From an uncultured Clostridia bacterium (GTDB taxonomy: Bacteria; Bacillota; Clostridia; Christensenellales; Borkfalkiaceae), in contig CANQOY010000012.1 of the NCBI GenBank assembly GCA_947625605.1, positions 1 to 37,702 of the forward strand: a stretch of 37,702 bases of DNA. The letters are read 5' to 3'. Below the pieces are notes generated by a model. That model was not told the origin of the DNA. It did not search any database and saw nothing but the letters and a program-made list of their open reading frames with translations. Numbering within the stretch: position 1 is the stretch's first letter; each line of letters opens with the position of its first letter. Made by a program: the position numbers and the translations under genes. Of this stretch, positions 1 to 37,702 are shown in pieces.

Positions 1-108
1 GGAAAGGAATGCCGCGTGATCCGCATTACGGACGACCCGTTGGACGGATTGATCGAGAAGGCGGGAGAACTGCTCGGAAAAATCGTGAAAAAGGAAGAAG
101 ATGAATAA
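1..108 (+). CDS. C-terminal 35 codons of an unidentified protein (possibly YtfJ/GerW-like)
   Basis: An open frame enters from the left edge and ends with TAA; its last residues are KIVKKEEDE. Only the C-terminus is visible, a short strand-like segment (ECRVIRI) and then a charged helix rich in Leu, Lys and Glu. The stop overlaps the start of the following carboxypeptidase by 8 nt, so the two are probably translated from one mRNA. In many Clostridia the genes just before a DacB/DacF-type carboxypeptidase and rluB are scpA, scpB and the sporulation protein YtfJ (GerW), and the amphipathic tail would fit the end of YtfJ. This identity is inferred from gene order and is weak. Confidence 0.5.
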   Translation, partial: GKECRVIRITDDPLDGLIEKAGELLGKIVKKEEDE

Positions 109-1102
109 AACCTTTTCCGCGTTTCTCCTCTCCTGCGCGCTGCTTCTGTGCGCTTCTGGCGCGGGCGTCTTTGTGGCGCCCGCGAATGCGGCGACCGTCG
201 CACGGGCGGAATGCGTGGCGGAAGTCGCTTCCCGCCGCATCCTGCACGAACAGAATGCGGAGGAGCGCCTCCCCATGGCGAGTACGACGAAGCTGCTCAC
301 CGCGATCATCGTGATCGAGGACTGCGATCTCGGCGAGAGCGTGCGCATCCCGTCCGCCGCGGCGGGCGTGGAGGGATCCAGCGTATATCTGCGCGAGGGG
401 GACGTGTATTCCGTGCGCGACCTGCTCTACGGACTCATGCTCCGCTCGGGGAACGACTGCGCCGTTGCGCTTGCGCTCCACCATAGCGGAAGCGTGGCGG
501 CCTTTGCAAAGGTTATGACGGAGCGGGCCGCAATGATGGGCGCGACGGACAGCCGCTTTGCCAATCCGCACGGACTTCCCGCCGAGGCACACTACACGAC
601 GGCGCGCGATCTCGCCATGGTCGCCGCATACGCCATGGAAAACGAGACGTTCCGCACGATCGTCTCCTGTAAATTCTACGAGCCGCGCGGCTGGCAGAAC
701 AAGAACAAGATGCTGTGGAACTACGAGGGCGCGGTCGGTGTCAAGACGGGATTCACGGTCGCGGCGGGGCGCTGCCTGGTGACGTGCGCCGAACGGTACG
801 GGATGCGCGTCGTCTCCGTCGTGCTGAATTGCCCCGAAATGTACGAGCGCACGGCCGAGCTTTTGGACGGCGTCTTTGCGAACTTCCGCATGGTCCCGCT
901 CTGCGATCCCGCCGCGGGGTACGAGGGATTTGCGATCAAGCGGGCCTTCGCCTATCCGCTGCGCAAGACGGAGCTGCGGTCGCTCGCCTTTTCCGCCGAA
1001 CTCAAAGATCCGCTTCCCGCGGAGAAAGGGGAGCTTGCGGGGCAATTGAAGATTTTCCTTGAAAACAGCTTGATTTTTTCGCAGAATTTGTATATCATGT
1101 AA
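101..1102 (+). CDS. Secreted D-alanyl-D-alanine carboxypeptidase (penicillin-binding, S11 family)
   Basis: Serine DD-carboxypeptidase that trims the terminal D-Ala from peptidoglycan pentapeptides outside the membrane. All three penicilloyl-transferase motifs are present and well spaced: STTK at residues 61-64 (acyl serine S61, general base K64), SGN at 116-118 and KTG at 215-217. The first 30 residues form a signal peptide: a Lys near the start, a Leu/Ala-rich core and an A-N-A type cleavage site. Its 333 residues suit a short DacB/DacF-type enzyme with a small C-terminal domain. The chosen ATG follows a purine-rich stretch (GGAAGAAG) and overlaps the previous gene by 8 nt. Neighbourhood with rluB matches the scpAB-ytfJ-dac-rluB arrangement of Clostridia, which suggests a role in growth or spore cortex; DacA, DacB and DacF cannot be told apart here. 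Confidence 0.92.
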   Translation: MNKTFSAFLLSCALLLCASGAGVFVAPANAATVARAECVAEVASRRILHEQNAEERLPMASTTKLLTAIIVIEDCDLGESVRIPSAAAGVEGSSVYLREGDVYSVRDLLYGLMLRSGNDCAVALALHHSGSVAAFAKVMTERAAMMGATDSRFANPHGLPAEAHYTTARDLAMVAAYAMENETFRTIVSCKFYEPRGWQNKNKMLWNYEGAVGVKTGFTVAAGRCLVTCAERYGMRVVSVVLNCPEMYERTAELLDGVFANFRMVPLCDPAAGYEGFAIKRAFAYPLRKTELRSLAFSAELKDPLPAEKGELAGQLKIFLENSLIFSQNLYIM

Positions 1103-1136
1103 GAGTCGGCGGCGAGAGGCCGTCAATTTGAAGGGG

Positions 1137-1165
1137 TGCAGAGTACTCTGCGTGACATACTATGC
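1137..1165 (+). repeat. Dispersed palindromic repeat, copy A, overlapping the rluB start
   Basis: A 29-bp unit made of a perfect 14-bp palindrome (GCAGAGTACTCTGC) followed by GTGACATACTATGC. The last ATG of the repeat is the rluB start codon. It matches copy D, inside the HI0933-family gene, at 22 of 29 positions, and shares the core GTGACATACTAT with copy C; copy B carries close variants of it. The only good Shine-Dalgarno candidate (GAAGGGG) lies upstream of the palindrome. Confidence 0.65.
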
Positions 1166-1881
1166 GGATCAACAAATTTCTTGCGGAACAGGGGATCGCC
1201 TCGCGGCGGGGTGCGGATGAGATCGTCGCCGAGGGAAGGGTGCTTCTCAACGGAAAGGTCGCGAATGCGGGCGACGACGTCGGGCCGAATGATACCGTCG
1301 AGCTCGACGGCAAGATCCTCTCCCACAAGGTGAAGTACGAATACTATCTGCTGAATAAGCCGAAAGGGTGCGTCTGCACGGTGAACGACAGGAAGGAGGA
1401 CAAGGAGAGGCCGAGAAAGACGGTGATGGACTTTCTTCCCGCGGGCGCGGGCAGGGTGTATCCTGTCGGCCGTCTCGACTACGACACGGAGGGGCTGCTC
1501 ATCCTCACCAACGACGGGGATTTGGCCTACCGCCTCACCGCGCCGCAGAGCGAGATCCCCAAGACCTATCTCGTGCGGATCGAGGGCAGCGTGACGCCCG
1601 TCCAGCTCAACCGTCTCCGCGCCGGCGTGGAGATCGAAAAGGGGGTCGTCACGAAAAAGTGCAAGATCAACGTGGTGGAGACGGACAAAAACTATACCAA
1701 ACTGCACGTCGTCCTCACGGAGGGAAAGAACCGTGAAGTCCGCAAGATGTTCGAAGTCATCGGCAAGGAGGTCACCTTTTTGAAGCGCATCCGCATCGGC
1801 GAACTCACGCTCTCCGGCCTCGACCGCGGGCAGGTCAGAAGGCTCACGCAAGAGGAAGTCTTTTACTTAAAGAATTTGTAG
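1162..1881 (+). CDS. rluB: 23S rRNA pseudouridine synthase, RluB/RsuA family
   Basis: Converts a specific uridine of large-subunit rRNA to pseudouridine during ribosome assembly. An N-terminal S4 RNA-binding domain (residues 1 to about 60, beginning MRINKFLAEQGIASRR) is followed by the catalytic domain with the family signature GRLDYDTEGLL at 103-113, in which D106 is the catalytic aspartate. At 239 residues it is normal for RluB. The start is fixed by homology because the S4 domain begins at once; the ribosome binding site (GAAGGGG) lies about 25 nt upstream and a 14-bp palindrome intervenes. It follows the carboxypeptidase in the same direction. RluB versus RluE/RsuA target choice is inferred from gene order. 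Confidence 0.93.
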   Translation: MRINKFLAEQGIASRRGADEIVAEGRVLLNGKVANAGDDVGPNDTVELDGKILSHKVKYEYYLLNKPKGCVCTVNDRKEDKERPRKTVMDFLPAGAGRVYPVGRLDYDTEGLLILTNDGDLAYRLTAPQSEIPKTYLVRIEGSVTPVQLNRLRAGVEIEKGVVTKKCKINVVETDKNYTKLHVVLTEGKNREVRKMFEVIGKEVTFLKRIRIGELTLSGLDRGQVRRLTQEEVFYLKNL

Positions 1882-1885
1882 AGAG

Positions 1886-1922
1886 AAAACTCCCCGCAGG
1901 GTCAGGCCCCGCGGGGAGTTTT
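1886..1922. terminator. Bidirectional Rho-independent terminator after rluB
   Basis: A perfect 12-bp stem (AAAACTCCCCGC with GCGGGGAGTTTT) closes a 13-nt loop and has A/T tracts on both sides. It separates the converging transcripts of rluB and rubredoxin. Confidence 0.9.
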
Positions 1923-1945
1923 GCCGGATGGCGATCGTTTGGAGA

Positions 1946-2104
1946 TCAGACGAGAGAGAAATCCTCTTTCCCTACGCCGCAGCACGGGCAGGTGAAGTCG
2001 TCGGGAACATCCTCCCAAGGCGTTCCGGGGGCGATGCCGTTATCGGGATCGCCGAGCGTCTCGTCATACACATATCCGCACACATTGCAAATGTAAGCTG
2101 CCAT
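1946..2104 (-). CDS. Rubredoxin
   Basis: A 52-residue one-iron electron carrier. Both iron-ligand knuckles are visible: [11 protein letters not shown] near the N-terminus (CxxC) and [13 protein letters not shown] near the C-terminus (CPxCG class, with Cys in the variable position). Between them is the usual Asp/Pro/Gly-rich loop including [13 protein letters not shown]. The ATG has an AAAGGAG ribosome binding site 8 nt upstream. The gene lies 13 nt after the flavodiiron protein gene on the same strand, so the two are almost certainly cotranscribed. In clostridia, rubredoxin passes electrons from NAD(P)H:rubredoxin reductase to the flavodiiron protein for reduction of O2 or NO in the cytoplasm. 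Family certain; partner role inferred from adjacency. Confidence 0.95.
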
Positions 2105-2117
2105 TTTTCCACTCCTT

Positions 2118-3320
2118 TTATGAATTTTTTATATCTTCGGCGATCTGTCTGCCGAGGACTGCCAAGTTTTGCGCCGTCTCTTCCTTGACGGACGAGAGGA
2201 TGGTCACCGTTTCTCCGATCTGCGTCATGTCTTTCCATTCCCGCACGACGGCCTGCATCAGGTTCCCCGCCTGCGGCGACCAGCTGCCGTTCTGCACCAA
2301 GGCATACTTCCTGTTCCGGTAGCCGTGCGCTTTCAGGTCATTGAGCAGGTTTTCCATGCTGATGAAGATGCCGTTGTTGTATGTCGGCGAGGCGAATACG
2401 ACGTGCGAGTAGCGGAACGCCTCGGAGAGGAGCTCGGAGACATGGGTCACAGAGACGTCGTAGACCTTGACGTTGGGAACGCCGTTTTTGACGATCGAAG
2501 CGGCGAGGAGCTCGGCCGCATGTTTGGTGTGGCCGTAGACGGAGGCGTAAAAGACCGCCGCGCCCTTTTCTTCGGGAAGATATTTGCTCCAAGTATCGTA
2601 CTTTTCGAGGTAGCGGCCGAAATCCTTCCGCCAGACGGGCCCGTGGAGCGGGCAGACGCAGTTGATCTCGTGCCCCGCGAGCTTTTTGAGAACGCTCTGT
2701 ACCTGCGGGCCGTATTTCCCCACGATATTGAAGTAATACCGCCTCGCGTCGTCGAGGTAGTCGCGCCAGAAGTCCGCCTCGTCCGCAAAGACGCCCGCGA
2801 GCGCGCCGAACGTGCCGAATGCGTCCGCAGAGAAGAGGATCCCGTCCTCGGGAATGTAGCTCATCATCACTTCGGGCCAATGCACCATGGGGGCGGCGAA
2901 GAAGGTCGCCGAGCGCTTCCCGAAGGAGAGCACGTCTCCCTCTTTCACGATGAGCATATTCTCGCCGTCGAACCCGAAGAAGTTGGAGAGCATGGTCTTG
3001 ACTTTCTGCCCCGCGACGACCGTCACTTGGGGGTATTTCTCCATCAGACGCGCGAACCCCGCAGAGTGATCGGGCTCCATGTGGTGGATGACGAGGTAGT
3101 CGAGCGTTCTCCCGCCGAGGAGACGTTCGAGATTCCCGAAGAACTCCTCGCTCACGGCGTTGTCTACCGTGTCGAAGAGTGCCGTCTTTTCGTCGAGCAG
3201 GAGATAGGAATTGTAGGAAACGCCGCGCGGCACGGGGAAAGCGCTCTCAAAGAGAGAGATGCGCCTGTCGTTGCCGCCCACATAGTAGAGATCTTTTGCA
3301 ATTTCAACGAAGCGATCCAT
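2118..3320 (-). CDS. fprA: Flavodiiron protein (FprA-type O2/NO reductase)
   Basis: Cytoplasmic enzyme that reduces O2 to water (or NO to N2O) with electrons from rubredoxin. The N-terminal half is a metallo-beta-lactamase-like diiron domain: the H-x-E-x-D-H ligand set is seen in [10 protein letters not shown] (H80, E82, D84, H85), and further ligands lie in [16 protein letters not shown] and CPLHGPVW. The C-terminal part, from about residue 255, is a flavodoxin domain ([19 protein letters not shown]) that binds FMN. Length 400 is the standard class A size, without a fused rubredoxin; the separate rubredoxin gene is directly downstream. A GGGAGG motif lies 13 nt before the ATG. Together with rubredoxin it marks an anaerobe coping with transient oxygen. 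Confidence 0.95.
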
Positions 3321-3395
3321 TCAGAAGTTGATTCCTCCCATAATTGATTGTAACCGAAATCGCCGCCCGCCAAACGCTTGCGGCGGACTTTTGGG

Positions 3396-4004
3396 TCAGA
3401 TGGAGCGCAGCAGGCCGATCACTTTGCCGATGATCTGCGCCTCGTTGTCCGAATCGAGGACAAAATCTTCGAGCGCGGCGTTCTCGGGGTGCAAGATCAC
3501 CTTGCCGTCGCGGCGGAAGAAGCGCTTGACCGTGGCGCCCTGTTCGGTCCCGTCCGGGTTGAAGAGCGCGACGACGATATCGCCGTTTTCCGCAGTCTCC
3601 TGCTTTCGGACGATGATCTTGTCACCGTCGAAGATCCCCGCTTCGATCATGCTCTCTCCCTTGACGCGGAGCATGAAGAGGTCGTCCCCGCGGAATTCGG
3701 AGTTGGGGAGGGGAACGTAGCCCTCGAAATTCTCCGCGGCCATGATCGGATGGCCTGCCGTCACCGTCCCGATCAAGGGGACGCGGACGGTATTCTCGCT
3801 GCGTACGGCGACGGCGCGCTTCTTGTTCTCCGCCTTGTCGAGATAGCCCATCTCTTTGAGGCGGTTGATATAGTCGTAAGCCGTCGCAGTCGATTTGATC
3901 CCGAGATCGCGGCAAATGTCGCGCACCGTAGGCGGGAAGCCGTTTTCAGCCGTGTAGCGGTTGATGTATTTGAGAACATCCATCAGCTTGTCTTTATTGA
4001 GCAT
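3396..4004 (-). CDS. lexA: LexA, SOS-response repressor and autoprotease
   Basis: Represses DNA-damage genes until RecA filaments trigger self-cleavage. The N-terminal winged-helix DNA-binding domain (1-65) contains PPTVRDICRDLGIKSTATAYDYI. The cleavage site is A83-G84 in GTVTAGHP; the catalytic dyad is S118 (VKGESMIEAG) and K160 (ATVKRFF). Length 202 is typical. The start MLNKDKLM is chosen because a strong GGGAGGTGGAG lies just upstream and the domain starts there; a longer in-frame extension has no support. Its promoter carries a LexA box overlapping the -35, so autorepression is expected. Confidence 0.96.
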   Translation of the reverse strand: MLNKDKLMDVLKYINRYTAENGFPPTVRDICRDLGIKSTATAYDYINRLKEMGYLDKAENKKRAVAVRSENTVRVPLIGTVTAGHPIMAAENFEGYVPLPNSEFRGDDLFMLRVKGESMIEAGIFDGDKIIVRKQETAENGDIVVALFNPDGTEQGATVKRFFRRDGKVILHPENAALEDFVLDSDNEAQIIGKVIGLLRSI

Positions 4005-4022
4005 CTCTCCACCTCCCGTTTG

Positions 4023-4062
4023 AGTATAACATATTCTGCACAAAATTGCAAACAAACGTTCC
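4023..4062 (-). promoter_or_regulatory. lexA promoter with overlapping LexA (SOS) box
   Basis: Read on the minus strand, a -35 TTGCAA (4046-4051) and a -10 TATACT (4023-4028) are 17 bp apart. The plus-strand sequence CAAACAAACGTTCC (4049-4062) agrees with the Bacillus-type SOS consensus CGAACRNRYGTTYC at 13 of 14 positions and covers part of the -35, which suits repression by LexA. Confidence 0.85.
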
Positions 4063-4092
4063 CTGTTTTTTGAAAATTTTTTTCGGAAAATC

Positions 4093-4121
4093 TTGATTTT
4101 TCCGCGCGGCCGTCCTATAAT
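4093..4121 (+). promoter_or_regulatory. Promoter of the small cysteine-rich protein gene
   Basis: TTGATT (4093-4098) and TATAAT (4116-4121) with a 17-bp spacer. The -10 ends 6 nt before the first in-frame ATG, so transcription should start at or next to that ATG. The LexA box of lexA lies about 30 bp upstream. Confidence 0.8.
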
Positions 4122-4127
4122 GGAACT

Positions 4128-4310
4128 ATGGAAACGAAGATGTGCGTATTGGATGAAGAGAAGGAGTGCGACGGCTGCATGGAGTGCATGGTGTGCGACC
4201 TCGATCCGAGCAAGGTCTGTGATAACTGCGGAAAGTGTTTGGAGATCAAGGACTATGCGACGATCAAGATCGACAAGATCATTACCGATCCGGACGAATA
4301 CCGCGATTGA
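4128..4310 (+). CDS. Small eight-cysteine protein, possible metal or Fe-S binding
   Basis: A 60-residue acidic soluble protein with eight cysteines in regular CxxC spacing: C14, C17, C20, C23 (CDGCMECMVC), C31, C34, C37 (CDNCGKC) and an isolated C6. The pattern fits a zinc ribbon or a small iron-sulfur protein; I recall similar small unnamed proteins in Clostridia but assign no function. It is transcribed away from lexA from a strong promoter whose -10 box is only 6 nt before the ATG. No Shine-Dalgarno is present, so the mRNA is probably leaderless. A second ATG, four codons in, would give 56 residues and is preceded by GGAAACGAAG. Whether LexA also affects it is open. Confidence 0.75.
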   Translation: METKMCVLDEEKECDGCMECMVCDLDPSKVCDNCGKCLEIKDYATIKIDKIITDPDEYRD

Positions 4311-4331
4311 GCAAAGGAGAGGAAAGACCGC

Positions 4332-4377
4332 AAAGGGACGGCCGCCCAACACCGAGGCGTTGGGCGGCCGTCCCTTT
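4332..4377. terminator. Strong bidirectional terminator between convergent genes
   Basis: A perfect 19-bp stem starting AAAGGGACGGCCGCCC with an 8-nt loop, ending in TTTT on the plus strand and with A/T tracts on both sides. It serves the small cysteine-rich gene and also hflX, whose stop codon overlaps the last base of the hairpin. Confidence 0.9.
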
Positions 4378-5639
4378 TATGATAGACGCATCTGCGCGAA
4401 TTTCGCGAATTTTTCCGCATAGACGGCGGGAATGATCGCCGTGACCTCGGCGCCGCCGTCGTCGTAGGAGACGGAGCGCTCCGTGAGCAATCCCCGCAGC
4501 GCGCCGTACTCCGCCATTTGGGAATAGGGGATATAGAGCACCGCGCGCACGAACTCCTCCTTCAACGCCTCGAAGATGCGCCTTTTGAGTTCTTCGAGGC
4601 CGAATCCCGTCTTGGCCGAAATGCGCACGCAGTCCTTCGGGAAGCGCACATTCTCCGCCAGATCGCACTTATTCATGACGAACAGATAGGGGGAGGCAAA
4701 GCCGAGTTCTTTGAGGGTGGCGAGCGTCGTGCTGCGCTGCAACTCGTAATCGCCGGACGCGTCGCAGACGATGAGGGCGAGGTCGCAGTTCATCGCGCTC
4801 TCCAAAGTGGATTTGAAGGCTTCGATGAGGTGGTGAGGGAGGTCTTGCAGAAAGCCGACGGTATCTACGAGCAGAAAGGGGATCCCTTCGATCTCGAAGG
4901 CGCGGGCGGTGGGGTCGAGGGTCGCGAAGAGGGCGTCTTTGACGTAGACGTCCGCCCCCGTCATGGCGTTGAGGAGGGTGGATTTTCCCGTATTCGTGTA
5001 GCCGACGAGTGCGACCGTCTTGACGCGCTCCTTCTTTCTCCGCTTGGCCAGCAAGGCGCGCCGTTGCTCCGTCTCCGAAAGTTTGTGTTCCAGCGCATGG
5101 ATGCGGGCGCGGATGTGGCGCCGATCCGTTTCGAGTTTAGTCTCCCCGGGGCCGCGGGTGCCGATCCCTCCGCCCAGCCGCGAAAGGGCGGAACCCTTGC
5201 CTTTCAGCCGCGGATACAGGTATTTCAGCTGCGCAAGTTCGACCTGTATCTTGCCCTCGCTGCTCTCGGCGCGCAGGGCGAAGATATCGAGGATGAGTGC
5301 CGTGCGGTCGATGACCTTGCGTCCGTCCAGCGCCTTTGAAATGTTGAGAGTCTGGGAGGGAGAGAGTTCTCCGTTGAACAGAACGGTAACCCGCTCGTCT
5401 CCGAGCGTCTCCCTGAGTTCGGCGAGCTTTCCCTGCCCGATCAGCGTGGCGGGGTCGATCTCCCGGATGGTTTGGGAGAGCGTGCCCGCATATTCGGCGC
5501 CCGCGCTCTCGATCAGCGCCACGGCCTCCGCGTGGAGGGACTCCGCCTGCGGCCCGAATACGGGTTGGATCACATAAATGCGCTCCCGCCGCTCGCTTTC
5601 CCGTTCGGGGGAGGGGATGTCTGCGCGCTCCCGCTTCAT
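4377..5639 (-). CDS. hflX: GTPase HflX, ribosome-associated
   Basis: OBG-type GTPase that binds the 50S subunit and splits or rescues stalled ribosomes, especially under stress. The N-terminal HflX domain runs to about residue 200 and includes the glycine-rich signature GGGIGTRGPGETKLE (156-170) and a basic coiled coil (185-206). The G domain has the P-loop GYTNTGKS (213-220), G3 DTVGF (259-263) and G4 NKCD in VMNKCDLA. Length 420 is normal. The ATG overlaps the stop of the recombinase gene in an ATGA arrangement, so the pair is translationally coupled from the recombinase promoter. Confidence 0.95.
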   Translation of the reverse strand: MKRERADIPSPERESERRERIYVIQPVFGPQAESLHAEAVALIESAGAEYAGTLSQTIREIDPATLIGQGKLAELRETLGDERVTVLFNGELSPSQTLNISKALDGRKVIDRTALILDIFALRAESSEGKIQVELAQLKYLYPRLKGKGSALSRLGGGIGTRGPGETKLETDRRHIRARIHALEHKLSETEQRRALLAKRRKKERVKTVALVGYTNTGKSTLLNAMTGADVYVKDALFATLDPTARAFEIEGIPFLLVDTVGFLQDLPHHLIEAFKSTLESAMNCDLALIVCDASGDYELQRSTTLATLKELGFASPYLFVMNKCDLAENVRFPKDCVRISAKTGFGLEELKRRIFEALKEEFVRAVLYIPYSQMAEYGALRGLLTERSVSYDDGGAEVTAIIPAVYAEKFAKFAQMRLS

Positions 5640-6697
5640 TCGTCATCCTCCGTCTTGTGCAGCTTTACTTTCCCCGCCACGGAGCGGCGGCTGTCCTCCG
5701 TGATGGCCGCGTAGTGCTTCCGCGTCGTGTTCACGTCCTTATGGCCGAGCACGTCCGCAACGATATAGATATCGCCCGTCTCGCGGTAGAGCGCGGTCCC
5801 GTAGGTGGAGCGCAGCTTGTGCGGCGTGATCTTTTTGAGCGGCGTGACGATGCGCGCGTACTTCTTAACGAGATTTTCCACGGCGCGCACCGTGATCCTC
5901 TTATATTGCAGCGAGAGGAAGAGGGGAGCGGGCTCCGCTTTGGGGACGCGCGGATCGCCCTTTTTCAGTTCGAGATAGGCGGAAAGGGCGTCGGCGACTT
6001 CATCCGAAAAATACAGAATGGCCTTGTTTCCGCCCTTGCGCGTGACGACGAAGGAGTTCGTCTTGAAGTCGAGGTTCTCGTCGTTGAGCCCGACGAGCTC
6101 GGAAATACGGATGCCCGTGCCGAGAAAGAGGGTGAGAATGGCCGTATCCCGCACCTTTGTGCGGGCATGGTAGCCCTCCATGTGGCGCGAAATGCCGTTG
6201 CCGTATTCGGCTGCGTCGAGCAGATCGGAGATCTCGTCTCCCTCCAACCGAATGATCTCCTTTTCGTGCAGCTTGGGAGCGGAGACCTTCGCCGTGTTGT
6301 TCACCTCGATCAAGCCCTTGTTGAAGAAATACTTGAAGAGGGAACGCACCGTGGAAAGTTTGCGCGCCTTGGCCCGCTCGTCGCAGGAGAGGCGCTTTTC
6401 GCCGCGGCGGTAGTTGGTCAGATAGGAGAGGAAGATCTCGATGTCGGTATCCGTGACCTGTTCCAGATCTTCGAGCGTGAGATCCTTGACCTGTTTATTG
6501 CGGAATTTCTTGCGGCAGAGGAAGTCGAAGAAGATGCGCAGATCGTAGCAGTAATTGAGCCGCGTGAGCGTGCTCGTGCGATTTTCCACGCCGCGGAAAA
6601 AATCCTCGCAAAAGTAGGGCAGATCATCGAGAAGTTCGTCGATCCGATCGAGGTTGCGGATATTTCTGTCCTGATAGTAGTCGCCGGAATCTTTCAT
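5636..6697 (-). CDS. XerS-like tyrosine recombinase (probable chromosome dimer resolvase)
   Basis: Single-chain tyrosine recombinase of 353 residues. Every catalytic residue is present: R197 (GTGIRISEL), K221 (TRKGG), H293 and R296 (TPHKLRST), H319 (LGHKD) and nucleophile Y329 (KHYAAI). An extended N-terminal core-binding domain (1-150) precedes the catalytic domain. The length and the N-terminal pattern (LPYFCEDFF..., then a long helical segment and the KDLTLEDLEQVTDTDIE stretch) resemble XerS of streptococci more than the roughly 300-residue XerC/XerD; this is recalled, not aligned. A perfect -35/-10 pair ends 9 nt before the ATG, without a ribosome binding site. hflX is coupled downstream, arguing for a resident chromosomal gene and not a prophage integrase. 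A candidate recognition site lies 130 bp upstream. Confidence 0.85.
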   Translation of the reverse strand: MKDSGDYYQDRNIRNLDRIDELLDDLPYFCEDFFRGVENRTSTLTRLNYCYDLRIFFDFLCRKKFRNKQVKDLTLEDLEQVTDTDIEIFLSYLTNYRRGEKRLSCDERAKARKLSTVRSLFKYFFNKGLIEVNNTAKVSAPKLHEKEIIRLEGDEISDLLDAAEYGNGISRHMEGYHARTKVRDTAILTLFLGTGIRISELVGLNDENLDFKTNSFVVTRKGGNKAILYFSDEVADALSAYLELKKGDPRVPKAEPAPLFLSLQYKRITVRAVENLVKKYARIVTPLKKITPHKLRSTYGTALYRETGDIYIVADVLGHKDVNTTRKHYAAITEDSRRSVAGKVKLHKTEDDE

Positions 6698-6706
6698 AGC
6701 GAAATC

Positions 6707-6735
6707 ATTATAGCAGAAAGGATGGAAAATGTCAA
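6707..6735 (-). promoter_or_regulatory. Consensus promoter of the recombinase-hflX operon
   Basis: On the minus strand TTGACA (6730-6735) and TATAAT (6707-6712) are separated by exactly 17 bp. The -10 ends 9 nt before the start codon and the intervening bases contain no Shine-Dalgarno, implying a leaderless or nearly leaderless transcript. Confidence 0.88.
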
Positions 6736-6826
6736 TTTTACGAAGAGTTAAAGGGGAGAAAAATAAATTTTTTGCGAAAAGAATGGGCGGGGGAGGGCGG
6801 AATTAGAAGGCAGACAGACACATTAA

Positions 6827-6858
6827 ACTATTCGTAAAATTACAGTTTTGCGAATAGT
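6827..6858. other. Candidate dif-type recombination site (13-6-13 inverted repeat)
   Basis: Left arm ACTATTCGTAAAA, centre TTACAG, right arm TTTTGCGAATAGT. The arms pair at 12 of 13 positions, with one T-G mismatch. Two 11-13 bp arms around a 6-bp centre, with inner AAAA and TTTT, is the layout of Xer recombination sites. It lies in the non-coding DNA just upstream of a XerS-like gene; in the known single-recombinase systems (XerS/difSL, XerH/difH) the site is likewise next to the gene. No T-run follows on either strand, so a terminator is less likely. Confidence 0.6.
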
Positions 6859-7032
6859 ATGGGGTAAAAAAGGGGGTAAAACGCGGCCTTTTGCGATATT
6901 TTTACTTATTTTTCCCTATTTTTATGTTTTTCACGGATTGATATTTTTTTACGAAATGATGCTTTCGCATAGCGCTCGCACGATTTTTTACCCTGCGCAC
7001 GGTAAGAATTTCATGCGGCTATCAAATTAAAA
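6859..7032. other. AT-rich non-coding stretch
   Basis: Low-GC DNA between the dif candidate and the glycogen-operon terminator. It contains a short direct repeat (GGGGTAAAA at about 6861 and again near 6873) and runs of T. A 60-codon open frame crosses it on the plus strand but has no ribosome binding site and an unconvincing Phe/Tyr-rich product. I see no gene here. Confidence 0.6.
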
Positions 7033-7071
7033 AAATGTCCCGTGAAAGCATCGACTCTTACGGGAACATTT
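7033..7071 (-). terminator. Terminator of the glycogen operon
   Basis: On the minus strand AAATGTTCCCGT pairs with ACGGGACATTT (one bulged base) around a 16-nt loop and is followed by TTTTTTT. It lies about 55 bp after the amylase stop codon. Confidence 0.8.
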
Positions 7072-7090
7072 GCGCAAAACGCCATATGAA

Positions 7091-7129
7091 ATACTATGCG
7101 TGACATAGCACTTATGTCTGACATACTAT
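7091..7129 (-). repeat. Dispersed palindromic repeat, copy B (two units), overlapping the amylase stop
   Basis: Two partial units in tandem: plus-strand TACTATGCGTGACATA and, 3 bp further on, CTTATGTCTGACATACTAT. The second contains the perfect palindrome TATGTCAGACATA (minus strand). The amylase stop codon TAG is part of the second unit. It shares its core with copies A, C and D. Confidence 0.65.
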
Positions 7130-8955
7130 TTGATCTTCGCAAGGATCGCGTAGGAATTCGGCCGCAGGAGAAAGACGTCGCTTCCTTCCTCGCCCGAGAG
7201 TTCTTCGCGGTATCGGCCGAATGTTTCGATCCGATATTCCGTCGCCGAATTGTTGCAGAGGACGGCGACGCTCGCCTCGTTCTTTCTCCGCTCGAAGATC
7301 AGGCAGCCTTGGTCGGCGAAGATCTCCCGATACTCCCCGTCGCCGAAAACTTCGGGGAAGCGCTCTCTGCGGATCTCGCCCAGCGTGCGGTAAAATGCTT
7401 CGAGCGCCGTATCCATGTCGTCCCACGGGAAGCAGGCGCGGCAAAACGGATCGCCGTATCCCTCCATGCCGACTTCGTCGCCGTAGTAGACGCAGGGCAC
7501 GCCGGGCAGCGTATACAGCAGCACGGCGGCCGCTTTCAGCTTTTGCTTCGCGCGGGCCTTTTCCGCTTCGTCGAGAAAGGTAACGGCCATCTCTTCCTTG
7601 GTCGCGCAGTGCTTTCCTCCGAGCACGGTCAGAATGCGCGCCGTGTCGTGCGTGCCGAGCACATTCATGAGACTGTGCAGGGTGCTCTTCGGGTAGTTAT
7701 CGACGAGCGCCCGCATTGTTTCGCGCAGGGAAGCGCAGTTTCCCGTCGTGAGGTAGTCAACGATGGCGTCTTTGAGCGGATAGTTCATGACGCTGTCCAG
7801 CTCATAGCCTTGGAGGTATTCCCTGCGCTCGTCATAGGAGATCTTGTTGGACGCGTCCTCCCAGACCTCGCCGATGATGAGCGCGTCGGGATCCTCGTCT
7901 TTGATCGCCGTCCGGATCTCCCGCAGGAAGCGGTCGGGGAGCTCGTCTGCAACGTCGAGGCGGAACCCGCCGATCCCGCGGCGCAGCCATGTCCGCACGA
8001 CGCCGTCCTTTCCGCAGATAAATTCGCGGTAGGAAGGGGCATCTTCGCGCACGGCGGGCAGGGTCTCGATCCCCCACCAGCTGTCGTACGATGCGGGAAA
8101 TTCATGGAACGTGTACCACTCGGCATAGGGCGAGTGCGGAGATTGATACGCGCCGAGGGAATCGTACGTCCCGTATCTGTTGAAGTAGCGGCTGTCGTCC
8201 CCCGTATGGTTGAATACGCCGTCCAAAAGGATGCGTATCCCCCTCTTTTCCGCCTCTTTTACGAGTCGGTCGAAGTCTGCGTCCGTGCCGAGCAGAGGGT
8301 CCAACTTCATGAAATCTCCCGTGTCGTAGCGGTGGTTGGAGTATGCCTCGAAGATCGGGTTCAGGTAGAGAACGTTGACATGGAGCGAGCGGAGATAGTC
8401 GAGTTTCTCCGTGATGCCGTTGAAATTCCCCCCGAAAAAGTCGTTGTTGAGTACTTTTCCGCGCTCATTCGGGCGGAACGAGGGACACCCGCCCCAATCC
8501 CTGCGGAGCACCTTGCCGTGCGCAATGGGATATTCCCCCGACTTGTGAAAGCGATCGGGGAAGATCTGGTACATGACGCTGCCCAAAAACCAATGCGGCG
8601 TCTCGTACGTTTCGCTGTATACCGTGATCTGCCAGCTCTCGGGCCTCTCGGTGACGATGGCGCGCCGCAGCGCTCCGCGGCCCAAAAAGAGGGTATCCGA
8701 GAATGCGAAGAAGTAAAAATACAGCCCGACTTCATGAAAGATGAGGGTGAGTTCGAACCCCTCTTTCGTGCGCTTCATCGGGATGCGCCTCCCCTCTTCT
8801 CCGTCGCGGTACAAAACAAAATAACAGACGTCGGCGGAGAAGCATGCTTCTCCGCTGTCCTCTGTTCCGATTCGGAAGGTCACTTTGCTCCCGCGAGGGA
8901 ATCCCCCTACGGACGACTTGCACCGCCGGTCCGTCGGGTCGTAATAAAACTGCAT
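7126..8955 (-). CDS. Intracellular GH13 alpha-glucanase (neopullulanase/cyclomaltodextrinase-like)
   Basis: Hydrolyses alpha-1,4 (possibly also alpha-1,6) links in glycogen-derived oligosaccharides. No signal peptide, so cytoplasmic. The first roughly 115 residues are a beta-rich N-terminal domain as in the neopullulanase group, followed by the TIM barrel: DGVFNH at 245-250, nucleophile D334 in GFRLDVADE, acid/base E363 in IIGEVWED and D437 in LGTHDTAR. A short beta C-terminal domain ends the 609-residue protein. It is the last gene of the glycogen operon, 6 bp after glgP, and would complement the phosphorylase by trimming branched limit dextrins. Exact specificity cannot be read from sequence. 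Its stop codon lies inside a copy of the dispersed repeat. Confidence 0.9.
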   Translation of the reverse strand: MQFYYDPTDRRCKSSVGGFPRGSKVTFRIGTEDSGEACFSADVCYFVLYRDGEEGRRIPMKRTKEGFELTLIFHEVGLYFYFFAFSDTLFLGRGALRRAIVTERPESWQITVYSETYETPHWFLGSVMYQIFPDRFHKSGEYPIAHGKVLRRDWGGCPSFRPNERGKVLNNDFFGGNFNGITEKLDYLRSLHVNVLYLNPIFEAYSNHRYDTGDFMKLDPLLGTDADFDRLVKEAEKRGIRILLDGVFNHTGDDSRYFNRYGTYDSLGAYQSPHSPYAEWYTFHEFPASYDSWWGIETLPAVREDAPSYREFICGKDGVVRTWLRRGIGGFRLDVADELPDRFLREIRTAIKDEDPDALIIGEVWEDASNKISYDERREYLQGYELDSVMNYPLKDAIVDYLTTGNCASLRETMRALVDNYPKSTLHSLMNVLGTHDTARILTVLGGKHCATKEEMAVTFLDEAEKARAKQKLKAAAVLLYTLPGVPCVYYGDEVGMEGYGDPFCRACFPWDDMDTALEAFYRTLGEIRRERFPEVFGDGEYREIFADQGCLIFERRKNEASVAVLCNNSATEYRIETFGRYREELSGEEGSDVFLLRPNSYAILAKIK

Positions 8956-8961
8956 AGGCGT

Positions 8962-11388
8962 TTACTTTTTGACGGGCTTTAAGTTCCAGATATTGTTCGC
9001 GTACTCGCGGATGCTTCTGTCGGCCGCAAAGTACCCCGCGGCGGAGATATTCATGAGCGACTTTCTGTTCCACTCCATGGGGTCGTTCCTGTACAGCGCC
9101 GAGATGCGGCTCTGCGTATTCGTGTAAGACTCAAAGTCCGCGAGACACATGTAGGGATCGGCGACGGGCGCGCTGCGGAGCAGATAGTTTGCGATTTCCC
9201 CGAACGAACAGCCGTTGAAGCCCACGATGAGCGATTCGATGACGCGCCTGAGTTCGAGATTCTGGTTGTAGTATGCGCTCGAATTGTAGCCGCTGTTCCA
9301 GATCTCCCGCACTTCTTCCGCGCGAAGCCCGAAGATGAAGATATTGTCGTCGCCTACGCGCTCCGCCATTTCGACGTTCGCGCCGTCGAGCGTGCCGACC
9401 GTCAGCGCGCCGTTGATCATGAACTTCATGTTGCCCGTGCCGCTCGCCTCCTTTCCTGCGAGGGAGATCTGCTCGGAGATCTCGGAAGCGGGCATGAGCT
9501 TTTCTGACATGGTTACGTTGTAGTTCTCCATGTACACGACGTTGAGCTTCTCATGGATCTTCGGATGCTTTTTGATATCCTCGGACAGGAAGCAGATGAG
9601 CTTCATGATCTGTTTTGCCCGTTCGTAGCCCGCGGCCGCCTTCGCGCCGAAGATATACGTCTTGGGCTGGACGTCGAGATCGGGGTTTTCGAGGAGGGCA
9701 TTGTACTCCTGAATGATATGGAGCGCATTGAGGAGCTGGCGTTTGTATTCGTGCATGCGCTTGGCCTGCACGTCGAACATGGTATTCGGGTCGATCTCGA
9801 TCCCCTGCTCTTTCTTGGCGTAGCGCGCGAATTGCTCCTTTTTGATGCGCTTGATCTCGCCGAGGCGTTTAAGGACGCTCTCATCGTCTGCAAACTTGGC
9901 AAATTCGGAGAGCAGTTCGGCGTTCTTGGCATAACCCGCGCCGATACAGTCGTCGAGAAGTTCGCAAAGTTCGGGGTTGGACTGGTTCAGCCATCTCCTG
10001 TGCGCGATGCCGTTCGTCACATTCGTGAATTTTTCCGGCGTGTATTCGTAGAAGTCGCGGAAGATGCTCTCCTTGATGATGTTGCTGTGGAGCGCGGAGA
10101 CGCCGTTGACGCTGTGCGAGCCGACGACGCAGAGATTCGCCATGCGGACGATATTGTGGCCGAGGATGGCCATGCGGGAGATCTTATCCCACTCGCCGGG
10201 GAAGCGCTTCCAGAGGTCCTCGCAGAATCTGCGGTTGATCTCTTTCAAGATCGTATGGATGCGCGGAAGCCTGCGCGCGATGAGATCCTCCGCCCACGTT
10301 TCGAGCGCTTCGGCGAGCACGGTATGGTTGGTGTAGGCGCAGGTCGCCGTGGTGATGCTCCACGCCTCGTCCCACGAGAAGCGGTTTTCATCCACCAAAA
10401 TGCGCATGAGCTCGGGAATGGCGAGCGCGGGATGGGTATCGTTGATGTGGATGGCCGCCATGTCGGGGAGAAGCGCCAAAGACCCGTAGCGGCGCTTGTG
10501 GTCGGACACGATGCACTGCAAGGAGGCCGAAACGAGGAAGTATTGCTGTTTGAGGCGGAGCGACTTCCCCTCATAGTGGTTATCTGAGGGATAGAGCACT
10601 TTGGAGATGAGCTGCGCGTCCGCATCGTCCCGCATGACGGTGGCATAGTCGCCCTGCGAAAAGAGCTGCATGTCGAACTTCTGCACGGCGCGGGAACGCC
10701 AGAGCCTGAGCACGCTGACAGCCTCGGAATTCGCCCCCGAGACCATCATGTCGTACGCAAACGCCTCGACTTCCTTGGCGTCGCGATAGACGACTTCCAT
10801 GCCCTGATCCGTCCACCGCTCCTCCACTTCGCCGTCGAAGCGGACGATGAACTGCTTATCCGTGCGCTGCGTGAGCCACGCGTCTCCGCCCGGAAGCCAA
10901 TTATCGGGCAGCTCGATCTGCCATCCGTCCACGATCTTCTGCTTAAAAAGCCCGTAGTGATAGCAGATGGAAAAGCCCATTGCGGGGTAATTTTGGGTGG
11001 CGAGCGCGTCCAAAAAGCAGGCTGCGAGCCGCCCCAACCCTCCGTTGCCGAGCCCCGCGTCGGGCTCCTCTTCATAGAGCTCTTCCAGCGTGAGCTTATA
11101 CCGTTTGAGCGCGGTCGTCAAGGGCTTTTCGATCCCGAGATTGTAGACGCTGTTTTTGAGAGACCGCCCCAACAGAAATTCCATGCAGAGGTAATAGACG
11201 CGCTTGGACTTGGTGCTCTTTACCTTTTTATGGAATTTGTGCCGCTTTTCGAGCATGATATCGCGCACGCTCATGACGACTGCCTTGTAGATCTGTTCCC
11301 GTGTGGCCTCTGCGGGGGAAACGCCGAAATAGCGCGTGAGTTTCCCCTCGATCAGCCGTTCTGCTTCCGTTTCGGAAAGATTGCTCAT
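8962..11388 (-). CDS. glgP: Glycogen/maltodextrin phosphorylase
   Basis: PLP-dependent GT35 enzyme that releases glucose-1-phosphate from the non-reducing ends of glycogen. The PLP lysine is K655 in the signature EASGTGNMKFMINGAL. Other conserved blocks include GNGGLGRLAACF, HINDTHPALAIPELMR and TNGIAHRRWL. Its 808 residues match the usual length. AGGAG lies 12 nt upstream of the ATG. Position between glycogen synthase and the amylase means synthesis and breakdown enzymes come from a single transcript, so the balance between them must be set mainly by enzyme-level control. Confidence 0.97.
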   Translation of the reverse strand: MSNLSETEAERLIEGKLTRYFGVSPAEATREQIYKAVVMSVRDIMLEKRHKFHKKVKSTKSKRVYYLCMEFLLGRSLKNSVYNLGIEKPLTTALKRYKLTLEELYEEEPDAGLGNGGLGRLAACFLDALATQNYPAMGFSICYHYGLFKQKIVDGWQIELPDNWLPGGDAWLTQRTDKQFIVRFDGEVEERWTDQGMEVVYRDAKEVEAFAYDMMVSGANSEAVSVLRLWRSRAVQKFDMQLFSQGDYATVMRDDADAQLISKVLYPSDNHYEGKSLRLKQQYFLVSASLQCIVSDHKRRYGSLALLPDMAAIHINDTHPALAIPELMRILVDENRFSWDEAWSITTATCAYTNHTVLAEALETWAEDLIARRLPRIHTILKEINRRFCEDLWKRFPGEWDKISRMAILGHNIVRMANLCVVGSHSVNGVSALHSNIIKESIFRDFYEYTPEKFTNVTNGIAHRRWLNQSNPELCELLDDCIGAGYAKNAELLSEFAKFADDESVLKRLGEIKRIKKEQFARYAKKEQGIEIDPNTMFDVQAKRMHEYKRQLLNALHIIQEYNALLENPDLDVQPKTYIFGAKAAAGYERAKQIMKLICFLSEDIKKHPKIHEKLNVVYMENYNVTMSEKLMPASEISEQISLAGKEASGTGNMKFMINGALTVGTLDGANVEMAERVGDDNIFIFGLRAEEVREIWNSGYNSSAYYNQNLELRRVIESLIVGFNGCSFGEIANYLLRSAPVADPYMCLADFESYTNTQSRISALYRNDPMEWNRKSLMNISAAGYFAADRSIREYANNIWNLKPVKK

Positions 11389-11431
11389 GTACTTTATTTT
11401 CTCCTGAGATTGGTATATCTGACGATTTTTC

Positions 11432-12958
11432 TTACTTTAACACACTGAGATAGAGGCCCTCGTAATATTTGGCGGAAACAGACCAGCTGAAATCCGTCTC
11501 CATCGCCTTTTTGACGAGCCGCGCCCATTCGTCCTTCATGTGGTAGACGCCGATCGCCTCGCCGATGACGTAGAGCATGTCGTGCGCGTTGTAGCGGTTG
11601 AATGTGAATCCGTTCCCGCCCGCGCCGTAAGGGGTGATGCTGTCTTTCAAACCGCCCGTCTCACGCACGAGCGCGACGGCGCCGTAGCGGCTCGAAATCA
11701 TCTGCGAGAGCCCGCACGGTTCGCTCTTGGAGGGCATCAAAAAGATATCCGCGCCGGAGTAGATCTTGCGCGAGAGATCCGCGTTGAAGGAGATCACCGA
11801 GACCACCTTGCCCTGATACTTGCGGGCGAGGTCGATGAAGAAGGCCTCATAGGCGGAGTCGCCCGTCCCGAGAACGATGAATTGGATATCTTCGCGGAGC
11901 GCGTCCTCGATGACCGCGCGCACGAGGTCGAGCCCCTTGTGCCCGACGAGACGCGAGATCATGGCGATGATGGGCGTATCCGGCTTGACGGGCAGGCCGA
12001 GCATCTTTTGCAGCTCCTCTTTGCAGATCCGCTTGTTTTCGGGATCTTCCGCACTGTAATTGGCGAAGAGCGCGGGGTCGGTCGCGGGGTCATAATAGTC
12101 GGGGTCGATGCCATTGAGAATGCCCGTGAGCTTGAACTCGTTGCGGCGGATGATGGGATCGAGCCCGTGCGCATAGAACGGATCTTTGATCTCCTGCGCG
12201 TACGAGGGAGAGACGGTGGAGAAGGCTTCGCACACTTCGATCGCCCCTTTCATGAGGTTGATGCAGTGGTCGTACTCCACGAAATGCCTGTCATGTTCGG
12301 AGAGACCGAACAGATCGCCGAGAATATCGAGTGAATATTGCCCCTGATATTCTATGTTGTGAATGGTGAAAACGGCGCGGATGAACTGATACTCGGGACG
12401 ATGGCAATAGATCGTTTTGAGATAGATCGCGGCGAGCGCGGCCTGCCAGTCGTGGCAGTGCAGCACGTCGGGGTAGAATCCGATAAAGCCGAGGATCTCC
12501 ATGACGCTGCGGCAGAAGAAGGCGAAGCGTTCGCCGTCGTCGTAGTAGCCGTAGCACCCCGACCGCTTGAAGTAGTACTCGTTGTCCACAAAGTAGTAGG
12601 TGACCCGGTCCGCCCGATACTCGAAGATGCCGCAGTATTGGTTTCTCCACGCGAGCGGGACATACAGATTCCCGATATAGCGGAAATCCTTGCGGTACTC
12701 CTTGCGGATATCCTGATAGAGCGGGATGATGACGCGCACGTCATAGTCGTCGCTCCTTGCGATCGCCTTGGAGAGGGAGCCGATCACCTCGGCAAGCCCT
12801 CCCGTCGCGATGAAGGGCGCGGCTTCCGAGGCGACGAAGAGGATCTTCTTCTTGGGTGCGACGCGGATCTCTGCGGCAGGTTCGGGTTTGACCTCGACCG
12901 GCTTCTCCGCAATTTCCACCGCCTGCGCGGCCGTATTCTTGCTGCTTTTCTTTGCCAT
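11432..12958 (-). CDS. glgA: Glycogen synthase (ADP-glucose, GT5)
   Basis: Extends alpha-1,4-glucan chains from ADP-glucose. The GT5 N-lobe starts near residue 38 (KKKILFVASEAAPF) with the substrate loop at 49-55. That loop reads IATGGLAEV instead of the usual KTGGL: the lysine that contacts ADP-glucose in studied GlgA proteins is alanine here. The C-lobe has PSKSEPCGLSQM and RETGGLKD. A 37-residue Ala/Glu/Lys/Pro-rich tail precedes the catalytic core. The start MAKKSSKN is preferred over an upstream in-frame ATG because a GGGGG motif sits before it and the longer form would run into glgD. It follows glgD by 38 bp. 508 residues. Confidence 0.95.
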   Translation of the reverse strand: MAKKSSKNTAAQAVEIAEKPVEVKPEPAAEIRVAPKKKILFVASEAAPFIATGGLAEVIGSLSKAIARSDDYDVRVIIPLYQDIRKEYRKDFRYIGNLYVPLAWRNQYCGIFEYRADRVTYYFVDNEYYFKRSGCYGYYDDGERFAFFCRSVMEILGFIGFYPDVLHCHDWQAALAAIYLKTIYCHRPEYQFIRAVFTIHNIEYQGQYSLDILGDLFGLSEHDRHFVEYDHCINLMKGAIEVCEAFSTVSPSYAQEIKDPFYAHGLDPIIRRNEFKLTGILNGIDPDYYDPATDPALFANYSAEDPENKRICKEELQKMLGLPVKPDTPIIAMISRLVGHKGLDLVRAVIEDALREDIQFIVLGTGDSAYEAFFIDLARKYQGKVVSVISFNADLSRKIYSGADIFLMPSKSEPCGLSQMISSRYGAVALVRETGGLKDSITPYGAGGNGFTFNRYNAHDMLYVIGEAIGVYHMKDEWARLVKKAMETDFSWSVSAKYYEGLYLSVLK

Positions 12959-12996
12959 TCTGATATAATCCCCCGTTTTTTGAATTTTATGCCCGT

Positions 12997-14106
12997 TTAC
13001 AGCATCCGTCCTTTCGGGATGAAGTAAGGCAGTTCGGCGCATCCGGCGAGCGTTCTTCCGTCTCTGACGACGGCGTTCTTATCCGTGATGACGCAGTCCA
13101 GCCGCACGTTCTCGCCGATGACGGAGTCCTGCATGACGATGGAATTGCGGATGACGCTCCCCTTTCCGACCTTTACGCCGCGGAAGAGCACGCTGTTTTC
13201 CACCGTCCCTTCGATGACGCACCCGTCCGAGATGAGCGAATCCTTCACGCTCGCGCCTTCGAGATATTTGGAGGGAGCGGAGTCGCGAACCTTGGTATAG
13301 ATGTCCCGCGCGCCGAAGAGCTCGTCGCGCACGGGCTTTTGCAGCAGTTCGAGGCTGTGCCTATGGTAATCTGCAAGCGAGTTGACCGCGGCGTAGTAGC
13401 CCTCGAATTTGTATCCGAAAATGCGGAGAGTATCCACATTTTTGGCGAGGATGTCGCGGCCGAAGCTGGAAAATCCCCTCTGCACGGCGCTCTGGATGGT
13501 ATTGATGAGGAATTGGCGGCTCATGACCATGACGTTGACGTAGAGGTTGAGCTTCCCCTCCGCCTTGGGATTGATTTTGAGTTCGCGGATCCTGCCCGTA
13601 TCGTCCGGTTGAAGGGTGATGTAATAGGTGGAGCTCACGTGCGTCTCCTCATGATAGACCATCGTGATATCCGCGCCCTTTTCCTCGTGGAAGCGCACGA
13701 TATCCGCGATATCCATGTGGGCGATGCCGTCGCAATCCGAGATGACGACGTACTCCTCGCTCCTGTGGTTCAAAAATCCCGTGATGCCCATGAGCCCTTC
13801 GAGGCGGGTGGTATAGAGCTGTTCCGTCTCATCGGAATAGGGCGGGAGCAGGATGATGCCGCCGTACTTTCTGGCGAGGTCCCAATCTTTGCCGCTGCCG
13901 AGATGGTCGATCAGGGACTGATAGTTGTTCTTTGTGACGATGCCCACCGTCGTGATCCCCGAGTTGACCATGTTCGAGAGCGCAAAGTCAATGAGCCGGT
14001 ATCTCCCGCCGAACGGGACGGAAGCCATCGTGCGGTGATGGGAGAGCTCGGGAAGATTATCGTCGTTAATGTGCGAAAAGATGACGCCGACCGTTGAAAG
14101 TGCCAT
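12997..14106 (-). CDS. glgD: GlgD, regulatory-type ADP-glucose pyrophosphorylase subunit
   Basis: Nucleotidyltransferase-like partner of GlgC in Firmicutes. The N-terminus reads GVIFSHINDDNL where catalytic GlgC has LAGGQGSRL, so the nucleotide-binding loop is lost, as expected for the GlgD subunit that modulates GlgC. The fold is otherwise kept (FGGRYRLIDFALSNMVNSGI), and the C-terminus is a left-handed beta-helix of hexapeptide repeats (about 265-360). It has 369 residues and begins 3 bp after the glgC stop, so equal expression and a GlgC-GlgD heteromer are likely. Confidence 0.93.
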   Translation of the reverse strand: MALSTVGVIFSHINDDNLPELSHHRTMASVPFGGRYRLIDFALSNMVNSGITTVGIVTKNNYQSLIDHLGSGKDWDLARKYGGIILLPPYSDETEQLYTTRLEGLMGITGFLNHRSEEYVVISDCDGIAHMDIADIVRFHEEKGADITMVYHEETHVSSTYYITLQPDDTGRIRELKINPKAEGKLNLYVNVMVMSRQFLINTIQSAVQRGFSSFGRDILAKNVDTLRIFGYKFEGYYAAVNSLADYHRHSLELLQKPVRDELFGARDIYTKVRDSAPSKYLEGASVKDSLISDGCVIEGTVENSVLFRGVKVGKGSVIRNSIVMQDSVIGENVRLDCVITDKNAVVRDGRTLAGCAELPYFIPKGRML

Positions 14107-14109
14107 GAT

Positions 14110-15306
14110 TTATTCCCCCTTGTAGTCCTTATCGAGAATTTTTCCGCCTGCGACGGAAGCGCCCGCCGAGATGACGATGCCTCTGCCGAGCACGGCGATG
14201 CCCGCGCTCTTCTCCTTGGGTTCGCCCACGGCCGCCCCCTCCTCCACGACGACGTCCTCATCGATGATGGAGTAATTGACGACGGCCCCTTTCCGCACGA
14301 CGGTGTTCGCCATGATGACGCTGTCCACCACGGTCGCCCCCTCTTCCACGATGACGTTGGAGGCCAGAACGGAGTTCTTCACCGTGCCCTCGATCTCGCA
14401 GCCGAGCGCGACCATGGAGTTGCACAGGACGGCGTGCTCGCCGAGGTATTCGGGCGGCGCGAGCGGGTTGCGGGAATGGATCTTCCAGTCGGCGTCCCCG
14501 ACGTCGAAGGCGGGTTTCTTGCCGAGCAGATCCATGTTCGCCTCCCACAGCGAGGAGATGGTCCCGACGTCTTTCCAATATCCCTCGAAGCGGTAGGAGA
14601 ACATCTTCTCCCCCGCGTTCAGCATGGCGGGAAGCACGTCTTTGCCGAAGTCCTTGGAGGAATCGGGGTTCGCGTCGTCCTGTTCGAGGTACTTGAAGAG
14701 CTTGCTCGCGGTGAAGATGTAGATGCCCATCGAGGCGAGGTTGCTCTTGGGCTGCTTGGGCTTTTCCTCGAATTCATAGATGGAGCCGTCGGGATTCGTG
14801 TTGAGGATGCCGAAGCGGGAGGCCTCCTTCATGGGAACCTCGATGGCCGCGATCGTGCAGTCCGCACCCGTCTCCTTGTGCGCGCGCAGCATCTTCGCAT
14901 AGTCCATTTTGTAGATGTGGTCGCCCGAGAGGATGAGAATGTAGTCGGGGTCGTACTTCTTCATAAAGGACATGTTCTGGTAGATGGCGTTTGCCGTGCC
15001 CTCGAACCACGAGGACTTCTTCTTGGCCTGATAGGGAGAGAGGATGTGCACGCCGCCGAATACGCGGTCCAGATCCCACGGCTGGCCGTTGCCGATGTAC
15101 TCGTTGAGTTCCAAGGGCTCGTACTGCGTGAGCACCCCCACCGTATCGATCCCCGAATTGACGCAGTTGGAGAGCGGAAAGTCGATGATCCGATATTTTG
15201 CGCCGAATGCCACGGCAGGCTTGGCGATCTTGTTCGTGAGCGCATACAGCCTCGAACCCTGCCCGCCCGCAAGAAGCATCGCGACGCATTCTTTCTTTCT
15301 GAGCAT
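14110..15306 (-). CDS. glgC: Glucose-1-phosphate adenylyltransferase, catalytic subunit
   Basis: Makes ADP-glucose from glucose-1-phosphate and ATP, the committed step of glycogen synthesis. The intact nucleotide loop is [14 protein letters not shown] (residues 11-24). [31 protein letters not shown] and [20 protein letters not shown] follow in the family order. The C-terminal third is a hexapeptide beta-helix that mediates oligomerisation and allostery. Length 398 is normal. AGGAGG precedes the ATG. It follows glgB by 39 bp and is almost contiguous with glgD. Confidence 0.97.
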
Positions 15307-15345
15307 AAAGGGTACCTCCTGAGTTTCTTTATTTTGGCCCGCGCC

Positions 15346-17262
15346 TTATGGTTGTGCGTCGGGAACGAATACGAGATAGACCGTTGTGAGCTTGGGAAGC
15401 TCCAAATGCAGGGAATATTCCTTGCCGTGGCTGAATTTCTTCTCCGTTTTCAGAGTCTTGCGGCGGACTTTCCCATCTCCGCCGAACCGCTTGTCGTCCG
15501 AGCAGAACACGATCTTGTATTTGCCCTTGCGGTTGACCCCGAGGCGATAGTCGGTATCCGCGCCCGAAAAACAGGTGACGGCGATGATCTCGTTCCCCTG
15601 CCTGTCTCTGCGGATAAAGGCGAGCACGTTGCGGTCCGCGTCGTCTGGCGCAAGCCACTCGAAGCCGTCCCAACTGTCCTCGATCTCGAAGAAAGCGGGC
15701 GTTTCGCGGTAGAAGAAGTTGAGCGCTTTCACATACTCGGAGAGCTTGCCGTGGAGTTCGTAGCGGTCGCGGAGGAAGAATTCCAGCCCCTCCTGATAGT
15801 TCCACTCCTTGAACTGCCCGAACTCATAGCCCATGAAATTGAGCTTCTTGCCGGGGTGCGCCGTCATATATCCGAGGAAGGCCCGCACACCCGCAAACTT
15901 TTCCTCATAGCTCCCCGGCATCTTGTTGATGAGGGAGCACTTCCCGTGCACCACCTCGTCGTGCGAGATCGGGAGCATGAAATTTTCGGAAAAAGCATAC
16001 ATCATCGAGAACGTGAGCTTGTTGTGCTCGTATCTGCGGAAGAGCGGATCCGTGGCGAGATAGGAGAGCACGTCGTTCATCCAGCCCATGTTCCATTTGA
16101 AGTTGAAGCCGAGCCCCCCCACCGAAGCGGGTCTCGTGACGAGCCCCCACGCCGTGGATTCCTCTGCGATCATGAGCGCGCGCGGGAAGCGGAGAAACAC
16201 CGCTTCGTTGAGCTTGCGCACAAAGGCAATGGCTTCCAGATTCTTGTTCTCCCCATAGATGTTGGGGACCCATTCGCCGGGGCGCTTGTCGTAGTCGAGG
16301 TACAGCATGGAGGCCACCGCGTCCACGCGGATGCCGTCCACATGGAATTTGTCGAAATAGAAGCAAGCCGAGGAAATGAGGAAAGAGAGCACTTCGTTCC
16401 TGCCGTAGTCGAAGCGGCGGGTGCCCCAGCTCTTGTGCTCCATCCTGTCCCATTGGTCGCTCTCATAAAGAGGCTGGCCGTCAAATTCGTACAGCCCGTG
16501 CGCGTCTTTGGGGAAGTGCGCGGGGACCCAATCGAGGATGACGCCGATGCCCGCCCTGTGGAAACAGTCCACGAGATACATGAAGTCGTGCGGCGTGCCG
16601 AGACGGGAAGTGACGGCAAAGTAGCCTGTGACCTGATAGCCCCACGAACCGTCGAAAGGATGCTCCATGACGGGCATGAACTCCACGTGCGTATAGCCCA
16701 TTTCCTTGACATAGGGAACAAGCTCCTTGGCGAGTTCGCGGTAGGAAAGATATCCCCCATCCTCCCGCCGCTTCCATGAGAGGAGGTTGAGTTCGTAGAT
16801 GTTGACGGGCGAAGCCTGAACGTCTTGCCGTTCGAGCGAGGCGCGGTAGTCGGCGTCTCCCCAGCGGTAGCCTTCGAGATCGTAGAGCTTGGAAGCGGTC
16901 GCGGGAGCAGTTTCCGCATGGAAGGCGACGGGATCCGCCTTCAAAAGCTCGCGCCCGTCCGCAGCCGTGATGCAGTACTTATAGGTATCGTACTGCGAGA
17001 GCCCCGCGATGAACAGCTCAAAGGATTCGTTGTCCACCATGCGGTGCATGGGATGGGCGTGCTTGTCCCACCCGTTGAAGTCGCCGACGACGGAGACGGC
17101 CTTCGCGTGCGGCGCCCAGACGCGGAAAAGGTACCCCTTGGCGCCGTTTTGCCGCGCCTTGTGCGCGCCGTAGGTCTCGTAAATGCGATCGTTTTTGCCG
17201 TGATGGAACAGGAAGATCGGGAAATCCGTCTCGCGCTCCGTACGATCCGCTTCGTCTGCCAT
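15346..17262 (-). CDS. glgB: 1,4-alpha-glucan branching enzyme
   Basis: Introduces alpha-1,6 branches into glycogen. The N-terminal CBM48 domain (about 35-130, including VVGDFNGWDKHAHPM) is followed by the GH13 barrel with nucleophile D314 (DGIRVDAVASM), acid/base E367 (MIAEEST) and D435 (PISHDEVVHG), then an all-beta C-terminal domain. Length 638 is typical for GH13_9. An in-frame extension of 53 codons upstream exists but runs through the promoter; the ATG of MADEAD is chosen because AAGGAG lies 7 nt before it. It is the first gene of the glycogen operon, behind a near-consensus promoter. Confidence 0.97.
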   Translation of the reverse strand: MADEADRTERETDFPIFLFHHGKNDRIYETYGAHKARQNGAKGYLFRVWAPHAKAVSVVGDFNGWDKHAHPMHRMVDNESFELFIAGLSQYDTYKYCITAADGRELLKADPVAFHAETAPATASKLYDLEGYRWGDADYRASLERQDVQASPVNIYELNLLSWKRREDGGYLSYRELAKELVPYVKEMGYTHVEFMPVMEHPFDGSWGYQVTGYFAVTSRLGTPHDFMYLVDCFHRAGIGVILDWVPAHFPKDAHGLYEFDGQPLYESDQWDRMEHKSWGTRRFDYGRNEVLSFLISSACFYFDKFHVDGIRVDAVASMLYLDYDKRPGEWVPNIYGENKNLEAIAFVRKLNEAVFLRFPRALMIAEESTAWGLVTRPASVGGLGFNFKWNMGWMNDVLSYLATDPLFRRYEHNKLTFSMMYAFSENFMLPISHDEVVHGKCSLINKMPGSYEEKFAGVRAFLGYMTAHPGKKLNFMGYEFGQFKEWNYQEGLEFFLRDRYELHGKLSEYVKALNFFYRETPAFFEIEDSWDGFEWLAPDDADRNVLAFIRRDRQGNEIIAVTCFSGADTDYRLGVNRKGKYKIVFCSDDKRFGGDGKVRRKTLKTEKKFSHGKEYSLHLELPKLTTVYLVFVPDAQP

Positions 17263-17296
17263 GTATTTCTCCTTATATATAGAATGATCTCTTATA

Positions 17297-17325
17297 ATTA
17301 TACTATATTTTTCCAACACTTTCAA
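17297..17325 (-). promoter_or_regulatory. Promoter of the glycogen operon
   Basis: Minus-strand TTGAAA (17320-17325) and TATAAT (17297-17302) with a 17-bp spacer, giving a leader of roughly 30 nt that carries the glgB ribosome binding site. No catabolite-responsive element or other operator was evident by eye. Confidence 0.88.
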
Positions 17326-17389
17326 TACCCGAAAGCAATTTTTTCGCGCTTTTCGGAAAGTTTTTCTCCGCCCGCAAAAGGACAAAAGA

Positions 17390-17413
17390 TTACCCCGCCT
17401 TCGGGCAGGGTAA
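17390..17413 (-). terminator. Terminator after the small membrane protein gene
   Basis: A 10-bp stem (TTACCCTGCC with GGCGGGGTAA on the minus strand, one T-G pair) with a CGAA loop, followed by TCTTTTGTCCTTTT. It shields the glycogen promoter from read-through. Confidence 0.75.
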
Positions 17414-17417
17414 CCGG

Positions 17418-17633
17418 TCATTCTTCCTTGTTTTCCGCATCTTGCTCCTGCTTATGCTCTGCTTGCGCATTGTCCTCTTGCGCCTCGGGCGGATCGGGCA
17501 TGGGCGCCTGCGTTTGCTCCTGCGCCTCCTTGCGGGATCTGCGCAGCTTCATCTGTGTCGAGACGGCTCTCACGATGGTGATGATCATTACGGCGACGGC
17601 CGCCACGAAGAAACAGATGATCAGAATATTCAA
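17418..17633 (-). CDS. Small single-pass membrane protein with acidic Gln/Glu-rich tail
   Basis: About 71 residues: one N-terminal transmembrane helix (NILIICFFVAAVAVMIITIV), a short basic stretch (KLRRSRKE) and a low-complexity tail rich in Gln, Glu, Ala and Pro. By the positive-inside rule the tail is cytoplasmic. I chose a TTG start because GGAGGGGAG lies 2 nt before it; an ATG five codons upstream has no ribosome binding site but would also be in frame (76 residues). A good promoter (TTGACT, 17 bp, TATCAT) precedes it. Monocistronic between murC and the glycogen operon. No family recognised. Confidence 0.65.
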   Translation of the reverse strand: MNILIICFFVAAVAVMIITIVRAVSTQMKLRRSRKEAQEQTQAPMPDPPEAQEDNAQAEHKQEQDAENKEE

Positions 17634-17662
17634 GGCTCCCCTCCGCATCCGTGTTTTTCAAA

Positions 17663-17691
17663 ATGATAGCATATTTTTCGGAGGAAGTCAA
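17663..17691 (-). promoter_or_regulatory. Promoter of the small membrane protein gene
   Basis: Minus-strand TTGACT (17686-17691) and TATCAT (17663-17668) with a 17-bp spacer; the expected transcription start leaves room for the GGAGGGG ribosome binding site before the TTG start. Confidence 0.7.
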
Positions 17692-17704
17692 GGAAATGCG
17701 GCCG

Positions 17705-19048
17705 TCATTCGTGAGTTTTGCGCGCCTCGGGCGGCGTATTTTCGTCGAGGATGCTCTCTGCGATCTCGTAGATATCCCCCGCCCCGAGCACGAGGATCAG
17801 GTCGTCTTTGTGCGGCCGTTCCGCAAGCCGCTGACGAAGTTTTTCCGGGCTCTGCACATAGCGCGCCTCGGGGAGCCTGCTCGCGAGCGCGGCCGCGCTC
17901 CCCGCAAAATCGTAGGCCTCCCTTGCGGAATAGGTCGTATAGATGATGGGCGACTCGGCGCGGCGGAGCACCTCGGTAAATTCGCGCATGAAGTCCCGCG
18001 TGCGGGTGTAGGTATGCGGCTGAAAGACGACGCGCACCGTCCCCCGACACAGCTTTTCCGCCGTGGAGAGGGTGGCCGCAAGTTCGCGCGGGTGGTGCGC
18101 ATAGTCGCAGACCACGGGCATGCCCGCGATCGTTCCCACCGCTTCGAAGCGGCGCCGTACCCCGCAGAATTCCTCCAATCCCCGCTTGATCTCCTCGCCC
18201 GTGAAGCCCGCAAGGCGCGCGGCGGCAAAGGCGGCGAGGGCGTTATAGACGTGCACTTTCCCCACCGCATGCAGGCGGACGCGCACGACGGGAACGTCCT
18301 TTTCCGTTATGGTAAAGGAGTATTCCTCCCGATCGGAGACGAGCCGTTCCGCGCGGATATCGCCCGCGTACAGGCCGAAAGAGAGCGTATGCGGAAGGGT
18401 GCGCGCACGCGGATCGTCCGCATTCACCACGACGGACCGCGCCTGCCCCGCAAAGGTCGCATACGCTCCGAAGAGCTCCTCCTCGTCGCGGTAGCAGTCG
18501 GTGTGGTCGCGGTCGCAGTTCAGGATCACGGCAATGTCGCTGTGCAGCGCCAGAAAACTCCGCTGAAATTCGCACGCTTCGGTGACGAAGAACTCCTTTC
18601 CCGCGGAGAAGTAGTTGCCGAGCAAGATGTCCTCCCCGCCGATATGGCAGGCAAAGGGTGCGCCGTTTGCGCGGAGGATGTGCGCGAGCATGCAGGAGCA
18701 CGTCGTCTTTCCGTGGCATCCCGCAACCGAAAGGACGTGCGAATATTCCTCCGCGACCCTTCCGAGCAGTTCCGCCCGCGTCAGAAAGCGTTTTCCCGCC
18801 GATTTTGCCGCGGCCAGCTGCGGGTGAGAAAAATCCACGGCCCCGGTATAGACGACGAGATCTTCCGCGATCTCCTCCTCTTCTCCGATATGGACGGGGA
18901 TCCCCCTTTCTCTCAACAGACGCGTAAAACGTCCCTCCTGCCTGTCGCTGCCGCGCACACGGACGCCCGAATCCTTCAAAAGGAGCGCAAGCGCGCTCAT
19001 ACTCACCCCGCCGATCCCGACGAAGTAACAGCCCGAAGAAAGAACCAT
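17705..19048 (-). CDS. murC: UDP-N-acetylmuramate--L-alanine ligase
   Basis: ATP-dependent ligase adding L-alanine to UDP-MurNAc, the first amino acid of the peptidoglycan stem. Motifs run in order: the UDP-binding loop FVGIGGVSMSALA (9-21), the ATP loop GCHGKTTC (110-117, catalytic K114), NCDRDHTDCY, KVHVYNALAA, GVRRRFE, CDYAHHP and QPHTYTRT. Length 447 is normal. MVLSSGCYFVG is the start that fits the family; upstream in-frame codons run back through the cold-shock terminator. No Shine-Dalgarno stands near this ATG, and a CCATAC/GTATGG inverted repeat overlaps it. It stands alone, not in a mur cluster. Confidence 0.93.
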   Translation of the reverse strand: MVLSSGCYFVGIGGVSMSALALLLKDSGVRVRGSDRQEGRFTRLLRERGIPVHIGEEEEIAEDLVVYTGAVDFSHPQLAAAKSAGKRFLTRAELLGRVAEEYSHVLSVAGCHGKTTCSCMLAHILRANGAPFACHIGGEDILLGNYFSAGKEFFVTEACEFQRSFLALHSDIAVILNCDRDHTDCYRDEEELFGAYATFAGQARSVVVNADDPRARTLPHTLSFGLYAGDIRAERLVSDREEYSFTITEKDVPVVRVRLHAVGKVHVYNALAAFAAARLAGFTGEEIKRGLEEFCGVRRRFEAVGTIAGMPVVCDYAHHPRELAATLSTAEKLCRGTVRVVFQPHTYTRTRDFMREFTEVLRRAESPIIYTTYSAREAYDFAGSAAALASRLPEARYVQSPEKLRQRLAERPHKDDLILVLGAGDIYEIAESILDENTPPEARKTHE

Positions 19049-19097
19049 ACAGTATCGTATGGGGCGGGAAAAAATTGTGTGATACCCCTTTTCGCGC

Positions 19098-19137
19098 AAA
19101 AAAAAGAACCGCAACGCGATGGCTGCGGATCTTTTTT
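19098..19137 (-). terminator. Terminator after the cold-shock gene
   Basis: The arms AAAAGATCCGCA and TGCGGTTCTTTT (minus strand, one mismatch) enclose a 10-nt loop and run into eight T. It separates the cold-shock gene from murC. Confidence 0.85.
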
Positions 19138-19144
19138 GGTTTTT

Positions 19145-19357
19145 TTAGGAAATCGGCACGACGTTGACGGCGCGAAGCTTTCCTGCATCCTTGGGATCGG
19201 GTTCGGTCTCGAACGTGACCTTCTGCCCCTCTTTCAAGGTGCGGAAACCCTCCGTCTGGATCGCGGAGAAGTGGACAAAAATGTCATCCCCGCCTTCGTC
19301 GTTGGAAATGAAGCCGTAGCCCTTCCCGTCATTGAACCACTTTACAGTTCCGTTCAC
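19145..19357 (-). CDS. Cold-shock domain RNA chaperone (Csp)
   Basis: A 70-residue single-stranded nucleic-acid-binding protein that melts RNA structure. RNP1 is KGYGFI (12-17) and RNP2 is DIFVHF (25-30); the N-terminus [17 protein letters not shown] is diagnostic. The start is GTG, with a full AGGAGG 7 nt upstream. A consensus promoter gives a leader of about 50 nt in which GTGC and GCAC flank a GGGC-AT-GCCC hairpin, a possible thermosensitive or regulatory 5' element. Monocistronic with its own terminator. Confidence 0.96.
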
Positions 19358-19404
19358 GGTATTACCTCCTATCGAGTGCCGGGCATGCCCGTTGCACTTC
19401 TCTT

Positions 19405-19433
19405 ATTATATCAGTGCGGTCCCCGCTTGTCAA
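19405..19433 (-). promoter_or_regulatory. Promoter of the cold-shock gene
   Basis: Minus-strand TTGACA (19428-19433) and TATAAT (19405-19410) with a 17-bp spacer, a perfect consensus pair. The leader between it and the GTG start contains a compact GC hairpin around 19376-19396. Confidence 0.9.
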
Positions 19434-19452
19434 TACCTCTTTCGGAAAAATT

Positions 19453-21267
19453 TTACAGTTTTTTCAGAGATTCTTCGAGATACCGCGTGCTCGCATTCGT
19501 AAACTTTGCGAGCTCTTCGGGCGTGAGTGCGCGGTAGTTCATCAGCGCAAGCAGCCAGATGTACTCCGCGGCGAGCTTCTGCGCCTCGCCCTCCGCCTCC
19601 TTCACGGCCTGCACGGCGGGCGCATTGAGATTGAGCACCAGCGTCATATCGGCGGGCGATTCCCCCATCCGGTAGAAGCTGTTCATCTCGGACATTCTGC
19701 GCATAAACTCGGAGACGTTCACCACGGCAGGTACGGCGGAATTTTTGAGTTTTTCCGTCTTTACCGCGACATGCTCCTCCTTCAAGAGGTCGGTGAAGAG
19801 GTCGATGAGCGCACGGTCCTCGTCGGAATCCTCTTTGAGCGCGCCCGCGATGTCTGCGTCGATGCGGAGGAAGCGCACGCGCGTGGGATTCTTGTACTCG
19901 ATATAGCTCAGGAAGTGAGGGTCGATGTATGCGTCGCACACGAGGGCGTCCAGCCCCGCCTCCTTAAACATTTGTATATACTGCGCCTGCTTGTTGACGT
20001 CGGAGACGTAGTAGACGGCCTCGGGCTCCTTGCCCTCCTTTGCGTCGTCTGCGGAGACCTCGGGCCCGAACGCGCTTTCGAGCGTCTTGTATTCTCCCGA
20101 AATGTTCTTGAAGATGATGATATCCTTGACTTTGGCGTAGAAATCCTCATCCTTGACCGCGCCGAATTTGACAAAGGTCGAGATGTCCTCCCACGCGTTT
20201 TCATATCTCTCCCGATCGTTCTTGTAGAGTTCGGTGAGCCTGTCGGCGACTTTCTTTGTGATATGCTTGGCGATCTTCTGCACCTGCCTGTCGTTTTGCA
20301 GGAAAGAGCGGGAGACGTTGAGCGGGATGTCGGGGCAGTCGATGACGCCGTTGAGGAGCATCAAAAATTCGGGAATGACTTCCTTGATGTTGTCTGCGAT
20401 ATACACCTGATTGCAGTAGAGCTTGACCTTGCCGCGTTCGAGTTCCACCTGCTTTTTCACCTTGGGGAAATAGAGGATCCCTTTCAGGCGGAAGGGATAT
20501 TCCATGTTGAGATGGATCCAGAAGAGCGGCTCGTTGTAATCCGAAAACGTTTCGCGGTAGAAGGTCTTATATTCCTCCTCCGTGCAATCCTTGGGCTGTT
20601 TGAGATAGAGCGGGACGGGCGTATTGACGGGCTTGTCCTCCTCCCCACCCTTGGGGTTGAGATAGATCTCATACGGCATGAACGAGCAGTACTTCTGCAA
20701 AAGTCCGCGGATGACGCCCTCTTTGAGGAACTCCTTTTCCTCCTCGGCGAGGTGCATGACGACGCGGGTGCCCCGCCCTTCTTTCTCGCAGGTGTCGATG
20801 GTATATGTGCTCTCGCCGTCCGATTCCCAGTGTACGGCGGGCGCGCCCTCGCGGTAGGAACGCGTGTAGATCTCGATATCGTCCGAGACCATATAGGCGG
20901 AATAAAAGCCGAGCCCGAAGTGGCCGATGATGCCCTCCCCGCCCGCTTTTTCATACTGTTCGAGGAAGTCTGCCGCGCCGGAGAAGGCGATCTGCGTAAT
21001 GTATTTTTCGACCTCTTCCTCCGTCATGCCGATCCCGTTGTCCTCTACGGTGAGCGTGCCCGCCGCTTCGTCCGTCGTCACGGTGATGCGGTACGCGCTC
21101 TCCTCCGCCGCTTCGCCGAGGGAGACGAGCTTCTTGTGCTTCGTGATCGCGTCCGAGGCGTTGGCGACGATCTCGCGGAGGAAGATATCCTTCTCCGAGT
21201 ACAGCCATTTCTTGATGATCGGCATCATATTTTCGCTGGAAATCTTGATATTGCCCTGTCTTGACAT
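19453..21267 (-). CDS. htpG: Molecular chaperone HtpG (Hsp90)
   Basis: ATP-dependent cytosolic chaperone. The GHKL ATPase motifs are NASDA (36-40), DNGIGM (76-81) and GHFGLGFYSAYMV (near 113); the middle-domain catalytic loop includes SRSFLQNDRQVQKIA. Its 604 residues agree with clostridial HtpG, whose N-terminus commonly reads GN-x-x-I-x-SEN...PIIKKWLYS as here. The ATG of MSRQGNI is supported by AAAGGAG 9 nt upstream; an in-frame ATG 18 codons earlier is not needed. Monocistronic, with a promoter partly inside the preceding terminator. No CIRCE element was seen. Confidence 0.96.
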   Translation of the reverse strand: MSRQGNIKISSENMMPIIKKWLYSEKDIFLREIVANASDAITKHKKLVSLGEAAEESAYRITVTTDEAAGTLTVEDNGIGMTEEEVEKYITQIAFSGAADFLEQYEKAGGEGIIGHFGLGFYSAYMVSDDIEIYTRSYREGAPAVHWESDGESTYTIDTCEKEGRGTRVVMHLAEEEKEFLKEGVIRGLLQKYCSFMPYEIYLNPKGGEEDKPVNTPVPLYLKQPKDCTEEEYKTFYRETFSDYNEPLFWIHLNMEYPFRLKGILYFPKVKKQVELERGKVKLYCNQVYIADNIKEVIPEFLMLLNGVIDCPDIPLNVSRSFLQNDRQVQKIAKHITKKVADRLTELYKNDRERYENAWEDISTFVKFGAVKDEDFYAKVKDIIIFKNISGEYKTLESAFGPEVSADDAKEGKEPEAVYYVSDVNKQAQYIQMFKEAGLDALVCDAYIDPHFLSYIEYKNPTRVRFLRIDADIAGALKEDSDEDRALIDLFTDLLKEEHVAVKTEKLKNSAVPAVVNVSEFMRRMSEMNSFYRMGESPADMTLVLNLNAPAVQAVKEAEGEAQKLAAEYIWLLALMNYRALTPEELAKFTNASTRYLEESLKKL

Positions 21268-21332
21268 CTTGTTTTCTCCTTTCATGCAGAGGACGCCCCG
21301 CCGCAGACGGGACGCTCCCACGTCTTTCTTAT

Positions 21333-21361
21333 TCTATATAAACAAAAAAATCCGCATTCAA
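21333..21361 (-). promoter_or_regulatory. Possible htpG promoter overlapping a terminator
   Basis: Minus-strand TTGAAT (21356-21361, in the loop of the upstream terminator) and TATAGA (21333-21338) with a 17-bp spacer; TATATA shifted by 2 bp is an alternative -10. The leader is about 60 nt. Confidence 0.45.
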
Positions 21362-21372
21362 GCGGATTTTTT
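21344..21372 (-). terminator. Terminator of the aroH::cmk-plsC-ispH::rpsA operon
   Basis: A perfect 11-bp stem (GCGGATTTTTT with AAAAAATCCGC) and a 6-nt loop, with T-runs on both strands; it lies 16 bp after the ispH::rpsA stop. Confidence 0.88.
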
Positions 21373-21388
21373 CGCAATTTCTCAAAAA

Positions 21389-23701
21389 TCAGTCCTCATC
21401 GTCATCGTCCTCGGCGAGGAGCTCGGAGATGGAGGCGCCGAAGCTCGTGCCCTCTCTCCATTCTCTGTATTCCTCTTCCTCTTCGGGGACGTTGGAGTTC
21501 CTGCGGTTGTTCTTTCTCACCTTCTGCGGCTTGTCCTCGCGCTCGGGACGGGGCTCGAATTCGGGACGAGGTTGAAGCGCCTTGATGGAGAGCGTGATCT
21601 TATGGTCTGCGGGGCTGAATGCGATGATCTTCGCGTCCACCTCTTCGCCGATGTTGAGCACGGAAGTGGGATTTTCAAGCCACTCGTGGGAGATCTGGGA
21701 GACGTGCACAAGGCCGTCGATGCCCTTTTCGATCTCGACGAACGCGCCGAACGGAACGATGCGGACGACTTTGCCGTGAACGATGTCGCCCTCCGCGTAC
21801 TTCTCGGCGGCGAGTTCCCACGGCTGGCGTTGAAGCTGCTTGTAGCCGATGGAGACCTTCTTGTTGTCGCGATCGACTTTGAGCACCTGGAACTCATAGC
21901 GCTTGCCGATTTCGAGGACGTCGGTCACCTCTTTGACGCCCGTCCACGAGAGGTCGGAGATGTGCGCCAGGCAATCGAATCCGTTGACGGAGACAAAGGC
22001 GCCGAAGCTCGTGATGCGCTCCACCTTGCCCTCCACGACGTCGCCGACCGCGATCGAGGAGAAGAAGCTCTCTTCCTTTGCGGCCTTCGCGGCCTCGCGC
22101 TCCGCACGCTCTGCTTCGAGAACGGTGCGCTGGGAAGCGATGATCTCCTTTCTGCGCCCGCCCTCCGTGCGGAACTCGATGAGTTTGAGGCGCAAGTTCT
22201 TGCCCTTGTATTTTTCAAGGTCCTGCACGAAGCCGATGCGGATCTCTCTGCGGGGCACGAATACGAGATAGGTGCCGAGTTCCGCGGTGAGGCCGCCCTT
22301 ATTGGTGCCCGTGCAGACGACGGAGAATTCCTTGCCCGCCTTGATATCTTCGAGCATGGCCTCCTCTTCTTTGAGCTTTCTGACAAGTTTCTGGGAAAGC
22401 TGCGTGGGGCTGACCGCGGTGACCATCACCTCGATCTCTTCGCCCGCCTTCGCCTTTTCCTCATATACTTTGCGGTCGTATGTTTCGCAGTCGAGCTCGG
22501 ACTTGGGAATCTTGTTTTCGAGCTTGCCTTTCCCGGAGACGAAGATCTCCTCATCCGTCGCGGAGACGATACGGACCTTGATGATCTGGCCCTTTCTGTA
22601 CCGCTCTTCCTTGTCGATATCTTCGAGGACCTGCCGCATTGCGGAGTTGGCCTGCGCGGCGGGCGCCGCCTCGTGCGTCTCGACGGGAGCAGCCTCCGCG
22701 GGCTCTTCCGCAGGCGCCGCCTCGGGCTCGGCATCCGTGCTCACGGCTGCTTCGGGCTCGGCGGGTTCGGCCACAGCTTCGGGGGCCTCGACGGGCCTTT
22801 CGGCTTCGACCTCGACAGCCTCAACGGCCGGCGTTGCTTCGACGGGTGTTTCGTTCTCCTGTACTTCCGCGTTGTTTTCCACCATTTTGAAAAGAACCTC
22901 CTGAGTCAGCCATTCGGGTGTGCTCGCCCCTGCAATCACGCCGACCCTACCAAAAAATTTTATTGTTTCGTATTTGAAATCGTCTGCCGAACGGATGCGC
23001 AAGACTTGCGCGCCGCAGGCGGACGCGATTTCCGCAAGTTGCCCGGCGTTGCTGCTCGAAAGCCCGCCGACCACCAAAACAGCGTCGGACGCGCGCGCGA
23101 TACGCTCTGCGTCCCTCTGTCTCTCAGCAGTAGTATAACAAATCGTGGAAAAAATCTCAACTGTTTTCGGGCACTGTTTTCGAAGATTTTCCGAAATTCT
23201 TGAAAATATTTTCGATGAAAAGGTCGTTTGCGCCACAAAAACGACGTTTTTTCCGCGAAAAGAAGAGAGATCTTCCTCCTCGGACGAGACGACGAAGGCC
23301 TCCCCTCGGCACCAGCCGAGCAGTCCGCGCACCTCGGGATGATGTCTGTCCCCCGCGATGAGAACGGTCTTCCCCTCTTCGCCCGCCCACCTTACGATCT
23401 CCTGCGTGCGGCGGACGAACGCGCAGGTGCAGTCGATCACCTCGATCCCGCGCGCGGCGCATGCTTCATAGACCTCCCTGCCCACCCCGTGGGAACGGAT
23501 GAGCAGGCGCGCGCCGCCCGGGACCTCTTCGGGGCTCTCCACCGTGACGATCCCCCGCTCCCTGATGCGGCGGACGACCTCTTCGTTGTGGATGAGTTCG
23601 CCGAGCGCATAGGTGTGCTCCGCGGGGACGGAGAGCGCGGTATCCACGGCGCGGCGGACGCCCGCGCAAAAACCTTTATAACGGGAGACGAGGACTTTCA
23701 C
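21389..23701 (-). CDS. ispH: Fusion: 4-hydroxy-3-methylbut-2-enyl diphosphate reductase (IspH) with ribosomal protein S1
   Basis: The N-terminal part (1-272) is IspH, the last enzyme of the MEP isoprenoid pathway, a [4Fe-4S] protein: cluster cysteines C12 (GFCAGVRRA), C93 (DCTCAFV) and C188 (STICYTT), with substrate histidines in LIHN and RSHGV. A low-complexity Glu/Ala/Pro/Val linker (about 280-350) leads to four S1-type OB domains, the last two most canonical (SFGAFVSVNGFDCLAHIS and PFGAFVEIEKGIDGLVHVS), then an acidic tail. The IspH-S1 fusion is a known clostridial arrangement and serves as the ribosomal S1 protein. The GTG start overlaps the plsC stop by 4 nt (GTGA). 770 residues. Confidence 0.95.
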   Translation of the reverse strand: MKVLVSRYKGFCAGVRRAVDTALSVPAEHTYALGELIHNEEVVRRIRERGIVTVESPEEVPGGARLLIRSHGVGREVYEACAARGIEVIDCTCAFVRRTQEIVRWAGEEGKTVLIAGDRHHPEVRGLLGWCRGEAFVVSSEEEDLSSFRGKNVVFVAQTTFSSKIFSRISENLRKQCPKTVEIFSTICYTTAERQRDAERIARASDAVLVVGGLSSSNAGQLAEIASACGAQVLRIRSADDFKYETIKFFGRVGVIAGASTPEWLTQEVLFKMVENNAEVQENETPVEATPAVEAVEVEAERPVEAPEAVAEPAEPEAAVSTDAEPEAAPAEEPAEAAPVETHEAAPAAQANSAMRQVLEDIDKEERYRKGQIIKVRIVSATDEEIFVSGKGKLENKIPKSELDCETYDRKVYEEKAKAGEEIEVMVTAVSPTQLSQKLVRKLKEEEAMLEDIKAGKEFSVVCTGTNKGGLTAELGTYLVFVPRREIRIGFVQDLEKYKGKNLRLKLIEFRTEGGRRKEIIASQRTVLEAERAEREAAKAAKEESFFSSIAVGDVVEGKVERITSFGAFVSVNGFDCLAHISDLSWTGVKEVTDVLEIGKRYEFQVLKVDRDNKKVSIGYKQLQRQPWELAAEKYAEGDIVHGKVVRIVPFGAFVEIEKGIDGLVHVSQISHEWLENPTSVLNIGEEVDAKIIAFSPADHKITLSIKALQPRPEFEPRPEREDKPQKVRKNNRRNSNVPEEEEEYREWREGTSFGASISELLAEDDDDED

Positions 23702-24474
23702 TGTTTGCCCTTCTTTTTTCGCGAAGCGCGGAAGTTTTCGCGCAGTTCGTACATCTTTTGCCTGAGATATTCGTCCGCCTCCGCATAATCTTCGGGGGAG
23801 AGCTTTCTGTCATAATATTGGGTGAGCTCGATGGGCTCGCCGAATACGACGTGCGTCAGGCGGAAAGGGCGCGGCTTGCGGTCGCTCACGAAGAGGATGA
23901 CGGGCGATTTGGTGCGGATCGCGAAGAGCGCGGCGCCGCCGTGGAAGGGAAGAAATTCGTCGTCCTCCCGCTTGTTGCGCGTTCCCTCAGGGAACATGCA
24001 GATCTTCTCCTGCGCTTTGAGCACGCGGAGCGCGTCCATCACCGCACGCGCATCCGTTCCGTCCCGCGCGACGCCGATCGCACCGATGTGCACGCCCCAT
24101 TTCCAGAGGATGGGCGCCTCCAAGACGGACTGTTTACAGATATAGTGTATCCCCTCCCACGTCGTTTGCAGGGGGTAAAACACGTCGAACATGCTGTAAT
24201 GGTTGCCCACAAAGAGGCAGGCGCCCTTTTCCGCCTTGGTATGGCCGTGCAGACGGTAGGGATAGATCAAAAAATGGATCGGCGTGAGGAGGATTTTGAG
24301 GAAGATCATAAAGGGCATGTAGTGCTTGCCCTTTTTATTGGGCGGAAAGAGCCGCGGATTTTTGTTCGCGTTCAGCCTCTTTTGCCTCGTCCGCTCCCTT
24401 TTTTGCGCCTTTTTCTCCGCACGGGTGAGCTTTCGGGGCGCCTCGTCGGGGACGCAAGTCTGTTCCTGCGGCAT
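23698..24474 (-). CDS. plsC: 1-acyl-sn-glycerol-3-phosphate acyltransferase
   Basis: Membrane-bound enzyme that makes phosphatidic acid from lysophosphatidic acid. The catalytic NHxxxxD motif is NHYSMFD (91-97), and the substrate-binding motif is FPEGTR (161-166). A hydrophobic segment (about 54-72) anchors the protein. Before it lies a 50-residue Lys/Arg-rich leader that is not part of the family fold; no better-supported internal start was found, so the extension may be real. The ATG shares one base with the cmk stop (TGATG), and the stop overlaps the ispH start, so all three are translationally coupled. cmk-plsC-ispH is a common clostridial gene order. Confidence 0.93.
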   Translation of the reverse strand: MPQEQTCVPDEAPRKLTRAEKKAQKRERTRQKRLNANKNPRLFPPNKKGKHYMPFMIFLKILLTPIHFLIYPYRLHGHTKAEKGACLFVGNHYSMFDVFYPLQTTWEGIHYICKQSVLEAPILWKWGVHIGAIGVARDGTDARAVMDALRVLKAQEKICMFPEGTRNKREDDEFLPFHGGAALFAIRTKSPVILFVSDRKPRPFRLTHVVFGEPIELTQYYDRKLSPEDYAEADEYLRQKMYELRENFRASRKKKGKQ

Positions 24475-25481
24475 CAGATCCTCTCCCGCATCTTATTTTT
24501 CAGGAATGCGACGACCTCTTCGATCGTCATATCCGAAGTGTCCACGAGGATCGCGTCCTCGGCCTGTTTGAGCGGCGCGACGGCCCTCCCCGCATCCTGT
24601 GCGTCGCGGCGGACGATCTCCTCTTTGAGTTCCGCAAAGTCCACGCTCAGCCCCTTGGCCACGAGTTCGTCGTAGCGGCGCCTTGCGCGCACCTCGGGAG
24701 ACGCTGTGAGGAAGAACTTGAAGTCGGCGTCGGGAAGGACGAACGTGCCGATGTCGCGGCCGTCGAGCACGCACGACATCCTGTGGGCGATCTCCCTCTG
24801 CTTTTCTGCCATGTGCAGACGCACGCTGGGGTGTTTGGAAACGGCGGAGGCCGCCATGGAGACGTGCGGAAGGCGGATCTCCACGGAGACGTCCTTGCCG
24901 TCCAAAAGTGTTATCTGCTTTCCGTCCGCAAATTCCACGCCGATCGTCGCGGGCCCGAGAATATCGAGCACGGCGCGCTCGTCCTCAACGTCCACGCCCG
25001 CTTGAAGCACTTTCAAAGCGCACGCACGGTACATCGCCCCCGTATCGAGGTGCAGGATCCCGAACTCCTTTGCGAGGAGCTCCGCGACGGTGGATTTGCC
25101 GCTTCCCGCAGGCCCGTCGATCGCGATATTGTAGATCGTCGTCAGATCCTTTCTGAGCACCTTTGCCTCGCGGAGATAGATATGGCGGGGAAGGATGTCT
25201 TTCTGGACGAACAGCATGACGCGGATGCACAGCGGAAGCCCGCCCTCGATATCCGGCTCCATCGCGGAAAAGAGCGAAGCGCTCACGAATCCCGCCTCTC
25301 TCGCCGCCGCGGCGGGATAATAGGAATGGATATCCGATGTCGAAGAGAACACGATGCTCATGATCTCGTCCCGAATGAGCCCGTTGCAATTTACGATCTG
25401 ATCCAAAAGTTCCTTGACGGCGCGGCGGATCTCCTCTTTCTCATCCTTGGCGATCGTCGTCGCACCTCGAATCACAACCAT
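24474..25481 (-). CDS. cmk: Fusion: AroH-type chorismate mutase with cytidylate kinase
   Basis: Two complete domains in 335 residues. Residues 1-113 are an AroH-class (trimeric, Bacillus-type) chorismate mutase: VIRGATT with R5, E75 in MEPDIEGG, R87 in CIRVMLF and Y102 in IYLREAKVLRKDL align with the B. subtilis active-site residues Arg7, Glu78, Arg90 and Tyr108. Residues 117-335 are (d)CMP kinase: P-loop GPAGSGKST (123-131), HLDTGAMYRA, VLDGRDIGT and a RRRYDEL lid. Only three residues separate the domains, with no stop between them. The ATG has GGGAG 9 nt upstream, and a possible -10 (TATAAT) lies about 30 nt upstream. First gene of the plsC-ispH::rpsA operon. It links aromatic amino acid and pyrimidine nucleotide metabolism in one polypeptide; the two activities need not be functionally related. 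Confidence 0.93.
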   Translation of the reverse strand: MVVIRGATTIAKDEKEEIRRAVKELLDQIVNCNGLIRDEIMSIVFSSTSDIHSYYPAAAAREAGFVSASLFSAMEPDIEGGLPLCIRVMLFVQKDILPRHIYLREAKVLRKDLTTIYNIAIDGPAGSGKSTVAELLAKEFGILHLDTGAMYRACALKVLQAGVDVEDERAVLDILGPATIGVEFADGKQITLLDGKDVSVEIRLPHVSMAASAVSKHPSVRLHMAEKQREIAHRMSCVLDGRDIGTFVLPDADFKFFLTASPEVRARRRYDELVAKGLSVDFAELKEEIVRRDAQDAGRAVAPLKQAEDAILVDTSDMTIEEVVAFLKNKMRERI

Positions 25482-25571
25482 ATATCATCACTCCCGCAAG
25501 AATTTTTTAGCCATTATATCAAAAACTTGAACGCATGCCGCAGAATTACAGAGAATTGAGCGGAATTTCAA

Positions 25572-25593
25572 ATAGTATGTCACACATAGTAGT
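25572..25593 (-). repeat. Dispersed palindromic repeat, copy C
   Basis: Minus-strand CTACTATGTGTGACATACTAT, beginning 4-5 bp after the stop codon of the HI0933-family gene. It matches the copy A core GTGACATACTAT exactly and contains the TATGT/ACATA inverted repeat. It lies between that gene and the promoter region of aroH::cmk. Confidence 0.65.
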
Positions 25594-25597
25594 CCAA

Positions 25598-26809
25598 TCA
25601 ATCGGCCTTTCCTGCCGCATATCCCGTCGCGAAGGCGATTTGGAGGTTGAATCCCCCCGTGAATGCGTCCGCATCGAGCACTTCGCCGCAAAAATACAGC
25701 CCGCGCACCTTCTTCGATTCCATCGTCTTGGGGTCGATCTCCGCGAGGGAGACGCCGCCGGAAGTGACGACGGCTTCCGAAAAGCCGCGAAGGCCCGCGA
25801 GCCTGACGGGAAATTGTTTGAGCGCAAGCAGGAGCCGTGCCCGCTCTTCGCGCGTTACGGAGTTCGCCCTCTTTTCGGGCGGGATCCGGGCATTGCGAAG
25901 AACAAGCAGGCTCGGTCCTGCCGGAAGAAGGCCGCGCATGACGTTCTTCATCTGTTCGTTCGCGCGCTCGCCGAGGTCGCGCAAGAGGCGTGTATCGAGC
26001 GTTTGGACGTCGAGCGCAGGCTTGAAGTCGATCCAAACCTCGGTTTTTTCGAGCGGCAGGCGGTTGATGAGCGCGGAGAGCGACAGTGCGAGCGGGCCGG
26101 AGATCCCGTAGTGCGTGAACAGAAGTTCCCCCTGCTCCCCGAAGATCTCTTTCCCCTCATGCCGCGCCGAAAGCGCGACGTTCTTCATGGTGACGCCCTG
26201 TGCCGCGGAAAGCCCCTCCGCCTCCAATCCCACCAAGGACGGAACGCGCGGGGTGACGGTGTGTCCGCACGCTTCGGCGAAGCGGTAGCCGTCGCCCGTG
26301 GAGCCAGTCGAGGGATAAGAGAGCCCGCCCGTCGCAACGATCACCGCGTCCGCGGGAAGTAGCTCCCCACCCGATATTATGCCACGCACAGTACTATGTA
26401 AAACGTCGATTTTTTCAACTTCGGTATGGAGACGGATGTCCACGCCCTGTTCGCGGCACGCCCTTTCCAGCGTCTTTGTCACGTCGCTCGCATGGTCGGA
26501 CGCGGGAAAGACGCGCCTGCCCCGCTCCACTTTGAGCGCGAGCCCGTACCGCTCCATGAGCTCCATGGTATCCGTGGGCGAGAAACGATAGATCGCGCCC
26601 GTGAGGAACTTCTGCCCGTGCACGACGTGGCGCAAAAATTCGTCGGGCGGGCAGTCGTTCGTGAGATTGCATCTCCCCTTTCCCGTAAGATAAATTTTCT
26701 TCCCGAGCTTTTCATTTTTTTCGAAGAGGATGACTTCGTGCCCGTGCACGGCTGCGGCATAGGCAGCCATGAGTCCCGCGGCGCCCCCGCCGACGACGAT
26801 TTTCCGCAT
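25598..26809 (-). CDS. HI0933/YhiN-family FAD-dependent oxidoreductase (BaiN-like)
   Basis: Flavoprotein of the family often annotated as aminoacetone oxidase or NAD(P)/FAD-dependent oxidoreductase. The dinucleotide-binding loop is VVGGGAAGLMAA (5-16), followed by KKIYLTGKGRCNLTN, the FAD motif VIVATGGLSYPSTGSTGDGY and a C-terminal GLYFCGEVLDADAFTGGFNLQIAFATGYAAG. Length 403 is standard. Physiological substrate unknown; members near cmk and plsC are common in Clostridia. GGAG lies 6 nt before the ATG. Residues 137-146 are encoded by AT-rich, otherwise rare codons (TTA CAT AGT ACT, later ATA ATA) that coincide with a copy of the dispersed repeat. Confidence 0.9.
   Translation of the reverse strand: MRKIVVGGGAAGLMAAYAAAVHGHEVILFEKNEKLGKKIYLTGKGRCNLTNDCPPDEFLRHVVHGQKFLTGAIYRFSPTDTMELMERYGLALKVERGRRVFPASDHASDVTKTLERACREQGVDIRLHTEVEKIDVLHSTVRGIISGGELLPADAVIVATGGLSYPSTGSTGDGYRFAEACGHTVTPRVPSLVGLEAEGLSAAQGVTMKNVALSARHEGKEIFGEQGELLFTHYGISGPLALSLSALINRLPLEKTEVWIDFKPALDVQTLDTRLLRDLGERANEQMKNVMRGLLPAGPSLLVLRNARIPPEKRANSVTREERARLLLALKQFPVRLAGLRGFSEAVVTSGGVSLAEIDPKTMESKKVRGLYFCGEVLDADAFTGGFNLQIAFATGYAAGKAD
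26372..26400 (-). repeat. Dispersed palindromic repeat, copy D, inside a coding sequence
   Basis: Minus-strand segment that aligns to copy A without gaps and agrees at 22 of 29 positions, including AGTACT and TGCGTG. It is read in frame as residues 137-146 of the HI0933-family protein, just before the ADAVIVATGG motif. Confidence 0.5.
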
Positions 26810-26830
26810 GATTTGCTCCGATATACGAAT

Positions 26831-26850
26831 GCGAGGGCGTTTGCCCTCGC
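26831..26850 (-). other. Intercistronic hairpin between oadA and the flavoprotein gene
   Basis: A perfect 8-bp stem (GCGAGGGC with GCCCTCGC) and a 4-nt loop 5 bp after the oadA stop. No T-run follows, so it looks like an mRNA processing or stability hairpin, allowing partial read-through to the flavoprotein gene. Confidence 0.55.
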
Positions 26851-26855
26851 GACGA

Positions 26856-28274
26856 TCACACGGGGTAGACCCCCGTCTTGGCGAGATCGGCGTCTACGCC
26901 TTCCCGCGCCGCCTTTCTCCACTTGAAGAAGTTCTCTGCCACCTCGGGGAAGGAAGCGTATGAGAGCACGTCCTCCTCCTGCGTGTAGTATCCCTTGGCG
27001 ACGACCTCTTGTTTGAGTTTCTCGTATTCGGGCGCAAGATCGTCCGCAGGGCGGTATGTGATGCGCTTTTCCCCTTTCAGCACTTTTTCCGCAACTTCCT
27101 CGTTGAGGGGCATGGGGACCTTTCCGTACTTCCCCGCGAAGAGATCGCGCGTCTCTTTGGTCACCATCTTATAGCGCTCCCCCGTGACGACGTTCAGCAC
27201 GGCCTGCGTGCCCACGATCTGCGACGAGGGCGTGACGAGGGGCGGATAGCCGCAGTCCCTCCTCACATTGGGGACTTCGGCGAGCACTTCCGCAAGTTTA
27301 TCCTCCTTTCCCGCCTTTTTGAGCTGGTTCATGAGGTTGGAGAGCATTCCGCCCGGGACCTGATAGAGGAGCGTATTGACGTCCACCTGCCGCACTTTCG
27401 GGTTGAGGGAGCCCTCCTTTTCCAGCTCGGCAGCGACCTTTTTGAAGTGCGCCGCGATGGGAATGAGACGATTCAGGTCGATGCCCGTGTCATACTCCGT
27501 CCCCTGCAAGGTGGCGACGAGCGCTTCGGTCGCGGGCTGCGACGTGCCGTTTGCGAGAGGCGAAAGCGCGGTATCGACAATGTCCACGCCCGCCTGGATA
27601 GCCATAATATTGACCATATCGCCCGTGCCCGTCGTGTTGTGGGTGTGCAGGTGCAGCTTTGTCTCCGGCCGCAGGGCGGCTTTGAGCGCCTTGACGAGCT
27701 CGAACGCCTGAAACGGCAGGAGCAGGTTGGCCATATCCTTGATGCAGATATTGTCCGCGCCCATGCTCTCGTACGTCTTGGCGAGGCCGACGAAGTAGCC
27801 GAGATCGTATGCGGGGCCCGTCGTATAGGAGATCGCCGCCTCGCAGACGCCGCCGCAAGCTGCGCCGTATTTCTTGATCGCCCTCATGGACGCTTCGATG
27901 TTGCGGGGATCGTTGAGCGCGTCGAACACGCGGATGACGCCGACGCCGTTCTCAAAGCACTTTTCGACGAGTTTATCCACGAGATCGTCCGCATAGTTGC
28001 GATAGCCGAGAAGATTCTGCCCTCTGAGGAGCATCTGGATCGGCGTCTTTTTGAGATATTTTTTGAGGGTGCGGAGGCGCTCCCACGGATCCTCGTTGAG
28101 GTAGCGCATGCAGGTATCGAACGTGGCCCCGCCCCAGCCTTCAAGGGAATAGTAGCCGACCTCATCGAGCTGCGCGAGCACGGGGATCATCTGCTCCGTA
28201 CGCATTCTCGTCGCCGCCTGCGATTGGTGCGCGTCCCGCAGGATGGTATCCATGATCATGACTTTCTTTGACAT
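26856..28274 (-). CDS. oadA: Oxaloacetate decarboxylase alpha subunit, carboxyltransferase only (OadA/PycB)
   Basis: Transfers the carboxyl group of oxaloacetate to biotin in the sodium-pump decarboxylase (or in a pyruvate carboxylase PycB role). The DRE-TIM barrel signature is MDTILRDAHQSQAATRMRT at the N-terminus, and the metal-binding HTHNTTGTGDM lies mid-barrel; the conserved carboxyltransferase domain follows. At 472 residues it lacks the C-terminal biotinyl domain of longer OadA; biotin is supplied by the separate carrier gene three positions upstream. The start MSKKVMIMD is chosen because GGAG lies upstream and the family begins there. Last gene of the decarboxylase cluster, 90 bp after oadB. 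Confidence 0.94.
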   Translation of the reverse strand: MSKKVMIMDTILRDAHQSQAATRMRTEQMIPVLAQLDEVGYYSLEGWGGATFDTCMRYLNEDPWERLRTLKKYLKKTPIQMLLRGQNLLGYRNYADDLVDKLVEKCFENGVGVIRVFDALNDPRNIEASMRAIKKYGAACGGVCEAAISYTTGPAYDLGYFVGLAKTYESMGADNICIKDMANLLLPFQAFELVKALKAALRPETKLHLHTHNTTGTGDMVNIMAIQAGVDIVDTALSPLANGTSQPATEALVATLQGTEYDTGIDLNRLIPIAAHFKKVAAELEKEGSLNPKVRQVDVNTLLYQVPGGMLSNLMNQLKKAGKEDKLAEVLAEVPNVRRDCGYPPLVTPSSQIVGTQAVLNVVTGERYKMVTKETRDLFAGKYGKVPMPLNEEVAEKVLKGEKRITYRPADDLAPEYEKLKQEVVAKGYYTQEEDVLSYASFPEVAENFFKWRKAAREGVDADLAKTGVYPV

Positions 28275-28364
28275 ATCGAAAACTCCTTGGTGCGGCGGGA
28301 GAACGGGCGTTCGTCCCCCTCCGCTTCGCCGCGAATCTGCGCGCGGCAAAAGATATTCGTTCGC

Positions 28365-29558
28365 TTATCCGAAGCAGGCCAAAAGCACGCCCGCGGCCAG
28401 CGCCGAGCCGATCACGCCCGCCACGTTGGGGCCCATTGCGTGCATCAGCAGGTGGTTGGAGGGATCGGCCTCTCTGCCGACGTCCTCGGAGATGCGCGCC
28501 GCCATGGGCACGGCGGAGACGCCCGCGGAGCCGATGAGCGGGTTGATCTTGCCCTTTGTGAGCTTGCACATGAGCTTTGCGGTGAGGAGGCCGCCGATCG
28601 TGCCGCAGTAGAATGCGACGACGCCGATCAGCATGATGAGAAGCGTCTGCGGCGCGAGGAAGATATCCCCCTTTGCCTTACAGCCCACAGCCACGCCGAG
28701 GAAGATCGTGATGGTATTGATGAGCCCGTTCTGCGCCTGCGAAGAGAGGCGCTCCACTACGCCCGAGACGCGGAAGAGATTGCCGAGCATGAGCATCCCG
28801 AGAAGCGGGATGGCGTCGGGCAGCAGGATCCCCACGACCAATGTTACGGCGATCGGGAAGATCACCTTCTCGACCTTGGAGACCTGACGGAGCGGCTTCA
28901 TGCGGATCATGCGCTCCTTCTTCGTGGTGAGCAGCCGCATGACGGGCTTTTGGATGAACGGGATGAGCGCCATGTACGAATAGGCCGCGATGGCGATCGT
29001 CGGGACGAGGTTCTCCGCAAGCATCTTGGAGACATAGATGGCCGTCGGGCCGTCCGCGCCGCCGATGATCGCGATGGCAGCGGCCTCCGCGCCCGAAAAT
29101 CCTCCGAGGATCGCCCCGAAGAGCGCAAGGAAGATGCCGAGCTGTGCGCCCGCGCCGATGAGCATGCTCTTGGGATTGGCGATGAGTGGGCCGAAGTCCG
29201 TCATCGCGCCGATGCCGAGGAAGATGAGCGGCGGGTAGATGACCTTATCCACGCCGTAGTAGAGATACCAAAAGAGGCCGCGGCTTCCGGGTTCCACCGC
29301 GTCAAAGGTGTGTTCCGCTCCGGCGGGGTACGTCCCCCAGAGCACGCGCTCGGCGCCGGGAATGTTGATGAGGAACATGCCGAATGCGATGGGCAAAAGA
29401 AGCATGGGCTCCGCCTTGAAGCGGATCGCCACAAAGAACAGGATCCCCGCAATGACGAGCATCACATAGTTCTGCCACGTCCCCTGCGAGAGCCCCATCG
29501 ACTCCCAGAGCCGCGAAAATATCCCTCCGATATCGAGGGCGATCATATTGTTTATCAT
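28365..29558 (-). CDS. oadB: Sodium-pumping decarboxylase beta subunit (OadB/MmdB/GcdB)
   Basis: Integral membrane subunit that decarboxylates carboxybiotin and exports sodium ions. Its 397 residues contain about ten hydrophobic helices and the family motifs GIGAMTDFGPLIANP, GAEAAAIAIIGGADGPTAIYVS (with the conserved Asp) and GNLFRVSGVVERLS. The ATG is 6 bp after the biotin-carrier stop, so translation is coupled; only a weak GGAT precedes it. Oad, Mmd and Gcd beta subunits cannot be distinguished by eye, so the substrate depends on the alpha subunits beside it. Confidence 0.95.
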   Translation of the reverse strand: MINNMIALDIGGIFSRLWESMGLSQGTWQNYVMLVIAGILFFVAIRFKAEPMLLLPIAFGMFLINIPGAERVLWGTYPAGAEHTFDAVEPGSRGLFWYLYYGVDKVIYPPLIFLGIGAMTDFGPLIANPKSMLIGAGAQLGIFLALFGAILGGFSGAEAAAIAIIGGADGPTAIYVSKMLAENLVPTIAIAAYSYMALIPFIQKPVMRLLTTKKERMIRMKPLRQVSKVEKVIFPIAVTLVVGILLPDAIPLLGMLMLGNLFRVSGVVERLSSQAQNGLINTITIFLGVAVGCKAKGDIFLAPQTLLIMLIGVVAFYCGTIGGLLTAKLMCKLTKGKINPLIGSAGVSAVPMAARISEDVGREADPSNHLLMHAMGPNVAGVIGSALAAGVLLACFG

Positions 29559-29564
29559 ATCGCT

Positions 29565-29918
29565 TTATCCGATGACGGCGAGAAGCGCGTCCGACTCCAC
29601 ATTGGCGCCCTTCGCCACATGGAAAGTCACTTTTCCGTCGCAGGGGGCGGTGATATCGTTGTCCATCTTCATTGCTTCGAGGACGAGGATGGGCTGATCC
29701 TTTTTCACGGACGCGCCGCTGTCCACGAGCAGATTTTTGATGAGCCCGGGGAAGGGCGAGAGCACTTTGGTCCCCTTTGCGGTCTGTGCGGGCGCGGGTG
29801 CGGATGTGGCCGCAGGCGTGTCCGCCGTGAAGCCGATTTGGGCCCTGTTTTCCGCGTCGACCTCTTCCACGCCGACCTCGTATTGTTTTCCGTCTACCGT
29901 AATGATGAAATTTCTCAT
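29565..29918 (-). CDS. Biotin carboxyl carrier subunit of the decarboxylase
   Basis: A 117-residue biotinyl protein. The biotin-attachment lysine is K84 in LEAMKMD, within a C-terminal lipoyl/biotinyl fold that begins with KVLSPFPGLI. The first 30 residues form a small beta motif (FIITVDGKQYEVGVEEV) seen in MmdC/GcdC carriers, and an Ala/Pro/Thr linker joins the two. The free-standing carrier explains why the OadA here has no biotin domain. It lies between oadG and oadB with short gaps. Confidence 0.95.
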   Translation of the reverse strand: MRNFIITVDGKQYEVGVEEVDAENRAQIGFTADTPAATSAPAPAQTAKGTKVLSPFPGLIKNLLVDSGASVKKDQPILVLEAMKMDNDITAPCDGKVTFHVAKGANVESDALLAVIG

Positions 29919-29940
29919 AATCCGACTCCTTATTCCTTGT

Positions 29941-30264
29941 TCAAAGTCTCCTGATCCTTCTTACAACAAACTCGCATTTGGGCTGTTCCGCTTCCAGATA
30001 GACCGCAAGCGCGGCGGTGATGGCGGCGACGACTTCGGGTGAGACCGTCTCCGCATCGGGCGGCGCGGGGATCTCGCCGGGTTCGGGGCCGCGCTCCGCC
30101 TTCTTCTTTTTGCGGCGGTCCGTCCGTTGCATGACGAACCCGACGAGCATGAGAATGCCGATGAGCAGCGCGATGCCGAGAAAGACGAAGATCAGGCCGA
30201 AGATTGCGTAAAACGCGCCCTCTCCGGGATCGAATTTGAACCAACTATCCAAAAGGTTGACCAT
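29941..30264 (-). CDS. oadG: Sodium-pump decarboxylase gamma/delta subunit (OadG/MmdD-like)
   Basis: A 107-residue single-pass membrane protein: helix at about 17-44 (AFYAIFGLIFVFLGIALLIG...), a basic stretch (RTDRRKKKK), a Pro/Glu linker and the C-terminal motif SPEVVAAITAALAVYLE typical of OadG/MmdD. It assembles the cytoplasmic subunits on the membrane beta subunit. 9 bp after the carboxyltransferase gene, 22 bp before the biotin carrier. Confidence 0.88.
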   Translation of the reverse strand: MVNLLDSWFKFDPGEGAFYAIFGLIFVFLGIALLIGILMLVGFVMQRTDRRKKKKAERGPEPGEIPAPPDAETVSPEVVAAITAALAVYLEAEQPKCEFVVRRIRRL

Positions 30265-30273
30265 ATCCGCTCC

Positions 30274-31614
30274 TTACCGCACCGTCTGCAACGCGGCGAT
30301 CAGATATTGTTTGAGGAACTGCGGCTCGATGATATCGTCGAGATATCCGCCCTTTGCCGCATGGAAGGGATCGGCGTGTTCGTCCGCATAGACGGCGGCC
30401 ACCATGGCTTCGTCCCGCCCCGCAAATTCGATCTGCGCGCCAGCTGCGCTCTCAAATAGGGAGATGTGCGAAGTCGCAAGCGCAAAGGTGAAATCGAAGC
30501 CCGCGGATTTTGCGGCGAACAGGGAATAGCCGAGCCCCACCGCACTGCCCGTGACGACGGAGATCTTCCTTTCCACGGCGCCGAGCGCGGCGAGAAAGGC
30601 GCTTATGCCGCCGAGCAGTCCGCCGTTCTGCGCCTGCGCGGTCTCCTCCGCGCCGAGGCAGTCGACGAAAAAGAGCGCGGGCAGCTTCCACGCTGCGGCA
30701 AATTGCAGGAAGTTCGCGATCTTCGCGAGATTACCCGCATTGAGACGCACGCGGTCCATCGCCACGGCGGCGACGGGGATCCCGCCCAAACGCGCGAGCA
30801 CGGTGCGGACTTCGGGACAGGCGTTCGCGCCGACCTCGACCCCCTCTTCGAGCAGGGAGAGGACGGTCTTTGCGTCCTGCGACGCGTTGAGGGACGGGCA
30901 GGGCTCGTTGAGCTCCGCCTCCTTCACCGCGCCTCCGACCAGATCCGCAATGCGCAGGACCGTGGACGCGGCTTCGCGCAAGTCCTTGACGGGGATCGCG
31001 GGAAGATTTCCGCGGGAGAGCGCACCATAGCCGCATATCTCCGCCGCGGGGACATTCTTCCCCGCCTTCGCCGAGAGGACGAAGGGTGAGGAGAGCGCGA
31101 GCGTCGCCCTCTCCGTGAAAAACACAAAATCCGCGATCGCGGCAAGCGCGGCGGAGGAGCCGTAGACCTCGCCGTCGAGAATGGCAAACTGCAACACCTT
31201 GCCTTTGAGGCCGTTTGCGGCCGCGAGAAGCTCCGCAATGCCTTCGAGCACGTTGACGCCCTCTCCCACGCGCACGCCCTGCGAGTGGAGAAGATACACG
31301 ACGGGCACGCCGCTCTTTTCGGCCGCACGGAGCGTTTTGACCATCTTTTCGCAATTCGCTTTGGAAAGGCCGCCGTAGCTCACCGCAAAGTTCTGCGCAA
31401 CGAGATAGAAGGGAACGCCGCCGACGGTCGCAAAGCCCGTCACGACCCCCTCTCCCTGCGCTTCCTCGTTCCAGAGATCGCTCTTGGAGAAGGCAAAGGC
31501 CGCGAGTTCGACGAAGCTGTTTTCGTCCGCAAACTCCGCGATCGCGGCGCGGACGTCCTCGCCCGCGCGTTTGAGCGCGTCCCTCCGCTCTCTGAGCGCA
31601 TCAATTCGATCCAT
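30274..31614 (-). CDS. Divergent carboxyltransferase (MmdA/PccB-like) subunit
   Basis: First gene of the decarboxylase cluster, in the position where MmdA (methylmalonyl-CoA decarboxylase alpha) usually stands. The crotonase-like carboxyltransferase fold is recognisable (SFVELAAF, GVVTGFATVGGVPFYLVAQNFAVSYGGLS), but the acyl-CoA motifs have drifted: the usual DSGGARIQEG is HSQGVRVGEG, and the second half has GSAVGLGYSLFAAKSAG where PccB-type enzymes have a GGAY motif. At 447 residues it is shorter than the roughly 510 of MmdA. Start MDRIDALRERR follows GAGGTG. It may use a different acyl-CoA or have lost activity. Transcribed from a promoter 40-70 bp upstream. Confidence 0.8.
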   Translation of the reverse strand: MDRIDALRERRDALKRAGEDVRAAIAEFADENSFVELAAFAFSKSDLWNEEAQGEGVVTGFATVGGVPFYLVAQNFAVSYGGLSKANCEKMVKTLRAAEKSGVPVVYLLHSQGVRVGEGVNVLEGIAELLAAANGLKGKVLQFAILDGEVYGSSAALAAIADFVFFTERATLALSSPFVLSAKAGKNVPAAEICGYGALSRGNLPAIPVKDLREAASTVLRIADLVGGAVKEAELNEPCPSLNASQDAKTVLSLLEEGVEVGANACPEVRTVLARLGGIPVAAVAMDRVRLNAGNLAKIANFLQFAAAWKLPALFFVDCLGAEETAQAQNGGLLGGISAFLAALGAVERKISVVTGSAVGLGYSLFAAKSAGFDFTFALATSHISLFESAAGAQIEFAGRDEAMVAAVYADEHADPFHAAKGGYLDDIIEPQFLKQYLIAALQTVR

Positions 31615-31657
31615 ATTCACCTCTTTCCGCAAAAAACACCAATTTCTACCACATATC

Positions 31658-31685
31658 ATTATACTCAATCGCCGCGGAAAATCAA
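31658..31685 (-). promoter_or_regulatory. Promoter of the decarboxylase cluster
   Basis: Minus-strand TTGATT (31680-31685) and TATAAT (31658-31663) with a 16-bp spacer; the leader of about 37 nt contains the GAGGTG ribosome binding site. Confidence 0.75.
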
Positions 31686-31726
31686 GAAAATTTCATGCGA
31701 TTTTATCAACATTTTCCGCGGCCGGA

Positions 31727-31767
31727 ATAAAAAACAAAGGCCGCCCCCGCATGCGGAGCGACCCTTT
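31727..31767 (-). terminator. Terminator after the VTT-family gene
   Basis: Imperfect long hairpin on the minus strand (outer pairs AAAGG/CCTTT, inner CCGCA/TGCGG) followed by GTTTTTTATT, about 10 bp after the stop codon. Confidence 0.65.
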
Positions 31768-31776
31768 GCGCTTTTG

Positions 31777-32796
31777 TTATTTTCCGCCGTCCTCGTCCTT
31801 TTTTTGTACACCCTTTGAGACGAGGGAGCCGTCGGGACCGACGACGTCGATGGTAAATTCTCCCTCCTTGGGCTTTTCCTCGACGCGCGTCTCCCGATGG
31901 AACTTCTTCTGGAACCAATTCAGGATGGCGTCCGATTTTTTATAGAGAAATACGAAGAGGACGATGATGAGGGCGATGAGGACCGCCCAAATGAGGATCC
32001 CCCACCATGTATTGAACGGGATGAGGGTCACCGAATAGCTCGTCGTGAAGATCGCGAGAACGCGCGAGATGGCGATGACGGCGAGGAAATACCAGATGGA
32101 CATGGACGACATGCCCGCGACGAAGCAGAGGACGTCGTCCGGAAAGACGGGCAAGAGGAACATTGCCGTCAAGAGCAGCTTATCCTTGCCCTTGATCTTC
32201 TTCATCCACTTTTCGAGCGTCTCCTTTCCCACGAGCCATGAGACGACGCGCGTCCCCGCGTACCTGCCCACGAGAAAGGCGACGAGCGAGCCGACGACGA
32301 TGCCGAGGAGGCTGAGCAGGCTGCCCGTCAGAGGGCCGAACAGCGCGGCGCCCGCCACGACGGTCACCGTGCTCGGAATGGGCAGGATGACGACCTGCAA
32401 GAATTGCAGTACGGTAAACACGACGCTCATCCAGCTTCCCGAGCGCTCCAAATAGGCTTCAAGACGCTCTTGGTCGCGCATGACCTCGAAGAATCCCGTG
32501 CGGATGAGCGCATAGAGGATCGCGGAAAAGAACACGGCCATCACATAGGCGGTGATGCACGCCTTATAGACGATCTCCTTGCGCAAGAAGTAAAAGACGA
32601 GGTCGGTCGCGCACAGGGCGGCGTTGAGGACGCTCGCGCCGATCACGGCGAGCAGGAAGTACGTCTCTCCCCACGCGGCGCGGAAGCGCATGAGCGAGAG
32701 CACGAGAAAGACCTCCGTCGCCGCGGCGGCGAGGACGATCAGAATTGTGTGCGCCGCGCGCCATGCGGCGACGGGTTGTGTTCTCTCTTGCGGCAT
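31777..32796 (-). CDS. VTT/TVP38 (SNARE-associated) family membrane protein
   Basis: Polytopic membrane protein of 339 residues. An N-terminal region with three helices (residues 1-105) precedes the VTT domain: VVAGAALFGPLTGSLLSLLG and VVGSLVAFLVGRYAG, then LLPVFPDDVLCFVAGM, the acidic re-entrant motif of the family. A C-terminal helix is followed by a basic and acidic cytoplasmic tail. Members of the wider DedA/VTT group have been linked to lipid scrambling or carrier-lipid recycling; which applies here is unknown. No ribosome binding site is seen, and a TATACT box lies 14 bp before the ATG, so the leader may be very short. Confidence 0.85.
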   Translation of the reverse strand: MPQERTQPVAAWRAAHTILIVLAAAATEVFLVLSLMRFRAAWGETYFLLAVIGASVLNAALCATDLVFYFLRKEIVYKACITAYVMAVFFSAILYALIRTGFFEVMRDQERLEAYLERSGSWMSVVFTVLQFLQVVILPIPSTVTVVAGAALFGPLTGSLLSLLGIVVGSLVAFLVGRYAGTRVVSWLVGKETLEKWMKKIKGKDKLLLTAMFLLPVFPDDVLCFVAGMSSMSIWYFLAVIAISRVLAIFTTSYSVTLIPFNTWWGILIWAVLIALIIVLFVFLYKKSDAILNWFQKKFHRETRVEEKPKEGEFTIDVVGPDGSLVSKGVQKKDEDGGK

Positions 32797-32871
32797 AGGC
32801 AGTTACTTATAGTATATACGCATCTCGGAGGAAATATAAGCGAAGAGGCCGCGGCTGTACATGGCGGTGCG

Positions 32872-33309
32872 TCAATCCTTGGGGATCGCGGCCCGCGCGA
32901 GTGCATCGCAGCGGTTGTTGAGCTCGTCGTCCGCATGGCCCTTTACCTTGCGGAAGCAGACGTCGTGGATGCGGGTGAGCGCAAGCAGCCTCTGCCACAA
33001 GTCCGTGTTGAGGACGGGCTTGTGATCGGCTTTCCGCCAGCCCGTGCGCTCCCATTCCAAGATCCATCCCTCTTCGAAGGCGCGCACGGTGTAGGCCGAA
33101 TCGCTGCAAATCGTGACGGCGCAGGGATATTTGAGGCGTTCGAGCCCGGCGATCGCCGCCATGAGTTCCATGCGGTTGTTCGTCGTCTCCCGCTCCCCCC
33201 CGGAGAGTTCGAGCCGATGCGGCCCGTACAGCAAAACGCACCCCCAGCCCCCGGCTCCCGGATTGCCCGAGCACGCGCCGTCGGTATACAGCGTGACCTG
33301 CTTTTTCAT
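32872..33309 (-). CDS. rnhA: Ribonuclease HI
   Basis: Degrades the RNA strand of RNA-DNA hybrids. The catalytic carboxylates are D10 ([11 protein letters not shown]), E48 (NRMELMAA), D70 (SDSAYT) and D135 (NRCDALAR), with H125 in KGHADD. Length 145 is typical, without an N-terminal hybrid-binding domain. The start [11 protein letters not shown] is chosen because AAGGAAG directly precedes it; upstream in-frame codons enter the region divergent from tRNA-Trp. About 75 bp separate it from the VTT gene downstream. Confidence 0.96.
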
Positions 33310-33349
33310 ACTTCCTTTTTCTTTTTCCATATTTTTTCCGAAAAAATTC

Positions 33350-33378
33350 TTGACGGACGGCAAAGAATGGTATATAAT
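33350..33378 (+). promoter_or_regulatory. Promoter of tRNA-Trp
   Basis: TTGACG (33350-33355) and TATAAT (33373-33378) with a 17-bp spacer, ending 13 bp before the tRNA. Confidence 0.92.
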
Positions 33379-33391
33379 ATGTAAGGCGCAC

Positions 33392-33466
33392 AGGGGAGTA
33401 GTTCAATGGTAGAGCAACGGTCTCCAAAACCGTCTGTTGCGTGTTCGAGTCGCGTCTCCCCTGCCA
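33392..33466 (+). tRNA. tRNA-Trp (anticodon CCA)
   Basis: 75 nt including an encoded 3' CCA. The acceptor stem AGGGGAG pairs with CTCCCCT; the D-loop carries AATGGTAGA, the anticodon loop CTCCAAA places CCA at 33424-33426, and the T-loop is TTCGAGT. Followed at once by its terminator. Confidence 0.97.
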
Positions 33467-33467
33467 A

Positions 33468-33497
33468 AACAGTCTACGCACGCGTAGGCTGTTTTTT
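33468..33497. terminator. tRNA-Trp terminator, also usable by coaE
   Basis: AACAGTCTACGC pairs with GCGTAGGCTGTT (one T-G pair); six T follow on the plus strand and TTTT on the minus strand. The coaE stop codon abuts it. Confidence 0.85.
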
Positions 33498-34096
33498 CAT
33501 GCTCCCCGCCCGCACGGCGCGGGAACGCCCAAGGTTGCGAGAAGGCGATCCACGCAGCGTTCGAGCTCTTCCCGCGTGCCGTTATTTTCCGCAATGAGGC
33601 AGTTCTTCTCCTCATACCGCGTCGGATCGAACTGACTGCGCATGCGGAGGCGGATCTCTTCGCGGGAAGCGCCGTCCCGCGCGGCGGCCGCGTCAAGGCG
33701 GAGCGCCTCCTCCCTGCGCACGGCGATCACGCCGTCGAAGCGCGTCTCGAACCCCGCTTCAAAGAGTAGCGGAACTTCGGCAAAGGAGACCGCATGCCCC
33801 TCCATCCGCCGCAGAAGTTCTTCCATGATGATCGGGTGCGTATACGCGTTCAGCCGCGCAAGCCGCCTCGGATCGGCAAAGACATAGGCGGCGAGCGCTT
33901 TCTTTTCAACTTCTCCCCCTTTCGTACATGCGGGGAAGAGGCGCGCAAGCGCCCTCCTGTACGCCCCATCTTGCCAGAGTTCGCGCGAGATCTCGTCGCA
34001 CGAGAACACGGGGTACCCCTTTTTTGCGAGGATCGCGCAGACGGTGCTCTTGCCCGAGCCGATCCCCCCCGTGACGGCGTAGCGCTTACTTTGCAT
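33497..34096 (-). CDS. coaE: Dephospho-CoA kinase
   Basis: Final step of coenzyme A synthesis. P-loop GGIGSGKST (10-18), the CoA-binding SCDEISREL, and THPIIMEELL and EVPLLFEAGFE in family order; 199 residues. The ATG of MQSKRYAVTGG is chosen because AGGAG lies 9 nt upstream and the P-loop begins there. It overlaps the end of polA by 11 nt in another frame, so the two are coupled; polA-coaE is a common Firmicute pair. Confidence 0.95.
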   Translation of the reverse strand: MQSKRYAVTGGIGSGKSTVCAILAKKGYPVFSCDEISRELWQDGAYRRALARLFPACTKGGEVEKKALAAYVFADPRRLARLNAYTHPIIMEELLRRMEGHAVSFAEVPLLFEAGFETRFDGVIAVRREEALRLDAAAARDGASREEIRLRMRSQFDPTRYEEKNCLIAENNGTREELERCVDRLLATLGVPAPCGRGA

Positions 34097-36620
34097 CGTA
34101 CCAACTCCTGCCGACGGAGACTTCCGCAATGAGCGGCACGCGCAGCGCGATCGCTCCCTCCATCTCCTCTTTGAGAACGGCGGAGGCGCGCTCCGTCTCC
34201 TCTTCGGGCGTATCGAGGAGGAGTTCGTCGTGCACCTGCAAGACGAGGCGGCTGCGGAGCCCCTCTCTGCGGAGGCGCTCCGCCACGCGGAGCATGGCGA
34301 TCTTGATGATGTCCGCCGAGCTGCCTTGGAGCGGCATGTTCATGGCGGCGCGTTCGCCGAAGCTGCGCACATTGTAGTTGGAGGAGCGGATCTCGGGAAT
34401 GTAGCGCCTGCGCCCGAGCACGGTGGTCACGAAGCCCTCCCGTTTCGCCCGTTCCACATTTTCTTCCATGTATGTTTTGACTTCGGGATATTCGAGAAAG
34501 TACTTGCGGATGATCTCCGCGGCCTCCTGTGCGGAGCAGCCGAGATCGCGCGAGAGGCCGAAGGCACTCATGCCGTAGAGAATGCCGAAGTTGACCGTCT
34601 TGGCCCTCCTGCGCTGCGCAGCCGTGACGTCGGAGAGCTTTACCCCGAACACGCGGGCGGCCGTCGCGGTATGGATATCCTCTCCCGCGCAGTAGGCGTC
34701 AACGAGGGCCTTGCACCCCGAGAAATGCGTGAGAAGCCGCAGTTCGATCTGGGAATAGTCGGCGTCTACCAACACGTTCCCCTCCCGCGCCACGAAGAGC
34801 TTTCTCAGCTCCCTCCCCGCGTCCGTGCGGACGGGGATATTCTGCAAGTTGGGGTTTGCGCTCGAAAGCCGCCCCGTCGTCGTGGCCGTCTGATTGTAGG
34901 TGGTGTGGACGACGCCGTTCTTTGCGAGCGGCAGGATGCCGTCGATATAGCTCGTCTGCAACTTCTGGATCTCGCGAAAGCGCAGAATGAGCCGCGCGAT
35001 CTCGTGCTCGTCGGCGAGCTTTTCCAGCACCTCCGCGCCCGTGGAATATCCGCCGCGCTGGTTGCGCTTCGCGCCCTTGGGATCCAGCCCGAGTTTGCCG
35101 AACAGCACTTCCGAGAGCTTGAACGGCGAGTTGAGGTTGAAAGTCTCCCCGGCGATCGCATAGATGCGCTCCGTGAGCGAAGCAAGCTCTTTGCGGTAGC
35201 GCTCGGAAAACTCGGGGAACTTCGCGATATCCACGCACACCCCGAACTTCTCCATGTCATACAGCAAATAGGCGAGCGGCAGTTCGAGCTCACGGTAGAG
35301 CGAGGCCTCCGCCGTCCCCTCCGTCTTTTTGAGCGCCTCGGCGTAGGCCATCGAGAGCGCCTCGGCGCAGTTCATCTCGTGGAGCGAATAGTGCATGGCC
35401 AGCTCTTTGGCGGAAGCGGGGCGCAGGTTGGAATCGCCGAGATACCGAAGGATCGAGACGTCCTCCATGACGCACGCGGGCGCGATCCCGAGCTCGTCAA
35501 GCATCCCGAGCGTCGCCTTGACGTCGGGCACGATGACGCGCTTTCCCGCCGCGAAGATCTCGGTAAAGAGCGGCACGAGTTCGTGCAGAAAGACGCCCGG
35601 CTGCAAAAAATTCTCCCGGATGCGGATGAGGTATTGCTTTCCGCCGAACCCGAGATAGAACCCCTCCTGCTCGCGGCAGAAGAAAAATTCGCTCTCCGCC
35701 CGCACGGAGCCGAGCAGGGAGGACGGATCCTCCGTGCAAATGACCTCTTCCGAGGCCGCCCTCTCCTTGGGGAAATAGCTCCCGTCCATGAGAGAGCGAA
35801 ATTCCAGCCGCCCGAAGAACGTTCTCGCCGCTTCGGGGAAAGGCAGGCGGAGGATACAGTCGTCGAGGGCGACGTCGATGGGCACGTTCACATCGATCGT
35901 GGCGAGCGTACGCGAGAGATACGCCGACTCCCTCCCCTCCTCCAACTTGGCGTGCAGGGTGCCGTAGATCTCCCCCAGAGCGGCATATACGCCGTCCAGA
36001 TTGCCGTAGCGATGCAAGAGCGAGAGCGCGCTCTTCGGCCCCACGCCGCGCACCCCGGGAATGTTGTCCGAACTGTCCCCCATGAGCGCTTTTTCATCAA
36101 TGATCTGCGCGGGCGCAAGACCGACTTTTTCAACAAAATTTGCCGCGGTGAGGCGATCCAGATCGCTCACGCCGCGTTTGGTAAAGCAGACGTCCACATG
36201 CTCGTTGACGAGCTGATAGGAATCGCGGTCCCCCGTATAGATGAGGGAATGCACGCCGCTGAATTTTCTCGAAAGCGTCCCGATGATATCGTCCGCCTCA
36301 TAGCCCGCAAGCTCGACGATGCGGATCTTCATGGCGGTGAGCAGTTCTTTGAGCACGGGGACCTGCCGCACGAGCTCCTCGGGCATCGGCTTTCTCGTGC
36401 CCTTGTAGTCGCCGTACATCTTGTGGCGGAAGGTGGGCGCATGCACATCGAAAGCTACGGCGAGATACTTCGGGTTCTCGTCGTCGATGATCTTAAAGAG
36501 CAGCTTCACAAAGCCGAAGATCCCGTTCGTGGGAAGCCCATCCCCGGTCGTAAAGACGTTCATGGCATAGAATGCACGGTTCAAAAGGCTGTTGCCGTCG
36601 ATGAGAATGAGTTTATCCAT
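34086..36620 (-). CDS. polA: DNA polymerase I
   Basis: Repair and Okazaki-fragment polymerase, 844 residues. The N-terminal 5'-3' nuclease (1-290) has LIDGNSLLNRAFYA, YEADDIIGTL, YTGDRDSYQLV and MGDSSDNIPGVRGVGPKSA. The middle region (about 305-465) occupies the 3'-5' exonuclease place, but the DxE and later acidic residues are absent, so proofreading is lost, as in many Gram-positive PolA. The polymerase domain has motif A (DADYSQIELR), motif B (RRRAKTVNFGILYG) and motif C (VHDE, 796-799). The ATG is conserved in the family but has no ribosome binding site; a good -10 box ends 6 nt before it. Confidence 0.97.
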   Translation of the reverse strand: MDKLILIDGNSLLNRAFYAMNVFTTGDGLPTNGIFGFVKLLFKIIDDENPKYLAVAFDVHAPTFRHKMYGDYKGTRKPMPEELVRQVPVLKELLTAMKIRIVELAGYEADDIIGTLSRKFSGVHSLIYTGDRDSYQLVNEHVDVCFTKRGVSDLDRLTAANFVEKVGLAPAQIIDEKALMGDSSDNIPGVRGVGPKSALSLLHRYGNLDGVYAALGEIYGTLHAKLEEGRESAYLSRTLATIDVNVPIDVALDDCILRLPFPEAARTFFGRLEFRSLMDGSYFPKERAASEEVICTEDPSSLLGSVRAESEFFFCREQEGFYLGFGGKQYLIRIRENFLQPGVFLHELVPLFTEIFAAGKRVIVPDVKATLGMLDELGIAPACVMEDVSILRYLGDSNLRPASAKELAMHYSLHEMNCAEALSMAYAEALKKTEGTAEASLYRELELPLAYLLYDMEKFGVCVDIAKFPEFSERYRKELASLTERIYAIAGETFNLNSPFKLSEVLFGKLGLDPKGAKRNQRGGYSTGAEVLEKLADEHEIARLILRFREIQKLQTSYIDGILPLAKNGVVHTTYNQTATTTGRLSSANPNLQNIPVRTDAGRELRKLFVAREGNVLVDADYSQIELRLLTHFSGCKALVDAYCAGEDIHTATAARVFGVKLSDVTAAQRRRAKTVNFGILYGMSAFGLSRDLGCSAQEAAEIIRKYFLEYPEVKTYMEENVERAKREGFVTTVLGRRRYIPEIRSSNYNVRSFGERAAMNMPLQGSSADIIKIAMLRVAERLRREGLRSRLVLQVHDELLLDTPEEETERASAVLKEEMEGAIALRVPLIAEVSVGRSWYDAK

Positions 36621-36626
36621 AAGGAT

Positions 36627-36655
36627 ATTTTAACACGGATATGTTTTTTTTGCAA
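36627..36655 (-). promoter_or_regulatory. Promoter of polA-coaE (leaderless layout)
   Basis: Minus-strand TTGCAA (36650-36655) and TAAAAT (36627-36632) with a 17-bp spacer. Only six bases (ATCCTT) lie between the -10 and the ATG, so transcription should begin at the start codon. Confidence 0.8.
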
Positions 36656-36673
36656 GAATATCGGGAAAAACAC

Positions 36674-36702
36674 TTGCAATTTTCGCTGCATTTCGTTATA
36701 AT
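36674..36702 (+). promoter_or_regulatory. Promoter of tRNA-Leu
   Basis: TTGCAA (36674-36679) and TATAAT (36697-36702), 17-bp spacer, divergent from the polA promoter and ending 12 bp before the tRNA. Confidence 0.9.
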
Positions 36703-36714
36703 TTTAGAATGTAA

Positions 36715-36801
36715 GCCGGTGTGGTGGAATTGGCAGACGCGCTGGACTCAAAATCCTGTGGTAGAAATACCGTATCGGTTCGACCCCGATCACCGGCACC
36801 A
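36715..36801 (+). tRNA. tRNA-Leu (anticodon CAA)
   Basis: 87 nt, a class II tRNA with a long variable arm and an encoded CCA. The acceptor stem GCCGGTG pairs with CACCGGC, the anticodon CAA is at 36749-36751 in loop CTCAAAA, the variable arm is about GTGGTAGAAATACC, and the T-loop is TTCGACC. One T-T mismatch lies in the anticodon stem (second pair). Confidence 0.96.
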
Positions 36802-36834
36802 GAAAAAAAGAAGGCGAACCGCCTTCTTTTTTTC
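36802..36834 (+). terminator. tRNA-Leu terminator
   Basis: A perfect 15-bp stem (GAAAAAAAGAAGGCG and its complement) with a 3-nt loop and a T7 tract in the descending arm. The inverted repeat extends outward 7 bp into the tRNA 3' end, giving 22-bp arms (36795-36816 and 36820-36841). Confidence 0.9.
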
Positions 36835-36844
36835 TGGTGCCGTA

Positions 36845-37010
36845 CAAGCGGGATCGACGACCCCGCCCCGCCCGCACGTTCTTTATTCCGTCTAAGGGCG
36901 GCACGAGCAGGCATAGCCTGCGAAGTATCACCCTGCACGGGGAGCCATCGAACCCCGCGCGAGGAATGCCACGACCAACCTGATTCGAACCGAGTCAGGT
37001 TGGTCTTTTT
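36845..37010 (+). other. Hairpin-rich non-coding stretch, candidate structured RNA
   Basis: After the tRNA terminator come three small hairpins: GCGGG/CCCGC (36848-36866), GCAGGC-ATA-GCCTGC (36907-36921) and CGGGG/CCCCG (36938-36957). Then a strong terminator follows. No known RNA family or credible reading frame was recognised, and no clear promoter was found, so it may be a remnant, not a transcribed RNA. Confidence 0.3.
36973..37010 (+). terminator. Strong plus-strand terminator
   Basis: GACCAACCTGA pairs perfectly with TCAGGTTGGTC around an 11-nt loop, followed by TTTTT. No annotated plus-strand gene other than tRNA-Leu lies upstream of it. Confidence 0.85.
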
Positions 37011-37017
37011 CTATACT

Positions 37018-37050
37018 TAAAAAGCGAGGACAAACCGCCACAGCCCTCGC
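37018..37050 (-). terminator. Terminator of the AT-rich minus-strand gene group
   Basis: Minus-strand GCGAGG pairs with CCTCGC around a 15-nt loop, followed by TTTTT; it lies 6 bp after the last small reading frame. Confidence 0.6.
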
Positions 37051-37055
37051 CTTCC

Positions 37056-37136
37056 TTATATTCCGCTATCATAGAATATTAGCATCTTTTTACTTGCCAT
37101 ATAGAACTCCTCTTCCCGCAAAACATGTTTTTTCAT
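37056..37136 (-). CDS. Possible 26-residue peptide coupled to the membrane protein gene
   Basis: The ATG shares one base with the stop of the preceding gene (TAATG), an arrangement used for translational coupling. The predicted peptide starts MKKHVLREEEF and is charged. An internal ATG (MASKKMLIF, 14 residues) has GAGGAG 6 nt upstream and could be the real start. A terminator follows directly. It may be a genuine small protein or chance. Confidence 0.3.
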   Translation of the reverse strand: MKKHVLREEEFYMASKKMLIFYDSGI

Positions 37137-37417
37137 TATAACGCGGCTTCTACTATCATTGTAATTATGCAGAACAATGCTAATAATATTGCAGTAACTA
37201 CAAGTGAGATGATAAATGAGGAAAGCCATGCAATTTGGGAAGCATTTCTTTTTGAGATTATTATGAGAATAATATAAGTTATAAAGAATGTACAAAAGAT
37301 TGCCGCTAAAAATATTGCTCCCGTGTTTATATCTTGTCTTGGGCCTTCGTAGTGACTACTCATATATCCACCAAGTACTAAACCGAGACATTTGAAAAGG
37401 TATGCTAAAAATTTCAT
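37136..37417 (-). CDS. Small hydrophobic membrane protein of unknown function
   Basis: 93 residues with three predicted helices: residues 3-19 (weakly hydrophobic), about 34-53 (FLAAIFCTFFITYIILIIIS) and 65-89. A short hydrophilic loop (SSHYEGPRQDINTG) follows the first. AAGGA lies about 9 nt before the ATG, and the ATG overlaps the stop of the upstream frame (ATGA). Base composition is markedly AT-rich compared with the chromosomal genes to the left, suggesting acquisition by transfer next to tRNA-Leu. No family recognised. Confidence 0.65.
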   Translation of the reverse strand: MKFLAYLFKCLGLVLGGYMSSHYEGPRQDINTGAIFLAAIFCTFFITYIILIIISKRNASQIAWLSSFIISLVVTAILLALFCIITMIVEAAL

Positions 37418-37702
37418 TTAATTGATTCCTTATACCTTTTATTAGCATAGTCAAAGCAGTGACCACTTTGAGGCATGGGGGCAATTGTTCATAGCCCCCA
37501 TAAAGTATTTTCGAAAAACTATATGTAGCTTGCCCGGCACCGAACGTAAACGCTTGTATTCCAACACTTAGCCCAATTGTTATAGCGGCATCAGCTATAT
37601 AATGCAGATCTTTTATTTTTTTTTGCTTTTAACATACCGAACTATAAAAAATATAACAACTATTACTATTGCTATCAGTATCCAAGCCCCACCGCCAACA
37701 AG
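37414..37702 (-). pseudogene. Membrane-protein gene, partial and apparently frameshifted twice
   Basis: Entering from the right edge, the first frame reads LVGGGAWILIAIVIVVIFF and ends VRYVKSKKK with a stop (37613-37615) just after a run of nine A (37616-37624, T on the plus strand). A second frame carries on plausibly (KDLHYIADAAITIGLSVG...YGGYEQLPP) to a run of five C (37477-37481), after which a third frame gives MPQSGHCFDYANKRYKESIK and ends in an ATGA overlap with the next gene. One added base in each homopolymer would restore a single continuous protein. Either a decayed gene or sequencing errors. Alternatively the first frame ends naturally as the C-terminal anchor of a surface protein. 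Confidence 0.5.

Follow-up and report, generated by a model that had tools for sequence, protein, structure and literature searches.

A near-symmetric 32-bp element beside an XerS-like recombinase gene: a very probable dif site for a clostridial single-recombinase Xer system

The window analyzed here, a stretch of 37,702 nucleotides from an uncultured Clostridia bacterium (contig CANQOY010000012.1 of assembly GCA_947625605.1), carries a 32-bp element between a gene of the alpha-amylase family and a tyrosine recombinase gene that adjoins hflX and lexA (Table 1). The element reads ACTATTCGTAAAA-TTACAG-TTTTGCGAATAGT, with 12 of 13 Watson-Crick pairs between the arms flanking the centre, and lies upstream of the recombinase gene, 129 bp from its ATG. 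An earlier reading made from the sequence alone had described such a palindrome around TTACAG, about 130 bp upstream of a 353-residue recombinase with all catalytic residues. Both its coordinates and its letters proved exact, and the six residues could be located in the window's protein as R197, K221, H293, R296, H319 and Y329, which we take to be the catalytic residues of tyrosine recombinases; all but H319 are invariant in an eight-member alignment.

Table 1. Positions of the features around the element, counted from the first letter of the window
Feature	Position	Strand	Remarks
Putative dif site	6827..6858	none	arm 6827-6839, centre 6840-6845, arm 6846-6858; pattern in 87/101 relatives including the own genome
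353-aa tyrosine recombinase, XerS-like, proposed sole Xer	5636..6697	minus	Phage_integrase E 3e-28; XerS model 201.2 bits
Alpha-amylase-family gene	7126..8955	minus	other flank of the site
Single dif-arm half-site ACTCTTCGTAAAA, candidate operator	6736..6748	minus	exact AACTMTTCGYAAAA in 35/50 genus members examined
-35 box TTGACA	6730..6735	minus	abuts the half-site
-10 box TATAAT	6707..6712	minus	spacing of 17 bp to the -35 box and of 9 nt to the ATG

Of the NCBIfam models, XerS gives the window's protein its highest score, 201.2 bits for a cut-off of 267, followed by XerC (157) and XerD (144). All eight proteins of set A1 match the XerS model, and its cut-off is reached by none of the 101 genomes searched and passed by a Lactococcus control. 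Among solved structures, the protein matches XerD with an E value of 7.2e-18 and XerH, behind XerD and XerA, with 2.3e-4. The label “XerS-like” given to the enzyme in the sequence-only reading is thus kept insofar as XerS is the nearest model, but the protein stays below the XerS cut-off and the site is not a difSL. It is likely that these genomes have no second Xer. The own genome encodes one complete tyrosine recombinase plus a C-terminal fragment at a contig end (a 112-aa open frame, 41% identical over 54 aa), as well as an FtsK gamma domain (64.6 bits). The XerD and XerC cut-offs were passed by none of the 101 relatives, but also by just four and two, respectively, of 14 control genomes, which makes this test of absence weak. 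In ten relatives (G011, G019, G036, G037, G045, G048, G064, G068, G078 and G089) we observed a second tyrosine recombinase that scores 207-280 bits with the XerD model and 209-250 with the XerC model, below both cut-offs.

As a palindrome alone, the element is not unique in the window: 13-bp arms separated by a 6-bp gap and forming at least 12 pairs occur at three places, against five in total in 50 mononucleotide shuffles. Since such palindromes are not rare here, the case for a dif site rests on comparison. As a sequence, the element is beyond chance, given its single genomic copy, the zero reversed matches and its order-wide conservation. A search for a second copy, proposed earlier as a check, returned one copy only in the own genome, which is 97% complete at 1.43 Mb in 37 contigs, and no match to the reversed pattern. 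We then searched 101 genomes (the own, 60 of the genus and 40 of the order) for the two arms with a free centre, allowing up to three mismatches. The arms were found in 87 of them, once in 82 and twice in five, while the reversed control pattern had matches in four; within the genus, 56 of 61 genomes matched. Likewise, the comparison of upstream regions suggested by the sequence-only reading showed that both arms are kept near orthologues of the recombinase gene and that the 6-bp centre differs among species (CACAGC, TGCCGC and TTAGGC, among others). This conservation bears on another idea, in which the element, with a 13-bp stem and a 6-nt loop and placed 268 bp past the amylase stop, would be an RNA hairpin or transcription terminator behind that gene. 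Conservation extends to the letters and is not limited to the pairing; moreover, the neighbour on the amylase side is spoIIP in one relative (G099), and elements recombine at the site (see below). We assign this explanation a negligible probability.

The site pattern was absent, at up to three mismatches, from 14 of the 101 genomes. A softer score recovers gene-adjacent sites in G070, G081, G083 and G097, and in G073 and G088, which have a strong recombinase, the stretch around the gene holds no site even by this score. The recombinase itself was matched (E ≤ 0.001) in 98 of 101 genomes, weakly in three (G024, G078 and G086), and a strong homologue is present in 95 of the 101; no match was obtained in G023, G058 and G067. 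The site is also missing in all six genomes with a weak or no recombinase, four of which are less than 90% complete. In a class-wide sample of 341 genomes, 56 have a strong homologue (at least 270 bits), 45 the site and 33 both, an association with a Fisher probability of 4e-21, uncorrected for kinship; 23 of the 56 genomes with a strong homologue gave no site match, and 12 have the site only, five of them belonging to family f34. In these five (G101, G140, G195, G330 and G347), from another family of the class, we observed a related site with CTATTCC arms and, 2.4-5.6 kb away on the same contig, a more distant XerS-like recombinase of 33-35% identity. Similarly, in G365, also with the site and no strong homologue, the site lies about 130 bp from a gene of this 33-35%-identical type.

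Site and gene are usually close. Less than 1 kb separates the recombinase gene from a site upstream of it in 38 of the 42 relatives' stretches that contain both and in 55 of the 65 full-site loci of a second set of 80 loci, mostly from uncultured Clostridia; in Pumilibacter intestinalis (Pumilibacteraceae), it lies 107 bp before the matched part of the gene. The remaining 15 loci of the second set have no full site within the stretch covered, including L213, whose site is a hybrid (see below), and L161, with a promoter half-site only. Site and gene are apart in G062 (by 54 kb), G100, G077, G093, G036, G037 and G032, and are placed on different contigs in G036, G037, G100 and others.

We next consider the position of the site relative to GC skew. 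In the two single-contig relatives used for this purpose, the site coincides with a change of skew sign. In G090 (2.56 Mb), the skew sampled ahead of the site is positive and that beyond it negative, with the crossover no more than about 2 kb from position 2,270,628; the other change falls near 0.8-0.9 Mb, with dnaA at 911 kb, 0.53 of the contig from the site. In G092 (2.42 Mb), one sign change lies 2 kb or less from the site, which is at 25.3 kb, and the other between the slices at 1.20 and 1.28 Mb, with dnaA at 1.254 Mb, 0.51 of the contig away. These flips and the single copy in 82 of 101 genomes support one site per chromosome, located at the terminus. Across 95 loci (after removing those that scored below 20, had less than 3 kb on one flank or shared an identical site context), the skew to the right of the site is lower than that to the left in 92 when flanks of 8 kb are used; L173, L213 and L197 do not follow, the latter two being hybrid sites beside a phage-like element. 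The 8-kb control, of which 72.9% of 1106 positions were positive, overlaps the site flanks, and the clean control is therefore that with 3-kb flanks, where the drop is seen at 88 of 95 loci versus 46.4% of 494 control positions. The skew of the window itself was rejected as a test for the terminus, being weak and confounded by gene strand; its cumulative maximum falls at about 17-18 kb, away from the site.

The genomes in which site and gene are separated help to judge whether the palindrome acts as an operator, for the recombinase gene or for genes next to it, instead of a recombination site, as might be thought from its position upstream of the gene and, in G071, G074, G092 and G094, with the whole element directly before the -35 box. 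Against this, the site is kept even 54 kb from the gene or on another contig, and all six separated genomes compared show a stronger skew drop at the site than at the gene. The contrast is clear in G100, G077 and G093 (the latter two with short flanks), modest in G062 and G036, and slight in G037, where the drop at the site is just 0.008; G053, G032 and G004 fell outside this comparison since their contigs end near the site or the gene. Together with the insertion of elements at the site, these data make an operator alone very unlikely.

Insertions at the putative dif site, found in several relatives, are the strongest argument for this assignment. In G099, a 5.4-kb inovirus-like element has an intact dif at one end and an altered copy at the other; in the latter, the gene-side arm, the centre and TTTT are preserved, after which the sequence departs from dif. 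The element encodes a Zot-family protein (21.0 bits, cut-off 20.3) and a Rep_trans initiator (E 1.1e-14). The empty site is seen in G072, a member of the same genus, where the two flanks of the element meet at one dif: blastn aligns the spoIIP side of G099 from the site outward and, across the site, the recombinase gene as well, and 25 bp of the G072 site match the G099 hybrid. In L171, a microvirus prophage with capsid (Phage_F, E 2.7e-93), pilot and replication proteins has an intact dif on one side and, on the other, altered dif-like copies near 9696 and 9790, either of which may be the junction. Its flanks are the same genes as in the window, the amylase (62%) and the recombinase (79% identical), and this latter identity is the basis for assigning L171 to the window's genus. 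Two further loci, L213 and L197, have one hybrid junction each beside a Rep_OBD gene (E 1.3e-15 and 6.1e-9) and a protein with a P-loop discerned by eye; neither contig runs through to the far end of the element, which leaves a weak inovirus reading for both. No recombinase family was detected among the element proteins scanned (five in G099, four in L171, two in L213 and three in L197). The elements of G099 and L171 thus have the features of IMEX, lying between dif copies with both junctions present and without a recombinase of their own among the proteins scanned. The junctions are observed; the ssDNA phages were presumably inserted at dif through the single recombinase of the host.

These insertions also allow weighing whether recombinase and site form a mobile element or its remnant, the site being its attachment or resolution site. 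Gene and site do occur together in most loci, and elements do insert at the site. Nevertheless, the strong homologue in 95 of 101 genomes of the order, the place of the gene beside hflX and lexA, the location of the site at the skew shift in two relatives, and inserted elements that carry their own genes, with no recombinase among those scanned, all speak against it, and we regard this possibility as extremely improbable.

Other virus-related sequences contain similar sites. Among the free IMG/VR microviruses related to the L171 capsid, 18 contigs with a best-segment identity of at most 34%, none has a dif-like site of at least 20/26. Fourteen IMG/VR viral contigs (L146-L159), five of them of 89-126 kb, contain the exact 30-bp site pattern once each: in L151, L153, L155 and L157 it lies between a small frame, with a terminase small subunit match in L155 only, and a terminase large-subunit gene (matched in all four), and in L149 near a dUTPase gene. 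No recombinase homologue was found in the stretches of these contigs examined, and it is possible that they use such sites for attachment or dimer resolution by the host Xer. Additional dif-like palindromes, in which the centre has 9 bp rather than 6, are present near the recombinase promoter in L171 (near 9790) and L197 (about 50 bp upstream of xer). Finally, G118 has a 12-kb contig with two dif-like sites 5.6 kb apart (L284:5526 and L284:11094) and, by eye, replication-like and serine-resolvase-like genes, plus one more dif-like site on another contig (L285:3198).

A second element of the window, a single dif arm, abuts the -35 box of the putative recombinase promoter. Given how near the -10 box is to the start codon, the recombinase mRNA may be near-leaderless; by eye, this spacing is similarly short in many genus members. 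Among the 61 genus genomes, 50 could be evaluated (ten lacked a usable upstream stretch and one was too short), and 35 of these have the exact AACTMTTCGYAAAA at the recombinase promoter, followed by TTGAC directly or one base later in 34. Mononucleotide shuffles reached at least 13/14 of the half-site pattern in 0.08% of cases. In G093, L228 and L230, an arm is found just after a TTGACA. A promoter arm (at least 11/13) is present in 69 of 105 loci whose dif lies 100 bp or more away or in another place, versus three of 34 where it is near (Fisher 5e-9, uncorrected for kinship, related species not being independent). These 139 loci remained of 162 with 100 bp upstream after dropping nine duplicates and 14 without a known dif; among them, G032 fell into the “near” group as its half-site was scored as the site, and the “half-site” of G099 is the insertion hybrid. 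Within the genus, 36 of 43 reach p ≤ 0.05 in this count and only 11 reach p ≤ 0.01, the loci being short. Covariation of the half-site with the own arm variant was discarded as evidence, as informative cases were few and the test was partly circular, the search having used the own arm.

These observations suggest, at lower confidence than the dif assignment, that the promoter arm probably lets the recombinase limit its own transcription. Alternatively, the half-site could be what earlier insertions at dif left behind, a scar instead of an operator: a real insertion leaves a half-altered dif next to the gene in G099, and some half-sites occur with dif 1-3 kb away (L211, L216 and L237). Against a scar, 34 of the 35 exact genus arms remain beside the -35 box and, by eye, the DNA between promoter arm and dif differs between species. 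We consider the scar rather doubtful, although it deserves appreciable weight, and it concerns the autoregulation only.

Taken together, (i) the conservation of the arms, (ii) the varying centre, (iii) the single copy, (iv) the skew shift in two relatives and (v) the phage-like insertions support the proposal of the sequence-only reading, and we conclude from these sequence comparisons that the element very probably serves a clostridial single-recombinase Xer system as its chromosomal dif. The near-symmetric arms would be bound by two monomers of the neighbouring 353-aa recombinase, with strand exchange inside the 6-bp centre or at its borders; the variation of this centre among species fits an overlap region giving the site its polarity. 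The reaction, taking place at the terminus, would convert chromosome dimers to monomers and is probably activated by FtsK, of which the gamma domain is encoded in the genome. The same enzyme would presumably insert the inovirus-like element and the microvirus and, through the arm at its promoter, might limit its own transcription. It is tempting to speculate further, with somewhat less than even confidence, that a single-Xer system without a name extends over many families of Clostridia, that its dif arms double as the recombinase operator (the whole dif at the promoter in some lineages, a lone arm there in those where dif has moved away), the same arm setting the enzyme level, and that the site is a recurrent landing point of inoviruses and microviruses.

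Judged by titles and abstract openings, the papers listed in searches of open-licence literature contained no treatment of this system or of phages at an XerS-type dif. What is new is how widely the system occurs in Clostridia, together with its nearly symmetric site, the ssDNA phages found there and the promoter arm. If true, single-recombinase dif systems would gain a large group of Clostridia, and the motif would mark the terminus in draft genomes. The insertions would suggest how small integrase-less ssDNA phages become prophages in these bacteria. In addition, the near-symmetric substrate could serve for testing how one enzyme keeps directionality, and the promoter half-site makes the control of the Xer level directly testable.

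According to the portions of the sources consulted, single-recombinase dif systems have been described in streptococci and lactococci, some Epsilonproteobacteria, Legionellales and archaea. XerS/difSL of streptococci and lactococci likewise has one recombinase of about 355 aa and a site beside its gene (excerpts of PMC5357621). However, difSL is described there as a 31-bp site with an 11-bp centre and unequal arms TTTCCGAAAA / TTTTCTTGAAA, whereas the site reported here has a 6-bp centre and near-identical arms CTATTCGYAAAA of another sequence, a layout different from that of difSL, and its recombinase scores below the XerS equivalog cut-off with XerS still as the nearest model. Thus, by protein model and site layout the system falls outside XerS/difSL, though it appears to work like it. 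XerH/difH of Helicobacter and Campylobacter, in the same excerpts, is also a single recombinase with a site near its gene, but the solved XerH is a weak match to the protein studied here (E 2.3e-4) and the arm sequences differ. XerL/dif of Legionellales, as presented in the available parts of PMC9765430, shares the single recombinase and the long uninterrupted inverted arms, and was similarly revealed by a mobile element, LME-1, that inserts at the Legionella dif leaving one intact and one altered copy; in contrast, dif and xerL are more than 400 kb apart in L. pneumophila, while gene and site are usually close here. Regarding the phages, the sections seen of several reports describe microviruses and inoviruses that integrate at XerCD dif sites via the host Xer, such as gokushoviruses at the dif of E. 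coli (PMC7062461), microvirus-like proviruses of Bacteroidetes (PMC3091885) and filamentous phages (PMC5357621). These are also small ssDNA phages whose prophages are flanked by an intact and a variable dif copy, whereas the host enzyme in Clostridia would be a single XerS-like recombinase.
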